Shown here piece after piece: positions 1 through 64,000 of a stretch of 64,000 nucleotides of DNA. The position numbers and the translations under genes are program-made. The stretch comes from Lysobacter arenosi (lineage in GTDB: Bacteria; Pseudomonadota; Gammaproteobacteria; Xanthomonadales; Xanthomonadaceae). Numbering within the stretch: position 1 is the stretch's first letter; every line of letters begins with the position of its first letter. Under the pieces are notes generated by a model. That model worked only from the letters and a program-made list of their open reading frames with translations. It searched no databases and had not been told where the DNA came from. The stretch lies in assembly GCF_016613475.2 (NCBI RefSeq), contig NZ_CP071517.1:2666001-2730000 (forward strand), read 5' to 3'.

Positions 1-225
1 GTAGGAGCCGTTCTTCTGCAACACCGCTGGCGCGAAAAGCACATCGAGATCGGCGTTGTAGTCGACCACCACGGAATGCGGCCCGGTCGGTCCGGTGCCC
101 GGCGTCGGGCAATCGATGTCGATCTGGATTGGCCACAAGCTATCGCGACGCGCCACGAGAGGATCTTTGGGTAGGATCTTGACTCGAACCTTGCCGGGGC
201 TGGGTTCACGCTTCGTGCTGGCCAT
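1..225 (-). CDS. Partial unknown protein, last visible gene of the caspase-MBL operon
   Basis: The first 75 codons of a minus-strand gene that runs off the left edge; the start is an ATG at 225. The N-terminus is basic and proline-rich, then alternates hydrophobic and polar residues (KVRVKILPKD, QIDIDCPTPG, VVVDYNADLDVLF), which suggests beta structure. I do not recognise the family. It begins 61 bases after the stop of the MBL-fold gene in the same direction, so it is probably the next gene of the same transcript. No signal peptide is visible. Its identity depends on sequence outside the window. Confidence 0.6.
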   Translation of the reverse strand, partial: MASTKREPSPGKVRVKILPKDPLVARRDSLWPIQIDIDCPTPGTGPTGPHSVVVDYNADLDVLFAPAVLQKNGSY

Positions 226-286
226 ATCGTGCACCGCACCTGGGATGAATGATTGCCGCGACGGGTGTATTCGGCACGACGGCGCG

Positions 287-1363
287 CTAACCGATCAGAT
301 GGAGTTCCATCGGTCCGCTGCCGTCTCCGTACTCGACTTCGTAGTCGTGGTCGGTCATGAGTCCGTAGTCGTCCCACATTTCGTTGTACGGTGTCCGATA
401 GTTGAAGTAGAGGGATTTGTGACCCGGGCTGCCATGCAACACACGAGCGATGCACTCGAGGTTCGGATGCTTGGTCTGCGCCCCGTTCGAGCTGACGATC
501 CACTTGCCTGACCTGAGATACCCGACCAATTCCATACTGGTGTTACGCCGGCTGCCGTGATGCGACAGCTTCACGCAGTCCACTTGCATCGGCCCGGCCG
601 GCGAGAGCTGCTTGAGACTGCTCAAGACCAGGCTCGGATGCGCGTCGCCAAGCATCAGCGCCCGCTTGCCCTGAAACTCCAGCAGCAGGGCAATACTGGA
701 TCCGTTGGGGGCTGCGTCGTCTTCGTCGAAGTGCTGTTCGGCGAGCGCGGTGACATCGAGCGGCCCCATGGGCTCCAGCCCTCGAAAGGCCGCGTCCTCT
801 ACCTCCCTCGCGGCCTCCACTTCGACGTCGCTCGCCCCCATTTCCTCCAGGGTCTCCTGCCAATGCAACGCCAGCTCTTTCAGCTTGGCCGCATCCGGCG
901 ACAGCACGGTCACCGACATACCGCCCGGAAGTTCGATCGACCTGGGTTCACCACATGCACCTACACATATCGCCTGGTCGCCGGTGCCGACTGCCCATGC
1001 CTGCGCATGCTGTCCCTCCAGCAGCGCGGTCAGTTCGACGGCGTCGGCGATGCCCTGCGGCTGCAAAGGCAGGTGCTTCTTCCCGTTGAACCAGACGCTG
1101 CCGATGGTAACGTTGGCCGGCAGCTCTTTTAGCAGCGTCACCGCACCCTGGATGTGGTCCTGGTCCAGATGCGTTACCACCAGGACATCGATGCGTGTCC
1201 CGGCGCCCATCGAGCCGAAATGCGATAGCAGGTAATCACGGGCAGTTCGCGTAATCCCGCCATCGATCAGGATCCGCTGCGGCGCCGCGGCATCTGCATA
1301 CTCGACCAGGATCGCGTCGCCTCGCTGTGCGGGGAATACCTTGATGTCAAAGATCTCAGGCAT
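287..1363 (-). CDS. ComEC-like metallo-beta-lactamase-fold hydrolase
   Basis: A 358-residue soluble protein with the MBL fold of the ComEC/Rec2 type. The metal motif THLDQDH lies at residues 64-70 (H65, D67, D69, H70). A later conserved Asp sits in MLGDAH (about residue 240) and a SHHGS motif at 267-271, as in ComEC-like hydrolases. There are no membrane segments, so this is not the ComEC DNA channel. Relatives hydrolyse nucleic-acid or nucleotide phosphodiesters, but the substrate here is unknown. The ATG overlaps the end of the upstream gene by 8 bases (ATGCCTGA), implying translational coupling with the caspase-containing operon. Confidence 0.85.
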   Translation of the reverse strand: MPEIFDIKVFPAQRGDAILVEYADAAAPQRILIDGGITRTARDYLLSHFGSMGAGTRIDVLVVTHLDQDHIQGAVTLLKELPANVTIGSVWFNGKKHLPLQPQGIADAVELTALLEGQHAQAWAVGTGDQAICVGACGEPRSIELPGGMSVTVLSPDAAKLKELALHWQETLEEMGASDVEVEAAREVEDAAFRGLEPMGPLDVTALAEQHFDEDDAAPNGSSIALLLEFQGKRALMLGDAHPSLVLSSLKQLSPAGPMQVDCVKLSHHGSRRNTSMELVGYLRSGKWIVSSNGAQTKHPNLECIARVLHGSPGHKSLYFNYRTPYNEMWDDYGLMTDHDYEVEYGDGSGPMELHLIG

Positions 1364-2903
1364 CGGACTTCGCCTCGAAGCGCAGGACAGTGAAGAACTC
1401 GCCCGGCACGACCAGGCGATTGATCTTGCGGACCCGCTCGTAGGCCTGGGTCGTCGCGTCCACCCGGTCTCCCAAACGCTGGCTGTCGATGTCGTCCCGG
1501 TTTAGAACCAGCAGGATGTCGCTCAGCAAGGTGATACCGATCGAGAGATAGGGCAGCCCTCGCTTGACCGCTTCGAGTGCGTAATCGCGCAGCAGCTCCA
1601 CATCGACTTCATCGTCGCCGCTGGGATCGTGCGATCCGTACCGCCAGTACATCTGTGCCATTGCGATCGCGCCATCAGGAAGCCGGGGCGCTATCTGGTA
1701 AAGGTTCTCAATCCATTGCCGCCAGTCCGGGCGCTCCCGCTCGTTGTCCTCTCGCGCGTATGTCAGCAATCCGAACGCGCCCGCAGCGGCGGCGATCGGG
1801 TTTTGCTTTTTCTCGAAGAGGTAATATTCAGCCTGGCGCAGCAACATGTCGGCGACCTGGGCTTGGCCGTTGTAGAGGAACCCGAGATAGGTACTGGCCT
1901 CCAGGTCATCCACGACCGGCGAGCATCGCCAGCGGGCGCGCTCGGAAGCGGCCGATTCCGAGCGCATGACGGTATCGAAGGACACCGTCATGAGAATCGA
2001 GGCATCGGCCATGGATCCGATGGCGTCGGCGGATGCGCATCTCCAACCTTGCGGCAGCACGGCGACGTGCGCTGTTCCTGTCGGATCCACGACTGAGGCA
2101 TAGCAACGGCGCTCACCTGTGATGAATCCGGGGGCGCACAACTGGTCCGAGGTGACCAGGCGCGCGCAACGCTCGTCGATGGCGACCATATCGAGGTCGG
2201 TGGCTTCGGGATCGCTTGAGCCGATCCAATTCATCGCCAAGTCGAACTCCCGGGGCTGGTACCTGTCCGTTCCCCCCGGCAGATGCAGCGGCGGACCGCC
2301 AGGCGCAGGGGTGCCGCCCGTGGTCCAGCGCCGGCCGGCCAGCCGCGACAGCGCATGCTGGCTACTGATGCGATCGATGGAACTGGCCGTAGCGCGTACG
2401 TCCATGGCCGCCTGGCGCAGGCGCACGACTTCGGACTCCAGCTTCGCATCGGACAGTGGAGGCGCGGCGTCGTCCGGGCCTGGCGACCTCCGCTCGCTTA
2501 TGGTCTTCTCAATCTGTTCGCTGAAGCTGGACAAGGCTTCAGCGCGTTCCATGGTTGGGAGGCGCTGCGCGACACCGAACAGCGTATCGGCCGCGTGCTG
2601 CGCACTGCGCGCCACAGGCAACTGGAAATCCACCTCAGTCTGTCCGCTTGCGCCGCTCACCGACACCGACTCGGCCAGGATGTCGCCGTTGGGAAGGAAC
2701 AAGCGCACGGTGTATTCACCGGGGTCTACCGTCAGGTTCTGCGGCTCGTTGACTCCGAGCGAAAAACGCAGGGTCTGGCTGTTGGCACTGGCGTCGCCCT
2801 GCGGCACGATCTCGGCAACTGCGCCGCCCTTCCTGGGCTTTTCCCAAAAGCTCGAACCCAGCAGGATCTTCAGGTTGTGCACGGCGTCTTCAGGAACGTT
2901 CAC
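1356..2903 (-). CDS. Unknown beta-sandwich/helical-repeat protein between caspase and MBL genes
   Basis: A 515-residue protein of no family I recognise. I start it at the GTG at 2903, which overlaps the caspase stop as GTGA; an in-frame start at 3020 would lie deep inside the caspase gene. Visible parts are a beta-rich module at about 28-97 containing VDPGEYTVRLFLPNG, a charged low-complexity linker at about 130-215 (ERRSPGPDDAAPPLSD and a Gly/Pro run), a cysteine-containing middle (C246, C256, C267, C289, C327), and an alpha-helical region at about 335-500 that looks TPR-like. No signal peptide or transmembrane helix is seen. Position suggests an adaptor, sensor or protease substrate, which is inference only. 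Confidence 0.8.
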   Translation of the reverse strand: MNVPEDAVHNLKILLGSSFWEKPRKGGAVAEIVPQGDASANSQTLRFSLGVNEPQNLTVDPGEYTVRLFLPNGDILAESVSVSGASGQTEVDFQLPVARSAQHAADTLFGVAQRLPTMERAEALSSFSEQIEKTISERRSPGPDDAAPPLSDAKLESEVVRLRQAAMDVRATASSIDRISSQHALSRLAGRRWTTGGTPAPGGPPLHLPGGTDRYQPREFDLAMNWIGSSDPEATDLDMVAIDERCARLVTSDQLCAPGFITGERRCYASVVDPTGTAHVAVLPQGWRCASADAIGSMADASILMTVSFDTVMRSESAASERARWRCSPVVDDLEASTYLGFLYNGQAQVADMLLRQAEYYLFEKKQNPIAAAAGAFGLLTYAREDNERERPDWRQWIENLYQIAPRLPDGAIAMAQMYWRYGSHDPSGDDEVDVELLRDYALEAVKRGLPYLSIGITLLSDILLVLNRDDIDSQRLGDRVDATTQAYERVRKINRLVVPGEFFTVLRFEAKSDA

Positions 2904-4072
2904 AGCGTGACCTCCGAGGCCGGCGGTGCGACGTGCTTTTCGCAGCTGCCGATGAGGAGGCTGCTTCTGTGCGAGACCGCGGTAAAGGTGTACTGCCCTG
3001 CCGGCAGGTGGATCCACCATGGGGCTTTGCCCGGTGGGATGCGCTTGTCGGTGAACAGCGGCGGCGGCGGCTTGGATTCACAGGAGAACAGCGTATCGTT
3101 GAGTTGCTCCTCGCTCGTGGTGACCTTGACCACGACTTCAGGCTTGCCGCGCAGGCGATGCAGTAACAGCGGACGGTTGGCGTCCTTGGAATCGCAGTAC
3201 TGCGGGATCTTCTGGAAGGCCAGACTCTCCACGCATTTGTTGACGCCTTCGGTAATCGCGGTGGCGACCACTTCCCAACCGTTGTTGCTCGCCTCGCGGC
3301 TGGCACTGCCGCGAAACGCACGCAGCAGGCCCTGCGTGAAGATGGTCGGTTCACCAGGCTGGCCGTAGGCCAGCGAACCCAGGCCTGTCGCGAAGAACAC
3401 CGGGACCGCCTTGTTCCGAATGGCCGAAAGCCCGCCACCGCCAGTGACGATTGGGATGCCCTTGTTGGCATCGCCGAACTGTCTTTCGAACGCGGTGGCC
3501 ATCTCGGTCCGGCAGGCATCGAGGAAAAAGACCTGGTTCTCGGCGGCGCAACGCCGAATGAGTCCGAACCTGAAAGTGTCGAAGTCGATGGCGTGCGCCA
3601 TCGGCATGAGCGGATTGCTGCCGAAATCGTCCAGCAACAGGCTCGATTCGCCGAGGCTGTAGGAAATACCATGGCCGCAGAAGAAGAACAGGAGCGTGTT
3701 GCCTGTATTGCGGCCGGCGCGTTCCATCCACGTGGCAACGGCTTCCTCGACGTTGACCATCGAGGCCCGTTGTAGCGGCGTATCCGGCCTGCCCGGCAGC
3801 ACCAGCATTTGCGGCGTCGTCGAACTGGAGCCGAGCACTTCCAGCGAGCGCAGTGGGCGTGCCGTATTGAGCATTCCGGACACGGGATCGCTCAACCATG
3901 ATGCCATTTCCTGAACCGAAATGGGCGGCGACGAAAGCTGCCCCATTTCCATGTGATGCACGAACAATTGCGCAGGTGCGGAGCCACCCTTGAGATAGGG
4001 GTAGTCGCCCACGCCGATGAGCAACGCATGGGTGCCGAGGTCCGTTGATTGATCATCAAAGATCAGGGTCAT
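2900..4072 (-). CDS. Caspase-like (peptidase C14/metacaspase) protein with C-terminal beta module
   Basis: A 390-residue protein. The N-terminal ~260 residues carry the C14 fold: HALLIGVGDYPYL at 15-27, the catalytic His in FFCGHGIS (H134), and the catalytic Cys in FFLDACRTE (C187), each after a hydrophobic strand. Residues 312-390 form a separate beta-rich module with LPAGQYTFTAVSH, resembling the N-terminal module of the next gene's product. No signal peptide is seen, so it is probably cytoplasmic. The ATG follows a good ribosome site (AGGAAG, 6 bases). Bacterial C14 proteases usually act as regulated proteases in signalling or conflict systems. Its partners here are the overlapping downstream gene and the MBL-fold gene. 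Confidence 0.9.
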   Translation of the reverse strand: MTLIFDDQSTDLGTHALLIGVGDYPYLKGGSAPAQLFVHHMEMGQLSSPPISVQEMASWLSDPVSGMLNTARPLRSLEVLGSSSTTPQMLVLPGRPDTPLQRASMVNVEEAVATWMERAGRNTGNTLLFFFCGHGISYSLGESSLLLDDFGSNPLMPMAHAIDFDTFRFGLIRRCAAENQVFFLDACRTEMATAFERQFGDANKGIPIVTGGGGLSAIRNKAVPVFFATGLGSLAYGQPGEPTIFTQGLLRAFRGSASREASNNGWEVVATAITEGVNKCVESLAFQKIPQYCDSKDANRPLLLHRLRGKPEVVVKVTTSEEQLNDTLFSCESKPPPPLFTDKRIPPGKAPWWIHLPAGQYTFTAVSHRSSLLIGSCEKHVAPPASEVTL

Positions 4073-4098
4073 TACGGCTTCCTGGGAATGAATGACGA

Positions 4099-4290
4099 CT
4101 AGTCAACCTTCGGTGCTCCCTCGACGGCTTGCCGGCGTTGCTGCAGGAGCGACTTCGCCGACTCTCCATTCGCATGAAAGGCTGCTGACTGGAGGCGCGC
4201 AGGGGGATTGATCGACCACTCGTGCTGGCCGCCCTGTAGTGTCAAAGCGAGATTGGTGCTACCGCGATCGAGCAGGAGCCAGGTAGCCAT
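4099..4290 (-). CDS. Possible small first gene of the caspase operon
   Basis: An open frame of 63 codons from an ATG at 4290 (72 codons if a GTG at 4317 is used), ending 26 bases before the caspase gene. The product MATWLLLDRGSTNLALTL... alternates hydrophobic and polar residues and ends in a charged tail. No convincing ribosome site precedes either start and I know no relative, so it may simply be a chance frame. It is listed because position and direction would make it the first gene of the operon. Confidence 0.3.
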   Translation of the reverse strand: MATWLLLDRGSTNLALTLQGGQHEWSINPPARLQSAAFHANGESAKSLLQQRRQAVEGAPKVD

Positions 4291-4317
4291 GCCTGTGATC
4301 TTGATACTTTTCGACAC

Positions 4318-5006
4318 CAAATGGCGAGGTTGTTGAAAGTCCGTCGTAGCGTGCTTGCGCAGCGAGCGCAGGGGGCACGAGCACAAGTGCAAGCGCGTCA
4401 AGGCAAGGTCGGCACCTGCTGTTCAGATCGGTTTGTCAGGAGCGTTTCATCCGCTCGCGGAATCGAACGTCGCACCTCCGTTCAAGCGGCCACCCGAGCA
4501 TGATCGCCACGTGGCACTTCGTCGTAACATGACAGGAACGAGTGAGTGATGAGTGGTTAGCTGTGCTTACCTGTCCACCAAGGGCCTCGATAGGACCTGT
4601 ACTTAAGTAGCGTCGGTAAGCGGAAGTGGACCAGTTATGGTTAGATCAGGTGGCGCGTAAGGAATACTGTCAAAGGGAATCGATGCAGCTTCGCTTGTGG
4701 TGAAGAAGTACTTCCGTCATCGAGCACATCACAGCGCAAACCGGCAAACCGTATTCGATCATGTTTCGGCCATTTCACCCTTCGTCGGCTGCAACTGGAA
4801 TCTGGCAATCTCCGTGGCCGACGCCCTTACGCCCACGCGTCGATCAAGCAGTTCTCCAGAATGTGGCTATGCGACCGACGTGGCGATGACGTCCTCGGCC
4901 TAAGGAAACCTGGAGCCAGGCCCACGATTGCGGTGCAACTCTCCTATTGATCACACGAGCTTGCGACCAACCCTAACTCACAATTCAATCAAGCCGAGGT
5001 CGTTGT
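4318..5006. other. Gene-poor, lower-GC stretch
   Basis: About 690 bases with clearly lower GC than the core genome and no frame with a ribosome site or recognisable product. Short open frames near 4321-4549 and 4697-4903 look non-coding: low complexity, unusual composition, no Shine-Dalgarno sequence. It must contain the promoter of the minus-strand caspase operon and of the plus-strand gene at 5007, but I see no clear -35/-10 pair. I found no integrase or insertion sequence. Confidence 0.5.
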
Positions 5007-5441
5007 ATGTCGATTGCTGCCGATAGAGACCACCTCGAAACGTTCATCACTAAGGTCTACGATTGGCTTGAAGCGTGCTACGCCGGTTTCGACAACGGCA
5101 GCCAGTGGCCTGTCTTTCAGATTCACCCAGATCTTCGGCGATTTGGGGCCGAAGCCTGGGAGGAATTCAAGTCAGATCTAGGCCTTCCGGAGATTCTCCG
5201 GCTAGTTCACGGCGTCTCCGAACATGAGCTGAAAGCTCACGGCCTCTATGGCAACCAGCTTCGATACAAGCTTTCGGTCATTGAACACTTGGTCAGTCTA
5301 GGCAGTGCATCTGACATCGTTCTAAAGTTCATTGACGCTATTGACGTTCTACTGGACAGCGTAATTAGCGCACTCGGCCGAGGGGCGGCTCTTAAGGAAT
5401 TGAAAGACATGCTTCGAGTTTCAGCTCCTGGCACAACATGA
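5007..5441 (+). CDS. Orphan hypothetical protein, mostly alpha-helical
   Basis: 144 residues, soluble, with amphipathic helices (HLETFITKVYDWLEACYAGF near the N-terminus; KFIDAIDVLLDSVISALG near the C-terminus). No family is recognised. The ATG has a clear ribosome site (GAGGT, 8 bases upstream). GC content (roughly 50-53%) and codon use are well below those of the housekeeping genes, which points to recent acquisition. It stands alone, converging on the NERD-domain remnant at 5621. A regulatory or immunity role in the island is possible, but nothing in the sequence shows one. Confidence 0.65.
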   Translation: MSIAADRDHLETFITKVYDWLEACYAGFDNGSQWPVFQIHPDLRRFGAEAWEEFKSDLGLPEILRLVHGVSEHELKAHGLYGNQLRYKLSVIEHLVSLGSASDIVLKFIDAIDVLLDSVISALGRGAALKELKDMLRVSAPGTT

Positions 5442-5620
5442 ACCTTGTCAGCACGGACGTACGGGGGGAGTGGACAAGCTGCATGCATCCACAGTCACAA
5501 TGGAGTTCGAAGCGACTGATGCGGGCGAAGCCGAAGGAATGGAGGCCTGCGCCGGCCGAACGATATCGACAAACCGCTGCATCGACCGGTTGAACCCGCC
5601 GACGGTAGCGGCCGTTTGAG

Positions 5621-6030
5621 CTACGCTGGCTCAGCGACGAGGGCGCGGGAGGACAGGAAAACTGCCGCCTGGATGTACGGCAGGCGCCCGTTCTTGAAAG
5701 CGGCTTGTCGACCCAACAGGGACTTGAGTTTCTTGGCCTTACGGTTGGCCAGCAGGAGCGGGTTCTCTTCGTATCGCTCGCGCGCAGCGGGCGAAGTGAC
5801 CGCCCAATGTTTTGGTTACCGGAGATCACCCCGGCCCAGTGCTTGATCTCAACCAGGTCGACGCGGTCGGTCAACGCGATCAGGGTCCCAACTTCGTTGA
5901 TACTGCCGCCTTCTGCAATGAACTCAAAATTCGACCATGCACGGGAAGGCGACGTGTAGGGCAATCGAGCACGCAACGACTCCAAGGCCTCTTGCTCGTG
6001 CGCAAAGGCCGACGGATGTACTACGTGCAA
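5621..6030 (-). pseudogene. Remnant of a NERD-domain (PglW-type) defence protein, frameshifted and truncated
   Basis: From the ATG at 6030, 74 codons encode a NERD-like N-terminus (EALESLRARLP, RAWSNFEFIAEGGSINEV, VDLVEIKHWAGVISG). At about 5809-5811 one base is missing. In the next frame the homology resumes (HWAVTSPAARERYEENPLLL, then KAKKLKSLLGRQ, PYIQAAVFLSS) until a TAG at 5621-5623. The conserved Asp of the usual EVD motif is Gly here (EVG), although E61 and K63 of VEIK remain. Intact relatives are large NERD-kinase proteins of BREX (PglW) or MAD-type systems; no kinase part is left. I am confident it is dead and fairly confident of the family. Confidence 0.75.
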
Positions 6031-6302
6031 GCGAGTTGAACTAGACCGACGGCTACCTCTTTCCTTCCCCTATGCATCTCACCGGGGAAGCGCGATCGAA
6101 CCCAATCAAATAAAGGGAGCCCCGGCGCCGCTACCTACTTGAATATCAAAGCGCTGGACTCTTTATCCCACCCTACCGGCGTTTTTGGCGCAGCGATGCG
6201 GGGACCGCGCCGTGGCACCTACGACGAGAGGTAGCTTCAGTTCAAAGGGCAATTGCCGCATCAAAACAAGAGTCGTGTGGCCAGGACTACCAGGCTTGAA
6301 CG
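6031..6302. other. Junction between island and tRNA; no gene seen
   Basis: 272 bases between the NERD remnant and the 3' end of the tRNA. I see no coding frame, integrase or clear direct repeat of the tRNA end. Composition is intermediate. If the tRNA was used as an attachment site, one att copy is the tRNA 3' end itself and the other lies left of the window. Confidence 0.4.
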
Positions 6303-6378
<76 letters not shown>

Positions 6379-6445
6379 GTGGGCTGCGCATCTTACCAGC
6401 CCACGCTTTCAGGCGGCTCGCCGCTCGGGCGAACCCACCCCTGTC

Positions 6446-8842
6446 TCAGCGCCCAGCAGAACCCGACATTGAGTACGGCCGCTCCGCCGCCCCCGTCGCC
6501 CACGCCTTGTCCGCCTGCGCCTGCATCGTGAAGTGCAGCTCACCGCCCGCCATGATCTCTTCGTGGCGAATGAAAGCCCGCTCCAGCGGCTTGCCATTGA
6601 GCATCGCCCGGCCGATATACGGATGCGCCGCATCAAGCCCTTCGGCCACCACGGTGAAGCGCTTGCCATTGGGCAGGTTGAGGCTCGCACGCGGCAGGAA
6701 CGGCCGGCCGATGATGTACTCGTTGCTGGCAGGCGCCACCGGGTAGAAGCCCAGCGCGGTGAACACGTACCAGGCCGACATCTGCCCCAGGTCGTCATTG
6801 CCCGCCAGCCCATCCGGCCGCGCCGCGTACTGCGTGGCCATGATCTGCCCCAGGCGTTCCTGGGTGCGCCACGGCTGGCCGGCATATGCGTACAGGTAGG
6901 CGACGTGGTGGCTCGGTTCGTTTCCGTGCGCGTACCAGCCGATCAGGCCGGTGATGTCTTCCATGTGCTCGAAGATCTTCGGGTCGACCTTGGCGTCGAA
7001 CACCGCGTCCAGGCGCGCGACCAGCTTGTCCTCGCCGCCGTGCGCGGCGGCCAGGCCGGCGACGTCCTGCGGCACGTACCACGAGTACTGCCAGGCGTTG
7101 CCTTCGGTGTAGTCGCTGCCGTAGCCGCTGGCGGTGGCGTCGAACGGTTCGCGGAAGCTGCCGTCGCGCTTGCGCGCGCGCATGAAGCCGGTCTTCTCGT
7201 CGAAGGCGTGGCGCCAGTTGGCGGCGCGCTTGCCGAACTTGTCGGCGACATCCTTGTTGCCCATCGACTCGGCCATGCGCGCGATGGTCCAGTCGTCGAA
7301 CGCGTACTCGAGCGTCTTCGAGGCGGCTTCGCCTTCCTCGTCGATCGGCACGTAGCCCAGCTGCATGTACTGGGCGATGCCGTCGTAGGGACCGTAGCTG
7401 GCGCTGTCGACCATGGCCTTGAGCGCCTTGTTGGTGTCATAGCCGCGGATGCCCTTCATGTAGGCATCGGCGATCACCGGCACGGCGTGGTAGCCGATCA
7501 TGCACCACGTCTCCTGGCCGTGGAACGCCCACACCGGCAGCACGCCATACGGGCTGTGCTCATGCGAGGCCAGCAGCGAGTTGATGAAGTCGTTGTTGCG
7601 CTGCTCCGGCTGCACCAGCGTCAGCAGCGGATGCAGCGCGCGGTAGGTGTCCCACAGCGAGAACGTGGAGTAGTGGGTGAAGCCCTCCGCCTTGTGCACG
7701 GCGTTGTCGGGACCCCGGTAACGGCCGTCGCTGTCCATGAACAGGCTCGGGCCCATCAGCGTGTGGTACAGCGCGGTGTAGAAGCTGCGGCGCTGTGCTT
7801 CGGGTGCATCGACGTCGACGGCGCCCAGTGCCTGCATCCACTGTGCTTTCGCGGCGTTGCGCACGCCGTCGAAATCGAAGCCCGGCACTTCCGCGTCGAG
7901 GTTGGCGATCGCGCTGTCCTCGCTCACCGGCGAGATCGCGACCTTCACCACCATCGACTTGCCGGCGGCGCCGTCGAAGTCGAACGCGCCGACCAGCTGG
8001 CGGCCTTCGATCTGCGCACGCTGGCGCGGGTCCTTTTCGCCCGGCGGCGGGAAGCCCTTGTAGGGAACGTCCTGCTCGGTGTCGTTGAACTGGTGGCCGC
8101 TGACCGGCTGCGAGAAGCGCATGGCGAAGTAAAGCTGCCGGCCCGGTGCCCAGCCGCGGGTTTCGCGGAAGCCGGTGACGGTGCCGTCTGCGCGCAGACG
8201 CATGCGCGACCACTGCACCTTGCCCGGGTAGTCGTACATGCTGGTGCGCAGGTCAACCAGCACGTGCGCCGGCTTGCCCTTCGGGAACTGATAACGGTGC
8301 ACGCCGACGCGGGCGCTGGCAGTGAGCTCGGCGCGGATCGCGTAATCCTGCAAAGTCACTGCGTAGTAGCCGGGCTGGGCGATCTCGCCGTCGTGGCTGA
8401 AGCGCGACATGTAGCCGCTGCCGGGCTTGCCGACGTCGCCGCGCTCGAGCTTCACCTCGCCGGCGATCGGCATCACCAGCACGTCGCCGAGGTCGGAGTG
8501 GCCGGTGCCGGAGAAGTGCGTGTGCGAGAAGCCGGTGATCGTCTTGTCGTCGTAGCGGTAGCCGGCGGCCCAGCCGTAGCCTTCCTTGCGCGACTTGATC
8601 TGGGTGTCGGGGCTCAGCTGGACCATGCCGAACGGAACCACCGCGCCGGGGAAGGTATGGCCTTCGCCGCCGGTGCCGATGAAGGGGTCGACCGAGGCGT
8701 AGGCGCGGGCCGCGGCCGCATCTGCTTTGGGCGCGGGGGCGGCGACGACCATGCCGGCCATCGCCCAGATGCACAGCGCCGACAGCAGGAACAGGCGACG
8801 TGGGACGGGTGACGGGGTGGTCTGGCGGGCAAGGCGGGGCAT
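6446..8842 (-). CDS. Secreted GH92 alpha-mannosidase
   Basis: 798 residues with an N-terminal signal sequence (hydrophobic stretch about 17-35, cleavage probably near VVAAPAPKA). The body is a full-length GH92: DPFIGTGGEGHTFPGA near the N-terminus, SHTHFSGTGHSDLGD, and the family hallmarks GNEPSHHVAYLYAYAG and NDDLGQMSAWYVF. GH92 enzymes are calcium-dependent inverting exo-alpha-mannosidases that trim N-glycans and mannans, here in the periplasm or outside. The start has AGGAG six bases upstream. It is divergent from the lacI-type gene and has an operator-like palindrome 38 bases before its start. It probably feeds mannose to the facing operon. Confidence 0.95.
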   Translation of the reverse strand: MPRLARQTTPSPVPRRLFLLSALCIWAMAGMVVAAPAPKADAAAARAYASVDPFIGTGGEGHTFPGAVVPFGMVQLSPDTQIKSRKEGYGWAAGYRYDDKTITGFSHTHFSGTGHSDLGDVLVMPIAGEVKLERGDVGKPGSGYMSRFSHDGEIAQPGYYAVTLQDYAIRAELTASARVGVHRYQFPKGKPAHVLVDLRTSMYDYPGKVQWSRMRLRADGTVTGFRETRGWAPGRQLYFAMRFSQPVSGHQFNDTEQDVPYKGFPPPGEKDPRQRAQIEGRQLVGAFDFDGAAGKSMVVKVAISPVSEDSAIANLDAEVPGFDFDGVRNAAKAQWMQALGAVDVDAPEAQRRSFYTALYHTLMGPSLFMDSDGRYRGPDNAVHKAEGFTHYSTFSLWDTYRALHPLLTLVQPEQRNNDFINSLLASHEHSPYGVLPVWAFHGQETWCMIGYHAVPVIADAYMKGIRGYDTNKALKAMVDSASYGPYDGIAQYMQLGYVPIDEEGEAASKTLEYAFDDWTIARMAESMGNKDVADKFGKRAANWRHAFDEKTGFMRARKRDGSFREPFDATASGYGSDYTEGNAWQYSWYVPQDVAGLAAAHGGEDKLVARLDAVFDAKVDPKIFEHMEDITGLIGWYAHGNEPSHHVAYLYAYAGQPWRTQERLGQIMATQYAARPDGLAGNDDLGQMSAWYVFTALGFYPVAPASNEYIIGRPFLPRASLNLPNGKRFTVVAEGLDAAHPYIGRAMLNGKPLERAFIRHEEIMAGGELHFTMQAQADKAWATGAAERPYSMSGSAGR

Positions 8843-8879
8843 GGTCGCTCCTGGGGTCCGCAGCGCTGGCGGAGGGAAA

Positions 8880-8895
8880 TTTGGATCGTTCTAAA
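8880..8895. promoter_or_regulatory. LacI-type operator upstream of the GH92 gene
   Basis: TTTGGATCGTTCTAAA is an imperfect palindrome (12 of 16 positions) with a central CG, the usual form for LacI-family operators. An 18-base version (8878-8895) is repeated exactly in reverse complement at 8983-9000. It lies 38 bases before the GH92 start codon. Confidence 0.7.
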
Positions 8896-8982
8896 CCGCC
8901 GCAACCTAGCACGCGACCACGCCCAAGTTCATGCTGCGGTGCAGAATGCGCCATCCCGGCCCCGGGCGCAGGATGTGCACAA

Positions 8983-8998
8983 TTTAGAACGATCCAAA
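8983..8998. promoter_or_regulatory. LacI-type operator upstream of the regulator operon
   Basis: TTTAGAACGATCCAAA is the exact reverse complement of the site at 8880-8895. It lies 30 bases before the regulator's start codon, where binding would give autorepression of the operon. Confidence 0.7.
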
Positions 8999-9027
8999 TT
9001 CAGCCAGATGCCCTCCGGACTTCCGCG

Positions 9028-10077
9028 ATGACCCCACCGGTGCGTACCCGCGCCCGGGTAACCCTCGCCGACATCGCCAGCGCCTGCGACCTGTCGCGGG
9101 CGACGATCTCGCTGGTCCTGCGCGGCAGCCCGCTGGTCAATGCCGAGACGCGGGCGCGGGTCGAGGCCGAGCTCAAGCGCCAGCGCTACGTCTATCACCG
9201 CGGCGCCGCCAACCTGCGCCGCAACGTGTCCTCGACCGTGGCGCTGGTCATCAACGACCTGTCCAACCCGTTCTTCGCCGAGTTCGCGGCGGGCGTCGAC
9301 GAAGCCCTGGCCGCGGCCGGCTACGTCACCCTGCTCGGCAGCACCGGCGAGTCGGCCGAGCGCCAGCAGACGGTGCTCGCCTCGCTGCTCGAACACGACC
9401 CGGCCGGCATCATCCTCTCGCCCGCCGAGGGCAGCGACGGTGCGCGACTGCGTGGACTGCTCGGCGTGCATACGCCGACGCTGGTGTTCAACCGCGAGCT
9501 TGGCGCCGACTGGGATTTCCTTTCGCTCGACAACGTGCGCGGTGCGCGCATCGCCACCGAGCACCTGCTGGCGCAGGGCCATCGCCGCATCGCCTTCTTC
9601 GGCGGGCACCAGGATTCCAGTTCGTGCCATCAGCGTCGCGAGGGCTATCGCGAGGCGCTGATCGCGGCCGGCGTCACGCCCGAGCCGCAGTGGCTGGTCG
9701 AATGTGCGCCGACGCGCCTGGAAGCGGCACGGCAGACTGGCGCGTTGTTCGTGCGCGATCCCGCGCCGACGGCGGCGGTTTGCTACAACGATGCGGTCGC
9801 GCTGGGATTGATGGCAGGACTGGCCACGCGCGGCCGTCGCGCCGGGCAGGACTTCGCCCTCACCGGCTTCGACGACATCCCCGAAGCCGCCGTCAGCGCG
9901 CCGCCGCTGACCACCATTGCCGTCGACCCGCGCGCGCGCGGGCGCCAGGCGGCCGAGCTGATCCTGCAACGATTGCGCGACCCGTCCGCCACGGCCGCCA
10001 CCGTCGTCGCACCCGTGCAATTGCAGGTCCGCGCCAGCAGCACCACCACGCAACCCCAGGGCGGAACCACCGCATGA
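9028..10077 (+). CDS. LacI-family transcriptional regulator of mannoside genes
   Basis: 349 residues from the ATG at 9028; the open frame extends further upstream but through the operators. The helix-turn-helix is at about 11-37 (VTLADIASACDLSRATISLVLRG is the core), followed by the hinge helix and a periplasmic-binding-protein-like effector domain (ALVINDLSNPFFAEF, HRRIAFFGG, FALTGFDDI). It is first in an operon with permease, kinase, isomerase and GH47. Two operator-like palindromes flank the promoter region. The likely inducer is mannose or a derivative (inference). The stop overlaps the permease start (ATGA). Confidence 0.93.
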   Translation: MTPPVRTRARVTLADIASACDLSRATISLVLRGSPLVNAETRARVEAELKRQRYVYHRGAANLRRNVSSTVALVINDLSNPFFAEFAAGVDEALAAAGYVTLLGSTGESAERQQTVLASLLEHDPAGIILSPAEGSDGARLRGLLGVHTPTLVFNRELGADWDFLSLDNVRGARIATEHLLAQGHRRIAFFGGHQDSSSCHQRREGYREALIAAGVTPEPQWLVECAPTRLEAARQTGALFVRDPAPTAAVCYNDAVALGLMAGLATRGRRAGQDFALTGFDDIPEAAVSAPPLTTIAVDPRARGRQAAELILQRLRDPSATAATVVAPVQLQVRASSTTTQPQGGTTA

Positions 10078-11369
10078 TGCGAAACCATCAATCGACCTCG
10101 TCGCCCACCACCGCCATCGCGGTGCTGACCACGATCTTCTTCACCTGGGGCGCGCTGACCAGCCTCAACGACGTGCTGATCCCGCACCTGAAAGCCGTGT
10201 TCGCGATGAACTACGCGCAGACGATGCTGATCCAGTTCACCTTCTTCAGCACGTACCTGGTGATGTCGCTGCCGGCCGGCAAGGTCGTGGCACGCTTCGG
10301 CTACAAGCGCAGCATCGTGATCGGCCTGGTCGTGGCCGGCATCGGCGCGCTGGCGTTCTTCCCGGCCGCCAGGATCCCGTCGTACCCGTTGTTCCTGTTC
10401 GCGCTGTACGTGCTTGCGAGCGGCATCACGCTGCTGCAGGTCTCGGCCAATCCGTACATCGCGCTGCTCGGCGATGCGCAGAGTGCGTCGAGCCGGCTGA
10501 CGCTGGCGCAGGCGTTGAATTCGTTCGGCCATGCGATCGCGCCGGCATTGATCGGTCCGCTGATCCTGTCGGTCGCGGTGATCGGCGGCGCCGAGCTGGC
10601 GCAGATGCCGGTGGCCGAACAGACCGCCTACCGCATCGCCCAGGCCGAATCGGTGCAGCTGCCCTACCTCGGGCTGGCCGTGGGCCTGTTCGCGCTGGCG
10701 GCGTTCGTGCTGCTGTTCCGCCTGCCGACGCTGAGCGAAGCGACAGAGGGCGCCGACCACAAGGTCCACACCTTCAGCGAAGCCTTGCGCCATCGCCACC
10801 TGCGCCTGGGCGTGGTCGCGATCTTCGTCTACGTCGGCGCCGAGGTCGCCATCGGCAGCTTCCTGATCAACTACATCGCCAGCCCGGGCATCGGCGCGAT
10901 GGACGAGTCGGCCGCGGCCAAGTACGTGTCCTATTACTGGGGCGCGGCGATGGTCGGCCGCTTCATCGGTTCGCTGCTGCTGCGCAAGATTGAACCGCGG
11001 ATCCTGTTGGGCCTGTTCGCGATCGTCGCGATGGCGCTGCTGGCGACCACCATCGCCACCGGCGGCCCGGTCGCGATGTGGAGCGTGATTGCCATCGGCC
11101 TGTTCAACTCGATCATGTTCCCGACCATCTTCACCCTCGGCATCGAAGGCCTGGGCCCGCTGACCAGCAAGGCGTCGAGCCTGCTGGTGATGGCCATCGT
11201 TGGTGGCGCGGTGGTGCCGTTGCTTCAGGGCGTGTTGGCCGATCGCATCGGCATCCAGCACGCGTTCGTGCTGCCGCTGCTGTGCTACGTCTACGTCGCC
11301 TGGTACGGCTTCCGTGGTGCGCGGCGCGAGCCGGTGCCGGTGCTGGAACCGGCAGTGAGCACGCCATGA
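10074..11369 (+). CDS. Sugar:proton symporter, FucP-type MFS permease
   Basis: 431 residues with about 12 hydrophobic segments, typical of the fucose/glucose-galactose permease group (FFTWGALTSLNDVLIPHLK near the N-terminus; SANPYIALLG in the middle). It is an inner-membrane importer. Genomic position, not sequence, suggests that it carries mannose released by the two alpha-mannosidases. The ATG at 10074 overlaps the regulator stop by 4 bases; a second ATG follows directly. It is translationally coupled to the kinase gene downstream. Confidence 0.9.
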   Translation: MMRNHQSTSSPTTAIAVLTTIFFTWGALTSLNDVLIPHLKAVFAMNYAQTMLIQFTFFSTYLVMSLPAGKVVARFGYKRSIVIGLVVAGIGALAFFPAARIPSYPLFLFALYVLASGITLLQVSANPYIALLGDAQSASSRLTLAQALNSFGHAIAPALIGPLILSVAVIGGAELAQMPVAEQTAYRIAQAESVQLPYLGLAVGLFALAAFVLLFRLPTLSEATEGADHKVHTFSEALRHRHLRLGVVAIFVYVGAEVAIGSFLINYIASPGIGAMDESAAAKYVSYYWGAAMVGRFIGSLLLRKIEPRILLGLFAIVAMALLATTIATGGPVAMWSVIAIGLFNSIMFPTIFTLGIEGLGPLTSKASSLLVMAIVGGAVVPLLQGVLADRIGIQHAFVLPLLCYVYVAWYGFRGARREPVPVLEPAVSTP

Positions 11370-12373
11370 GCGCGACGCAGGGCCGCACCGCGATCGCCTG
11401 CTTCGGCGAGGCGCTGATCGATTTCCTCGCGGTGCCGGCGGTGGCTGGGCAGCCGCGCCAGTTCGCCGAGTACGCCGGCGGTGCTCCGGCCAATGTCGCC
11501 GCCGCCGTGGCGCGGCTGGGCGGCAACGCGCGCTTCGTCGGCATGCTCGGCGCGGACATGTTCGGCGAGTTCCTGATGTCGCAGCTGCGCGCGATGGGCG
11601 TCGACACGAGTTACACCGTGCACACGTCGGCGGCGCGCACGGCCCTGGCGTTCGTATCGCTGGACGCAGACGGCGAACGCAGCTTCAGCTTCTACCGCCC
11701 GCCGGCGGCCGACCTGCTGTTCCGCGAAGAACACTTCGATCCGGCCTGCTTCGACGACGCGGCCGTGCTGCACGTGTGCTCCAACAGCCTCACCGAGGCG
11801 GACATCGCCGACACCACGCTCGCCGGCATGCGCCTGGCGCGCGAGGCCGGCGCGATGGTCAGCATGGACCTGAACCTGCGTCCGTCGCTGTGGCCGGAAG
11901 GCGTCGACCCGGCGCCACGCCTGTGGGATGCACTCGCGCAGGCAGACCTGGTGAAGCTGTGCCGCAGCGAGGCCGACTTCCTGATCCGCCGCGCCGGCGA
12001 CGAGAAGGCGATGTTGCGCCGCCTGTGGCAGGGGCATGCCAAGTGCGTCCTCATCACCGACGGCAGCCAGCCGGTGCGCTGGTTCACGCGCGATGCCGAT
12101 GGCGTGGCGCCGACTTTCGCCGTCACGGTGATCGACACCACGGCGGCCGGTGACGCCTTCGTCGGCGCGCTGCTGCATCGCCTGGTCGAACGCGGTGCCG
12201 GCGTCGACTCGCTGGTGACGCTGCTCGACGACCGCGTCGCACTCACCGATGCACTCCGGCACGCCGCGGCCGGCGGCGCGCTGGCGACCACGCGCCACGG
12301 CGCGTTCGCGGCGATGCCCGGCCGCGACGACCTCGATCAACTGCTGCGCCCCATTTCACGGACGGAACCATGA
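11366..12373 (+). CDS. PfkB-family sugar kinase, probable fructokinase
   Basis: 335 residues. The N-terminal PfkB motif region is present (YAGGAPANVAAAVARLGG) and the C-terminal signature DTTAAGDAF (257-265) carries the catalytic Asp263. Overall it looks like bacterial fructokinases. Next to a mannose-isomerase-like gene, the simplest role is phosphorylation of the fructose formed from mannose to fructose-6-phosphate. The start ATG overlaps the permease stop (ATGA). A different hexose or ketose substrate cannot be excluded from sequence. Confidence 0.88.
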   Translation: MSATQGRTAIACFGEALIDFLAVPAVAGQPRQFAEYAGGAPANVAAAVARLGGNARFVGMLGADMFGEFLMSQLRAMGVDTSYTVHTSAARTALAFVSLDADGERSFSFYRPPAADLLFREEHFDPACFDDAAVLHVCSNSLTEADIADTTLAGMRLAREAGAMVSMDLNLRPSLWPEGVDPAPRLWDALAQADLVKLCRSEADFLIRRAGDEKAMLRRLWQGHAKCVLITDGSQPVRWFTRDADGVAPTFAVTVIDTTAAGDAFVGALLHRLVERGAGVDSLVTLLDDRVALTDALRHAAAGGALATTRHGAFAAMPGRDDLDQLLRPISRTEP

Positions 12374-13608
12374 GCCGCATCCCCCCTTCATCGCCTGACT
12401 ACCGCAGCCAGGACTTCCTGCGTTCGCACATCGCCGAGACGATGGCGTTCTACCACCCGCGCGCGATCGATCCACAGGGCGGTTTCTTCCACTACTTCCG
12501 CGACGACGGCAGCGTCTACGATGCCTCCCACCGGCATCTGGTCAGCAGCACGCGCTTCGTCTTCAACTACGCGATGGCAGCGCGCGAGTTCGGCAATGCC
12601 GAGTACCTGGACGTGGCCCGCCATGGCCTGCGCTACCTGCGCGAAGTCCACCGCGACCCGCGCAGCGGCGGTTATGCCTGGACCATCCGCGACGGCGTCG
12701 CCGAGGACCGCACCAACCACTGCTACGGCGTCGCCTTCGTGCTGCTTGCCTACTCCACCGCGCTCAAGGCCGGCATCAGCGAGGCCGCGCCGTGGATGGA
12801 CGAGACCTGGGATCTGCTGGAATCGCGCTACTGGGAATCGGCGCACGGGCTCTACCTCGACGAGGCCGACGCCGACTGGAACTTCTCCGGTTACCGCGGA
12901 CAGAACGCCAACATGCACATGTGCGAGGCGATGCTGGCCGCGTTCGAAGCCAGCGGCCAGTCGCGCTACCTCGAACGGGCGCTGATGCTGGCCGACCACA
13001 TGACGCGTCGCCAGGCCGCGCACGCCGGCGGCCTGGTGTGGGAACACTACGACCGCGACTGGAACATCGACTGGGATTACCACCGCGACGATCCCAAGCA
13101 TCTGTTCCGCCCGTGGGGATTCCAGCCCGGCCACCAGACCGAGTGGAGCAAGCTGCTGCTGATCCTCGATGGCCACCTGCGCAAGCGCGGCGTCTTCGCG
13201 CCGTGGTTGCGCGAGCGCGCGGCGCATCTGTTCGACACCGCATGCGCTGCCTCCTGGGATTCGCGCCAGGGCGGTCTGTTCTACGGTTTCTCGCCCGAGG
13301 CCGGTTACCCGGTCTGCGATCACGACAAGTACTTCTGGGTGCAGGCCGAGTCGCTCGCCGCGGCGGCGCGGTTGGCACAGGCCAGCGGCGATGCACGCTA
13401 CTGGGACTGGTATCAGCGCCTGTGGGATTACTCGTGGCGCTTCTTCATCGATCACGAGCACGGCGCCTGGTACCGCATCCTCGATCGCAACAACCGCAAG
13501 TACAGCGATGAGAAGAGCCCGGCCGGCAAGACCGACTACCACACCATGGGCGCGTGCTACGACGTCCTCCACCTGCTGCGCGCGCACGCGCCGGAGCCTG
13601 TTGTCTGA
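12370..13608 (+). CDS. AGE-family epimerase/isomerase, probable D-mannose isomerase
   Basis: 412 residues with the (alpha/alpha)6-barrel pattern of N-acylglucosamine 2-epimerase relatives: SSTRFVFNYAMA, RTNHCYGVAFVLLAY, PWGFQPGHQTEWSKLLL, and the C-terminal DYHTMGACYDVL. Conserved histidines occur in the H-x-x-E-W (GHQTEW) and DYH positions. The match is better to mannose isomerase and YihS-like enzymes than to GlcNAc 2-epimerases, in keeping with the kinase partner. The start overlaps the kinase stop (ATGA), and its own stop overlaps the GH47 start (TGATG). Confidence 0.88.
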   Translation: MSRIPPSSPDYRSQDFLRSHIAETMAFYHPRAIDPQGGFFHYFRDDGSVYDASHRHLVSSTRFVFNYAMAAREFGNAEYLDVARHGLRYLREVHRDPRSGGYAWTIRDGVAEDRTNHCYGVAFVLLAYSTALKAGISEAAPWMDETWDLLESRYWESAHGLYLDEADADWNFSGYRGQNANMHMCEAMLAAFEASGQSRYLERALMLADHMTRRQAAHAGGLVWEHYDRDWNIDWDYHRDDPKHLFRPWGFQPGHQTEWSKLLLILDGHLRKRGVFAPWLRERAAHLFDTACAASWDSRQGGLFYGFSPEAGYPVCDHDKYFWVQAESLAAAARLAQASGDARYWDWYQRLWDYSWRFFIDHEHGAWYRILDRNNRKYSDEKSPAGKTDYHTMGACYDVLHLLRAHAPEPVV

Positions 13609-15008
13609 TGAAAGCTCGCCTGATGAACCTTCGTCCCCTGCTTCTGAGTGTCCTGTTGTTCCCCACGGTCGGCGTCGCGGCTCCTCCCTCCCCGAAGAAA
13701 CCCGCGACGCCGCCCGTACTTACCCAGGCGCAGGCCGCGCAGAGCGCCGAGCGCGTCAAGGCCGAGTTCCTGCACGCATGGCGCGGCTACCGCCAGCACG
13801 CCTGGGGCCATGACGGCCTCAAGCCGCTGAGCAACGCGCCGCACGACTGGTACGGCCAGTCGCTGCTGATGACGCCGGTCGACGCGCTCGACACGATGAT
13901 CCTGATGGGCCTGGACGACGAAGCCCGCGACGCACGCGAGCTGATCGCCACGCAGCTGTCGTTCGACAAGGACATCGACGTCAAGCACTTCGAGATCGTG
14001 ATCCGCCTGCTCGGCGGCCTGCTCTCGGGCTACCAGCTCAGCGGCGACGAGCGCCTGCTCAAGCAGGCCGAGGACCTCGGCACGCGCCTGCTGCCGGCGT
14101 TCGATTCGCCGACCGGCCTGCCCTACGTCTACGTCAACCTGCGCACCGGCAAGGCCCACGGCAACGACAGCAACCCGGCCGAGTCGGGCACGTTGCTGCT
14201 CGAGTACGGCACGCTCAGCAAGCTCACCGGCAACCCGGTGTTCTACGAGAAGGCCAAGCGTGCGCTGGTCGCCACCTACGAGCGTCGCTCGAAGATCGGC
14301 CTGGTCGGCGAGCGCTTCGACGTCGAGAACGGCAAGTGGACGCAGCCGCGCAGCCATGTCGGCGCCCGCATCGACTCGTACTACGAGTACCTGTGGAAGT
14401 GCTGGAAGCTGTTCGGCGACCGCGACTGCCTGGCGATGTGGAAGACCAGCATCGCCGCGGCCAATCGTTACTACCCGGAAGAGGTCAACGGCGCGCTGTG
14501 GGTCGGCCACGTCGACATGAACACCGGCAAGCGCGTTGGCAGCCTGTATGGCGCACTCGATGCGTTCTACCCGGGACTTCTGGCGTACTCGGGCGACGTC
14601 GATCGCGCGCGCCGCTTGCAGGCATCGTCGTTCGCGATGTGGCGCGTGCACGGCATCGAGCCGGAGCAGTACGACTACCGCAAGGGTGAGGTCACGCACC
14701 CGCGCTACCCGCTGCGCCCGGAGATCATCGAATCGGCGTGGTACCTGCACCGCCTGACCGGCGACAAGCAGTACCAGGCGATGGGCCAAGAAATGTTCGA
14801 GGACTTCGTCCGCTACACGCGCACCGACTCCGGCTTCGCCACGCTCAAGAGCGTGGTGACCAAGGAGAAGGAAGACGACATGGAGAGCTTCGTGCTGGCC
14901 GAGACGTTCAAGTATTTCTACCTGCTGTTCGCGCCAGCGCAGACGCTCGATCCGGGCAAGGTGGTCCTCAACACCGAGGCGCATCCGCTGCGGAAGACCT
15001 GGAAGTAG
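13608..15008 (+). CDS. Exported GH47 alpha-1,2-mannosidase
   Basis: 466 residues with a signal peptide (hydrophobic LLLSVLLFPTVGVA, about 10-24). GH47 hallmarks are clear: WGHDGLKPLS, then LLMTPVDALDTM, LLSGYQLSGDERLL, and LRPEIIESAWYLHRLTG, with ESFVLAETFKYFYLLF at the C-terminus. GH47 enzymes are calcium-dependent inverting alpha-1,2-mannosidases, common in the eukaryotic secretory pathway and much less common in bacteria. With the GH92 gene it gives two extracytoplasmic mannosidases for high-mannose glycans. It is the last gene of the operon; its start overlaps the isomerase stop. Confidence 0.93.
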   Translation: MKARLMNLRPLLLSVLLFPTVGVAAPPSPKKPATPPVLTQAQAAQSAERVKAEFLHAWRGYRQHAWGHDGLKPLSNAPHDWYGQSLLMTPVDALDTMILMGLDDEARDARELIATQLSFDKDIDVKHFEIVIRLLGGLLSGYQLSGDERLLKQAEDLGTRLLPAFDSPTGLPYVYVNLRTGKAHGNDSNPAESGTLLLEYGTLSKLTGNPVFYEKAKRALVATYERRSKIGLVGERFDVENGKWTQPRSHVGARIDSYYEYLWKCWKLFGDRDCLAMWKTSIAAANRYYPEEVNGALWVGHVDMNTGKRVGSLYGALDAFYPGLLAYSGDVDRARRLQASSFAMWRVHGIEPEQYDYRKGEVTHPRYPLRPEIIESAWYLHRLTGDKQYQAMGQEMFEDFVRYTRTDSGFATLKSVVTKEKEDDMESFVLAETFKYFYLLFAPAQTLDPGKVVLNTEAHPLRKTWK

Positions 15009-15082
15009 CCATCCTCACGCTGCTGACACAACCTGACAGTGGCGGGGCGTAGTCTTTCGTCTCTTTCCCCCGGAGACGAACG

Positions 15083-15466
15083 ATGAAAACCGAACAGGTG
15101 GCCGCAAGGCTGGTCGAGTTGTGCAGGGCAGGCAAGTTCGAAGAGGCCCAGAGTGAGCTTTACGCCGACGACGCGGTGAGCCTCGAGCCGGAGGGCTCCC
15201 CGCAGGGCGCCGGTGGCAACGTCAAGGGACTGGCGGCCATCCGGGCAAAGAGCCATCAGTTCCACGACAGCGTTGAAGCATTCCATGGCGTTACGTGCAC
15301 CGATCCCGTTGTCGCCGGCGGTTGGTTCAGCATCGTCATGGGCGTGGATGCGACCTACAAGGGCGCGGGCCGCATCGCCATGAGCGAGATCTGCGTGTAC
15401 CAGGTGCGCGACGGCAAGATCGTGCACGAGCAGTTCTTCTACGATGTGGAGGCGCCAGCAGCTTGA
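15083..15466 (+). CDS. SnoaL-like/NTF2-fold protein
   Basis: 127 residues with the small NTF2-like cone fold: N-terminal helix with LVELCRAGKFEEAQSELYADDAV, then strands with VVAGGWFSIVMGVDA and ISEICVYQVRDGKIVHEQFFY-type ending. No signal peptide is seen. Members bind or convert small ligands, and the sequence does not show which. A ribosome site (GGAGA) precedes the ATG. It stands between the GH47 gene and a bidirectional terminator and may have its own promoter. Confidence 0.8.
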   Translation: MKTEQVAARLVELCRAGKFEEAQSELYADDAVSLEPEGSPQGAGGNVKGLAAIRAKSHQFHDSVEAFHGVTCTDPVVAGGWFSIVMGVDATYKGAGRIAMSEICVYQVRDGKIVHEQFFYDVEAPAA

Positions 15467-15524
15467 TGCGCCTGCACCCTGAAGCGCGCACCCGATCCGG
15501 CGCCAGTCCGTAGACGCGACCCAC

Positions 15525-15553
15525 AAAAAAGCCCCGCGAATGCGGGGCTTTTT
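15525..15553. terminator. Bidirectional intrinsic terminator
   Basis: AAAAAAGCCCCGC-GAAT-GCGGGGCTTTTT: a 7-bp GC stem flanked by A and T runs. It lies between the converging SnoaL-like gene and rpoD and can serve both. Confidence 0.92.
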
Positions 15554-15576
15554 CGTCACAGCTTACCGACAACCGA

Positions 15577-17433
<1,857 letters not shown>

Positions 17434-17463
17434 GTGCTGCGCCACCGCGCTATGAGAGGGTTG

Positions 17464-17479
17464 GGAACGTTCCAGTATA
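17464..17479 (-). promoter_or_regulatory. Possible -10 element and palindrome upstream of rpoD
   Basis: Reading the minus strand, TATACT (17479-17474) is followed directly by the perfect palindrome GGAACGTTCC (17473-17464), about 40 bases before the rpoD start. I see no good -35 hexamer, so an activator or extended promoter may be used. The palindrome would overlap the transcription start. Confidence 0.35.
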
Positions 17480-17505
17480 TCAGGCCGGAGGGGTCGGGGC
17501 CGGAC

Positions 17506-17946
17506 TCAGGAACGGAGAAGGAAGGTGACCGGGCCGTCGTTGACCAGGCTGATCACCATATGGGCACCGAAGCGCCCCGTTTCCAGCCCCCCTGTGTGTT
17601 TTTGCCTGCAAATTTCGACCAGCCTGCTGAACAAAGGTTCAGCCAGCCCGGGCGCGGCGGCGGTACTGAAGCCCGGACGCATGCCGCTGCGGGTATCGGC
17701 CGCCAGGGTGAACTGGCTGACCAGCAGCAACCCGCCACCGGTGTCCGCCAGACCGAGATTCATTCGGCCGGCCTCGTCGGCAAATACACGGTATCCGAGC
17801 AGACGTTCGGCCATCCGCTGCGCCTGGGCTTCGCCATCGCCCGGCTCCACGCCCACCAGGGCCAGCAGGCCGGGGCCGATCGCACCGACAGTTTCGCCTT
17901 CGACCCGGACGGCCGCCTCGGTCACGCGTTGGATCAGGGCCAGCAT
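17506..17946 (-). CDS. dtd: D-aminoacyl-tRNA deacylase
   Basis: 146 residues, full length for DTD. It has the catalytic SQFTL motif (77-81), the Gly-cisPro motif in NDGPVTF (GPVT 138-141), and the typical start MLALIQRVTEAAVRVEG. It removes D-amino acids (and glycine from tRNA-Ala) from mischarged tRNAs in the cytoplasm. The longer open frame to 18414 runs into the divergent acyltransferase gene and is not used; the ATG at 17946 matches the family start. It lies between rpoD and a divergent lipid A acyltransferase. Confidence 0.97.
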   Translation of the reverse strand: MLALIQRVTEAAVRVEGETVGAIGPGLLALVGVEPGDGEAQAQRMAERLLGYRVFADEAGRMNLGLADTGGGLLLVSQFTLAADTRSGMRPGFSTAAAPGLAEPLFSRLVEICRQKHTGGLETGRFGAHMVISLVNDGPVTFLLRS

Positions 17947-18051
17947 GCGGTTGGTCGGCTCGGTCGGAAGCGGGATTCGGGGGCTGTTGTAGCCTAATGC
18001 GCGCTCCGGGCGGAAGCTCGCGGTGCCCCCTCCTCCTCGCCGAACCTCGCC

Positions 18052-19005
18052 ATGACCGGCTTTGCCGCCCGCCTGCTCTACGCCTCCGCCGCCCTGCTCG
18101 GCCGCCTGCCCTGGCCGTGGCTGCTGCGCCTGGGCGATGCACTGGCGGCGTGGTGGCGCTGGCGCGATGTCCGCGAAAGCCGGGTGGCGCGGATCAACCT
18201 GGAGTTGGCCTACCCGGACCTGCTGCCGGCGCAGCGCGACGAGCTGCACCGCGCGATCCTGCGCACCACCGCGCGCCAGGTGCTGGAAACCGTGCGCCTG
18301 TGGACCCGCCCGCACGCCGAGAACCTCGGCCTGCTGCGCGAGCAGCACGGCACCGGACTGATGGATGCGGCGATCGCGGCCGGCCGCGGCGTGATCATCG
18401 CCGCCCCTCATCACGGCAACTGGGAGCTGCTCAACCAGTGGCTGGCCTGGCGCACGCCGCTGGCGATCTTGTACCGGCCGCCGGAGTCGGCGGTGGTCGA
18501 GGCGTTCCTCAACCTGGTCCGTGCTGATTCAGAGCACGCCGACGCCGGGCACGACGCTGGCAACGACGGCGAGCGCGTCACCCAAGTCCGCGCCGAAGGG
18601 CCGGCGATCCGCCAGCTGTTCAAGCGCCTCAACGACGGCGGCGTGGTCGGCATCCTGCCCGACCAGCAACCCAAGGCCGGCGACGGTGAGTTCGCGCCGT
18701 TCTTCGGCGTGCAGGCGCTGACGATGACCCTGCTCGGCCGCCTCGCCGCGCGTACCGGCGCGACCGTGCTGTTCGCCTGGTGCGAGCGCGTGGACACCCA
18801 CACCGGCCATCCCGGTTTCGCCCTGCACATCGAGGCGGCACCGGCGGCGATGGCCGATCCGGATCCGAAGGTCGCCGTGGCCGCGCTCAACGCCGCAGTC
18901 GAGCACATCGCCCGCCGCGACCCGGCGCAATACCAGTGGACCTACAAACGCTATACGCTGCGACCGCCGGGTTCTGGGGAAGAGAACCCGTACTGGAACC
19001 GCTGA
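18052..19005 (+). CDS. Lipid A biosynthesis lauroyl/myristoyl acyltransferase (LpxL/HtrB type)
   Basis: 317 residues with the lysophospholipid acyltransferase fold. An N-terminal hydrophobic segment (about 5-30) gives membrane attachment, and the catalytic H-x4-E motif is PHHGNWE (H120, E125). The downstream motif GGVVGILPDQQPKAGDGEFAPFFG positions the acceptor. A polar insert (ADSEHADAGHDAGNDGER) after VRADS is longer than usual. It adds a secondary acyl chain to Kdo2-lipid A at the inner membrane. Which position (LpxL or LpxM) cannot be settled by eye. It is followed by two bPH2 genes. Confidence 0.9.
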   Translation: MTGFAARLLYASAALLGRLPWPWLLRLGDALAAWWRWRDVRESRVARINLELAYPDLLPAQRDELHRAILRTTARQVLETVRLWTRPHAENLGLLREQHGTGLMDAAIAAGRGVIIAAPHHGNWELLNQWLAWRTPLAILYRPPESAVVEAFLNLVRADSEHADAGHDAGNDGERVTQVRAEGPAIRQLFKRLNDGGVVGILPDQQPKAGDGEFAPFFGVQALTMTLLGRLAARTGATVLFAWCERVDTHTGHPGFALHIEAAPAAMADPDPKVAVAALNAAVEHIARRDPAQYQWTYKRYTLRPPGSGEENPYWNR

Positions 19006-19065
19006 CCGGGCGACGCCGTCGAACCACGGGCATCGCTGGCGCGGCCGACGCCTGACCGCTGACGG

Positions 19066-19587
19066 ATGCCCATGCCCGACTTGCCGCACGCCCCGCCTCA
19101 AGACGCGCCAGCCACCGGCGCCGATTCCGCCGCCGAATGGCAGCCCCTGCCCGCCCGCGCCCGCACCCTGTTCCTGCTGGGCACGGTGCCGGTGGCGATC
19201 CCGTTTGCGTTCGGCGGGTTCATCTTCACCCGGGTCTTCGACCTGTCGCCGCTGCTTGCCCCGCTGGGCCTGATCGTAGGTCTGGCGCTGGGCATCTGGC
19301 TCGGCCTGAAGCAGTACCGCCACACCTTCTGGCGCCTCGACGAGGACGGCCTGGGGCTGCGCCGCGGCCGCCTGTGGCAGCGCGAGACGCGGGTACCGGC
19401 CACGCGCGTGCAGCACCTGGACCTCAAGCGCGGTCCGCTGCAGCGCCGGCGCAACCTGGCGACGCTGGTGGTGCACACCGCCGGCACGCGCCACAGCTCG
19501 GTGTCGGTGCCGAACCTGGATGCCGGCGACGCAGAGCGCTTGCGCGACCGCCTCGGCCGCCAGATCGACCACGATGACGACCAGTAA
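19066..19587 (+). CDS. bPH2-domain membrane protein (YdbS-like)
   Basis: 173 residues: a polar N-terminus, two transmembrane helices (about 34-55 and 62-80), then a bacterial PH domain with FWRLDEDGLGLRRGRLWQRETRVPATRVQHLDLKRGPLQRR, the recognisable strand pattern of the YdbS group (DUF304). The end is acidic and polar. Function is unknown in general; such genes occur as pairs with a three-domain YdbT partner, as here 27 bases downstream. Probably an inner-membrane complex. Confidence 0.88.
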   Translation: MPMPDLPHAPPQDAPATGADSAAEWQPLPARARTLFLLGTVPVAIPFAFGGFIFTRVFDLSPLLAPLGLIVGLALGIWLGLKQYRHTFWRLDEDGLGLRRGRLWQRETRVPATRVQHLDLKRGPLQRRRNLATLVVHTAGTRHSSVSVPNLDAGDAERLRDRLGRQIDHDDDQ

Positions 19588-19614
19588 CCGTCGCCGCGCG
19601 CACGGATCGACCCC

Positions 19615-21114
19615 ATGAACGGACCCGTGACCACCACCGAGCCCGAACGCCGCCTGCATCCGATGTCGTGGCTGTTCGTGCTGCTGCAGCAGCTCAAGCA
19701 GTTCATCGTGCCGTTGGCGGTGCTGCTGTTCTTCGGTCGCGGCAGCTCTGACAATGGTGGCAGCAACGAGCTGTGGCCGCTGATCGGCGTCGCCGTGCTG
19801 GTAGTGACCTCGCTGTGGCAGTACTTCACCTACCGCTACGGCGTTGCCGGCGATCACCTGGTGGTGCGCAGCGGCCTGCTCGAGCGCAGCCTGCGGGTGA
19901 TCCCGTTCGCGCGCATCCACAACGTCGCCCTGCAACAGTCGTTGCTGCACCGCCTGTTCGGCGTGGCCGAAGTGCGCCTGGAATCGGCCGGTGGCGCCAA
20001 GCCCGAGGCGCAGATGCGCGTACTCAAGCTCGAAGATGCGCTCGCATTGGAAGCACTTGTTCGACGTCGTGGCGCCGCCCCTTCCGCCGATGCGGTCGTC
20101 GATGAGCCCGCTGCCCACACCCTGCTGACCCTGCCGCTGGGCGAAGTGCTGCGGCTGGGGCTGGTCTCCAACCGCGGCATGATCGTGGTGGGTGCGGCGT
20201 TCGCCGGCTCGGCGCAGTTCAATCCCAAGCTCATCCCGAACGTGTTCGAAGCCTTCGGCATGCGCCTGTTCGGCTACGCCGGCGAGCAAGGTTTCGGTCC
20301 GGTCGAATATGCCGCCGCCGGGCTGGCGGTGTTCGCGGTGCTGGTCGGCGCGCTGCGGCTGTTGTCGATGATGCTGTCGCTGCTGCAGTACTACGGTTTC
20401 CAGTTGAGCGAGCACGGTCGCCGGCTCACGGTCGAGCGCGGCCTGCTCGCCCGCTGGCGCACCAGCGCCTCGCGCCGGCGCATCCAGGCCTGGACGCTGC
20501 GCGAAGGCATGCTGCACCGCCTGCTCAAGCGCCGCAGCCTCGAGGTCGATACCGCGGTGGCCGAGGATGGACGGCAGCAGCGCGCACTGCGTGAGCTGGC
20601 CCCGATCGCGACGCCGGCCGCCTGCGACGGCCTGATCGAACACCTGCTGCCGCGCGCGGACTGGCTGCAGCTGACGTGGAATCCGTTGCCGGCGTCGAGC
20701 TGGTGGCGGCTGTTCCTGCCATCGGTGCCGTTCGTGCTGATCGTGTCGGCGGTGCTGTGCGTGCGCTTCGGCGCGTGGGGCCTGCTGGTCCTGCTGTGGC
20801 TGCCGTGGTCGGCGTACAAGGCGCGCCGGCGCGCGCAGCGGGCCGCGTACGCCGTCGGCGAGGACATCATCGCGGTGCGCGAAGGCTGGTGGAACCGGCA
20901 TTGGCGCTTCGCCGAGATCGACAAGCTGCAGGCCCTGCAGCTGACGCGTTCGCCGATCGACCGCCGCTGCGGCACGGCCACGCTGTGGATGGACACCAGC
21001 GGCGCCGGCGCACTGGCGCCGCCGTTGCGCGTGCGCTTCCTGCCCGAGGCGCAGGCGCGGGAACTGTATGCGCGGCTGTCGCGCACGCTGGCGCAGCGGC
21101 CGCTGCGCTGGTGA
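19615..21114 (+). CDS. bPH2-domain membrane protein (YdbT-like, three repeats)
   Basis: 499 residues with paired hydrophobic segments near 20-55, 185-260 and 360-400, each followed by a PH-type repeat: YRYGVAGDHLVVRSGLLERSLRVIPFARIHN, then YGFQLSEHGRRLTVERGLLARWRTSASRRRIQ, then AAYAVGEDIIAVREGWWNRHWRFAEIDKLQAL. This is the usual partner of the YdbS-like protein encoded just upstream. The pair probably forms an inner-membrane assembly; no enzymatic motif is seen. It converges on the minus-strand gene at 21134. Confidence 0.88.
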   Translation: MNGPVTTTEPERRLHPMSWLFVLLQQLKQFIVPLAVLLFFGRGSSDNGGSNELWPLIGVAVLVVTSLWQYFTYRYGVAGDHLVVRSGLLERSLRVIPFARIHNVALQQSLLHRLFGVAEVRLESAGGAKPEAQMRVLKLEDALALEALVRRRGAAPSADAVVDEPAAHTLLTLPLGEVLRLGLVSNRGMIVVGAAFAGSAQFNPKLIPNVFEAFGMRLFGYAGEQGFGPVEYAAAGLAVFAVLVGALRLLSMMLSLLQYYGFQLSEHGRRLTVERGLLARWRTSASRRRIQAWTLREGMLHRLLKRRSLEVDTAVAEDGRQQRALRELAPIATPAACDGLIEHLLPRADWLQLTWNPLPASSWWRLFLPSVPFVLIVSAVLCVRFGAWGLLVLLWLPWSAYKARRRAQRAAYAVGEDIIAVREGWWNRHWRFAEIDKLQALQLTRSPIDRRCGTATLWMDTSGAGALAPPLRVRFLPEAQARELYARLSRTLAQRPLRW

Positions 21115-21133
21115 TCGCGGTTCGGGCGGCGGC

Positions 21134-22183
21134 TCAGGGTCGCCAGTAGCCCAGCTCGCGGCGGATCTGCAGCGCGCGCCACCACGATGACAGCGGCTTG
21201 CGCCGCAGCGTGCCGAGCTCGCCGTTGAGCAGCGCCTCGGTCGCGGCGATCACGCGCGTGGACGAGCGGCCGTCGCGGTAGGGATGGATCGAATCGGCGT
21301 AGGCCGACAACGCGGCGAGCAGCGACGGCTCCGGCGCGAAGGCGCGCTCGAGCATCTGCGGCAGCTGTGCCGGGTCGTCGAAGTCGAGCATGTGCGGCTT
21401 GGGCGCGCGATTGCGGAAAGTCACCACCGGCTTGCGCTGCACGACGAACTCCGACACCACCGAGGTCGTGTCGGCCAGCAGCACGTCGGCGGCGCGCTGC
21501 GCGGCGACCAGCTGCTCGGTTTCGAAGAACGCCGCATTGGCACCGGCCAGCGAGCGATAGCGCGCGAACAGTTCCGGCGGGCACTTGGGATGCAGGGTCA
21601 GCAGCCAGTAGCGGTCGCCCCTGGCCACTTCCGCGGCGATCGCGTCGAACAGGTGCGGGGCCGCGCTCAGGCGTTCGGTGAAAGTGGAGGCGAACATCAC
21701 CACCGGTCGCGAACCTGCCGGCGCGCGCAGGGCCGCCGAGGCACCTTCGTCATCGCGGAACAGCGGATCGAGCTTGGGCCAGCCGGTCTCGACCACGGCG
21801 AAGTGCCCGGCCTGCGCCGCCAGCGCCCGGAACGGCGCCGTCGTCGCCGGACCCTGCGTGCAGTACAGGTCGAACAGCCCGCGCACGCGGAAATGGCCGC
21901 GCTCGTCCGAGCGCTTCTCGACATTGAAGCCATGGAACAGCTGCACCTTGGCGCCGGAAACGAAGGGCGGCACCCAGTTGGCGGCGCTGAACACCGCGCG
22001 CGGTTTCAGCGCGACCGCCTCGTGCAGGCCTATCATTCGCACCGGCGCCGGCAGTTCGGCGCCGGCGGCGCCGTCGACGAACCAGGCGTGTACGCCGTGC
22101 CCCGCTGCTTGCAGCGCCTGCGCCAGCGGTTGCAGGATGGGCAGCGCATAGCGTTCGCTCGCGAACAACAGGTAATCGGCCAT
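21134..22183 (-). CDS. CDP-glycerol glycerophosphotransferase-like envelope glycan protein
   Basis: 349 residues from the ATG at 22183 (the open frame continues into the divergent glycosyltransferase and is not used). It has a GT-B-like layout: an N-terminal Rossmann half (MADYLLFASERYALPILQPLAQAL), then FHGFNVEKRSDERGHF, and the C-terminal donor half with LLTLHPKCPPELF, ADVLLADTTSVVSEFVVQRKPVVTF and HPYRDGRSSTRV. These match the CDP-glycerol:glycerophosphotransferase family of teichoic-acid type, also found in Gram-negative polysaccharide clusters. The neighbours are two GT2 genes and an ArnT-like gene, so a role in lipopolysaccharide core or phosphoglycerol decoration is likely. Confidence 0.8.
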   Translation of the reverse strand: MADYLLFASERYALPILQPLAQALQAAGHGVHAWFVDGAAGAELPAPVRMIGLHEAVALKPRAVFSAANWVPPFVSGAKVQLFHGFNVEKRSDERGHFRVRGLFDLYCTQGPATTAPFRALAAQAGHFAVVETGWPKLDPLFRDDEGASAALRAPAGSRPVVMFASTFTERLSAAPHLFDAIAAEVARGDRYWLLTLHPKCPPELFARYRSLAGANAAFFETEQLVAAQRAADVLLADTTSVVSEFVVQRKPVVTFRNRAPKPHMLDFDDPAQLPQMLERAFAPEPSLLAALSAYADSIHPYRDGRSSTRVIAATEALLNGELGTLRRKPLSSWWRALQIRRELGYWRP

Positions 22184-22259
22184 CAACGCTTCCTCGAATA
22201 CGCCATCGACGCAGGACACGCCGGGCAGGACGCAGCAGGCGTCACCGTCAGCATGCCCG

Positions 22260-23027
22260 TTGTCAGCATGCATTATCGCGTTCAACGAGGCCGACCGCAT
22301 CGGCGACTGCATCGCCTCCCTGGCGTTCTGCGACGAGGTCGTCGTGGTCGACTCGCATTCCACCGACGCCACCGCGCAGATCGCCCGCGACCTCGGCGCC
22401 CGCGTGATCCAGCGCCCGTTCGACGGTTTCCGCAGCCAGAAGCAGTTCGCCATCGAGCAGGCCGCGCATGACTGGGTGCTGTGCCTGGATGCCGACGAGC
22501 GCGTCAGCGATGCCCTGCGCACCTCGATCGAGACCGAGCGCGCGACGGCGTTCGGCGATGCCGCCGGCTATCGCTTCGCCCGCCTGAGCGAGTACTTCGG
22601 CAAGTTCCTGCGCCATGGCAACGCCTACCCCGACCGGGTCCTGCGCCTGTTCGACCGCCGCCGCGGCGGCTGGCGCGGCACGCGCGAGGTGCACGAGGCC
22701 GCCAGCGTCGACGGCCCGGTGCGGACGATTGGCGGCGACCTGATCCACTACCCCTACCGCTCGCTCGAACAGCAGCTGCTCAAGACCCAGCGCTACGCGC
22801 GGATGATGGCCGAGCACGACTTCGCCCGCGGCAAGCGGGCGACGCTGACCGGCCTGGTGCTGTCGCCGGCGTGGCGGTTCTGGCGCGGCTACCTGCTGCG
22901 CGGCGGCTTCCGCGACGGCTGGCACGGCCTGGTCTACGCCTACGTCCGCGCCAACTACGTTCGACAGAAGACGATCATGCTGTGGATGCTGCAGAACGGG
23001 CAGCCGGTGAGTGGACCAGACCGATGA
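22260..23027 (+). CDS. GT2 glycosyltransferase (WaaE/KdtX-like)
   Basis: 255 residues if started at the TTG at 22260, which gives MSACIIAFNEADRIGDCIASL; no ATG or GTG is in frame upstream. The GT2 domain is clear: CDEVVVVDSHSTDAT, VLCLDADERVSD (DxD), then LFDRRRGGWRG and VHEAA. The group includes beta-1,4-glucosyltransferases of lipopolysaccharide core (WaaE). A hydrophobic C-terminal stretch may attach it to the membrane. The stop overlaps the next GT2 gene (ATGA). An ATG at 22253 lies in the wrong frame by two bases. Confidence 0.85.
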   Translation: MSACIIAFNEADRIGDCIASLAFCDEVVVVDSHSTDATAQIARDLGARVIQRPFDGFRSQKQFAIEQAAHDWVLCLDADERVSDALRTSIETERATAFGDAAGYRFARLSEYFGKFLRHGNAYPDRVLRLFDRRRGGWRGTREVHEAASVDGPVRTIGGDLIHYPYRSLEQQLLKTQRYARMMAEHDFARGKRATLTGLVLSPAWRFWRGYLLRGGFRDGWHGLVYAYVRANYVRQKTIMLWMLQNGQPVSGPDR

Positions 23028-23875
23028 ACGCCAATGCCCCGGCGCGCGCCAGCGTCGTCATCACCACCTACAACTGGCCGCAGGCGCTGGAACTGGCGCT
23101 TGAAGCGCTCGCACGCCAGCACACGCTGCCCTGCGAAGTCGTCGTCGCCGACGACGGTTCGCGTGACGACACCCGCGCCATGCTCGAACGCATCGCGCCC
23201 GCCTTCCCGGTGCCACTGCGGCACAGCTGGATCGAGGACCGCGGCTTCCGCGTCTCGCTCGCGCGCAACCGCGCCATCGCCGCGACCAGCGGCGACTACG
23301 TGCTGCTGCTCGACGGCGACATGCTGCCGCACCCGATGTTCGTCGCCGACCACCTGCATGCCGCCGAACGCGGCAGCTTCGTCCAGGGCATGCGCGTGCT
23401 GACCGACGAGGAAGGTCGCGACCGGCTGCTCAGGCATGAAGTTTCCCAACTGGGCTTCTTCGACAGCGGCCTCACCCGCCGCCGTCACACGCTGCGGATT
23501 CCGCCGCTGGCGGCGCTGTCACTGCGCAGCACGCGCGGCCAGAGCGAAAGCGCGATCAAGACCTGCAACCAGGGCTGGTGGCGCGACGACCTGGTGATGC
23601 TCAACGGCTTCGACGAGCGTTTCGAAGGCTGGGGCCGCGAGGACAAGGATCTGGCCGTGCGCGCATTCCATGCCGGACTGGAGCGCCGTTCGCTGCGCTT
23701 CGCCGGACTGGCCACGCACCTGTATCACCCGGAGCGGCACGAGGAAGGCGCGAGTCCCAACGACGGGCTGCTCGCCGAAACCCGCGCCACTGGCCGCGTG
23801 CGCAGCCCGCAGGGACTGGACCGGCACATCGCCGAGTTCGCCGCGCATCCCCTGCCCGACCTGCGCGCCGGCTGA
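23024..23875 (+). CDS. GT2 glycosyltransferase with galactosyltransferase-like C-terminal domain
   Basis: 283 residues. The N-terminal GT-A domain has SVVITTYNWPQALELALEAL, VVVADDGSRDDT and the DxD-like LLLDGDMLPHP. The C-terminal part has CNQGWWRDDLVMLNGFDERFEGWGREDKDLAVRAF, the acceptor-side GT27/galactosyltransferase signature (W-G-x-E-D). It probably adds a hexose to a lipopolysaccharide core or O-unit in the cytoplasm. The ATG overlaps the stop of the preceding GT2 gene; the gene then converges on the ArnT-like gene. Confidence 0.88.
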   Translation: MNANAPARASVVITTYNWPQALELALEALARQHTLPCEVVVADDGSRDDTRAMLERIAPAFPVPLRHSWIEDRGFRVSLARNRAIAATSGDYVLLLDGDMLPHPMFVADHLHAAERGSFVQGMRVLTDEEGRDRLLRHEVSQLGFFDSGLTRRRHTLRIPPLAALSLRSTRGQSESAIKTCNQGWWRDDLVMLNGFDERFEGWGREDKDLAVRAFHAGLERRSLRFAGLATHLYHPERHEEGASPNDGLLAETRATGRVRSPQGLDRHIAEFAAHPLPDLRAG

Positions 23876-23881
23876 TCCGGC

Positions 23882-25567
23882 CTAGCGGCAAGCCACCGCG
23901 GCGGCACCGGGCACCAGCGTCCATCCGCGACGGTTGGCATTGCCCAGGTGCTGCGTCTTGCCACTGTCGATGCATTCGGCCAGGGCCACGTCCTGCACCA
24001 GCAGCCAGCGTGTCGCCGGCGCCTCGCGCTGCCAGGCCAGCCCGCGCTGCATCTGTTCGTCGAAGTCGACCTTGAAGCCGAACTCGGCGACACGGCGGTC
24101 GGCCATCAGCAGGTTCTGTTCGCGCCAGGCGACCAGACCCAGCTCGGCCTGCGGGCCGATGCGACGACCGACCTCGGTCATCAGCCCGCGCGCCGACGAG
24201 GAATCGTTGAGCAGCGGCGCCAATGCCAGGCCGAAACACACCCACAGGCCCGTCAGTGTCGCCAGCATCGCCGCGATCGGACGCGCGCGGCCGAACCACA
24301 GCAGACAGCCGACACAGAAGAATCCCAGTGCCGTGATGCTGGCGGCGAGCGCGGTGGATACGTCCTCGAGCGATCGCTCGGCGACGAAGCGGCGCTCGAA
24401 TCCGGGATCGCCCAGCAACATCGCCAGTCCACCGGCGAGCAGGCCCACGGCCAGCACCGCGCTGAAGCCGAACGCGAGTCGGCGCACGCCCTTGCGCCGG
24501 ATCAGGCCCGGCAGCAACGGTCCCAGCGCCAGCGCCATCATCGGCAAGGCCGGCAGGATGTACATGTCGCGCTTGCCGTTGGGCAGGGTGAAGAACACCA
24601 GCACCAGTGCCCACCAGGCCAGCGGCAACAGGTAGCGCGGGTCGCGCCGACGCAGGCGTCGCCACCATGCCGGGATCGCCCACGGCAGCACCAGCACCGT
24701 CGGCAACCACATCGTCGCCATCACTTCCAGGAAGTACCAGACCGGTTGGCCGTGGTCCCACGACGCGCCGTAACGCTTGGCGGTCTGGCGGATCAGGATG
24801 TCGTCGATGTAGGCGCGGTACTCGGGGCCGGAATTGCCCAGCGCCGCGATCAGCATCGGCACCAGCCACACGCACGCGGCCAGCACGAAGGCGAGCGGAC
24901 CGAGCCAGAACTTCGCGCGGCCGGCATGCACCTTCACGTCCCAGCCGCGCAGCGAGGCGATGCCGGCGGGAATCAGCATCAGCAGCGCGATGAAGCCCAC
25001 GCCCTTGCTGATCGTGCCCAGTGCCGCCGCGGCCCAGCCGAGCATCCACATCGGCCAGTTCGGTCCCTGGCTCCGCGATACCTGCAACACATGGCGCAGC
25101 AGTCCGTAGTTGGCCAGCGTGATCCAGAACACCACCAGCGGATCGATCTGCGCCTTCTTCGCCTGCCAGGTGAACTGCAACGCGAACAGCAGCGCGTAGC
25201 CGGCGTAGATGCCGACGCGGCGCGTCCACAGCCGGCGACCGAGATCGACCACGCACCACAGCGTGCCCAGCGCGGCCAGCAGTGACGGCAGCAGGAAGGC
25301 GATGCGCCAGTTGCCAAACACGGTGTAGGCGATCGCCTGCAACCACATGAACAACGGCGGCTTGTCGGAATACAGCTCGCTGCCGCGATGCGGGAACAGC
25401 CAGTCGCCGCTTTCGATCATGTGCCTGGCGACGAGGGTGAAGCGCGGTTCGTCCGCCGGCCACGGATCGCGAAGACCCAGGCCTGCGCCGAGGACGAGCA
25501 CGGCGATGATCCAGAACAGCGTGGTGTCGTTGCGCCAGGTCGGGCGCGAGGCGAGCGGCTTGAGCAT
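23882..25567 (-). CDS. ArnT-like polyprenol-phosphate-dependent glycosyltransferase (GT39/GT83)
   Basis: 561 residues from the ATG at 25567. Ten or more hydrophobic helices occupy about 15-440, followed by a polar C-terminal domain. The first periplasmic loop carries the catalytic-type PWPADEPRFTLVARHM and the SDKPPLFMWLQA block typical of ArnT and PMT-like enzymes. It moves a sugar from undecaprenyl phosphate to lipid A or another envelope acceptor at the periplasmic face. Whether the sugar is aminoarabinose is not shown; no arn genes are nearby. The in-frame stretch upstream of 25567 enters the inverted repeat. Confidence 0.85.
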   Translation of the reverse strand: MLKPLASRPTWRNDTTLFWIIAVLVLGAGLGLRDPWPADEPRFTLVARHMIESGDWLFPHRGSELYSDKPPLFMWLQAIAYTVFGNWRIAFLLPSLLAALGTLWCVVDLGRRLWTRRVGIYAGYALLFALQFTWQAKKAQIDPLVVFWITLANYGLLRHVLQVSRSQGPNWPMWMLGWAAAALGTISKGVGFIALLMLIPAGIASLRGWDVKVHAGRAKFWLGPLAFVLAACVWLVPMLIAALGNSGPEYRAYIDDILIRQTAKRYGASWDHGQPVWYFLEVMATMWLPTVLVLPWAIPAWWRRLRRRDPRYLLPLAWWALVLVFFTLPNGKRDMYILPALPMMALALGPLLPGLIRRKGVRRLAFGFSAVLAVGLLAGGLAMLLGDPGFERRFVAERSLEDVSTALAASITALGFFCVGCLLWFGRARPIAAMLATLTGLWVCFGLALAPLLNDSSSARGLMTEVGRRIGPQAELGLVAWREQNLLMADRRVAEFGFKVDFDEQMQRGLAWQREAPATRWLLVQDVALAECIDSGKTQHLGNANRRGWTLVPGAAAVACR

Positions 25568-25619
25568 GCGGCGGATGATAACGGGCGCGCGTCGTGACGA
25601 TGTCGGAACAACGTCGGTC

Positions 25620-25715
25620 CCGTCATCCCCGCGCGGGCGGGGATCCATGGACGTGACTCGGACCGTCGGCGATGAAGCCAGGGCCCTTGGGTCCCCGCCT
25701 TCGCGGGGATGACGG
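25620..25715. repeat. Dispersed inverted repeat (GTCATCCCCGCG type)
   Basis: Two arms face each other: CGTCATCCCCGCG followed by CGGGCGGGGATCCA on the left (25621-25647) and the reverse of CGTCATCCCCGCGAAGGCGG...ACCCA on the right (25687-25715), about 40 bases apart. It sits in the gap between rsmB and the ArnT-like gene. A related element is at 48631-48726. Similar short repeats are common in intergenic DNA of this group. Confidence 0.8.
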
Positions 25716-25720
25716 CTCTC

Positions 25721-27046
25721 TCAGCCTTTCCTGCGCAAACGCGCGTAGAAGAACCCATCGCAGCCCAGTTCGCCCGGCAGGCGCTGGCGACCGGCGCCGC
25801 TGGGCCGCCCGAATCGTTCGTCGAGGGGTTCGGCGACCGCGTCCGGCGTGCGCGCCAGGAACGCATCGACCTGCGCTTCGTTCTCGGCCTTGAGGATCGA
25901 ACACGTCGCATAGAGCAGCACCGCGCCCGGCGCGACGGTCGCCCACAGCGCATCGAGCAGGCGCGCCTGCGTCGCCACCAGTGCGGTCAGGTCGGAGGCG
26001 CGACGGTGCTGCAGCACGTCGGGCTGGCGGCGGATGATGCCGGTGGCCGAACACGGCGCGTCCAGCAGCACCGCATTGAACGGCGTTCCGTCCCACCATG
26101 CCTGCGTGTCGGCGGCATCGGCGGCGAGCAGTTGCACGCGATCACCCAGGCGCAGGCGGGTGAAGCCCGAACGCATGCGATCCAGGCGCTGTGCGTCGAT
26201 GTCGAGTGCGACCAGGCGCAGCGAGGCATCACGCTCGAGCAGGTGCGCGGTCTTGCCGCCGGGTGCGGCGCAGGCATCGAGCACGCGCCCGGAAGGCGGC
26301 GCGGCCAACGCCTCGACCACCAGCTGCGCGGAAGCGTCCTGCACGGACGCAGCGCCTTCGGCGAAGCCGGGCAGCGCCGCGACCGCGGCCGGCGTGTCCA
26401 GGCGCAATGCGTCGGGCAATCGCTCGTCGACCTGCGCCTCGATGCCGGCTTCGTGCATGCGGGCACGGTAGTCATCACGCGACTGCTGGCGACGGTTCAC
26501 GCGCAGCCACATCGGCGGCTCGGCGGCGCTGGCGTCGAGGATGGCCTCGGCGTCATCGGGCCAGTCGCGGTTGATCTGATCGCGCAGCCACTTCGGCCAG
26601 TGTGCGTGCGGTTCGCCCGCCGGCAAGCCTTCGCGTTGGGCGCGGCGCAACAGCGCGTTGACCATGCCGGCCTGGTGGCGTCGACCCAGCGTGCGCGCGG
26701 CTTCGACGGTGGCCGCCACCGCGGCATGGGCCGGCAGGCCGAGCGGATCGAGCTGGGCGAAGCCGACGAACAACAGCGCTTTCAGTTCGCTGTCGCGCTT
26801 GGGCAACGGACGCGACACCCATGCCAGCAGCGCCGACTCGAAACGGGCCGGCTGGCGCAGCACGGCAAAGCAGATAGCTTCCACCAGCGCGCGGTCGCGC
26901 GGATCGGCAATGCGCGGCAAGGCCAGCGCAAGCTCGGCCTTCAGCGAGCGGCCGTGATGGAGCACCGCGTCAAGCACGCGTGCGGCGGCGGCGCGCGATG
27001 CGGCGCCGCTGTGGCTGGCGCCGGAAGTCTGGTCAGGGCGTGCCAT
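25721..27046 (-). CDS. rsmB: 16S rRNA m5C967 methyltransferase RsmB
   Basis: 441 residues. The N-terminal NusB-like RNA-binding domain is at about 15-150 ([27 protein letters not shown]). The C-terminal Rossmann methyltransferase has [17 protein letters not shown] (SAM binding), [19 protein letters not shown] with the catalytic or assisting Cys, and LLYATCSI with the second Cys. It methylates C967 of 16S rRNA. It is third in def-fmt-rsmB, 8 bases after fmt, a conserved arrangement. It ends just before the inverted repeat, which may act as its terminator. Confidence 0.96.
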
Positions 27047-27054
27047 GGCGGCCG

Positions 27055-27984
27055 TCAGCGCAGGTCCGGGCGGCCGTTGAGGTAATCGGCCGCGGTGATC
27101 GCCTTGCCGCCGTCACGCTGCAGCACGCGGATGCGCAGCACGCCGGCCGCGCAGGCGACATCGAGACCATCGCGCCCGGCTCGAAGCAGGGATCCGGGCT
27201 CTACTTGATGGGGGCCGGCGCCATGGGCTTCGTCCAGCGCGACCGCACCATGCAGGCGCAACCGCTCGCCGGCGACGACGGCCTCGGCCATCGGCCATGG
27301 ATTGAACGCGCGCACCTTGTTGGCCAGCACCGTCGCCGGCTGCGACCAGTCGAGGCGGGCCTCGGCCTTGTCGAGTTTGTGCGCGTAGGTAACGCCTTCC
27401 TCGGGCTGCGGCTGCGGCACCGGCCGGATGTCGGCACGCAGCAGTCCCAGGCCATCGGCGAGCACCTGCGCACCGAGCGCGGAAAGACGATCGTGCAACT
27501 GGCCGCCGGTTTCCTGTGCGCCGATCTGCAGCGACTGCGAGAGCAGCACCGGCCCGGTGTCCAGGCCCTTCTCCATCTGCATCAGGCACACGCCCGATTC
27601 GCTGTCACCGGCTTCGATCGCGCGCTGGATGGGCGCAGCACCGCGCCAGCGCGGCAGCAGCGAAGCGTGGACGTTCCAGCAACCGTAAGTGGGGATGTCG
27701 AGCACCGACTGCGGCAGGATCAGGCCGTAGGCCACCACCACCATCAGGTCCGGCTTCAGCGCGCGCAGTGCGTCCTTCGACACGATCGACTTGAAGTTCT
27801 CCGGCTGGAAGACCTCGATGCCGCGCAGCAGTGCTTCGCGCTTGACCGGCGACGGCGTCAGTTCGCGACCGCGCCCGGCCGGGCGATCGGGCTGGGTATA
27901 GACGGCGACGACCTCACCACGCTGCGAGGCCGCGCGCAGGCACGGCACGGCGAAGTCGGGTGTGCCGGCGAAAACGATTCTCAT
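27055..27984 (-). CDS. fmt: Methionyl-tRNA formyltransferase
   Basis: 309 residues from the ATG at 27984, matching the family start [14 protein letters not shown]. The formyltransferase domain has the catalytic N104 and H106 in [18 protein letters not shown] and the later Asp in [10 protein letters not shown]; the C-terminal OB-like domain follows ([12 protein letters not shown]). It formylates initiator Met-tRNA with 10-formyl-tetrahydrofolate. It lies between def and rsmB. The 80-base gap after def holds a GC hairpin (GCAGGCC/GGCCTGC at 28026-28041). Confidence 0.97.
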
Positions 27985-28064
27985 CGGGGATGGGCGCCAA
28001 GTGGGGGTTGGTGTCATCCCGGCGGGCAGGCCGGGGCCTGCCTGTCACCGCGGGAAGGGGTCGC

Positions 28065-28580
28065 TCAGGCCGCGGCCTGGCGCTTCTGCTTGGCCAGCTT
28101 CTTGCGCACCATCTCGCGCTTGAGCGGCGAGAGGTAGTCGACGAACAGCTTGCCGGCCAGGTGGTCCATCTCGTGCTGGATGCACACCGCCAGCAGGCCT
28201 TCGGCTTCGAGGGTCTGCGCCTTGGCGTCGCGGTCGAGGAAGCTGACGGTGATGCGGTCGGCGCGGGTCACGTCGGCGAAGATGCCGGGCACCGACAGGC
28301 AGCCTTCCTGGTACACCTGCTCGCCATCGCGGGCGGTGATTTCCGGATTGATGAACACCCGCGGCTGGTCGTGCTCCTCGCTGATGTCCATGACCATGAA
28401 GCGCTGGTGCACGTCGACCTGGCTGGCGGCCAGGCCGATGCCCGGGGCCTCGTACATGGTCTCGAACATGTCATCGAGCAGCTTCTGGAATTCGGCGCTG
28501 GTGATGCGCGCAGGGTCGACCGGCGCGGCGACGGTGCGCAGGCGCGGGTCGGGGAATTCAAGAATGGGTAGCAGGGCCAT
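28065..28580 (-). CDS. def: Peptide deformylase
   Basis: 171 residues with all three PDF motifs: GIGLAASQ (47-54), EGCLS (92-96, metal ligand C94) and QHEMDH (135-140, two His ligands and the catalytic Glu). The C-terminal Lys-rich helix is normal. It removes the N-formyl group from nascent proteins at the ribosome, and its gene is first of def-fmt-rsmB. It is divergent from the LysM gene across a 225-base promoter region. Confidence 0.98.
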
Positions 28581-28679
28581 GGCGAATGGGGACAGTGTTC
28601 TGACAGCGAATTAAATGGGGGCGTGTGTCACAACCACAACAAGTAGTGCGATTGTAACCCCGTTGGGGGGCTGCCACGC

Positions 28680-28710
28680 TTGCAACCGTGCGGTTCTTCT
28701 GGGCTATATT
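28680..28710 (+). promoter_or_regulatory. Probable sigma-70 promoter of the LysM gene
   Basis: TTGCAA (28680-28685) and TATATT (28705-28710), separated by 19 bases (18 if CTATAT is the -10). It lies about 95 bases before the LysM start codon, leaving a leader that ends in the ribosome site AGGGGA. Confidence 0.5.
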
Positions 28711-28805
28711 GCCGCGGGGCCCCGCCTTTACCGGCGGATGGGGAAGCTGCCTTGGGGCAGCACGTCACGGGGCCGTCGAACCAGGCTCATTTAGGGGAAA
28801 ACCAG

Positions 28806-29963
28806 ATGGTCACCATTTTCAAACCGTTGCGCACGGTGCTGACCGCTGCGTTGCTGACGGTCGCCACCTACGGCGTGGCCGCCGAGGTCGCGGGCAACCA
28901 TCCTGACACCTACGTGGTCAAGAAGGGCGACACCCTCTGGGACATCGCCGGCAAGTTCCTGCAGAAGCCCTGGCTGTGGCCGGAGATCTGGCAGGCCAAC
29001 CCGCAGGTCAAGAATCCGCACCTGATCTACCCCGGCGACGTGCTCTCGCTGGCCTACCTGGACCGCGTCGCGGTGCAGGAGGGTCCGCGTGAAGAGGCGC
29101 CGATCAATGCCATTCCGCTGTCCGAGGTCGAAGCCTTCCTCAAGGACATGCGCGTGGTCGAGGAATTCGAGAGCCTGCCCTACGTGGTCGGCCTGGAAGA
29201 AGACCGCCTCGCCGGCAGCCTCGACCAGGTGGCCTACATCAAGGGCCTGGCCGACGCCCAGCCGGGCCAGCGCTACGCCATCGTCCGCCCGTCGCACCGC
29301 TACGTGACGATGGATCCGGAGCGTTGCTGCGACAACTCCGGTCGCCGCGCCGCCGACCTCGACTTCCGCGGCAAGCGCAACATCGGCCTGGAGTCGCTGT
29401 GGAACTACCAGATGCCGGCCGGCGGTGGCGAGTTCCTGGGCTACGAGCTGACCAAGCAGACCACCGGCACCATCAGCCGCGGCATCACCGGTGACGCCGA
29501 GGCTGCCACCCTGGTAATCGACGGCAACGGCCGCGAAGTCCGCGTCGGCGATCGCCTGATCCCGGTTGAGGCCCAGGCCTACGACCTGCAGTTCATGCCG
29601 CACGCTCCCAGCCAGGAGCTGGCGATCGACAAGGCCCGCGTCATCGCCGTGGCCGACATGCTCACCAGCGGCGGCAGCCGCGATGTCGTGGCGCTGTCGG
29701 TCGGCACCGCCGACGGCATCGACAACGGCACCGTGCTGTCGACCTGGCGCCAGGGCAGCGTGGAAGTGGACCGCGTCAAGGTCGGCATCGACCGCAGCTA
29801 CGACGCCACCGGCGGCGGCAGCCAAGTCAAGCTGCCGGACGAGTTCGCCAGCCACGTCATGGTCTTCCGCACCTTCGAGAAGGTCAGCTACGCGCTGGTC
29901 ATGGACGGCATCCGTCCGACCCGCCTGGGCTATCGCCTGAAGCATCCGGACGCGACCAACTGA
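28806..29963 (+). CDS. Exported LysM-domain peptidoglycan-binding protein
   Basis: 385 residues from the ATG at 28806, with AGGGGA upstream. A signal peptide covers about 1-25 (LLTVATYGVAAEV). One LysM domain lies at about 36-80 (DTYVVKKGDTLWDIAGKF, then NPHLIYPGDVL); the rest (about 90-385) is a beta-rich domain found in proteobacterial LysM proteins encoded near dprA. It probably binds peptidoglycan in the periplasm. Next to def, dprA, smg and topA this is a conserved xanthomonad order. No catalytic residues are recognised. Confidence 0.92.
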   Translation: MVTIFKPLRTVLTAALLTVATYGVAAEVAGNHPDTYVVKKGDTLWDIAGKFLQKPWLWPEIWQANPQVKNPHLIYPGDVLSLAYLDRVAVQEGPREEAPINAIPLSEVEAFLKDMRVVEEFESLPYVVGLEEDRLAGSLDQVAYIKGLADAQPGQRYAIVRPSHRYVTMDPERCCDNSGRRAADLDFRGKRNIGLESLWNYQMPAGGGEFLGYELTKQTTGTISRGITGDAEAATLVIDGNGREVRVGDRLIPVEAQAYDLQFMPHAPSQELAIDKARVIAVADMLTSGGSRDVVALSVGTADGIDNGTVLSTWRQGSVEVDRVKVGIDRSYDATGGGSQVKLPDEFASHVMVFRTFEKVSYALVMDGIRPTRLGYRLKHPDATN

Positions 29964-29989
29964 TTGCCGGTTGATCCTACGAACCAAGC

Positions 29990-30013
29990 CGACGGCGCCC
30001 TAGGGCGCCGTCG
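29990..30013. terminator. Palindrome between LysM gene and dprA, probable terminator
   Basis: A perfect 24-base palindrome made of CGACGGCGCCC, TA-centred, and GGGCGCCGTCG. It begins 26 bases after the LysM stop. The T-run that follows is weak, so termination may be partial and dprA may be co-transcribed. Confidence 0.55.
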
Positions 30014-30037
30014 TCGTTTGCGGCCCAGGCTGGGGTG

Positions 30038-31201
30038 ATGCCGCCCCCCACGCCAGCGCCCCCTGCCATCGCCGCCGACGAAGATGCCCTGCTACTGCTT
30101 GTCGCCGCCGGTGGCGCGGTCGATCCGCGGCGGCGATTGCTCGAACGATCTGGCGGCGCTGCACAGGCGCTCGCAGCGGGCCCTGCGGTCTGGCGCGAAT
30201 GCGGCCTGACGGCGGCACAGGTGCAAAAGCTCGCCAGGCCAGATGCGCCGCGGCTGGCCAATGCCGGGAAGTGGCTGCGTCAGCCCGGGCACCATCTGCT
30301 CGGCTGCCATCACCCGGACTATCCGGCGCTGCTGTTGCGCGCACCGAACCCGCCCCTGGCGCTGTTCGTCGCCGGCGATCCGACCCGGCTCTGGCATCCC
30401 TCGGTCGCCATCGTTGGCACGCGCGGACCCACGCCGGCGGGAACCGCGCATGCTTCCGAGTTCGCCCGCGCACTGGCGCGGTCGGGGCTGGCGGTGACCA
30501 GCGGACTGGCCGCAGGCATCGACACCGCCGCCCATGAAGCCACGCTCGCAAGCGGCGGCATCACCGTGGCCGTGCTGGGGACCGGGCCCGACGTCGCCTA
30601 CCCGCGCGGCAACGCCCGCCTGTTGGCGCGGATCGCATCCGAAGGCGCGGTGGTCAGCGAGCACCTCCCCGGCACGCGTCCGTTGGCATCCCATTTCCCC
30701 AGCCGCAACCGGATCATTGCCGGCTTGTCGCTGGCGACCCTGGTGATCGAGGCGGCCTGGAAGTCCGGCGCGCTGATCACCGCCCGCCTCGCCGCCGAAG
30801 CCGGGCGCGATGTCTTCGCCCTGCCCGGCTCGATCCGCAACCCGATGGCGCGCGGCTGCCACCGGCTGATCCGCGAAGGCGCCGGACTGGTCGAGGACCC
30901 GGCCGAAGTCATTGCCGCCCTGGCCCCGCAGGCGCAGGTGCTGGCGCGGGACTTGAGGACGCGCCTGGACGCCCCAATTCATCGCGGTGAGGAAATCGTT
31001 GGCCGGGCGGCGAGTGATTCAGCCGCCGATGACCCCGACTACCAGCAGTTGTGGCTGGCGCTGGGTCACGACCCCACCAATATGGATGAACTTGTCACAC
31101 GGACTGGATTGACGGCCGCAGCAGTGTCCTCCATGCTGCTGCTCATGGAGCTTGATGGTCGTGTTCAGGCACAACACGGCCGGTACTTCCGCAATCGCTG
31201 A
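30038..31201 (+). CDS. dprA: DNA-processing protein DprA
   Basis: 387 residues from the ATG at 30038 (a GTG directly before it is also possible). An N-terminal SAM-like region is followed by the Rossmann core: [61 protein letters not shown], and [25 protein letters not shown]-terminal winged-helix DprA domain ([22 protein letters not shown]) completes it. It loads RecA on incoming single-stranded DNA in transformation. Full length, no damage seen. Confidence 0.97.
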
Positions 31202-31278
31202 ATGCGTCTTCGTCAGCGACCCGCGGGTCACCCGCAAGTTTCTGCCCACCGCGCCGCATGCGGCGCAGGCCGAGGGAA

Positions 31279-31767
31279 ATGAAAGAGAGCATTCTGGACG
31301 TCCTGCTGTACCTGTTCGAGCACTACTTCACTGAAGACGCGGACCTTGTCCGCGACCACGATTCGCTCCGCAGCGGTCCTCTCTTTGACGAGCTCGGCAA
31401 AGCCGGGTTCAGCCCCGCCGAGATCAACAAAGCCTTCGAATGGCTCGATGCGCTGGCCCAGCAACGGCCCAGTGCCAGTGCCCCGCGCGCCGACGGCCCG
31501 ACCCGCATCTATTTCGGCCCCGAGCTCGACCGGCTCGACGTCGAATGCCGCGGCTTCCTGATGTTCCTGGAGCAGCACGGCGTGCTCGATGCCGGCCAGC
31601 GCGAGCTGGTGCTCGACCGCGCCATGGCCCTGGACCAGGACGAACTCGACCTGGACGACCTGAAGTGGGTCGTGCTGATGGTCCTGTTCAACCAGCCCGG
31701 CTCCGAGGCGGCCTACGCCTGGATGGAAACCCAGATGTTCGAGGACGAGCCCGAGCCGGTGCACTGA
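31279..31767 (+). CDS. smg: Smg family protein (DUF494)
   Basis: 162 residues from the ATG at 31279 with the ribosome site GAGGG; the family start [17 protein letters not shown] fits exactly. It is mostly helical and acidic, with [16 protein letters not shown] near the end, all typical of Smg. The gene always follows dprA in gammaproteobacteria and its biochemical role is not established. It lies between dprA and topA. Confidence 0.95.
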
Positions 31768-32060
31768 GCCGGCCCGCGCCTGCCCGAACCGACAGTCGCC
31801 CCCTCCGGGGGCCTCGCCAGAGCGCCTCGCGGTGCTGACTCGGTGGAACGACCGCCGCGATTTCCTGGCTGAACCTAGCGCCGCCGCATGCGCTCGCTAT
31901 CCCGACTTCACGCAGCCGCGCTTGACAGCCGTGGCAGGCGCATGCCCTCAATAAATAAAAGGAAGCCCCCCTGCGCCCGCCCAGATTGCCGGCCCAGCCT
32001 TCCTCAGACCTCAACCGTTACAACCGCCAGCAGCACCGGAACAGGTCCTGCGGAGCCCCC
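31768..32060. other. Leader region before topA
   Basis: 293 bases without a gene. A TTGACA (31922-31927) and an A/T-rich run AATAAATAAAAGG (31950-31962) lie about 100-140 bases before topA and may belong to its promoter, but spacing to any -10 is poor (20 or more bases). TopA genes are often supercoiling-controlled; nothing here proves that. Confidence 0.4.
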
Positions 32061-34562
<2,502 letters not shown>

Positions 34563-34614
34563 GTTCTGCCAGCAGCCTGGCCCGGGCGCATTGCGCTCGG
34601 GCTATGCTTCTTCC

Positions 34615-35175
34615 ATGTCGCTGCTGACCCCCAACGAAGCCGCCAGCACGCTCCATCGGGGCGCCGTCATCGCCTACCCGACCGAAGCGGTCTGGGGCCT
34701 GGGCTGTGATCCTTTCGACGAGTCCGCGGTCATGCGACTGCTCGCGATCAAGCAGCGCCCGGTCGAAAAAGGCCTGATCCTGATCGCCGGTTCGCTGGAT
34801 CAGACCGACGGTCTGCTCGACTGGCAGGCACTCTCGCCGCCGCGCCGCGAGGCCGTCCTGGCGACCTGGCCGGGCCCCAACACCTGGATCGTGCCGACCA
34901 CCGCGCGCGTACCGCGCTGGATCACCGGTGCCCATGACGGCGTCGCCGTTCGCGTCAGCGCCCATCCCACGGTGATTGCCATTTGCGCCGCGTTCGGCGG
35001 GCCGCTGGTGTCCACCAGCGCCAATCTCAGCGGCGAGCCGCCCGTGCACGCCCTTGGCGAGCTGGATCCGCGCCTGCTCGTGCAGCTCGACGGTGTGACC
35101 GAGGGAGAAACCGGCGGACTGGCGTCGCCCACCACCATCCGCGACGCCCGCAGCGGCGCCCAGCTGCGCGCGTAG
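34615..35175 (+). CDS. tsaC: Threonylcarbamoyl-AMP synthase (TsaC/YrdC)
   Basis: 186 residues from the ATG at 34615. YrdC-fold motifs are seen: GAVIAYPTEAVWGLGCDPFD, IKQRPVEKGLILIA, TWPGPNTWIVPT, GVAVRVSAHP and GPLVSTSANLSGEPP. It makes threonylcarbamoyl-AMP for the t6A37 modification of ANN-decoding tRNAs. The length is that of TsaC, not the longer Sua5. It starts 52 bases after topA; a GC-rich hairpin (34580-34602) lies between. Confidence 0.95.
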   Translation: MSLLTPNEAASTLHRGAVIAYPTEAVWGLGCDPFDESAVMRLLAIKQRPVEKGLILIAGSLDQTDGLLDWQALSPPRREAVLATWPGPNTWIVPTTARVPRWITGAHDGVAVRVSAHPTVIAICAAFGGPLVSTSANLSGEPPVHALGELDPRLLVQLDGVTEGETGGLASPTTIRDARSGAQLRA

Positions 35176-35279
35176 TCGTCTCGGGCACCGGCACGCCGGC
35201 TTAACGGCCAAGGTCGTAGCGTCCCGGCGCCGGGCGTTGATCGGCAACGCCGCGCGACCAGGCCCACCAGGAGGCCGTC

Positions 35280-35879
35280 ATGAAGATCTCGCAGATCTCG
35301 CTGCTGACGCTGGCGTTGCTCGCCGCGCTTCCGCTGGCGGCACAGGACAAGCCGGCCAAACTCACGCCCGAGCAGCAGGCGATGATGCAGGCCTGGGAAG
35401 CGGCGGCGAAGCCGGGCGAACAGCACAAGCAGCTGGCCGCGATGGTCGGCAAATGGACCACCAAGCAGACGATGTGGATGGATCCGACCGCGCCGCCGTT
35501 GACCGAGACCGGCTCGGCGACCAACACGCTGGTGCTGGGCGACCGCCACATCCGCCAGGACTTCCGCAGCAAGTGGATGGGCCAGCCGTTCGAAGGCGTC
35601 GGCTTCATCGGTTACGACAACGTCATCGGCAAGTACTACAGCACCTGGATGGACAGCGGCTCGACCGGCATCTTCGTCTCGCACGGCGATTACGATCCGG
35701 CGACGAAGACCTATACCTACCTGGGCGAGATGGCCGACCCGGCCTCCAAGGGCGTGAAGATCCCGGTGCGCCAGGTCGTGCGCGTGGTCGACAACGATCA
35801 CCAGGTGTTCGAGATGTTCGAGACACGTGGCGGCAAGGAAGCCAAGACGATGCAGATCGACTACACGCGACAGAAATGA
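35280..35879 (+). CDS. Exported DUF1579 protein
   Basis: 199 residues with a clear signal peptide (MKISQISLLTLALLAALPLAAQD, cleavage after LAA). The mature part is a DUF1579 beta-barrel: LAAMVGKWTTKQTMWMD, GDRHIRQDF, FEGVGFIGYDNVIGKYYSTWMD, FEMFETRGGKEAKTMQIDYTR. Its biochemical role is unknown. An AGGAGGCC ribosome site precedes the ATG. It is 13 bases from the DUF4124 gene and probably co-transcribed. Confidence 0.9.
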   Translation: MKISQISLLTLALLAALPLAAQDKPAKLTPEQQAMMQAWEAAAKPGEQHKQLAAMVGKWTTKQTMWMDPTAPPLTETGSATNTLVLGDRHIRQDFRSKWMGQPFEGVGFIGYDNVIGKYYSTWMDSGSTGIFVSHGDYDPATKTYTYLGEMADPASKGVKIPVRQVVRVVDNDHQVFEMFETRGGKEAKTMQIDYTRQK

Positions 35880-35892
35880 CGGAGCAGCGACC

Positions 35893-36657
35893 ATGATCGC
35901 CCACTCGCACCTATCGCCGATGCCGTCGACGGCGCATGCTGCACGCATGTCGCGCCGTGCCATCCCGTCCGCATTCCTGCTCGCTTCGCTGCTGGCCGCG
36001 CCGGTGATCGCGAGCGCTGCCGACATCACCATCTACCGCTGCACGGGCGCCGACGGCAAGCTGACCCTTCGCGACACGCCGTGCCTCAAGGGCGAGACCC
36101 AGCAGGCCAAGGAAATGCAGAGGCCCAAGGATCCACCCAAGCGCGCCAAGGCCAAGGCCACGACGACGCGCACTCCTTCGCGTGCGGTGGCCGCCACGGC
36201 GGCCACGGCGGCAGCGCCGGTCGCCACCACGCGCTACATCGTGATGACGCCGCCCAAGCCCATGTACGAATGCACCACGCCCGACGGCACCAGCTACATG
36301 AGCGACACCGCCGAGGGCAACCCGCGCTGGATGCCGCTGTGGGCGCTGGGCTATCCGGTGGTGGATTCGCGCACCTCGCTCGGCGACAACATCGGCGGAC
36401 GTCCCGGCCGGCCTTCGGGCACGCAGCCCGGACCACCGATGGGTGGCCAGTTCGTCTATGACCCCTATGGCCCCGGTTCCTGGGTGCGCGACGCCTGCAG
36501 CGAACTGCCGCAGCAGGAAGTCTGTGCGCGCCTGCGCGATCGCCGCTGGGAGCTCGGGCGCGCCTACAACAGTGCCCTGCAGAGCGAGCGTCAGCAGATC
36601 GACGTGGAGCAGCGCGGCATCGATGCACGTCTTGCCAATGATTGCGGTGATGCCTGA
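35893..36657 (+). CDS. Exported DUF4124 protein, first of a tandem pair
   Basis: 254 residues from the ATG at 35893, which has GGAG 8 bases upstream; the signal-peptide core (MSRRAIPSAFLLASLLAAPVIASA) begins 18 codons later and could be the true start at 35947. The DUF4124 domain follows at once (ITIYRCTGADGKLTLRDTPC), then a Lys-rich and Thr/Ala-rich linker and a second domain with TTPDGTSYMSDTAEG and a C-terminal Cys-containing part (ACSELPQQEVCARLRDRRWELG). Periplasmic; function unknown. Its stop overlaps the paralogous next gene. Confidence 0.88.
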   Translation: MIAHSHLSPMPSTAHAARMSRRAIPSAFLLASLLAAPVIASAADITIYRCTGADGKLTLRDTPCLKGETQQAKEMQRPKDPPKRAKAKATTTRTPSRAVAATAATAAAPVATTRYIVMTPPKPMYECTTPDGTSYMSDTAEGNPRWMPLWALGYPVVDSRTSLGDNIGGRPGRPSGTQPGPPMGGQFVYDPYGPGSWVRDACSELPQQEVCARLRDRRWELGRAYNSALQSERQQIDVEQRGIDARLANDCGDA

Positions 36658-37337
36658 TGCGGTTGACCGGGGGGGGCGTCGCGCGTCGACGACTGATGTG
36701 TTTGCTGCTGTTGCTTGCCGTGGCGCCGTTTGCGCAGGCGCAGGTGGTGATCTATCGCTGCACCGATGCCAGCGGCGCGGTGACAATGCAAAACGGCACG
36801 CCATGTCCGAAGGGCAGCACGGAGGTCAAGCGCGCGGTCGAGGCGGCGCCGTCGCAGTCGCGCGCGCAGTTCCTCTCCGGCAGCACCACGCCGGCACCGG
36901 TCGCACCGGTCGCACCGCCGCCAGCTGCAGCGCCTGCAGCCGCCACGCCGGTTGCGGCGGCTCCCGCGCCGGCCGCGCCGGCAGTGCCCGCCACTGACCG
37001 CGGCCTGCGGACACCACCGCCGCCGCTGTTCGAATGCCGCACCTGGGAAGGCCACCGCTACCTCGGCGACGACGCCCAGCCGCCGCCGCGCTGCATACCC
37101 GTGGCGGTGACCGGCCTCGGCGGAACCAATGCGACCGCTGCCGCCGGCTCGGCCTGCCAGATGGTCGACGACCAGTGCCAGGCGGTGCCCGATGCCCTGC
37201 TGTGCCAGGGTTGGACGCAGCGGCTGAACGACGTCGAATCGCAGTCGGTTGGTGGCGGCGACAATCGCGCGTACGCTCAGGCCGAGGCCAGGCGCCTGCG
37301 CGCGATCATCGACGGGAGCAGTTGCGCGGCTCCGTGA
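36657..37337 (+). CDS. Exported DUF4124 protein, second of a tandem pair
   Basis: 226 residues. Signal peptide MRLTGGGVARRRLMCLLLLLAVAPFAQAQ, then DUF4124 (VVIYRCTDASGAVTMQNGTPC), a long Ala/Pro linker (about 80-115), a second module ECRTWEGHRYLGDD and a Cys-rich helical end (CQMVDDQCQAVPDALLCQGW). The domain order matches the gene upstream, so the pair is a tandem duplication that has diverged. The ATG overlaps the upstream stop (TGATG). Function unknown. Confidence 0.88.
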   Translation: MRLTGGGVARRRLMCLLLLLAVAPFAQAQVVIYRCTDASGAVTMQNGTPCPKGSTEVKRAVEAAPSQSRAQFLSGSTTPAPVAPVAPPPAAAPAAATPVAAAPAPAAPAVPATDRGLRTPPPPLFECRTWEGHRYLGDDAQPPPRCIPVAVTGLGGTNATAAAGSACQMVDDQCQAVPDALLCQGWTQRLNDVESQSVGGGDNRAYAQAEARRLRAIIDGSSCAAP

Positions 37338-37457
37338 GCACGCGACGCTGGCCTGTTCACGCTGGCCTGAATCAGCGGTTCAATACGTTTCCCGAAGCGT
37401 CGCGCGCGCTGTCCGGCGACTGTCCCGACTACCGCGTGTGCCGCAAGGAACGCCGAC

Positions 37458-39337
37458 TTGGAGATGGATTTGTCCGCGGTGCGACCCGCTTCCTTCTGGT
37501 GGCTGCTGATCATCACGAGCCTGATGGTCGCCTCGGTGGCCGCCGCCCTGGTCTACACGCTGCGCGGTTACATCCCGGCGCATTGGCAGGTTCCTGCGCG
37601 GGCGTTGCTGTTCAACGTGCGCATAGACGACCGCGTGTGGATCACGATGCCCGACGGCGCCCGCCTGGCCGGCACGCTGTACCGGCCGCGCGGCGCGAGC
37701 GGCCCGCTGGCCACCGTCTTCATCCGGCTGCCCTACGACCGCACGCGTTACGGTGAGGCGCTGGGCGACGCGATGTTCTTCGCACGCCATGGTTATGCCG
37801 TGCTGGTGCAGGACGTGCGCGGCAAGTTCGAATCAGAGGGCGAAGGCTTCGTGCCGTGGCGCCATGCCACCGGCGATGGCGTCGCGACGCTGGAATGGAT
37901 CACGCAGCAGTCGTGGTCGAACGGCAAGGTCGGCACGATCGGCTGCTCGGCGTTGGGTGAGCTGCAGTACTCGCTGGGCCGGGCGAACCATCCTGCGCAT
38001 GCGGCGATGATCCCCGGCGCGGCGGGTGGCGCCGCCGGATTGCTCGCCGGCAACGCCGAGTACTTTGGTGCGTTCGAGGGCGGTGTGCTGCAGCTGGCCG
38101 GCGCCACGGGCTGGTTCTCCCGCCATGGCGGCAAGTTGCCGCACTCGGGATCTCCGGACGTTCCCGGCATGGCCGGCCTGCTGCCACAGCTGCCGGTGCA
38201 GGAACTGGTGCGGCGCGCGCGGCCCGGGCCGAATGCCTTCGACGACTTCGTGCGGACACCGCTGGGTGACGCCGGCTGGAATGACCTGGACTACGTCACC
38301 GATGCCGACCGCATCACCACGCCGGCGCTGGTGATCAACACCTGGGGCGACCCCACGATCGCAGGCACGCTGGCGATCAGCGAGGCGGTGCGCCGCTCAT
38401 CGCCGCAGGCGGCAGCCCACCAGCACGTCATCATCGCCCCGGGCAATCATTGCGAGCATGAGCTCATCGCCGACCTGGGCCGCTTCGGCGAACTGCCGGT
38501 GCGCAATGCCGGGCAGCCGTACCGCGAGTGGTACCTGCAATGGTTCGACTACTGGCTGCGCGGCAAGGGCGACGGCCTGGCCAGCCTGCCGCCGTATCTC
38601 TACTTCGTCATCGGCGAGCAGCGCTGGCTGAGTTCGACCACCTGGCCGCCGGTGCAGGCCCGGCACCAGCGCTGGTACCTGCACAGTGGCGGCAAGGCCA
38701 ACGGCCGCGACGGCGATGACACGCTGGGCCCGCAGCCCGACAGCAATGAGCACTCTGACGGCTATCTCTACGATCCGCTCGATCCGGCACCCTCGCGCGG
38801 CGGGCCGCTGTGCTGCAGCGCCGATCCGCACGCGTTGTCCGGGCCGGTCGACCAGCGCGATGTCGAAACCCGCAACGACGTGCTGGTCTACACCTCGGCG
38901 CCGCTGGAGGCGCCGATGCGCATCGTCGGACCGTTGCGCGCGCACCTGACGGTCTCGTCCTCGGCGCCCGACACCGACTTCGTCGCACGCCTGGTGCACG
39001 TATGGCCCGACGGGCGCGCCACCAACATCCAGGAAGGCGCGCTACGCGCACGCTATCGCGACGGCATCTTCTGCCCGACCCGGATGGAGCCCGGACAGAC
39101 CTACCAGTTGACCGTCGACATGCGTTCGATCGCCTACCTCTGGTGCCGCGCGGACACCGCATCCGCCTCGATGTCACCAGCAGCAGCTTTCCGCGACTGG
39201 AGCGCAACCTCAACACCGGCGGCCTCAACTTCGACGAGTCCGTGCCGGCGCGGGCGCTCAATCGCGTCCACGTCGGTGGCGAAAGTGGCTCCTACCTCGA
39301 GCTTCCCGTGCTGGCGACTCCGGAGCCGCAGGAGTAG
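37458..39337 (+). pseudogene. CocE/NonD-type hydrolase broken by a 2-base insertion
   Basis: An N-terminal membrane segment (about 12-32) precedes an alpha/beta-hydrolase of the CocE/NonD type (RIDDRVWITMPDGARLAGTLYRP, VQDVRGKFESEGEGF, nucleophile region GTIGCSALGEL, GDPTIAGT, GNHCEHE) and a jelly-roll end. At 39138-39141 CTCT stands where CT is expected. The conserved YLVPRGHRIRLDVTSSSFPR then appears two bases out of frame and runs to a stop at 39337. The original frame instead continues without a stop into the next gene. The start is a TTG at 37458 with AAGGA at the right distance, or an ATG at 37464. Real mutation or sequencing error cannot be told apart. Confidence 0.8.
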
Positions 39338-39428
39338 CGGTGACGTCACCCCGGCGCGGGAAGGTATGCTCGGCATCCCGAAGCGCTGGCGGCGCGGACG
39401 CCCCAGCCGACAACCTGTGGAGACCGTC

Positions 39429-40334
39429 ATGCCGAACCCTCCTCGCCTGAAGGCCACTGACTTCGATCCCGAAGTTCTTCGTCTGTTCGACCAGTACGTC
39501 CACGGCGCGATTGACCGAAGGGGTTTCCTCGCCGGTGCGGCGCGATTCGCCGCCGGCGCAGCCGGTGCGGCCGGGCTGCTCGCCGCGCTGAGTCCGCAGT
39601 TCGCGGCGGCGCAGCAGGTCAAGCCCGACGACAAGCGCCTGATCGCCAAGCATGTCGAGTTCCCGTCGCCCAAGGGCTACGGCACCGGTCGTGGCTACCT
39701 GGTGCGTCCGGCCAAGGCGCGCGGCCCGCTGCCGCTGGTGCTGGTGGCGCACGAGAACCGCGGCCTCAACCCGCACATCGAAGACATCACGCGGCGACTG
39801 GCACTGGCCGACTTCATCGCCTTCGCACCCGACGCGTTGTTCCCGCTGGGCGGTTATCCGGGCGATGAGGATTCGGCGCGCACGCTGTTCGGCCAGCTCG
39901 ACCAGGCCAAGACGCGCGAGGACTTCATCGCCGCGGCCGGCATGCTGGCCGGTATCGACGGTGGCAACGGAAAGCTGGGCGCGGTCGGCTTCTGCTATGG
40001 CGGCGGCATCGCCAATTTCCTTGCGACTCGCTTGCCCAACCTTGCTGCCGCCGCTCCGTTCTACGGCGCGGCCGCGCCGCTTGAAGACGTACCGAAGATC
40101 AAGGCCGAGCTGCTGGTCGTGCTCGCGGCCAACGATGAACGCATCAACGCCGCCTGGCCCGCATACGAGGCGGCCCTGAAGGAAGCCAAGGTGCGCTACA
40201 CGTTGTTCCAGCCGCCCGGCACGCAGCACGGCTTCAACAACGACACCACACCGCGCTACGACGAAGCCGCGGCGAAGCAGGCCTGGGAGCGCACGCTGGC
40301 GTTGTTCAACCGGACGCTGCGCGAAGGCGGCTGA
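39429..40334 (+). CDS. Tat-exported dienelactone hydrolase family protein
   Basis: 301 residues. The twin-arginine signal is DRRGFLAGAARFAAGAAGAAG (RR at 30-31) with a hydrophobic stretch to about 60. The alpha/beta-hydrolase core has E109 in AHENRGLN, nucleophile C189 in GFCYGGG, D236 in ANDERI and H267 in TQHGF, the DLH-type Cys-His-Asp set. Such exported DLH homologues are carboxymethylenebutenolidase-like; the substrate is unknown. Because of the upstream 2-base insertion, the same frame is open from 37458, so a 958-residue fusion could be made. Confidence 0.9.
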   Translation: MPNPPRLKATDFDPEVLRLFDQYVHGAIDRRGFLAGAARFAAGAAGAAGLLAALSPQFAAAQQVKPDDKRLIAKHVEFPSPKGYGTGRGYLVRPAKARGPLPLVLVAHENRGLNPHIEDITRRLALADFIAFAPDALFPLGGYPGDEDSARTLFGQLDQAKTREDFIAAAGMLAGIDGGNGKLGAVGFCYGGGIANFLATRLPNLAAAAPFYGAAAPLEDVPKIKAELLVVLAANDERINAAWPAYEAALKEAKVRYTLFQPPGTQHGFNNDTTPRYDEAAAKQAWERTLALFNRTLREGG

Positions 40335-40421
40335 CGGGCGCGGTCGCCCGGGACCACCGCGTTCCCTGCGTGACGACAAGGCGTCCCGTATGCTTTGCGC
40401 GTTCCCACGGGATACAGCGCC

Positions 40422-41834
40422 ATGGCTACCGACCGCTTTGCGTCCGCCGTGTTCGACGAATACCTGGAGAAGGCGGCCGGGCACGCCTCGGCCTACCTGC
40501 GCACGCTGCCCGACCGTCACGTCGGCGCGCGCGCGAGCCGCGAGGAATTGCTGCAGGCACTGAGCGTGCCACTGCCCCTGAAGGGCGGCGAGGGCGGTGA
40601 GGTAATCGACCTGCTCGCCGCACAGGTCGCGCGCGGCGCGGTCGCCTGCAACTCGCCGCGCTACTTCGGCTTCGTCATCGGCGGCGCCTACCCGGTCGCA
40701 CTCGCCGCCGACTGCCTGGTGTCGACCTGGGACCAGAACGCCGGCATCTACGCGATCTCGCCGCTGGTGGCGGTGGTCGAGGAAGTCGCTGCGCAGTGGT
40801 TGCTGGAGCTGTTCGACCTGCCACGCGAATCAGGCGTGGGCTTCGTCACCGGCTGCCAGATGGCCAACTTCACCTGCCTCGCCGCGGCGCGCCATGGCGT
40901 GCTGCGTCGTGTCGGCTGGGATGTCGAGGCCGACGGCCTGGCCGGCGCGCCACGCATCAACGTCATCGCCTCGGCCGAGTCGCACATCACCATCGACGTG
41001 GCGATGCGTTATCTCGGCCTTGGGACGCGTGCCTTGCAGCGGGTCGAAAGCGACGGACAAGGGCGCATGCGCGTCGATGCGCTGCGCGAGAAGATCGCAT
41101 CGCTGCAGGGCCCGACCATCATCTGCGCGCAGGCCGGCAACGTGAACACCGGCGCCTGCGACCCGCTGCGCGAGATCGGCCGCATCGCCAACGATGCCGG
41201 CGCGTGGCTGCATGTCGACGGTGCATTCGGCCTGTGGGCGCGTGCGAGCGATGCGCAGCGTCATCTCGCCGACGGCATCGAGCTGGCCGACTCGTGGGCG
41301 ACCGACGCGCACAAATGGCTGAACGTGCCCTACGACAGCGGCGTGGCCATGGTCCGCCATGCCCAGGACCATCGCGCCGCGATGACGTCGGCCGCCGCCT
41401 ACCTGATCCAGACCCAGGGCGCCGAACGCGACGCCGTCGACTGGGTGCCCGAGTTCTCGCGCCGCGCCCGCGGCGTGCCGGTCTACGCCACCCTGCGTGC
41501 GCTCGGACGCGAGGGCATCGCCGACCTGGTCGCGCGCAGCTGCGCGCGGGCAAGGCAGATGGCCGAGTTGCTTGCGCGCGAACCTGGCGTGCGCATCCTC
41601 AACGAGGTGGCGCTCAACCAGGTGCTGGTCCGCTTCGATGATGACGACGACACGACCCGTGAGGTCATCGCCGGCGTGCAGGCCGACGGCACCTGCTGGC
41701 TGGGCGGCACCAACTGGCAGGGCCAGGCGGCGATGCGGATATCGGTGTCCAACTGGGCCACGACCGAGGACGACGCGGAGCGCAGCGTTGCGGCGATAGC
41801 GCGCGTATTCCGGTCATTGCGCAAACGCCCGTAG
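40422..41834 (+). CDS. Group II PLP-dependent amino acid decarboxylase
   Basis: 470 residues from the ATG at 40422. Fold-type I signatures are H188 (SAESHIT, ring stacking), D266 (LHVDGAFG, pyridine nitrogen) and K298 (DAHKWLNVPYD, Schiff base). The N-terminal substrate part has NSPRYFGFVIGGAYPVALAADCL. It belongs to the glutamate/aromatic-amino-acid decarboxylase group. The substrate cannot be read from sequence, and a related aldehyde or lyase activity is possible. It stands alone between the hydrolase and the converging CPBP gene. Confidence 0.88.
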   Translation: MATDRFASAVFDEYLEKAAGHASAYLRTLPDRHVGARASREELLQALSVPLPLKGGEGGEVIDLLAAQVARGAVACNSPRYFGFVIGGAYPVALAADCLVSTWDQNAGIYAISPLVAVVEEVAAQWLLELFDLPRESGVGFVTGCQMANFTCLAAARHGVLRRVGWDVEADGLAGAPRINVIASAESHITIDVAMRYLGLGTRALQRVESDGQGRMRVDALREKIASLQGPTIICAQAGNVNTGACDPLREIGRIANDAGAWLHVDGAFGLWARASDAQRHLADGIELADSWATDAHKWLNVPYDSGVAMVRHAQDHRAAMTSAAAYLIQTQGAERDAVDWVPEFSRRARGVPVYATLRALGREGIADLVARSCARARQMAELLAREPGVRILNEVALNQVLVRFDDDDDTTREVIAGVQADGTCWLGGTNWQGQAAMRISVSNWATTEDDAERSVAAIARVFRSLRKRP

Positions 41835-41852
41835 CAATCGTGAGAAGTACGA

Positions 41853-42698
41853 CTAGGCCGTGGCGGCCTGCTGCCTTCGCGTCCACCGCACCAGCACCAC
41901 GATGCTGGCCAGCACCACCACCGCGGTGATGATCGACGTCTCCGGCCCGAACTCGCCTCCGGTCAGCCAGGTCGGGCCGTGGTAGATGCTTTCCAGCGGC
42001 GCCTTCGCGCGCCAGTCTTCCATGCCCGACAACGGGATGCCGGTGGCGAAGATCGCGAAGTTCCAGGCGGCGTGGTGCAGACCGACGACCCACAGGTTGC
42101 GCGAGGCGATGAAGACGCAGGTCCAGAACGCGCCGATCAGCGTCAAGGCCAGCACCATCGTCACGTCGGCACCGGCGTTGAACCAGTGCATGATCGCGAA
42201 CACCAGCGATTGCACCAGCACCGCCGCCACCGTTCCCAGCGCACCTTCGAGGGCGCGGAACACGATGCCGCGGAACACGATCTCCTCGATCACCGCCGCC
42301 ACCAGGATCGCGCCCGCGATCGGCGGCACACCCTGCATCCCGCGGACCGCGACCACTTCGTAGTTGCCCAGTGCGAACAGCGACAGCGTGGTGATCGAGA
42401 TCAGCAGCGCGCCTGACAGCGCGCCAAGGCCGATGCCCAGCGGAACGATGCGCAGCTCCGTGGCCGCGCGCTTCTCGTGGAAGCGGACGAAGAGCCAGTA
42501 GCCGAGCAGGGCGAACGCCAGGATGCCGCTGCGCCTGAGCACGGCCGTCGCCGGCTCGGCCAGGTGGAATACCGCCACCAGCGCGGGCAGCAGCAGTGAA
42601 CGGAACAGCAGCATCGACAGGGTGACGGCGGCCAGTCCCAGCACCAGCTTCAGCAACGCCTGCCAGGCCCGCTGCGAAATTGAAGGTGCCTCTGTCAT
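41853..42698 (-). CDS. CPBP-family intramembrane metalloprotease (CAAX-like)
   Basis: 281 residues with about eight hydrophobic helices. Abi/CPBP motifs are EEIVFRG (E138, E139, R143), FAIMHWFN (H171) and GLHHAAWNF (H208/H209, N213), the full catalytic set. It is an inner-membrane glutamic-type protease. Substrate unknown; bacterial members often process small peptides or give self-immunity. The ATG overlaps the stop of the upstream BASS transporter (ATGA), so the two are coupled. Confidence 0.9.
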   Translation of the reverse strand: MTEAPSISQRAWQALLKLVLGLAAVTLSMLLFRSLLLPALVAVFHLAEPATAVLRRSGILAFALLGYWLFVRFHEKRAATELRIVPLGIGLGALSGALLISITTLSLFALGNYEVVAVRGMQGVPPIAGAILVAAVIEEIVFRGIVFRALEGALGTVAAVLVQSLVFAIMHWFNAGADVTMVLALTLIGAFWTCVFIASRNLWVVGLHHAAWNFAIFATGIPLSGMEDWRAKAPLESIYHGPTWLTGGEFGPETSIITAVVVLASIVVLVRWTRRQQAATA

Positions 42699-43576
42699 GG
42701 CGATGCGACGCCGCGTGCCCGGTCGCGGCTGACCAGCCAGCCGAAGACCGCGGCGGTGAAGAACATGATCAGGCTGTAGATCGCCGCGGGAATTGCCATC
42801 GTCGGATTATCGAGCAGGCTCGGGCTCAAGGCGACGGCAATGGCGAGCGTGCCGTTGTGGATGCCGATCTCCATGCCGATGGCGATTGCCTGGCGCTTGT
42901 CCATGCCGATGAGACGTGGCACCCAGTAACCGACCAGCAGGCTGGCCACGTTGAAGGCGAGCGCGGCCATGCCGATGACCGGCGCGTAGGTGACCAGGGT
43001 CGTCCAGTCGCGTGCCACGGCCACGGCGATGATCGCGACCAGCACCACGACCGATGCGATCCGCACCGGACGGGTCATGCGCTGCGCGAATGCGGACCTG
43101 CGCGCACGCACGGCCATGCCGATCGCCACCGGCACCAGCACGATCGCGAACACCTGCATCACCTTGTCGAACTGCAGCGGCAACACATGGCTGTCGCCCA
43201 TGAAGTACTGCAGCGACAGGTTCACCAGCAACGGCAGCGTCACCACGGCCAGTACCGAGTTGACCGCGGTCAGGCTGATGTTCAGCGCGACATCGCCGTG
43301 CGCCAGGTGGCTGTAGAGGTTGGCCGTGGTACCGCCCGGCGAGGCGGCCAGCAGCATCAGGCCCACGGCGAGCGCCGGGGCGAGACCGAACGCCTTCACC
43401 AGCGCGAAGCACAGCAGCGGCAACAGCACGGTCTGGCAAAGCAGGGCGACCAGGATCGGACCGGGCTGGCGGGCGACGCGACGGAAGTCATCCAGGGTCA
43501 ACGACAACCCCAGCCCGAGCATGATCACACCCAGGGCCAGCGGCAGCAGCACGGTCAGCAACGATCCGGATGTCAC
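42695..43576 (-). CDS. Bile acid:sodium symporter (BASS) family transporter
   Basis: 293 residues when begun at the GTG at 43576, which has an excellent ribosome site (AGGAAGGGGAG, 7 bases); a longer open frame has none. About ten transmembrane helices are seen. The sodium-site motifs LLAASPGGTTANLYSHLAHGD and EIGIHNGTLAIAVALSP are typical of the SBF/BASS group. It probably imports an organic anion with sodium; the actual substrate is unknown. The overlapping CPBP protease gene follows. Confidence 0.9.
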   Translation of the reverse strand: MTSGSLLTVLLPLALGVIMLGLGLSLTLDDFRRVARQPGPILVALLCQTVLLPLLCFALVKAFGLAPALAVGLMLLAASPGGTTANLYSHLAHGDVALNISLTAVNSVLAVVTLPLLVNLSLQYFMGDSHVLPLQFDKVMQVFAIVLVPVAIGMAVRARRSAFAQRMTRPVRIASVVVLVAIIAVAVARDWTTLVTYAPVIGMAALAFNVASLLVGYWVPRLIGMDKRQAIAIGMEIGIHNGTLAIAVALSPSLLDNPTMAIPAAIYSLIMFFTAAVFGWLVSRDRARGVASP

Positions 43577-43657
43577 GGTGGAACTCCCCTTCCTGGCCGG
43601 CGAGTGGACAGTAGGGGGAATCGGCCGGGGCCGCAATCCATCTGCGGGTTGTACGGC

Positions 43658-44137
43658 TCAGTCCGGTCCGCGAAGGCACAGCTGGCGCGCGGGTGATGCG
43701 ACGCCGGTGACGTACTCGATCACCGAGCGCAGGCCGTCCTTGAGGCCGCGGTAGTGGACCAGCGCCAGCGCCTCCTCCGCCGTGACCCAGCGATGCTCGC
43801 CATGCTCGTCCGGATTGAGTCGGACGTCATCGGTCTCGACCTGCACGGCGAACACGCTGAACAACTGCATCTCGTCGAAGCGACGGTTGTAGATGGTGTA
43901 CGTGTGCTCGGCGGCCCAGATCGCCAGCGCTGCCAGGCCATACGACGCAAGCACGCGGTCGATGGCCTGCGTCATCGACTCGTCGTCACCGCGCGGGTTG
44001 CTGGGGATCTGCCAGAAACGGCCGCCGTTGAAGTACCGGTCGGCCTTCAGCTGCGAGCTGTGCAGCAGCAGGTAGCGGACCGCATCCGCATCACGCCGGA
44101 AGACCCACAGGTCGAAGACGCCGGGGTTGAATTTCAT
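43658..44137 (-). CDS. Nudix-fold protein with degenerate catalytic box
   Basis: 159 residues with the alpha/beta Nudix layout: MKFNPGVFDLWVFRRD, YLLLHSS, NGGRFWQIPSNPRGDDES, AAEHTYTIYNRRF, HRWVTAEEAL. In the place of the Nudix box (G-x5-E-x7-REUxEExGU) it reads GDDESMTQAIDRVLASYGL, which keeps the spacing but lacks the REUxEE acidic residues. Hydrolase activity is therefore doubtful and a binding role more likely. It lies alone between the BASS/CPBP pair and the PepSY operon. Confidence 0.75.
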   Translation of the reverse strand: MKFNPGVFDLWVFRRDADAVRYLLLHSSQLKADRYFNGGRFWQIPSNPRGDDESMTQAIDRVLASYGLAALAIWAAEHTYTIYNRRFDEMQLFSVFAVQVETDDVRLNPDEHGEHRWVTAEEALALVHYRGLKDGLRSVIEYVTGVASPARQLCLRGPD

Positions 44138-44195
44138 GGCCGGTTACCTCGTGCGCGCCGCGGGGACGCGCCGACTCTAGCATCGTACCCGCGCT

Positions 44196-45818
44196 CTATT
44201 CCTGGCCGGTAACCAGCTTCGATGTCGCCTGCGCGGCGCGTGCGCGCGGGTCCGCCCAGACACTGTTGGCCTCGCCATCGCGGGCGCGTCTCGCGGTGGC
44301 GCGCGCCAGCCAGCCGAAGCCGAAGGCCATGGCCAGTGCGCCTGCATCGATGGCGAACAGCGACCATTCGCCCTTCATCGCCGCCATCCAAAGCCAGGCC
44401 CCGGTCACAAGGCCGTGCGCGATCGGCACGAAGGCGGTGGTGACCGCCGCCGCCCACAACAGTTCCTGCGCCGCCCGCACCGGCGGGCGTAGCGCTGCCC
44501 ACAGCGCGCACAGCGCCCAGGTCACGAAGCAGGCGGTCTTGATCGTCAGCTCGATGTCGCCGGCAATGCGCAGAGCCGGCCACTGCGCCAGCTGGGTGGC
44601 GATGAACGCCACCGAGATCGCCACACACACGCCGATGCACACGCCGACCGTGGCGCGGGCCATGCCGAGCTGCGCCGCGCCCTGCTCGAGCTGACGGCGC
44701 TTGCGGCGCGACTCGACCCACAGCAGGTTGCCGGAATAGAACAGGAACGCACCGCCGATACCGAGCACGAAGTACAGCACGCGCACCCAGGTGTTGCCGT
44801 ACTCGCCGAAGTGCAGTGCGTAGGCCGAGGCCAGCGTGGCGTGGTTGGCGTCGCGGCTGCCGGGCAGCTGCGTTGCCAGCAGCGCGCCGGTGTTGGCGTT
44901 CATCGCCACCGCGCCGATCGGGCCGAGCGAGCCGGGCGATTCGCCCGAGATCTCGATGGTGGCATTGGCATCGCCGGCATGCGCCAGCTTGAAGTAGGCC
45001 GGCTCGAACGAAACCAGGCCCTGCGCGCGCGCGACCTCTATCGAGCGCGAATGCAGCATCGCCAGCGAACCCATCGGCTGTTCGCGTCCGGCGGCCGTGG
45101 CCACTGGTGCGGTGTCCATCGCCGGTCCCAGTGCCGCCATCAGGCCGCCGCGATAGATCAGCGGATTGAGCGCCATCATCACGACCATCACCAGGCACAG
45201 CAGCGCGCCGGTGACCGCGAACATCACGTGCATCGGCAGGCTGAGCACGCCGATGACGTTGTGCGCGTCCTGCCAGAAGCGCTTGAGGTTGCGGCCCGGG
45301 CGCAGCGCGAACAGGTCGTCGGCGAGCTTGGGCAGGTGGATCACCACGCCGGAGATCAGCGCCAGCCCGTACAGCAGGCTGACGATGCCCATCAGGTACT
45401 GGCCGGCGACGGGAATGCCGAGCGAGTAGTGCAGCGCGTTGACCAGCTCCGACAGCGCGCCGCCGGGCATCTTGTCGCTGCCGTCGAGGTTGTCGAGCGT
45501 GGCGTAGCGCCAGGTGCCGCTTGCGTCCTGCCAGTAGCTGGCCGCCTGCGGGTACTCGCCACCGGGGAAGACCATGCCGACGTGTTCGCGCGCCTTGGGA
45601 TGGCGGGCCAGCGTCTCGTCGAGCAGCCGCTGCGCATCATTCAGGCCCTGCTCCGTCGACATCGGCGCATGCGGCGTCTGCCAGGCCTGCAGGTCGTGGT
45701 GGAACACGGTGATCGCGCCGGCGTAGAACGCGACGAACAGTGCGAAGCCGGCGACCAGGCCGACCCAGGTGTGCACGCTGGTGAAGGTGCGCAGGGTGTT
45801 GGATTTGAGCTTGATCAC
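44196..45818 (-). CDS. PepSY-associated membrane protein, probable siderophore-linked reductase
   Basis: 540 residues from the GTG at 45818, two bases after the preceding gene's stop. The N-terminal helix with LRTFTSVHTWVGLVAGFALFVAFYAGAITVF and later LHFGEYGNTWVRVLYFVLGIGGAFLFYSGNLLWVESRRKRR are the conserved His-bearing helices of the PepSY-TM (PiuB-like) family; further helices follow. Members act in the inner membrane in iron uptake, probably reducing ferric siderophores with haem. It is last of the receptor-DUF3325-DUF3649-PepSY operon, a known arrangement. Confidence 0.9.
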   Translation of the reverse strand: MIKLKSNTLRTFTSVHTWVGLVAGFALFVAFYAGAITVFHHDLQAWQTPHAPMSTEQGLNDAQRLLDETLARHPKAREHVGMVFPGGEYPQAASYWQDASGTWRYATLDNLDGSDKMPGGALSELVNALHYSLGIPVAGQYLMGIVSLLYGLALISGVVIHLPKLADDLFALRPGRNLKRFWQDAHNVIGVLSLPMHVMFAVTGALLCLVMVVMMALNPLIYRGGLMAALGPAMDTAPVATAAGREQPMGSLAMLHSRSIEVARAQGLVSFEPAYFKLAHAGDANATIEISGESPGSLGPIGAVAMNANTGALLATQLPGSRDANHATLASAYALHFGEYGNTWVRVLYFVLGIGGAFLFYSGNLLWVESRRKRRQLEQGAAQLGMARATVGVCIGVCVAISVAFIATQLAQWPALRIAGDIELTIKTACFVTWALCALWAALRPPVRAAQELLWAAAVTTAFVPIAHGLVTGAWLWMAAMKGEWSLFAIDAGALAMAFGFGWLARATARRARDGEANSVWADPRARAAQATSKLVTGQE

Positions 45819-45819
45819 G

Positions 45820-46083
45820 TCAGCGCACCCACTGCAGTGTCTGCAGGAGCCACAGCGTGGCGAGGCTGACCACCGCGCCACCACTGAACCACGCCCACGC
45901 GCGCTTGCCACTGCGGAACTGGAAGGCCAGCGCCATCGCCGCCATCCACACCGCCAGGAAGGAAACGATGCCGGCGACCAGCGTCGACTGCCACGGACCC
46001 GGCAACAGCCAGCACACCAGGCCGGTCACGCCGGCCGACAGCAGGAAACCGGGAATCGCCGCGGCGGTGGCACGGCCCCACAT
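45820..46083 (-). CDS. Small membrane protein, DUF3649-like
   Basis: 87 residues with three hydrophobic helices (about 9-27, 33-52, 62-82). The longer open frame overlaps the upstream gene; the ATG at 46083 overlaps the DUF3325 stop (TGATG). It is assigned mainly from position: between DUF3325 and PepSY genes behind a TonB receptor, exactly where DUF3649 proteins occur. Probably a small partner of the PepSY protein in iron uptake. Confidence 0.75.
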   Translation of the reverse strand: MWGRATAAAIPGFLLSAGVTGLVCWLLPGPWQSTLVAGIVSFLAVWMAAMALAFQFRSGKRAWAWFSGGAVVSLATLWLLQTLQWVR

Positions 46084-46364
46084 CAGCGCGACTCCTTCTC
46101 TCGAGCCGGCGAGCGCAGCGCGAGGTACGGCAAAGCCATCATTCCCAGCATCCACGTGCCGAGCATTGCGCACAGACCGGCGCCGCCGCCGAGCAGGCGC
46201 ATCCACAGCACCAGCCCGACCACTGCCAGCGCCAGGCCAATGCGCGTGGAGCGATGCGGGTGCCTGGGCTTCGGCGACCAGCGGCAGTTGCGCGAACCGG
46301 CATACAGCGCCAGCGCCGACAGCAGCGTGCTGATCAGTGCCGACAATGCCAATGCCGTTTCCAT
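46083..46364 (-). CDS. Small membrane protein, DUF3325-like
   Basis: 93 residues with three hydrophobic helices (about 5-22, 41-60, 63-83) and a basic loop RHPHRSTRIG. It starts 10 bases after the TonB receptor stop and ends overlapping the next ATG. DUF3325 proteins regularly follow siderophore receptors in this order. No enzymatic motif; probable membrane partner in iron uptake. Confidence 0.78.
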   Translation of the reverse strand: METALALSALISTLLSALALYAGSRNCRWSPKPRHPHRSTRIGLALAVVGLVLWMRLLGGGAGLCAMLGTWMLGMMALPYLALRSPAREKESR

Positions 46365-46374
46365 GCCTCGGCGC

Positions 46375-48489
46375 TTACCAGTTGAAGCGAGCGGTCGCGG
46401 CGACCGTGCGCGGGTAGCCGTAGTAGCACCAGGCCGCGCTGTTGCAGGCGCTGATGTATTCCTTGTCGGTCAGGTTGTTGGCGTTGAGCTGCAGGCGCCA
46501 CTGGCCGACGTCGTAGTGCACGGCGGCGTCGAACAGCGTGTACGACGGCGTCTGCCACAGGTTGTAGGCGTCGCCGTAGTGATCGCCGGTGTAGCGCACG
46601 CCGCCGCCGAAGCCCAGGCCCGAGAGCGCGCCTGAGGTGATCGTGTAATCGGCGCCGAGCGAAGCCACCTGCTCGGGCTGCAATGCGATTTCCTTGCCCA
46701 GCGACAGCGGGTCGGTGCTCTTCGTCACTTCCGAGTCGGTGTAGGTGTAGGCGCCGTAGACGCTGAAGCCGTTGCCGACGTTCCAGCGGCCTTCCAGTTC
46801 GATGCCATTGACCTCGGTCTCGCCCTGCTGGACCGAGAACAGGGTGTGGTTGGGATCGACGGTCAGCGTGTTTTCCTGCACCAGGCGATAGACCGCCAGG
46901 GTGGCGAGGACGCGGTTGTGCGCGGGCTGGTACTTCACGCCGGCCTCGATCTGCTCGCCGGTGGTCGGCACGAACGCGTTGCCGTTGAAGTCGGTGCCCA
47001 CCGTCGGCTGGAACGATTGCGAATAGCCGATGTACGGCGCCAGGCCGTTGTCGAACAGGTAATTGACGCCGACGCGACCGGAGAACTCGTCGTCGCTCTG
47101 GTGGCCGCGGGTGCCGCCGATCAGCTCACGCGTGTCGGTGCCGACCCAGTCCTGGCGCCCGCCGAGGGTGACGACCCAGCGATCGAGCTTGATCTGGTCC
47201 TGGATGTACAGGCCGGTCTGGTCCTGGTCCTGCACGGTGCGCGAAGTGTAGTCCGGCGGCACTATCTGGCTGCCGTAGACCGGGTTGAAGATGTCCAGCG
47301 TCGGCGCGGTGAACGCAAACGCCTGCGCGTACTCGTTGCGCGAATCGCGGTAGTCCAGGCCGGCGAGCAGCGTGTGCTCGGCGCGACCGGTATTGAAGGC
47401 GAAGGTCAGCTGGTTGTCGATGCCGGTGTTCTTCGACTCTTCCTCGGTCGCCCACAGGTAGCGGAACAGCGTGCGCTGGTCGGCGAGCAGGCCGAAGGCG
47501 CCGACCGCGACCGCCGGGTCGATGTCGGTGGTGCCGTAGCGCACGTTCTGCTTGAACACGGTGCCGCCGCCGAAGTCGTGGCTGTACTCCCAGCCCAGCG
47601 ACTTCATCGTCTTGTCGTAGGTGTTGTAGCCCGGCTCGCCGGTGAAGCGGTTCATCGGGATCTTGCCGTTCGGGTTCGGCAGCAGCGTGCCTTGCGACGG
47701 CAGGAAGCCGGCACCGGCGACGGTGTCGTTGCGCTGGTAGCGCGCGAGCAGGGTCAGGGTGTTGGCTTCGTCCGGCTTCCAGGTCAGCGCCGGTGCGATG
47801 TAGTAGCGGTCGTCATGGACGTAGTCGACGACGTCGTCGCTGTTGCGGGCCAGGCCGGTGAGGCGGTAGGACCATTCGCCGCTGCCACCCAGCGCACCGC
47901 CGAAGTCGAACGCGGCCTGCGCTATGTCGTAGCTGCCAACCTGCAGTTCGACTTCATGCAGCGCTTCGGTCACCGGGCGCTTGCTGACGTAGTTGATCAG
48001 GCCGCCGGGCGGCATCGCGCCGTAGGTGACCGAGGCCGGCCCCTTCAGCACTTCGATGCGCTCCAGGCCGAACGGCTCGATGCGGGTGATGCTGGTGCCC
48101 GATCCATCGGCCAGGGCGAGGCCGTCGAGGTAGCGCGCCGGGGTGAAGCCGCGCACCAGCAGCCAGTCGCTGCGGGGATCCGGGCCGTAGCCGCCGCCCT
48201 GGGCGCCGGCCGTGTACCACACCGCTTCCTCGGCGCCGTGCACGGCGCGGTCGCGAAGCTGCTGGTCGGTGATCACCGACACCGAGGCCGGGATCTCGCG
48301 CAGCGGGGTATCGGTCTTGGTCGCGCTGCCGCTGCTGCGGGCCAGGGGCGCATGCACCTCGACCGAGTCCAGCTCGGTGGCCGACGGCGAGGCCGTCTGG
48401 GCATTGGCGGCGACCGGTGCGGTCACTGCGGCGGCGAGGGCCAGTGCGAGGGCATGGCGGGAGACAAGGGCGGAGCGCGCAGGGGACAT
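46375..48489 (-). CDS. TonB-dependent siderophore receptor
   Basis: 704 residues from the ATG at 48489. Signal peptide about 1-27 (LALALAAAVTAPVAANAQ). A TonB-box-like ELDSVEVHA is near 35. The plug has LREIPASVSVITDQQL, WLLVRGF, RYLDGLALADG, IEVLKGPASVTYGAMPPGGLINYVSKRP. The barrel ends NLTDKEYISACNS ... TVAATARFNW with the terminal aromatic residue. It resembles FhuE/FoxA-type ferric-siderophore receptors; the exact siderophore is unknown. A Fur-like box lies about 100 bases upstream, and the operon continues with DUF3325, DUF3649 and PepSY genes. Confidence 0.94.
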   Translation of the reverse strand: MSPARSALVSRHALALALAAAVTAPVAANAQTASPSATELDSVEVHAPLARSSGSATKTDTPLREIPASVSVITDQQLRDRAVHGAEEAVWYTAGAQGGGYGPDPRSDWLLVRGFTPARYLDGLALADGSGTSITRIEPFGLERIEVLKGPASVTYGAMPPGGLINYVSKRPVTEALHEVELQVGSYDIAQAAFDFGGALGGSGEWSYRLTGLARNSDDVVDYVHDDRYYIAPALTWKPDEANTLTLLARYQRNDTVAGAGFLPSQGTLLPNPNGKIPMNRFTGEPGYNTYDKTMKSLGWEYSHDFGGGTVFKQNVRYGTTDIDPAVAVGAFGLLADQRTLFRYLWATEEESKNTGIDNQLTFAFNTGRAEHTLLAGLDYRDSRNEYAQAFAFTAPTLDIFNPVYGSQIVPPDYTSRTVQDQDQTGLYIQDQIKLDRWVVTLGGRQDWVGTDTRELIGGTRGHQSDDEFSGRVGVNYLFDNGLAPYIGYSQSFQPTVGTDFNGNAFVPTTGEQIEAGVKYQPAHNRVLATLAVYRLVQENTLTVDPNHTLFSVQQGETEVNGIELEGRWNVGNGFSVYGAYTYTDSEVTKSTDPLSLGKEIALQPEQVASLGADYTITSGALSGLGFGGGVRYTGDHYGDAYNLWQTPSYTLFDAAVHYDVGQWRLQLNANNLTDKEYISACNSAAWCYYGYPRTVAATARFNW

Positions 48490-48580
48490 GTAGGGACCAG
48501 GCAAGGAGGCGGGCACCCCGTCCATGGGGTGTTGCGGCGAACACCGGGTGAACCGGTGGACATTCCGCTCGGCGAGAGAT

Positions 48581-48599
48581 GGGAATGATTCGCATTCTA
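48581..48599. promoter_or_regulatory. Fur-box-like site upstream of the siderophore operon
   Basis: GGGAATGATTCGCATTCTA holds the inverted GAATG...CATTC arms and matches the GATAATGATAATCATTATC consensus at most key positions. It lies 92 bases before the receptor start, where iron-Fur would repress the operon. Confidence 0.65.
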
Positions 48600-48630
48600 A
48601 AGGCCGGGCTGGCCCGAGGGCAACGGCCGC

Positions 48631-48726
48631 CCGTCGTTCCCACGCAGGCGGGAATCCAAGGACCATCGCGGGAATGACGCAGTGAGGGGCAACGTCCATG
48701 GTTCCCGCCTACGCGGGAACGACGAG
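48631..48726. repeat. Dispersed inverted repeat, second copy
   Basis: Left arm CCGTCGTTCCCACGC followed by AGGCGGGAATCCA (48631-48658) and right arm TGGTTCCCGCCTACGCGGG...AACGACG (48699-48724). A third partial arm CGCGGGAATGACG is at 48667-48679. Same plan as the element at 25620-25715, with G-to-A type changes. It fills the gap between the Fur-controlled operon and the SDR gene. Confidence 0.75.
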
Positions 48727-48729
48727 GCC

Positions 48730-49506
48730 TCAGAACCCGTAGCGCAGGAACCCGCCGTCAACCGCGATGCACTCGCCGGTGACATACCCGGCGGCCGGCA
48801 GGCACAGGAACGCCACCGCGGCCGCCACTTCCTCCGGCTCGCCGATGCGCCCCAGCGGCGTGCGCAGCAGTACCTCGTCGAGGTAATCCGGATCGGCGAG
48901 CTTGTCGGAGGTGCGGCGCGTGCGGATGTACCACGGCGCCACCGCATTGACGCGGATGCCGTCCTCGGCCCACTCCACCGCGAGGTTGCGCGTCATCTGG
49001 TGCATCGCCGCCTTGCTCATGCCGTACGGCGCGCCGGTGCGCACGTGGGTCATGCCCGAGACGCTGCCGACGTTGACGATGCTCGACGCGGCATGCCGGG
49101 TCAGCAACGGATGCGCATAGCGTGAGAGCTCGAACGCGGAAAACACGTTCACCTCGAACACCTGCCGCCACTCGTCCTCGGTGTAATCTGTGGCGACCTT
49201 GCTGATGTTGCCGCCGGCGTTGTTGACCAGGATATGCAGGCCTTCGCCGAAATCCTCGACCCAGTCGAGCAGTTCGCGGCGCTGTTCCTCGTCGGCGACG
49301 TCGGCGACGAAGCCCTGGATGTCGCGCTCGGGGAAGTCCTCGACCAGCTCGCTGCGTGCGGCGTCGAGCGCGGTCGAGTCGCGTGCGGCCAGCAGCACGT
49401 CGGCACCGAAGCCGAGCAGTTCGCGCGCGATCGCGCGCCCGATGCCGGCGCTGCCACCGGTGACCAGGGCCAGTTGTCCGTCCAGGCGCCAACGCTTCGG
49501 GTCCAT
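48730..49506 (-). CDS. Short-chain dehydrogenase/reductase (tropinone-reductase-like)
   Basis: 258 residues from the ATG at 49506 with a good ribosome site (GGAGAGC); the longer open frame has none. Classical SDR: TGGSAGIGRAIA (NAD(P) binding), NNAGGN, the active-site Ser in VNVGSVSG, YGMSK and C-terminal GYVTGECIAVDGGFL. It resembles tropinone reductase-like oxidoreductases. The substrate is unknown. It stands alone; the inverted repeat follows its stop. Confidence 0.92.
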   Translation of the reverse strand: MDPKRWRLDGQLALVTGGSAGIGRAIARELLGFGADVLLAARDSTALDAARSELVEDFPERDIQGFVADVADEEQRRELLDWVEDFGEGLHILVNNAGGNISKVATDYTEDEWRQVFEVNVFSAFELSRYAHPLLTRHAASSIVNVGSVSGMTHVRTGAPYGMSKAAMHQMTRNLAVEWAEDGIRVNAVAPWYIRTRRTSDKLADPDYLDEVLLRTPLGRIGEPEEVAAAVAFLCLPAAGYVTGECIAVDGGFLRYGF

Positions 49507-49599
49507 GCCGCTCTCCGTATCGCACTGCGTGAAGGTGGTCGCGGCTGGGCACGTTGCCGCCGCTGTAGCATAGCCGGCAGACCAATCGAGGGTGCCCGG

Positions 49600-49827
49600 A
49601 TGTCGCGATCGCTGCTGTGCGCGTTGATGGCGTTGGCCTTGCTGGCCGGGTGCTCCAAGCCGAAGCCGCCGGACAAGGACCGGCCGCCGGAGCCGCAGGC
49701 GACGCAGTTGCGCGACGCGATGCAGGCACCGCTCGAGCAGGCCAGGCAGGCCCAGGATGAAGCCAGGAAGGCCGCGGAGGAGCAGCGCGCGGCGATCGAT
49801 GCGGCCACGGACGCGAGTTCGAACTGA
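49600..49827 (+). CDS. Small lipoprotein with charged coiled-coil
   Basis: 75 residues. Signal MSRSLLCALMALALLAG with lipobox LLAGC (Cys18), then SKPKPPDKDRPPEP and a helical, heptad-like stretch rich in Ala, Glu, Gln and Arg (about 38-70) likely to form a coiled coil. The ATG has GAGGG upstream. It is probably membrane-anchored in the periplasm, like small structural lipoproteins. The longer in-frame open region upstream overlaps the SDR gene and is not used. A strong terminator follows. Confidence 0.85.
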   Translation: MSRSLLCALMALALLAGCSKPKPPDKDRPPEPQATQLRDAMQAPLEQARQAQDEARKAAEEQRAAIDAATDASSN

Positions 49828-49853
49828 GCGGCGACCCTCACTCATTGCAATGA

Positions 49854-49886
49854 AAAACGCCCGGCCAGGCCGGGCGTTTCTTTTTA
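49854..49886. terminator. Bidirectional intrinsic terminator
   Basis: AAAACGCCCGGCC-A-GGCCGGGCGTTT followed by CTTTTT: a 9- to 12-bp stem with a T run on the plus side and an A run on the minus side. It lies between the lipoprotein gene and the converging sppA. Confidence 0.9.
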
Positions 49887-49897
49887 CCGCTGCAGCA

Positions 49898-51781
49898 TCA
49901 CAAGCCGCAGAAGCAGTACGCCAGCGCCTTGACCGGCACGCCCCGCGTCGGCTGGATCGCGCCTTCGAGGAAGCGCAGGTCGGCCGCGGCCTGCGGCGAG
50001 GCCTTCGCCAACAGGCTGCGTGCAATGTCGGACTCACGCAGCCAGGCACCGCCGGCGCGACTGCCGATGAAGCCGGTGAAGAGGCGCTCGAACGGCGTCG
50101 CCGCCTTCTCGATGTAGCGCACGTGGTAGCTGTCCTTGTCGAGCTTGGCCTTGCTGGCGGCGAAATCGATTGCCTGTTGCAGGCCGCCCAGCTCGTCGAC
50201 CAGACCGCGCTCCTTGGCCTGCTCGCCGCTCCAGACGCGGCCGCGGGCGATCGAGTCGACCTGCTCGACCGGCTTGTTGCGGGCCGTGGCAACGCGACCG
50301 GTGAAGTCGCGGTAACCCTTGTCGATCACCGACTGGATCACCTGGCCGACTTCCGGCTGCAGCGGACGGGTGATGTCGAAGGCACCGGCGAAGCGCGTGG
50401 TGCCGACGCCATCGGAATGCACGCCGATCTTGTCGAGTGCGCGCGGAATGGTCGGGATGAGACCAAAGATGCCGATCGAACCGGTGATGGTCGAGGCATC
50501 GGCGTAGATGCGGTCGGCATCCATCGAGATCCAGTAACCACCCGAAGCGGCCAGGTCGCCCATCGACACCGACACCGGCTTGCCGGCCTTCTTCAGCGCG
50601 ACCACTTCGCGGCGGATCTGCTCGGAGGCGAACACTTCACCGCCCGGCGAATCCACGCGCAGCACCACCGCCTTCACGTTGTCGTCGTCGCGGGCTTCGC
50701 GCAGCAGGGCCGCGGTGGACTCGCCACCGACCGTGCCCGGCGGCTGCTCGCCGCCGCGGATCTCGCCTTCGGCCACGATCACCGCGACCTGCGGGCGACG
50801 CAGGTCGACCGCGTCCAGGCCACTGTCGAGCTGCGCCAGGTACTCGTCGAGCGAGGCCTGGCGGAAACCGCCTTCGGCGTCGTCGTCGGCGATGCCACGC
50901 TGCAACAGCAGGTCATCGACCTCTTCACGCGTCTTCAGGCCGTCGACCAGCTTGGTCTGCAGCGCGAACTTCGCCAGGTCGCCCTGGGCGCTGGCGATGC
51001 CGACCGGCATCTGCTCGATGCCCTGCGCCAGCTGCGCGGCGTCGAGCTTGCGCGCCTTGGCGACGTCGCCGAGGTAGCGTTGCCAGACGTCGCTCATCCA
51101 GAACAGGTCGGCTTCCTTCGCTTCCGGCGATGCCGCGTCGAGCACGTAAGGTTCCGCCGCCGACTTGTACTCGCCGACCTTGAACAGATGCACGTCGACG
51201 CCGAGCTTGTCCTGCAGGCCCTGGCGGTAATAGGTGCGGTAGCGGCCGAGGCCTTCCAGCAGCATCCCACCCATCGGGTCGAGGTAGACCTCGTTCGCCT
51301 GCGCGGCGAGCAGGTACTGCTTCTGATCCATCATCTCGGCGAAGGCGACGACCTGCTTGCCGCTGGCCTTGACCCGCGCCACGGCCTGCGCGACTTCGCG
51401 CAGCGAGGCGAAGCCACCGGCCTGCAGTTCGTCGAGGTCGAGCACGACGCGCTCGATCCGCTTGTCCTGGCGCGCCGCATCGAGTGCGCGCACCAGATCG
51501 CGCAATTGCACTTCGCCACCACGCTCGCCCAGGGCCTTGCCCAGCGCGCGCGTCAGCGGGTCGCTGCTGTACTGCTCGACCAGCGTGCCTTCCGGGGCGA
51601 TGACCAGCGTCGTGCGGTCGAGCAGCGGCTTGGTCCGCGGGCCGGAAAAGACGATCGCCAGGAACAGGAACAACAGGAAGAAGAACACCAGGTTGAAGAC
51701 CAACCGGCGGGTGAAGTTCATCGCATCCCACAGCCCGACGAAGAACCGGGTGATCGGGCCACGACGGGCAGTGTCATTCAT
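49898..51781 (-). CDS. sppA: Signal peptide peptidase SppA (67K type)
   Basis: 627 residues, the long double-domain form. A transmembrane helix at about 28-47 (VFNLVFFFLLFLFLAIVF) anchors it. The catalytic Lys206 is in KVGEYKSAAEPY of the first half and the nucleophile Ser412 in GDLAASGGYW of the second. VLRVDSPGGEVFASEQIRREV is the conserved second-domain strand. It digests leftover signal peptides in the inner membrane, active site to the periplasm. It is a single gene between a terminator and the MATE gene. Confidence 0.96.
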   Translation of the reverse strand: MNDTARRGPITRFFVGLWDAMNFTRRLVFNLVFFFLLFLFLAIVFSGPRTKPLLDRTTLVIAPEGTLVEQYSSDPLTRALGKALGERGGEVQLRDLVRALDAARQDKRIERVVLDLDELQAGGFASLREVAQAVARVKASGKQVVAFAEMMDQKQYLLAAQANEVYLDPMGGMLLEGLGRYRTYYRQGLQDKLGVDVHLFKVGEYKSAAEPYVLDAASPEAKEADLFWMSDVWQRYLGDVAKARKLDAAQLAQGIEQMPVGIASAQGDLAKFALQTKLVDGLKTREEVDDLLLQRGIADDDAEGGFRQASLDEYLAQLDSGLDAVDLRRPQVAVIVAEGEIRGGEQPPGTVGGESTAALLREARDDDNVKAVVLRVDSPGGEVFASEQIRREVVALKKAGKPVSVSMGDLAASGGYWISMDADRIYADASTITGSIGIFGLIPTIPRALDKIGVHSDGVGTTRFAGAFDITRPLQPEVGQVIQSVIDKGYRDFTGRVATARNKPVEQVDSIARGRVWSGEQAKERGLVDELGGLQQAIDFAASKAKLDKDSYHVRYIEKAATPFERLFTGFIGSRAGGAWLRESDIARSLLAKASPQAAADLRFLEGAIQPTRGVPVKALAYCFCGL

Positions 51782-51943
51782 TGCAAAGGCTCCTGGCGTA
51801 CGTTTCCAGCCTAATGGCAGGTGGCTTGGAATTCACCCGCCATTCGTAACACGGCCCACCGGCCCTCGGCGTGAGGCGTCCATGAGCGGCGCGAAACGGC
51901 GCGTGAAGCGATGGAGAAGAAATGGCGGCGGGCGCGGAAAAGC

Positions 51944-53326
51944 TCAAGGGCCGCGCATGACCAGCCGGTCGGGCTGGCTCGAGCGCAGGAACCGGGTGCA
52001 CAGCAGCAGCGCGGCCACGGTGAGTCCGGCAATCAGGCCGATCCACATGCCCTTGGGCCCCCAGCCCAGGCCCAGCCCGAGGCCGGCGCCGAGCGGCATG
52101 CCGATGCCCCAGTAGGCCATCGCCGCGAGCAGCATCGGCACCCGCGTGTCCTTGAGGCCACGCAGTGCCCCGGCGGACAGGACCTGCACACCGTCGGGGA
52201 ACTGGAACGCCGCCGCATACAGCAGCAGGGACGCGGCCAGCGTCGCCACCGCGGCGTCGCCGGTGTAGAAGCTGACCAGCAGGTCGTTGCCGGTCAGCAG
52301 CACCAGTCCGGAGAACAGCTGGGTGCCAATCACGATCGTGTAGCCGGCATAGGCGGCACGGCGCACCCCGGCGAAATCGCCGCGGCCCAGCGCATGGCCG
52401 ACACGCACGGTGGTCGCCTCGGCCAGGCCCATCGGCACCATGAAGCACAGCGTCGCCAGGTTGATCGCGATCTGGTGCGCGGCCGCCGGCACCTCGCCCA
52501 GGCGGCCCATCAACAGCGCGGTGGCTATGAACAGGCCGCCTTCCATCAACACCGTCACGCCGATCGGCAAGCCGGTGGCGAGCAGGCCGCGGATGATCGA
52601 CCACTCGGGCAGGTCGAAGCGCTCGAACAGCTTGAGGTCGGCGAAACGCTTGGACCGCCACAGCACGACCGCGAAGCCAATCGCCTGCATCCACAGCATG
52701 ATCGCCGAGGCCACGCCAAGGCCGCCGGCACCCATCTCCGGCAAGCCGAACTTGCCGAAGGTGAGCACGTAGCCGACCGGCAACAGCACCAGCAGGCCGC
52801 CGGCGCTCAACACCAGAGTCGGCAAAGTCCAGTGCAGGCCTTCGCTGAGATAGCGCATGCAGAAGAACAGCGTCAGCGCCACCACGCCCCAGCGGATGCC
52901 GTGAAGGAATGCGGTCGCGCCGGGAATGATCTCGGCGGTGATGCCCATCGGCGCCAGCGCCAGCGGGATGAAGGTCAGGAACGCGAACAGCACCAGCCCC
53001 AGCCCGAGAGCCAGCCACAGCGCCTGCCGGAACAGCGCACCGATCTGCTCGCGCTGGCCGGCGCCGTCGAGCTGCGAGACCGACGGCGGCACCGACAGCA
53101 GCGTGCCGATCGGCACCATCATCGGCAGCCACCACAGCGCGGTGCCGATGGTGACCGACGCCAGCGTGGTGGTGCTGTGGTGGCCGGCCAGGACGTTGTC
53201 GACGAAGGCGATCAGGCCGGTCGAAACGTGCCCGCCCACCAGCGGCGCGGCGAGGATGGCGGTGGTGCGGACTTCGCCGAGCAGCCCCTTGCGGGCGGGA
53301 ATGGCGAGGGAAGAAGGCGGGGACAT
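51944..53326 (-). CDS. MATE-family multidrug exporter (NorM type)
   Basis: 460 residues from the ATG at 53326. About 12 hydrophobic helices form two six-helix halves; LAAPLVGGHVSTGLIAFVDNVLAGH starts the first and LATGLPIGVTVLMEGGLFIATALLMGRLG the second. The motif AATTVRVGHALGRGD (here EATTVRVGHALGRGD) is typical of NorM-like cation-coupled exporters. Acts in the inner membrane; drug specificity is unknown. The open frame upstream of 53326 has no good start. It is divergent from the DUF3667 gene. Confidence 0.93.
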   Translation of the reverse strand: MSPPSSLAIPARKGLLGEVRTTAILAAPLVGGHVSTGLIAFVDNVLAGHHSTTTLASVTIGTALWWLPMMVPIGTLLSVPPSVSQLDGAGQREQIGALFRQALWLALGLGLVLFAFLTFIPLALAPMGITAEIIPGATAFLHGIRWGVVALTLFFCMRYLSEGLHWTLPTLVLSAGGLLVLLPVGYVLTFGKFGLPEMGAGGLGVASAIMLWMQAIGFAVVLWRSKRFADLKLFERFDLPEWSIIRGLLATGLPIGVTVLMEGGLFIATALLMGRLGEVPAAAHQIAINLATLCFMVPMGLAEATTVRVGHALGRGDFAGVRRAAYAGYTIVIGTQLFSGLVLLTGNDLLVSFYTGDAAVATLAASLLLYAAAFQFPDGVQVLSAGALRGLKDTRVPMLLAAMAYWGIGMPLGAGLGLGLGWGPKGMWIGLIAGLTVAALLLCTRFLRSSQPDRLVMRGP

Positions 53327-53483
53327 CGTTACAACCAGACGCACGACTGCGGCCGCGCGACCGAATCCGATGTCGGGCGCTGGCGCCGGGTCGCGGCGGG
53401 CCGCTATCTTAGCGGCTTGATCTGAACAGCTCGTTGCCATGGCGTGCACATGCCTTGGCGCCCAGGGGAGAGGGAAGTAACGA

Positions 53484-54980
53484 ATGAGCGCGAAAGGACA
53501 CGAAGTTCCCAGCCATTGCGAGAACTGCAATGCGCCCCTTGCTGGCCACTACTGCCATGACTGCGGGCAGTCGGTGGTCAATCCGGTACGCGATGCGGGG
53601 CATGCGCTGGAGGAAGTGTTCGAGTCGTTCTGGCACCTCGACGGCCGCATCTTCCGCACCCTGCGCGACCTGATCTTCCCGGGCCGCGTCGCCAACAACT
53701 ACCTCGCCGGGCAGCGCGCGCGCTACGTCGCGCCGCTGCGCCTGTTCCTGGTGCTGAGCGTGGTGACGTTCTTCTTCGCGCAGATGGTCATCCACGTGGA
53801 CAGCGGCGACAAGGCCAATCCGATGGTGCAGCTCGAGGATGGTGTCTCGAACAACAACAAGAATTCCGCCAAGCAGTCCAAGGCGTTTGCCAAGGCGAGC
53901 AGCATCGCCGACGTCGAACAGATCCGGCGCAAGAACCTGGCCGACCTGGCCGAGGCACGCGAGGCGATCCCGGCGGTGCTGCTGCACGCGCGCAAGGCGA
54001 TCGATGTTGCCGTTGACGACGTCAACCGCGCCGCCGACGGTCGCATCGAGGCGATCGGCCGCGAGCAGGGCATGAGCGCCGAACAGGTCACGGCGGCCAA
54101 GGTCGACGGCGCGCGCCGTGCCGCCGCCGCGATGGAGACGGCGAAGCAGAACCTGGAAAAGGCGGCCGACCTGGCGACGCTGCAACGCCTGCGCGAAGAG
54201 CGCCTGGCACCGCACCACGTCAAGCTGGCGACGTTGCCGGCGAATGCCGCGGCCGCTCGCCGCCATGAGCTCAACGAGATCCGCGACATCAACATCGCCG
54301 CCGGTTGCCGCGCCGCGCAGTTGCAGATCGCCGACGCGACCAGCACCGAAGGCGACCGCGTGCGCAAGGAATCGGAGGACGCGCGCATCTACGGCGACCC
54401 TGACTGCTATGACCGCCTGACCCTGTTCGGCAGCGAGGAACCCTGGGACGAGGAAACCAACCCGCTGGTCATCGGCTGGGCGCCGGCGTTCTTCAATCAC
54501 TGGATCAACCGCCAGATCGCGCACGGCCGTGAAAACGTCTCTCGCGCACAGAAGGAACCGGGCCTGTGGGTGCGCGCGCTGCTCGCCGCGGTGCCTTCGG
54601 CGCTGTTCCTGCTGGTGCCGGTGTTCGCCCTGCTGCTGAAGCTGGCCTACCTGGGTTCGGGTCGCCTGTACCTGGAGCACCTGGTCATCGCCCTCTACAG
54701 CCATGCCTACATGTGCCTGACGATGCTGGCGTTCTTCATCGTGATCGCGCTCGACAACGCGATCTCCCCGCACTGGGCCGGCTTCAGCTGGATCGGCGGC
54801 ACGCTCGGCACGCTGCTGTGGCTGTGGCTGCCGGTCTACCTGCTGCTGATGCAGAAGCGCGTGTACCGCAACGGCTGGCCGGTGACCGTGCTGCGCTACC
54901 TGGTGATCGGCAACCTGTACTTCGTGCTGCTCGCCTTCGCCGCCACTTTCCTCGCCCTGGCGAGCCTGGTGCGGATGTGA
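53484..54980 (+). CDS. DUF3667 zinc-ribbon membrane protein
   Basis: 498 residues. The N-terminal zinc ribbon has C12, C15, C24 and C27 (HCENCNAPLAGHYCHDCGQ), followed by the DUF3667 stretch with FESFWHLDGRIFRTLRDLIFPG and YVAPLRLFLVLSVVTFFFAQM. A long helical, coiled-coil-like middle of about 200 residues (about 125-300) is an insertion compared with typical members. Four hydrophobic segments fill the C-terminal third. Probably an inner-membrane protein of unknown function. AGGGAAG precedes the ATG, and the stop overlaps the next gene's GTG. Confidence 0.88.
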   Translation: MSAKGHEVPSHCENCNAPLAGHYCHDCGQSVVNPVRDAGHALEEVFESFWHLDGRIFRTLRDLIFPGRVANNYLAGQRARYVAPLRLFLVLSVVTFFFAQMVIHVDSGDKANPMVQLEDGVSNNNKNSAKQSKAFAKASSIADVEQIRRKNLADLAEAREAIPAVLLHARKAIDVAVDDVNRAADGRIEAIGREQGMSAEQVTAAKVDGARRAAAAMETAKQNLEKAADLATLQRLREERLAPHHVKLATLPANAAAARRHELNEIRDINIAAGCRAAQLQIADATSTEGDRVRKESEDARIYGDPDCYDRLTLFGSEEPWDEETNPLVIGWAPAFFNHWINRQIAHGRENVSRAQKEPGLWVRALLAAVPSALFLLVPVFALLLKLAYLGSGRLYLEHLVIALYSHAYMCLTMLAFFIVIALDNAISPHWAGFSWIGGTLGTLLWLWLPVYLLLMQKRVYRNGWPVTVLRYLVIGNLYFVLLAFAATFLALASLVRM

Positions 54981-55318
54981 GCACGGGCGGCGGCGAGGTC
55001 ACATACGAGGTCAACCTCGACCTCGATGCCGCGATCGCCGACGACTACCGCGCCTGGCTGCAGGCGCACATCGTCGAGATCCTCGCCCTGCCCGGCTTCC
55101 TCGCTGCGACCCTGTCGCAGCCGACGGAGCCGGCGGCGCCCCCGGGACGCGTGCTGCTGTGCGTGCAGTACACGCTGCAGGACGCCAGTTCGCTCGAGGC
55201 CTACCTGCGCGACCACGCGCCACGGATGCGCAGCGAAGGCACGGCGCGGTTCGGTGATTCGTTCCGCGCGCAATGGCGGGTGCTGGATGTGCTGGAGCGC
55301 TTCGCTCCGCGCTTGTAG
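54977..55318 (+). CDS. DUF4286 family protein
   Basis: 113 residues from the GTG at 54977, overlapping the DUF3667 stop (GTGA). EVNLDLDAAIADDYRAWLQAHIVEILALPGF, then the acidic-aromatic FGDSFRAQWRVLDVLE end are characteristic of DUF4286, a small ferredoxin-like alpha/beta fold. Soluble; function unknown. The last codons form part of a 30-base near-tandem repeat that continues past the stop. Confidence 0.85.
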   Translation: MSTGGGEVTYEVNLDLDAAIADDYRAWLQAHIVEILALPGFLAATLSQPTEPAAPPGRVLLCVQYTLQDASSLEAYLRDHAPRMRSEGTARFGDSFRAQWRVLDVLERFAPRL

Positions 55319-55353
55319 GGTTTGAAGCGCTTCGCTCCGCCTTTCCAGGTTTC
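55294..55353 (+). repeat. Near-tandem 30-base duplication across a stop codon
   Basis: Two 30-base units (55294-55323 and 55324-55353) share AGCGCTTCGCTCCGC. Each can fold a small GAGCG-CTT-CGCTC type hairpin. The first unit encodes the end of the DUF4286 protein (ERFAPRL); the second would encode KRFAPPFQ in the same frame after the stop. It may also help to end transcription. Confidence 0.7.
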
Positions 55354-55358
55354 GATCG

Positions 55359-55985
55359 TCAGTGCTGCATCTGCTGCCAGAGCCAGTCGCCGCGGCCATC
55401 GGCACCGGCGGCCAGCAGGCCGCGACGCAATGCTTCGCGCCGGGTCGGCGGGGTTCGTTGCGCGAGCACGCCCAGATCCTTGCGCTGCTGCGGCGTCATC
55501 GTCCGCAGCGCCTGCATCAGCGCCGCGTGTTCCTGCTCCGGCACCTGCGCCAGCAGCGGCTGCAACATGGCGTAGTCACCGCCAAGCGCGGGGCCGAGCA
55601 ACCAGCCACGACGTTCGCTGCGATCGAGCGCGTCGAACTGCGCCCGCCAGGCGCGCTGCTGCTCGGCTGGCATCGTCGCCAGCTGCGTGGCGGCCGCCTG
55701 GATGCGGACCTGGTCCTGCGCCGGTAGCGCACGCCAGGCCTGGTAACGCTCGCGAATCGCATCGCGTTCGCTTCGCGGCAGGGCATCCCATTGCGCCGCG
55801 CGTCGGGAATAGTCCGCGCGCTGCTGCGGCGACCAGGACGCCCACTGCTGCGTTTGCCGCTGCAATTGCGCGTGCGCTTTCGGTGGCAGCCTGGCCAGGA
55901 CGTCGCGCAGCTCCGGCGGGGTCGACCCGGCCGAAGTGATGGCCAGCAACAGCGCCAAGGGAAGGAGCCGACGGTTACGGCGCAT
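55359..55985 (-). CDS. Exported DUF3106 protein
   Basis: 208 residues. A short signal-like N-terminus (MRRNRRLLPLALLLAITSAGS) is followed by helical, Arg/Gln-rich repeats: QWASWSPQQRADYSRRAAQWDALPRSERDAIRERYQAWRAL, typical of DUF3106, continuing to about 170. The longer open frames over it are shadows. Its start overlaps the stop of the sigma-like gene by 11 bases, so the two are coupled. Probably periplasmic or membrane-anchored; it may oppose or assist the neighbouring regulator (inference). Confidence 0.82.
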   Translation of the reverse strand: MRRNRRLLPLALLLAITSAGSTPPELRDVLARLPPKAHAQLQRQTQQWASWSPQQRADYSRRAAQWDALPRSERDAIRERYQAWRALPAQDQVRIQAAATQLATMPAEQQRAWRAQFDALDRSERRGWLLGPALGGDYAMLQPLLAQVPEQEHAALMQALRTMTPQQRKDLGVLAQRTPPTRREALRRGLLAAGADGRGDWLWQQMQH

Positions 55986-56985
55986 CGGAGGACTCCGTCT
56001 CGGTCTCGCTGCCCGCCGGCGGTCCGGCCGCCGGAGACGGTGCGATCGCGTCGACTGGCGGCACGTCGGTGGGTGGCGTCGGCTCGGTCACGCCCGCGTC
56101 CTGTTGCGCGGCGTACCAGCTGTGGAACTCGAGGTCGCGGGCGTCTGCCTGCGCCTGCGGATCGGCCAGCAGGTCGAAGTCGCGGTGGGCGATCAGGGCG
56201 GTTTCGGGGGAATAGCGCGCGGCCGGCTCGTCGCCTTCCGGCAACGGTTCCACGCGAACGCGTTTCACGCCCGGCTCCAGGCCCAGCGCGCGCTGCCAGG
56301 GCGTCACCAGGTCGGGCCAGACGAAGCTGGCCGCCAGCGCCAGCACGCACGTCACCAGCAGCACCCACAGCGAGGCCATCAGCCAGCGCGGCCGTGGTCG
56401 CGCCACAGGCGTCGCGGCAGACGCCGATGCCGGTGCCGGACCGCGCATGACCGCGTCGCGGGCAGCGCTGAGCCGCACCAGGCGGTCGGTCGGCAGGGTC
56501 TTGATGCGGCGATGGATCTGCTCGCGCAGTCGCTGCCACGCCTCCGGATCGGCGCGGCCATCCTCGTGGTGCGGCAGCGCCCGCTGCAGCGCCAGGCGGA
56601 AGCTGGGCTGGGACACGCCCAGCACGGCCGCGCCCTCGTCTTCCGACAGCCCGGCGGCCACCCGCAGCAGCAAGGCCGCACGCGGGCCGCTGCCGAGCTC
56701 GCCAAGGCGGTCGGTCACATCGATCGGCAAGGCCACCGCAGTGCGGCTGCGCAGCTGCGGCTGGGCCAGCAGCAGGCTCCAGAACCGGGTCGGCCAGGCT
56801 GGCATTGCCAGCGACTCGGCCTCGCCCCGGAACTGCGCCATCGCCGCCGCCAGGGCGGCATCGCCCAGGCCGGCATCACCAGCCTGGAGCTCGGCCAGGA
56901 CCGCGCCACGACGCTCCACGCCGCGCAGGAACGCGGACAGTGCGGGGGGCGGAGTCGGGTTGTGGGAGGGGGAAGAAACGCTCAT
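55975..56985 (-). CDS. Membrane-anchored protein with sigma-region-4-like helix-turn-helix
   Basis: 336 residues from the ATG at 56985. The N-terminal ~165 residues are soluble with a sigma-70 region-4-like HTH at about 98-137 (LGSGPRAALLLRVAAGLSEDEGAAVLGVSQPSFRLALQRAL is the pattern). One transmembrane helix is at about 201-223 (WLMASLWVLLVTCVLALAASFVW), then an acidic, Pro/Thr-rich tail. Region 2 of sigma factors is absent, so it is not a complete sigma factor. It is coupled to the DUF3106 gene. A membrane-tethered regulator is the simplest reading; homologous pairs seem usual in this bacterial group. Confidence 0.75.
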   Translation of the reverse strand: MSVSSPSHNPTPPPALSAFLRGVERRGAVLAELQAGDAGLGDAALAAAMAQFRGEAESLAMPAWPTRFWSLLLAQPQLRSRTAVALPIDVTDRLGELGSGPRAALLLRVAAGLSEDEGAAVLGVSQPSFRLALQRALPHHEDGRADPEAWQRLREQIHRRIKTLPTDRLVRLSAARDAVMRGPAPASASAATPVARPRPRWLMASLWVLLVTCVLALAASFVWPDLVTPWQRALGLEPGVKRVRVEPLPEGDEPAARYSPETALIAHRDFDLLADPQAQADARDLEFHSWYAAQQDAGVTEPTPPTDVPPVDAIAPSPAAGPPAGSETETESSDAP

Positions 56986-57291
56986 CGGGACTGCATCACC
57001 ATGCCCCGCATCATAGCGATGACGACATGCCACAAAACCGCTTGACAACGCGCTAACACGTGCTCCGCAAAGCAGGACGCGGCCCGCACCCGAAAAGCGG
57101 TTGTGCACAGCAGTAATGGAATCGTCACGCCGGGACGCCTGACCCCGCCCCGTGACCGCATGACAGCGATGTTTCACAGCTAACTAATTGATTGAAAACA
57201 GAATAACCGCGTTGGCACTTTTTTCACCAACGTGGCCGCAAGGCCTGTTTTTCTGTAGTCGGACCAATCTGCCGACACACCATGCACAGAT

Positions 57292-57314
57292 TTATCCACA
57301 GGCGATGTGGATAA
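57292..57314. promoter_or_regulatory. Inverted pair of perfect DnaA boxes upstream of priA
   Basis: TTATCCACA at 57292-57300 and TGTGGATAA at 57306-57314 are both exact consensus DnaA boxes, facing each other across GGCGA. The site lies about 120 bases before priA in a comparatively A/T-rich 250-base gap. DnaA binding could control priA or the divergent sigma-like gene. Confidence 0.7.
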
Positions 57315-57344
57315 GGCCCAATTGTCTTTTACTTCCACCACTTG

Positions 57345-57360
57345 CGTGACTTTTGTCACA
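57345..57360. promoter_or_regulatory. Clp/CRP-like site upstream of priA
   Basis: CGTGACTTTTGTCACA matches TGTGA-N6-TCACA except for the first base; GTGAC-TTTT-GTCAC is a perfect palindrome. Xanthomonad Clp uses this consensus. It lies about 75 bases before the priA start. Confidence 0.5.
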
Positions 57361-57431
57361 GAGCGGGGAGCAATGCCCCGCAACTTTCCCCGGGCACCAT
57401 GCCTGCCCTCGTGCCTCGGTAGACTGCGCCG

Positions 57432-59630
57432 ATGCCCGATGCCCCGATGCCTGATTCGCCAGTCTGGCGACTGGCCCTGCCGCTGCCATTGCCCCGCCTG
57501 TTCGACTACTTGCCACCCGTGGGCGAGGCAGCGAGCGCGGGCGATATCGGCAGCCGGGTGCGGGTGCCGTTCGGCAGCCGCGAACTGGTCGGCGTCATCG
57601 CCGAGGTCGGCCCCGCGGGCGACGACACGCCGCAGCTCAAGCACGCCCTGGCCCGGTTGGATCCACAGCCGGTGTTCCACGGCGAGCTGCTCGAGTCGCT
57701 GCGCTGGCTGGCGCGCTACACCCACGCTCCGCTCGGCGAAGTACTGGCGACCGCTCTGCCGGCGACCCTGCGCCGCGGCGAGGCCCTGGCCGATACCCAC
57801 GCCTGGGCCTGGCAACTGACCGAAGCCGGGCGGACGGCGCGCGAGCGACTGCGCGCCGGCAAGCCGCGACGCCTCGCGGACCGCCTGCAGGACGGCGCCT
57901 GCGACGAAGACACTCTCGACGACGACCTCGGCGACTGGCGCAGCGCCGCCCGCGCCCTGGCCAAGCGCGAGCTGGCCGAACGGATCGCGGTGCCCGTATC
58001 GACCAGAGCACCCGCGCCCCGCCCTGGCCCGACCCTCAACGCCGAGCAGCAGGCCGCCGTCGACGCGATTCTGGCCAGCCGCGACGGCTTCGCCGCCCAC
58101 CTGCTCGACGGCGTCACCGGCAGCGGCAAGACCGAGGTCTACCTCCACGCGATCGCCGACTGCCTCGCGCGCGGCCGCCAGGCGCTGGTGCTGGTGCCGG
58201 AGATCGGCCTGACGCCGCAGACGCTGGCGCGGTTCCGCGCCCGCCTCGGCGTGCCGGTGCACGCCCTGCACTCCGGGCTGGGCGACGCCGAACGCGCCCG
58301 CACCTGGGCCGCCTTCGCCCGCGGCGAAGCGAGGGTCGTGGTCGGCACGCGCTCGGCGGTGTTCCTGCCGATGCCCGATGCCGGCCTGATCGTCATCGAC
58401 GAAGAACACGACGGCAGCTTCAAGCAGCTCGACGGCATCCGCTACCACGCGCGCGACTTCGCCCTTGTGCGCGGCAAGACCCTCGGTATCCCGGTGGTGA
58501 TGGGCAGCGCGACGCCGTCGCTGGAGACCCTGCGCAACGCCCAGACCGGACGCTACACACACCTGCGCCTGCGCGAACGCGCCGGCGATGCGCAGCCACC
58601 GACCGTGCGCGTGTGCGACGTGCGCAAGCGCCCGCTGGAAGCCGGCCTGTCGCAGGAACTGCTCGACACGATCGGCCGCGCCCTCGATGCCGACGGCCAG
58701 GTGCTGGTGTTCAAGAACCGCCGCGGCTATGCGCCCGTGCTGCTGTGCCACGACTGCGGCTGGAGCGCGCAATGCCAGCGTTGTGATTCGCCAATGACCG
58801 TGCATGCCGGCGGACGTCGCCTGCAATGCCACCACTGCGGCGCGCGGCGGCCGGTGCCCAATGCCTGCCCCGATTGCGGCGGCCTGGCGCTGCAGGCGCA
58901 AGGCGCCGGCACCGAACGCATCGAGGAGGCCCTGGCAGCACGCTTCCCCGACGTCCCGGTGTTGCGCATCGATCGCGGCACCACCCAGCACCGAGACGCA
59001 CTGGAACAGCACCTGGCCCGCTTCGGCACGCAGCGCGGCATCCTGGTCGGCACGCAGATGCTGGCCAAAGGACACGACCTGCCGCAGCTGACGCTGGTGG
59101 CGGTGGTCGGCATCGACGAGGGCCTGTTCTCGGCCGACTTCCGCGCACCGGAGAAGCTGGCGCAACTGCTGATCCAGGTCGCCGGTCGCGCCGGCCGCGC
59201 CGAACGCCGCGGTGAAGTGCTGCTGCAGACGCATCACCCGGGCCATCCGTTGCTGGCCACGTTGCTGACCGGTGGCTATTCCGCCTTCGCCGAAGAGGAA
59301 CTGGCGCAGCGCGAGGCCGCCGGCTTCCCGCCGTTCGCGCACCTGGCCATGCTGCGCGCGGAAGCCAAGCACACCGAGGCCTGCGAAGGCTTCCTGCGTT
59401 CGGCGCGTGCGATCGTGCACGACACCGGCGCCGCCCTCGACCTGCACGGCCCGCTGCCGGCACCGATGCCGCGCCGTGCCGGTTACCAGCGCGCGCAGTT
59501 GCTGCTGTCGTCTGCCGACCGTCGCACGTTGCACTCGGCGCTGGATGCCGCGATGCCGGCAATCCATGCGCTGCCTGATGCACGCAAGGTGCGCTGGTCG
59601 CTGGATGTCGACCCGGTCGACCTTTACTGA
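57432..59630 (+). CDS. priA: Primosomal replication-restart helicase PriA
   Basis: 732 residues. The N-terminal 3'-DNA-binding domain has WRLALPLPLPRLFDYLPP; the helicase core has GVTGSGKT (227-234) and DEEH (323-326), then FKNRRGYAPVLLC. The zinc clusters are C-type pairs in CHDCGWSAQCQRCDSP and CHHCGARRPVPNACPDCGG. AGRAGRAERRGEVLLQT is helicase motif VI. It reloads the replisome at stalled forks. Full length. The upstream region has DnaA boxes and a Clp-like site; the gene converges on the membrane spermidine-synthase-like gene. Confidence 0.97.
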   Translation: MPDAPMPDSPVWRLALPLPLPRLFDYLPPVGEAASAGDIGSRVRVPFGSRELVGVIAEVGPAGDDTPQLKHALARLDPQPVFHGELLESLRWLARYTHAPLGEVLATALPATLRRGEALADTHAWAWQLTEAGRTARERLRAGKPRRLADRLQDGACDEDTLDDDLGDWRSAARALAKRELAERIAVPVSTRAPAPRPGPTLNAEQQAAVDAILASRDGFAAHLLDGVTGSGKTEVYLHAIADCLARGRQALVLVPEIGLTPQTLARFRARLGVPVHALHSGLGDAERARTWAAFARGEARVVVGTRSAVFLPMPDAGLIVIDEEHDGSFKQLDGIRYHARDFALVRGKTLGIPVVMGSATPSLETLRNAQTGRYTHLRLRERAGDAQPPTVRVCDVRKRPLEAGLSQELLDTIGRALDADGQVLVFKNRRGYAPVLLCHDCGWSAQCQRCDSPMTVHAGGRRLQCHHCGARRPVPNACPDCGGLALQAQGAGTERIEEALAARFPDVPVLRIDRGTTQHRDALEQHLARFGTQRGILVGTQMLAKGHDLPQLTLVAVVGIDEGLFSADFRAPEKLAQLLIQVAGRAGRAERRGEVLLQTHHPGHPLLATLLTGGYSAFAEEELAQREAAGFPPFAHLAMLRAEAKHTEACEGFLRSARAIVHDTGAALDLHGPLPAPMPRRAGYQRAQLLLSSADRRTLHSALDAAMPAIHALPDARKVRWSLDVDPVDLY

Positions 59631-62110
59631 TCGCTCGCCTTCACCGGCCAGACCCAGGCCGCGAACACGTACAGCACCAGCGCGATCAGCAACGTCGCAC
59701 GCAGCCCGAAAGCCATCGCCAGCAGCAGCGCGAGGATCGCCGCCAGCACCGACGCGCAACCGTTGAGGCCCCACGCCCACGGTACGAATCCCGGCGCCGT
59801 TCGTGCCAGCCTTGCCAGCCCGAGCGGGAACGGCATGCCCATCGCGAACGCCATCGGTGCGATCCCGACCAGCCCCAGCAGCGCGCGTGCCATGGGTGAC
59901 CACGACGCGGCGTATTCCATGGCGATGGCGAACATCGCCACCTGCCACAGCAGCCCCAACGCGATCGCCCGAACCGCCCAGCGGATGTGCAGCGTGATGG
60001 CCAGCGGCGTGGCGTCACGGCGGGCCAGCCAGCGCTGCGCCTGCAGGCTCCCCGCGCCGGCGAACAGCAACACGCCGGCGAGCCCCGCGGTCGCTGCCAG
60101 CAACGGGTGCCCCACCAGCAGCGTCAAGCGCGACAACGTCGCGATCTCGATCAGCAGGAACGCCAGCCCAAGTGCGGTGAAGTAGGCAGCAGCGCGAGTG
60201 CGAGAGATCCCGGCCGATTGCGCCGCATCGCCTTGCCCCAGCGCCCGCAGCGGCAGCAACACCAGCAGCACCGCCAACGGCAAGGCCTGTACCAGCGCCG
60301 CCACGAGCAGCAGATACCCGGAGTCGAGCAGCACGGCACTACCCTCCCCGCGCAACTTCCACAGCTCCGGCAGGCTGCGCCAGCGGAAGTAGTGACCGAA
60401 GTACGGGCGGTCATCGCTGGCGGGCTCGATCATGAACTTGTAGTCGTCGGCAAACCGGTTCGCACGCGGCGACAGCAACGCCTGCGCGCCATTGAAAAGG
60501 TACGGCGGGTCGAGCACGTGCAGATTGTTTGCCGGATCGAGCCGGACGCCCGGAAGCAGTACCGCATCGAAGCCGCGTTGTTCCGCGAAGCGCGCCATCG
60601 CCGTGACTTCGGCCGGCGTGAAGGGGCGCCGCGACAACAGCCATGTGCTCGCGTCCCAGTTGCGGATCGCCGCGACGTGCCGGGCGGGCATTGCAACGCC
60701 ATGCAACCGCAACGTCCCGGCCATCGTCGCCGCCAGCTTGAGTTCGTCGCGCGGCGGCTGCTTGCTCCAGCGCGTGATGGCGATCATTCCCGTCGGCGAC
60801 AGGCGCTCGAGGTAGTCGCCCATCGCTTCAACGGTCAGCGCGTACTGCTCGCTCGCCGACTGCACGCCGGCACCGCCGCTGGCGAATGATTCACCGCCCG
60901 CCAGCACGATCAGATCGTGTTGCCTGCGGTCGGCGCGCACGTGCGCACGCGGTTCGGCGACGACGGTGTGCACGCGTGGATCACGATAGAGCTGGCCGGC
61001 ATACCGGGCCTCGTCGACGCGAACCATGCCCAGTCGCTGCGCGGACAACTCGACCGCTTCGACGCGGCCCGCACCCAGCGCCAGCGCCTGCAGCACCTCC
61101 ATCCCGCCGCCCGCGCCAAGAACCAGCACCGATCGCGGCTGCCGAGCGTGGTACGGCAACGCGGACGTCATCGCGTCCAGCCACTCGCGAGGGGCAGCGC
61201 CGGCACTGTACGTGATCACCGACAAGCCATCGCCGTCGGTGAACAGGCCGCGCTGCGCCGGCGGTTCACCGGTGAAGCCCAGACTCATGCCGGGCGCGTA
61301 ACGCAGCGGCACCTGAGGACTGTCGAGCACCGTCATCCAGCCGTAAGGTCCCCAGCGTTGCGCGACGACGTGGGCCTCCGGCAACAGCAATGCCTTGCTC
61401 AGTCCCTTGTAAGGATTGGGTTGCGGCAGCATCAGCTTCGTCGGGATCAAGGTCACCAGAACGATCGCGACCAGCAGCGCCACGATCCGGCGCCAGTTGA
61501 CGCGTGACACCAGAAAGGCCGCCCAGGTCCCGCCCAGCGCCGCCAGCACCAGGCCGCGACCGGTCGGCAGATAGCTCAGCGCCAGTGCCACCAGCGCGCC
61601 GACGCTGGCGCCGATCAGGTCGGCACCGTAGAGCGCCGGGATGCGCGCGCCGTGTCGGGCGAAAGCCAGCCCGAAACAGCTGGCCGCGAAGAAGAACGGC
61701 ACCGCCAGCACCAGGTAGAGCGCACCGAGCCACAGCAGCTGGCGCGGATCCCAGACCAGTTCGAGTCCATTGAACGGAATCGCCCGTGCCACCAGCAGGG
61801 CCAGTGCCGCCGAAACTGCGAACAGCAGCGCGCACACCGAGAACACACCTTCGAATCGCGGCGCCAGGTACTCGTTGCCGCGCCCGCGCAGCCACACCGC
61901 AAGCCAGGTGCCGCTCGCGCCGTGCCCGAGCAGGGCAAGGCTGATGATCATCACTGCGAACGGATGCCAGTGTTCAATCGCCAGCCAGCGCATCAACAGC
62001 AACTGGTAGGCGAGCGCGGCGGCCGATATCACTGCGATGGCAAACGGCAATCGCCCGCGGGCTTCCTCCGGGACCGCGGCAGCAAGGCCGGCGTCGGCAG
62101 CGTCCGCCAC
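59624..62110 (-). CDS. Polytopic membrane protein with spermidine-synthase-like methyltransferase domain
   Basis: 828 residues from the GTG at 62110, five bases after the pcm stop; the longer open frame is a shadow of pcm. About six to seven transmembrane helices fill 20-230. A Rossmann/spermidine-synthase-like domain follows (about 290-500) with VLVLGAGGGMEVLQALALGAGRVEAVELS and SASEQYALTVEAMGDYLERL. Another set of seven or more helices covers about 590-825. This is the known membrane-embedded SpeE-like family. The substrate is unknown and true polyamine synthesis is not shown. It is coupled to an exported isoaspartyl methyltransferase. Confidence 0.85.
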   Translation of the reverse strand: MADAADAGLAAAVPEEARGRLPFAIAVISAAALAYQLLLMRWLAIEHWHPFAVMIISLALLGHGASGTWLAVWLRGRGNEYLAPRFEGVFSVCALLFAVSAALALLVARAIPFNGLELVWDPRQLLWLGALYLVLAVPFFFAASCFGLAFARHGARIPALYGADLIGASVGALVALALSYLPTGRGLVLAALGGTWAAFLVSRVNWRRIVALLVAIVLVTLIPTKLMLPQPNPYKGLSKALLLPEAHVVAQRWGPYGWMTVLDSPQVPLRYAPGMSLGFTGEPPAQRGLFTDGDGLSVITYSAGAAPREWLDAMTSALPYHARQPRSVLVLGAGGGMEVLQALALGAGRVEAVELSAQRLGMVRVDEARYAGQLYRDPRVHTVVAEPRAHVRADRRQHDLIVLAGGESFASGGAGVQSASEQYALTVEAMGDYLERLSPTGMIAITRWSKQPPRDELKLAATMAGTLRLHGVAMPARHVAAIRNWDASTWLLSRRPFTPAEVTAMARFAEQRGFDAVLLPGVRLDPANNLHVLDPPYLFNGAQALLSPRANRFADDYKFMIEPASDDRPYFGHYFRWRSLPELWKLRGEGSAVLLDSGYLLLVAALVQALPLAVLLVLLPLRALGQGDAAQSAGISRTRAAAYFTALGLAFLLIEIATLSRLTLLVGHPLLAATAGLAGVLLFAGAGSLQAQRWLARRDATPLAITLHIRWAVRAIALGLLWQVAMFAIAMEYAASWSPMARALLGLVGIAPMAFAMGMPFPLGLARLARTAPGFVPWAWGLNGCASVLAAILALLLAMAFGLRATLLIALVLYVFAAWVWPVKASDQ

Positions 62111-62115
62111 GATCG

Positions 62116-62856
62116 TCAGTGCCCACCTGTCAGCGGCACGAATCGCACCGGCAGCACCTGCCGCGTTCGCGCGCGTCCCTGCGCGTCCTTCTCCACCAGC
62201 ATCAGCGTCTGGGTGAAGAAGCTGCTGCCGACCGGAATCACCATGCGCCCGCCGGGCTTGAGCTGGGCCAGCAACGGCGGCGGTATCGACGACGCGGCCG
62301 CCGTCACGATGATCGAGTCGAACGGCGCCTGCTCCTTCCAGCCGTAGTAGCCGTCGCCCTTTCGCGTGCTGACGTTGGCGTAGCGCTTGAGGCGTTTGGC
62401 CGCCTGGTCGGCCAATGGCGCGATGATCTCGATCGAGCACACCTGCACGTCGAACTCCGCCAGCACCGCCGCCTGGTATCCCGAGCCGGTGCCGATCTCG
62501 AGGATCTTCTGTCCCGTGCGCGGCCGCACCAGCGTGGTCATCAGGGCGACGATGTAGGGCTGCGAGATGGTCTGGCCGTGGCCGATGGCAAGCGGACGGT
62601 TCTCGTAGGCGTTTTCGCGCTCGTTTGCCGGCACGTACTCGTGGCGCGGCACGCGGGCGAGTACATCGAGCACGTCGCGGTCGATGCGCGCAGTCGTGCC
62701 GGCGTCGGCGCGCGCCTCGGCTTGCAGCTCGGCGATCAGCGCGCGCCGCGGCTGCGCATAGGCATCGCCCTGCCGCGCGTGCGCGGTGGCGCAGCACAGC
62801 GCCGCGACCAGCACGGCCATGCGCGCGATTCCGGCGAGGGTGGCACCGCCCTGCAT
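62116..62856 (-). CDS. pcm: Protein-L-isoaspartate O-methyltransferase, exported form
   Basis: 246 residues from the ATG at 62856; a longer frame has no ribosome site. A signal peptide covers about 1-27 (IARMAVLVAALCCATAHARQ). The PCMT domain has RVPRHEYVPANERENAYENRPLAIGHGQTISQPYIVALM, then the SAM motif ILEIGTGSGYQAAVLAE and PGGRMVIPVG. It repairs isoaspartyl residues. A signal peptide on a SAM-dependent enzyme is unusual because SAM is cytoplasmic. It is followed by the membrane SpeE-like gene. Confidence 0.92.
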   Translation of the reverse strand: MQGGATLAGIARMAVLVAALCCATAHARQGDAYAQPRRALIAELQAEARADAGTTARIDRDVLDVLARVPRHEYVPANERENAYENRPLAIGHGQTISQPYIVALMTTLVRPRTGQKILEIGTGSGYQAAVLAEFDVQVCSIEIIAPLADQAAKRLKRYANVSTRKGDGYYGWKEQAPFDSIIVTAAASSIPPPLLAQLKPGGRMVIPVGSSFFTQTLMLVEKDAQGRARTRQVLPVRFVPLTGGH

Positions 62857-62912
62857 GGCGGCGAGTCTAGGGGCTGTCCCGTTACCCTTTCGGCAAGAGA
62901 CGCGTGAAAGCC

Positions 62913-63653
62913 TCAGCCCTTCTTGGCGGCCTTGGCCTTTGCCCTGGGCCGGATCCACAGGATCTGGTTTTCGCGATTGACCTCGAACAGGCCGGTGGCC
63001 TCGATCAGGTCGCTGAGTTTGCGGAAGCCGTAATTGCGCGGATCGAACGAGGCCTGGTTGCTGATCTGGTGGCCCACCTGCCCCAGGTGTGCCCAGCCGT
63101 CATCGCCGCTGGCCGACTCCACCGCGCTGCGCAGCATCTGCAGCAGGCGCGTGTCGTCGCGCAGTTCCTTGGCGGTGCGCGGCTTGTTGGTGACTGCCGT
63201 GGCTTCGGCGCTCGGCTCCCCCAGCGCTTCCAGGTAGGTGAACTTGGAACAGGCGTTGACGAACGGCAGCGGTGTCTTCTTCTCGCCGAAGCCATACACC
63301 TTCACGCCTTCGGTCAGCAGCCGCATCACCATCGGGGTGAAGTCGGCATCGCTGGAGACGATCGCGAAGCCGTCGAGGTTGCGCGCGTAGAGCAGGTCCA
63401 TGGCGTCGATGACCATCGCCATGTCGGAGGCGTTCTTGCCGCTGCTGTAGGCGAACTGCTGGATCGGCCGGATCGCGTACTCGTGCAGCGTCGCCTCCCA
63501 GCTCTTGAGGTGCGGGCTCTTCCAGTTGCCGTAGGCGCGGCGGACGTTGGCCACGCCATGGCGCGCCACCTCGGCCAGGATCACGTCGATCTTGGCGGCC
63601 GGCGCGTTGTCGGCGTCGATCAGCAGGGCAATGCGGCGCTCGGGTTCGGCCAT
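62913..63653 (-). CDS. NYN-LOTUS (LabA/DUF88-type) putative ribonuclease
   Basis: 246 residues from the ATG at 63653 with AGGAAG upstream. The NYN/PIN-like domain has IALLIDADNAP (D13, D15, N16), SDMAMVIDAMDLL and VSSDADFTPMV (D102, D104), the acidic metal site of a nuclease. The C-terminal OST-HTH/LOTUS domain (about 160-236) has WAHLGQVGHQISNQASFDPRNYGFRKLSDLIEATGLFEV. It ends in a Lys-rich tail. Probably an RNA-degrading or RNA-binding protein in the cytoplasm. It stands alone upstream of pcm in the same direction. Confidence 0.9.
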   Translation of the reverse strand: MAEPERRIALLIDADNAPAAKIDVILAEVARHGVANVRRAYGNWKSPHLKSWEATLHEYAIRPIQQFAYSSGKNASDMAMVIDAMDLLYARNLDGFAIVSSDADFTPMVMRLLTEGVKVYGFGEKKTPLPFVNACSKFTYLEALGEPSAEATAVTNKPRTAKELRDDTRLLQMLRSAVESASGDDGWAHLGQVGHQISNQASFDPRNYGFRKLSDLIEATGLFEVNRENQILWIRPRAKAKAAKKG

Positions 63654-63797
63654 GACACGCTTCCTGGCGGGGGCTCGGGGTCTGGGCGAGCCTACCCCAG
63701 GGCGGCGGCGACGGCATGACGCGGCCTGCCTTACGAATGTTAGCGCTACCATGATCTAATCGGAGAGAATGAGCCCGACACCGAAGCCACCGACACC

Positions 63798-64000
63798 ATG
63801 ACCAGCCAGCTCGAACAACTGCGCACCCTGTCCGCCGTCGTCGCCGACACCGGCGACATCGAGGCCATCGCCCGCTTCCATCCGCTCGACGCCACCACCA
63901 ATCCCTCGCTGCTGCTCAAAGCCGCCTCGATCCCGGCCTATTCGCCGCTGATCGACTCGGCGCTGGCGCAGGCGCGCGGCTCCGACCTGAGCGAGCGCGT
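63798..64000 (+). CDS. tal: Transaldolase, N-terminal part
   Basis: 67 codons visible before the right edge. [44 protein letters not shown] is the start of a TalB-type transaldolase, with DATTNPSLL as the hallmark. It moves a three-carbon unit in the pentose-phosphate pathway. It is divergent from the NYN gene; the rest is outside the window. Confidence 0.95.

Follow-up and report, generated by a model that had tools for sequence, protein, structure and literature searches.

A probable Canu-type caspase-nuclease trio in Lysobacter arenosi and an adjoining metallopeptidase-MBL gene pair

At the left end of the 64,000-nucleotide stretch of Lysobacter arenosi DNA that we analysed (the window) lie three minus-strand genes encoding a C14 caspase, a 515-aa protein and an MBL-fold hydrolase of 358 aa (Table 1). 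As the initial annotation of this DNA had noted, they overlap, the caspase and 515-aa genes by 4 bases and the 515-aa and MBL genes by 8. The trio belongs to a one-strand run of 12 genes, or 13 if a 63-aa frame just upstream of the caspase gene is counted, in which intergenic gaps are at most 52 bases. The GC3 of that frame, a possible leader gene, is 0.688, the second lowest in the run, and phmmer found no relative of it in the genome and plasmid loci searched. The locus had been described as the edge of an island, which fits its right-hand border because the GC content of the run (62.9%) is lower than that of the flanks (66.8% and 68.4%). On the left, the co-directional run continues for ~20 kb beyond the window. 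Leftward of the trio come genes for an M4-like (gluzincin) metallopeptidase, a second MBL hydrolase, a DUF2235 hydrolase, a third MBL-like protein, two giant proteins, a DUF3238 protein and a SLATT protein; the first of these, previously listed as unknown, was recognised by its HExxH motif. All 13 proteins of the run were scanned with Pfam, which matched no ATPase among them; the PADLOC and NCBIfam scans covered 10 of the 13, with the two giants and the 63-aa frame in the Pfam scan only. In tblastn searches of plasmids, a 270-aa protein of the run had no match and the third MBL-like protein matched two records. Five loci holding relatives of the giant proteins (L023-L027) were searched with phmmer and the middle-gene profile; none had a caspase, middle-gene or MBL1 relative, and the giant proteins were therefore rejected as conserved partners of the trio.

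Table 1. Features of the caspase-MBL locus, in window coordinates.
Feature	Positions	Strand	Basis or remark
M4-like metallopeptidase gene (575 aa), 5' part	1..234	-	HExxH; continues off the window to genome C1:2664507
CanC-like MBL-fold pro-nuclease, 358 aa, LmuA/Avs1a/ComEC type (candidate)	287..1363	-	PADLOC, NCBIfam, fold match
Candidate gate 2, low-confidence segment, residues 176-196, containing Gly195, near Gly200	776..838	-	pLDDT <50
Candidate gate 1, low-confidence segment, residues 100-103, adjoining Gly104	1055..1066	-	pLDDT <50
Metal motif H65-x-D67-x-D69-H70	1154..1171	-	Invariant in MBL alignments
CanB-like adaptor, 515 aa, PF27295 family (candidate)	1356..2903	-	GTG start; middle gene of caspase-MBL loci; candidate CanB by position and layout
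C-terminal TPR-like superhelix, residues 334-497	1413..1904	-	
N-terminal beta sandwich, residues 9-94, transthyretin/Ig-like	2622..2879	-	AF2 model, mean pLDDT 84
CanA-like caspase (C14), 390 aa	2900..4072	-	PF00656, PADLOC, NF047832, invariant H134/C187
Caspase C-terminal region, residues 296-390, candidate Ig/transthyretin-like domain	2903..3187	-	hhalign, sequence profile only
Catalytic Cys187 codon	3512..3514	-	Invariant, caspase alignment
Catalytic His134 codon	3671..3673	-	Invariant, caspase alignment
Possible leader gene, 63 aa	4099..4290	-	ATG open frame, 26 bases upstream of caspase

The caspase was matched by Pfam PF00656 (2.6e-9), by the PADLOC caspase model (1.5e-13) and by the NCBIfam model NF047832 (1.6e-11), in the last case with 44 bits where the cut-off is 140. 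Its His134 and Cys187, reported as intact from the outset, are invariant across an alignment of 21 rows. A search of solved structures with the caspase profile returned a single chain, that of caspase-7 (E 0.0072), and the same search with the single sequence returned none. The C-terminal region of the caspase was aligned by hhalign with the N-terminal sandwich of the 515-aa family at a probability of 76%, over 22 columns only, the three control pairings giving 0.1-0.7%.

The middle protein had been assigned to no recognised family. Our local Pfam scan likewise gave nothing above cut-off, but a precomputed Pfam label, PF27295, exists for it. A search with the single sequence gave 36 rows, among them the L. 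arenosi protein itself, and a profile search gave 150; PF27295 was borne by every match listed (120 of the 150 profile matches), so that membership of a common metabolic family was rejected. The AF2 model bears out the beta module and TPR-like end noted earlier. Where a "disordered linker" had been supposed between them, the model instead places a helical hairpin and then a second beta domain, the helical blocks having pLDDT values of 83-94 except for residues 141-150 at 60. Foldseek matched the sandwich to the transthyretin-like domain 5aq0 with a probability of 1.00 but an E-value of 0.034. The full model had no Foldseek match below E 0.001, and a search of solved structures with the family profile had none up to E 0.1. 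On position and layout, we propose that this beta-sandwich and TPR-like family, PF27295, is the CanB-like middle component, a part of such systems that has been little described.

The MBL hydrolase was matched by the PADLOC models LmuA (3.6e-73) and Avs1a (1.7e-52) and, below cut-off, by the NCBIfam Avs1a model NF041809 (7.8e-69). Its designation as a ComEC-like enzyme with an intact metal motif was upheld, the closest solved fold to its model being the ComEC domain 9ic4, although a search of solved structures with the single sequence found no match. Relative to ComEC, ~70 extra residues sit between two conserved blocks of the protein, which are separated by 132 positions in the family profile versus 62 in 9ic4. 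With low pLDDT taken as a stand-in for disorder, this insertion contains the only two segments of at least three residues with pLDDT below 50 in the model, which we regard as candidate gates. In two MBL alignments, glycine occupies the Gly104 column in 10 of 11 and 17 of 20 rows and the Gly200 column in 11/11 and 16/20 rows, while the Gly195 column has glycine in 10 of 11 rows but in fewer than 15 of 20 in the wider alignment. Where the family has its second gate-1 glycine, the L. arenosi protein has Ala108.

The initial annotation had proposed a survey of co-occurrence, and the trio recurs far above chance. All three genes were found in identical order and strand in 13 of the 17 genome loci identified through the 515-aa protein, and these 13 span several phyla and include one Asgard-archaeal MAG. 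Of the remaining four, two are truncated at the end of a contig and two are short of one gene within the sequence covered. Among the eight plasmid loci fetched by caspase similarity, a middle-gene relative lies directly downstream in all eight and an MBL gene is also present in five. In Bosea, fetched by MBL similarity, the caspase and middle protein are fused into one. The other three plasmid loci (L028, L034 and L036) and one genome locus (L007, whose contig ends 2.65 kb further on) carry the caspase and middle genes and no MBL gene; therefore, the caspase-middle pair may work with other effectors. Conversely, MBL1-type nucleases stand without a caspase in three of four plasmid loci fetched by MBL similarity. 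The middle gene occurs in two of 369 genomes of the same class, L. arenosi and one other, both with the full trio. Among 394 genomes of one order, a search for the caspase found nine matches; six, in wider stretches (two on contigs of just 3.2 and 9.2 kb), had no middle or MBL relative, the other three were covered in loci of 2.1-3.4 kb, and none was a Canu locus within the sequence covered. Klebsiella was not named among the 120 of 150 profile matches listed, the majority being without an organism name, and no close E. coli relative seems to be present in the genome sample, since the best identity in an rpoB search for enterobacteria was 76%. Many relatives are on plasmids and several are in Streptomyces; further ones come from chromosomal contigs and from MAGs of archaea and bacteria.

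The initial annotation could not name a system, but the trio matches Canu (CanABC), a recently described caspase-nuclease anti-phage system. There the gated MBL enzyme CanC becomes a potent nuclease through the action of a complex of the caspase CanA with CanB (Tuck et al., Science 2025, PMC12799240). As described there, the KaeCanABC system of K. aerogenes has its caspase gene upstream of the nuclease gene, its nuclease carries dual disordered insertions with conserved glycines, and the system needs both active sites as well as the two cut sites predicted in the nuclease; Canu is also reported to protect E. coli from T4. The L. arenosi locus shares the order of caspase gene first and MBL nuclease gene last with one gene between, a caspase-family protease with intact His/Cys, and a nuclease with two low-pLDDT, glycine-bearing insertions relative to ComEC, albeit with Gly195 weakly conserved in the wider alignment and Ala108 replacing one glycine. 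TPR and Ig-like parts have also been described for Canu loci (PMC12799240). Canu caspases have a C-terminal Ig-like fold, and the observation on this point in L. arenosi is the 22-column profile match of the caspase C-terminal region to the sandwich of the middle protein. The L. arenosi locus differs in having further same-strand genes directly after the trio, and the terms "lipase", "metalloprotease", "metallopeptidase" and "subtilisin" are absent from the main text of PMC12799240, the only paper recognised as describing the trio among those listed by searches of open-licence PMC text.

We consider it highly likely that the trio is a Canu-type anti-phage system, and its function would then largely have been described already (PMC12799240). 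Gene content, order and overlaps, catalytic residues, the wide recurrence of the trio and the ComEC-like fold with its ~70-residue insertion, including the two low-confidence segments and the conserved glycines in or next to them, are direct results of our analyses; for complex formation, gate cleavage, DNase activity and phage defence we infer from the K. aerogenes system. As CanA, the caspase would likely form a sensing complex with the 515-aa protein as CanB, upon infection the caspase would cut the two disordered insertions covering the MBL active site, and the cut CanC-type pro-nuclease would degrade DNA, stopping the infection or the cell. Activation of a caspase that then switches on the MBL hydrolase had been anticipated by the initial annotation and agrees with the published mechanism. 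The likely target of the caspase is the nuclease insertions rather than the middle-protein linker, because insertions with low-confidence, glycine-flanked segments match the published requirement for cut sites in the nuclease.

Other systems are less close. The nuclease family is common to Lamassu, AVAST and DRT systems. The gated nucleases of AVAST type 1 (Avs1a) and Lamassu (LmuA) belong to it by PADLOC and NCBIfam models, but the L. arenosi enzyme falls below the NCBIfam Avs1a cut-off. The STAND NTPase with fused trypsin-like protease of AVAST type 1 had no match in the run (Pfam for all 13 proteins, PADLOC and NCBIfam for 10), and no LmuB-type SMC ATPase of Lamassu was matched by Pfam in the 13 proteins. 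EACC1-caspase consists of two genes (Kaur et al. 2020, PMC7159879). The L. arenosi caspase weakly matches its caspase domain model, NF047832, but that score is far short of the cut-off, and the EACC1 membrane gene had no match in the 10 proteins scanned with NCBIfam.

The loci without an MBL gene lend themselves to a broader interpretation, unlikely in our judgement, in which the caspase and middle protein form a general sensor-protease core, the MBL enzyme is one of several targets, and the following genes (metallopeptidase-MBL, DUF2235, SLATT) are also under caspase control in a multi-effector programme. A patatin gene lies 3 bases from the core in L058 and a DUF2235 gene 8 bases from it in L029, an alpha/beta hydrolase gene is beside it in L034 and L036, a PLD domain is fused to the middle-gene relative in L028, and a convergent patatin gene is downstream in L011, all of which would fit such a programme, as would the tight spacing of the 12-13 genes in L. 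arenosi. Among 199 Streptomyces genomes, which are not independent, DUF2235 was found in 5 of 8 with the middle gene versus 17 of 191 without, all five genes being divergent neighbours of the caspase. However, in a DUF2235 tree the L. arenosi protein groups with unlinked Streptomyces copies (100/99; long branches), apart from the group holding the linked ones, which itself includes three unlinked copies. Despite caspase linkage in Streptomyces and Bradyrhizobium, the tree weakens the case for DUF2235 as a conserved part of the L. arenosi Canu system. Further counter-evidence is that the giant-protein relatives occur apart from the trio genes (5/5 loci) and the metallopeptidase-MBL pair without a caspase or middle gene (7/7 loci), and that 13 of 27 core loci have no hydrolase gene nearby, as judged by eye, motif and Pfam on chosen neighbours.

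Very unlikely is a non-immune role exercised by the same chemistry, such as developmental cell death or the upkeep of plasmids or mobile elements, to which the many plasmid-borne relatives and those in Streptomyces, a genus with programmed cell death, would be suited. The relatives in chromosomal contigs and MAGs speak against it, as do the nuclease family, being that of Lamassu, AVAST and DRT systems, and the protection of E. coli from T4 by Canu (PMC12799240). Least probable of all is that the caspase cleaves the middle protein, as the initial annotation had supposed for its linker, and that the resulting fragment acts on the MBL enzyme. The Bosea fusion does suggest close contact of caspase and middle protein, but the supposed linker is predicted helical, and the required cut sites of the published system lie in the nuclease (PMC12799240), where the L. 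arenosi enzyme has matching insertions.

Beside the Canu-type trio, the metallopeptidase gene overlaps the second MBL gene by 53 bases, and a peptidase gene is directly upstream of the second-type MBL in all 33 plasmid records carrying that MBL. The second MBL is LmuA/Avs1a-related, its two metal motifs being 249 residues apart versus 203 in the Canu-type enzyme, and in seven of seven loci elsewhere the pair has no caspase or middle gene. Possibly, though doubtfully, the pair represents a second, independent class of protease-gated nuclease, in which case tandem DNase fuses, each with its own protease, would share one immune operon with lipid- and membrane-attack genes (DUF2235, SLATT). Against this, the second-metal-motif pattern was found in only one of seven other peptidase-linked MBL proteins checked.

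The L. arenosi trio is very probably a member of Canu, a system already described, and the adjoining metallopeptidase-MBL pair is the newest lead. As such, the trio would add a further lineage to those with a DNase pathway activated by a caspase, which calls to mind caspase signalling in animals; its conservation spans several phyla of bacteria and extends to a MAG of the Asgard archaea. Our results also point to two possible extensions of this pathway: lipid hydrolases, which recur next to the caspase core, and a metallopeptidase-MBL pair resembling a further protease-gated nuclease.

The three genes at the left end of the window, which encode a caspase, a 515-residue middle protein and an MBL-fold hydrolase, most likely represent a member of the Canu (CanABC) caspase-nuclease anti-phage system, since they resemble Canu in the order of the genes, the type of protease, the family of the nuclease and the gates (two low-confidence, glycine-bearing segments within the MBL nuclease insertion). 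Tuck et al. (PMC12799240) describe Canu loci with a gated nuclease gene downstream of the caspase gene, together with TPR and Ig-like parts and genes of unknown function. They also report that CanA and CanB co-purify, that CanAB turns CanC into a nuclease, and that defence by the K. aerogenes member KaeCanABC against T4 requires both active sites and both predicted nuclease cut sites. By analogy with KaeCanABC, the caspase would activate the MBL nuclease.

The initial annotation was sound in its observations. The 4- and 8-base overlaps between the trio genes on the minus strand were borne out by the gene coordinates, and the catalytic residues it listed were invariant, H134 and C187 of the caspase in a 21-row alignment and H65, D67, D69 and H70 of the MBL protein in three alignments. 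Its mechanistic guess, that the caspase triggers the MBL hydrolase, was a good one as the activation step agrees with KaeCanABC, but the cleavage it tentatively placed in the linker of the middle protein would lie instead in the nuclease, based on the published KaeCanABC work. Its statement that this was not a system it could name is superseded, as Canu, described in the same source, fits the trio (PMC12799240). The trio very probably belongs to an already described system, and what is new is the member and its setting.

Genes of the trio and of the co-directional run to its left in Lysobacter arenosi
Gene or product	Position	Strand	Remarks
Caspase	window 2900-4072	minus	left end of window
515-aa middle protein	window 1356-2903	minus	left end of window
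MBL-fold hydrolase	window 287-1363	minus	left end of window
HExxH metallopeptidase, 575 aa	window 1-234 and genome C1:2664507-2666234	minus	crosses window edge; Peptidase_M4 E 0.012, below cut-off
Second MBL protein, 403 aa	genome C1:2663348-2664559	minus	LmuA/Avs1a-related
DUF2235/Tle1-like hydrolase	left of window	minus	Pfam 1e-76
270-aa protein	left of window	minus	
296-aa protein	left of window	minus	MBL-like by metal motif only; no match in protein-family model scans
Two giant proteins, 2446 and 2069 aa	genome C1:2647052-2660606	minus	
DUF3238 protein	left of window	minus	
SLATT_4 membrane protein	genome C1:2645778-2646359	minus	end of run; NCBIfam 7.1e-32

Leftward extension along the single 3.95 Mb contig, of which the window covers bases 2666001-2730000, as the initial annotation had proposed, revealed that the minus-strand run continues with intergenic gaps of at most 52 bases and that the gene at the window edge encodes an HExxH metallopeptidase. 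The GC content of the run (62.9%) is below that of both flanks (66.8% and 68.4%), which suggests an acquired island of ~25 kb whose first 4.3 kb lie inside the window. The SLATT_4 gene adjoins a possible XRE-type regulator on the opposite strand, recognised by eye (about 2130-2490 of locus L003). The larger giant protein had a weak coiled-coil-type Pfam match and the 2069-residue one had no Pfam match; seven other proteins were among the matches listed for the latter in a search of 5.8 billion proteins. Both giant genes are also adjacent in Sinorhizobium sojae (L023, 19377-32949), near TniA/TniB/TniQ-like genes recognised by eye. Relatives of the larger giant occurred at three other rhizobial loci, two of which carry, after this relative, another giant gene without detectable similarity, and the trio was absent from all five giant-gene loci fetched.

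A co-occurrence survey, also proposed by the initial annotation, used the middle-protein family for a pattern-based search of about 85,000 species genomes, and the resulting 17 loci were queried by phmmer with 13 proteins. The caspase was present in 15 loci, the MBL in 15 and all three genes in 13; in every complete trio the caspase gene comes first, the middle gene second and the MBL last, all on the same strand. Locus L006 starts at a contig edge, L019 stops 0.3 kb past the middle gene, the stretch of L007 from the middle gene to the contig end contains a protein kinase gene but no MBL, and phmmer detected no caspase relative in the stretch of L021 examined; the sequence of L015 contains masked stretches. 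Hosts include Azospirillum, Sinorhizobium, Comamonas, Mycobacterium, Altererythrobacter and Streptomyces, and, among metagenome-assembled genomes, Anaerolineales, Coatesbacteria, Thermoanaerobaculales and Lokiarchaeota. Twelve plasmid loci were selected out of 25 caspase and 66 MBL plasmid records. In all eight chosen by caspase similarity a profile search identified a middle-gene relative next to the caspase (mainly its C-terminal part in L033, L034 and L036), with the MBL also present in five. Among those chosen by MBL similarity, Bosea vestrisii (L031, 9482-11998) has an 838-residue caspase-middle fusion followed by the MBL, and no caspase relative adjoins the MBL in L037, L038 and L039, the last retaining a 142-residue fragment of the middle gene. 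A second caspase gene follows the MBL in L031, and TIR genes lie upstream. The trio is rare, being found at the order level in L. arenosi alone of 151 genomes (single-sequence search), at the class level in two of 369 (middle-gene profile; the second genome has the full trio), and in eight of 199 Streptomyces genomes by profile, one match being weak.

Genes of lipid-hydrolase type recur beside the core of caspase and middle gene. Patatin genes were identified 3 bases from the core (L058, 3704-4966) and convergent with it (L011, 11964-13073), DUF2235 genes beside it in L029 (10886-11932) and in six of the eight Streptomyces loci of the 17-locus set, and alpha/beta hydrolase genes with weak Pfam scores in L034 (10805-11992) and L036 (10860-12164). 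Less convincing hydrolase genes lie near the core in L015 and L035, and none of this type was seen in 13 of 27 core loci when these were checked by eye, by motif and by Pfam on selected neighbours. A 1788-residue protein in L028 (13282-18648) combines a middle-protein relative with trypsin-like and PLD domains, possibly an effector swap; no MBL1 relative was found in the stretch examined. Among 199 Streptomyces genomes, DUF2235 was present in 5/8 with the middle gene versus 17/191 without it (Fisher p 0.0005, or 0.008 without three genomes already known, the genomes not being independent), and all five genes adjoin the caspase. Nine of 18 middle-gene genomes have DUF2235, each in single copy and seven near the trio. 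The L. arenosi DUF2235 groups on long branches with unlinked Streptomyces copies, whereas the other tree group comprises every linked copy, also from Bradyrhizobium, plus three that are unlinked; the link of the L. arenosi gene to the trio is therefore weak.

The metallopeptidase and second MBL genes of L. arenosi overlap by 53 bases, and in seven of seven fetched pair loci the two genes overlap or are at most 12 bases apart. On plasmids, 33/33 second-MBL records had a co-directional peptidase match immediately upstream, no more than about 1 kb away, a count read off two match lists in which some records are near-identical. All 33 are among the best 40 of 67 peptidase records, and the 34 peptidase records outside these 33 had no match to the second MBL at E 1e-5. 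An HExxH and a downstream HExxxD motif are kept in all eight aligned peptidases; PADLOC had no match for the seven peptidases scanned and NCBIfam no model for four, and the five MBL partners scanned match LmuA-type PADLOC models. As the second metal motif pattern (HHG) was found in the L. arenosi MBL and only one of seven other partners, the other six may differ at this site. In the Rhizobium etli locus L095 (5901-14031) the peptidase of the pair is a fusion of an M4-like part with an S8 protease, and the gene of its MBL comes next. An MBL1-type gene lies 1.8 kb from this pair on the opposite strand, with a hypothetical gene and a gene for a MoxR ATPase ahead of it. Since the seven pair loci yielded no relative of the caspase or the middle gene and the pairing held in all 33 plasmid records, the peptidase and MBL constitute a separate, recurrent pair, here directly behind the trio. 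The points of real interest are this pair and the lipid-hydrolase genes that recur beside the caspase core.
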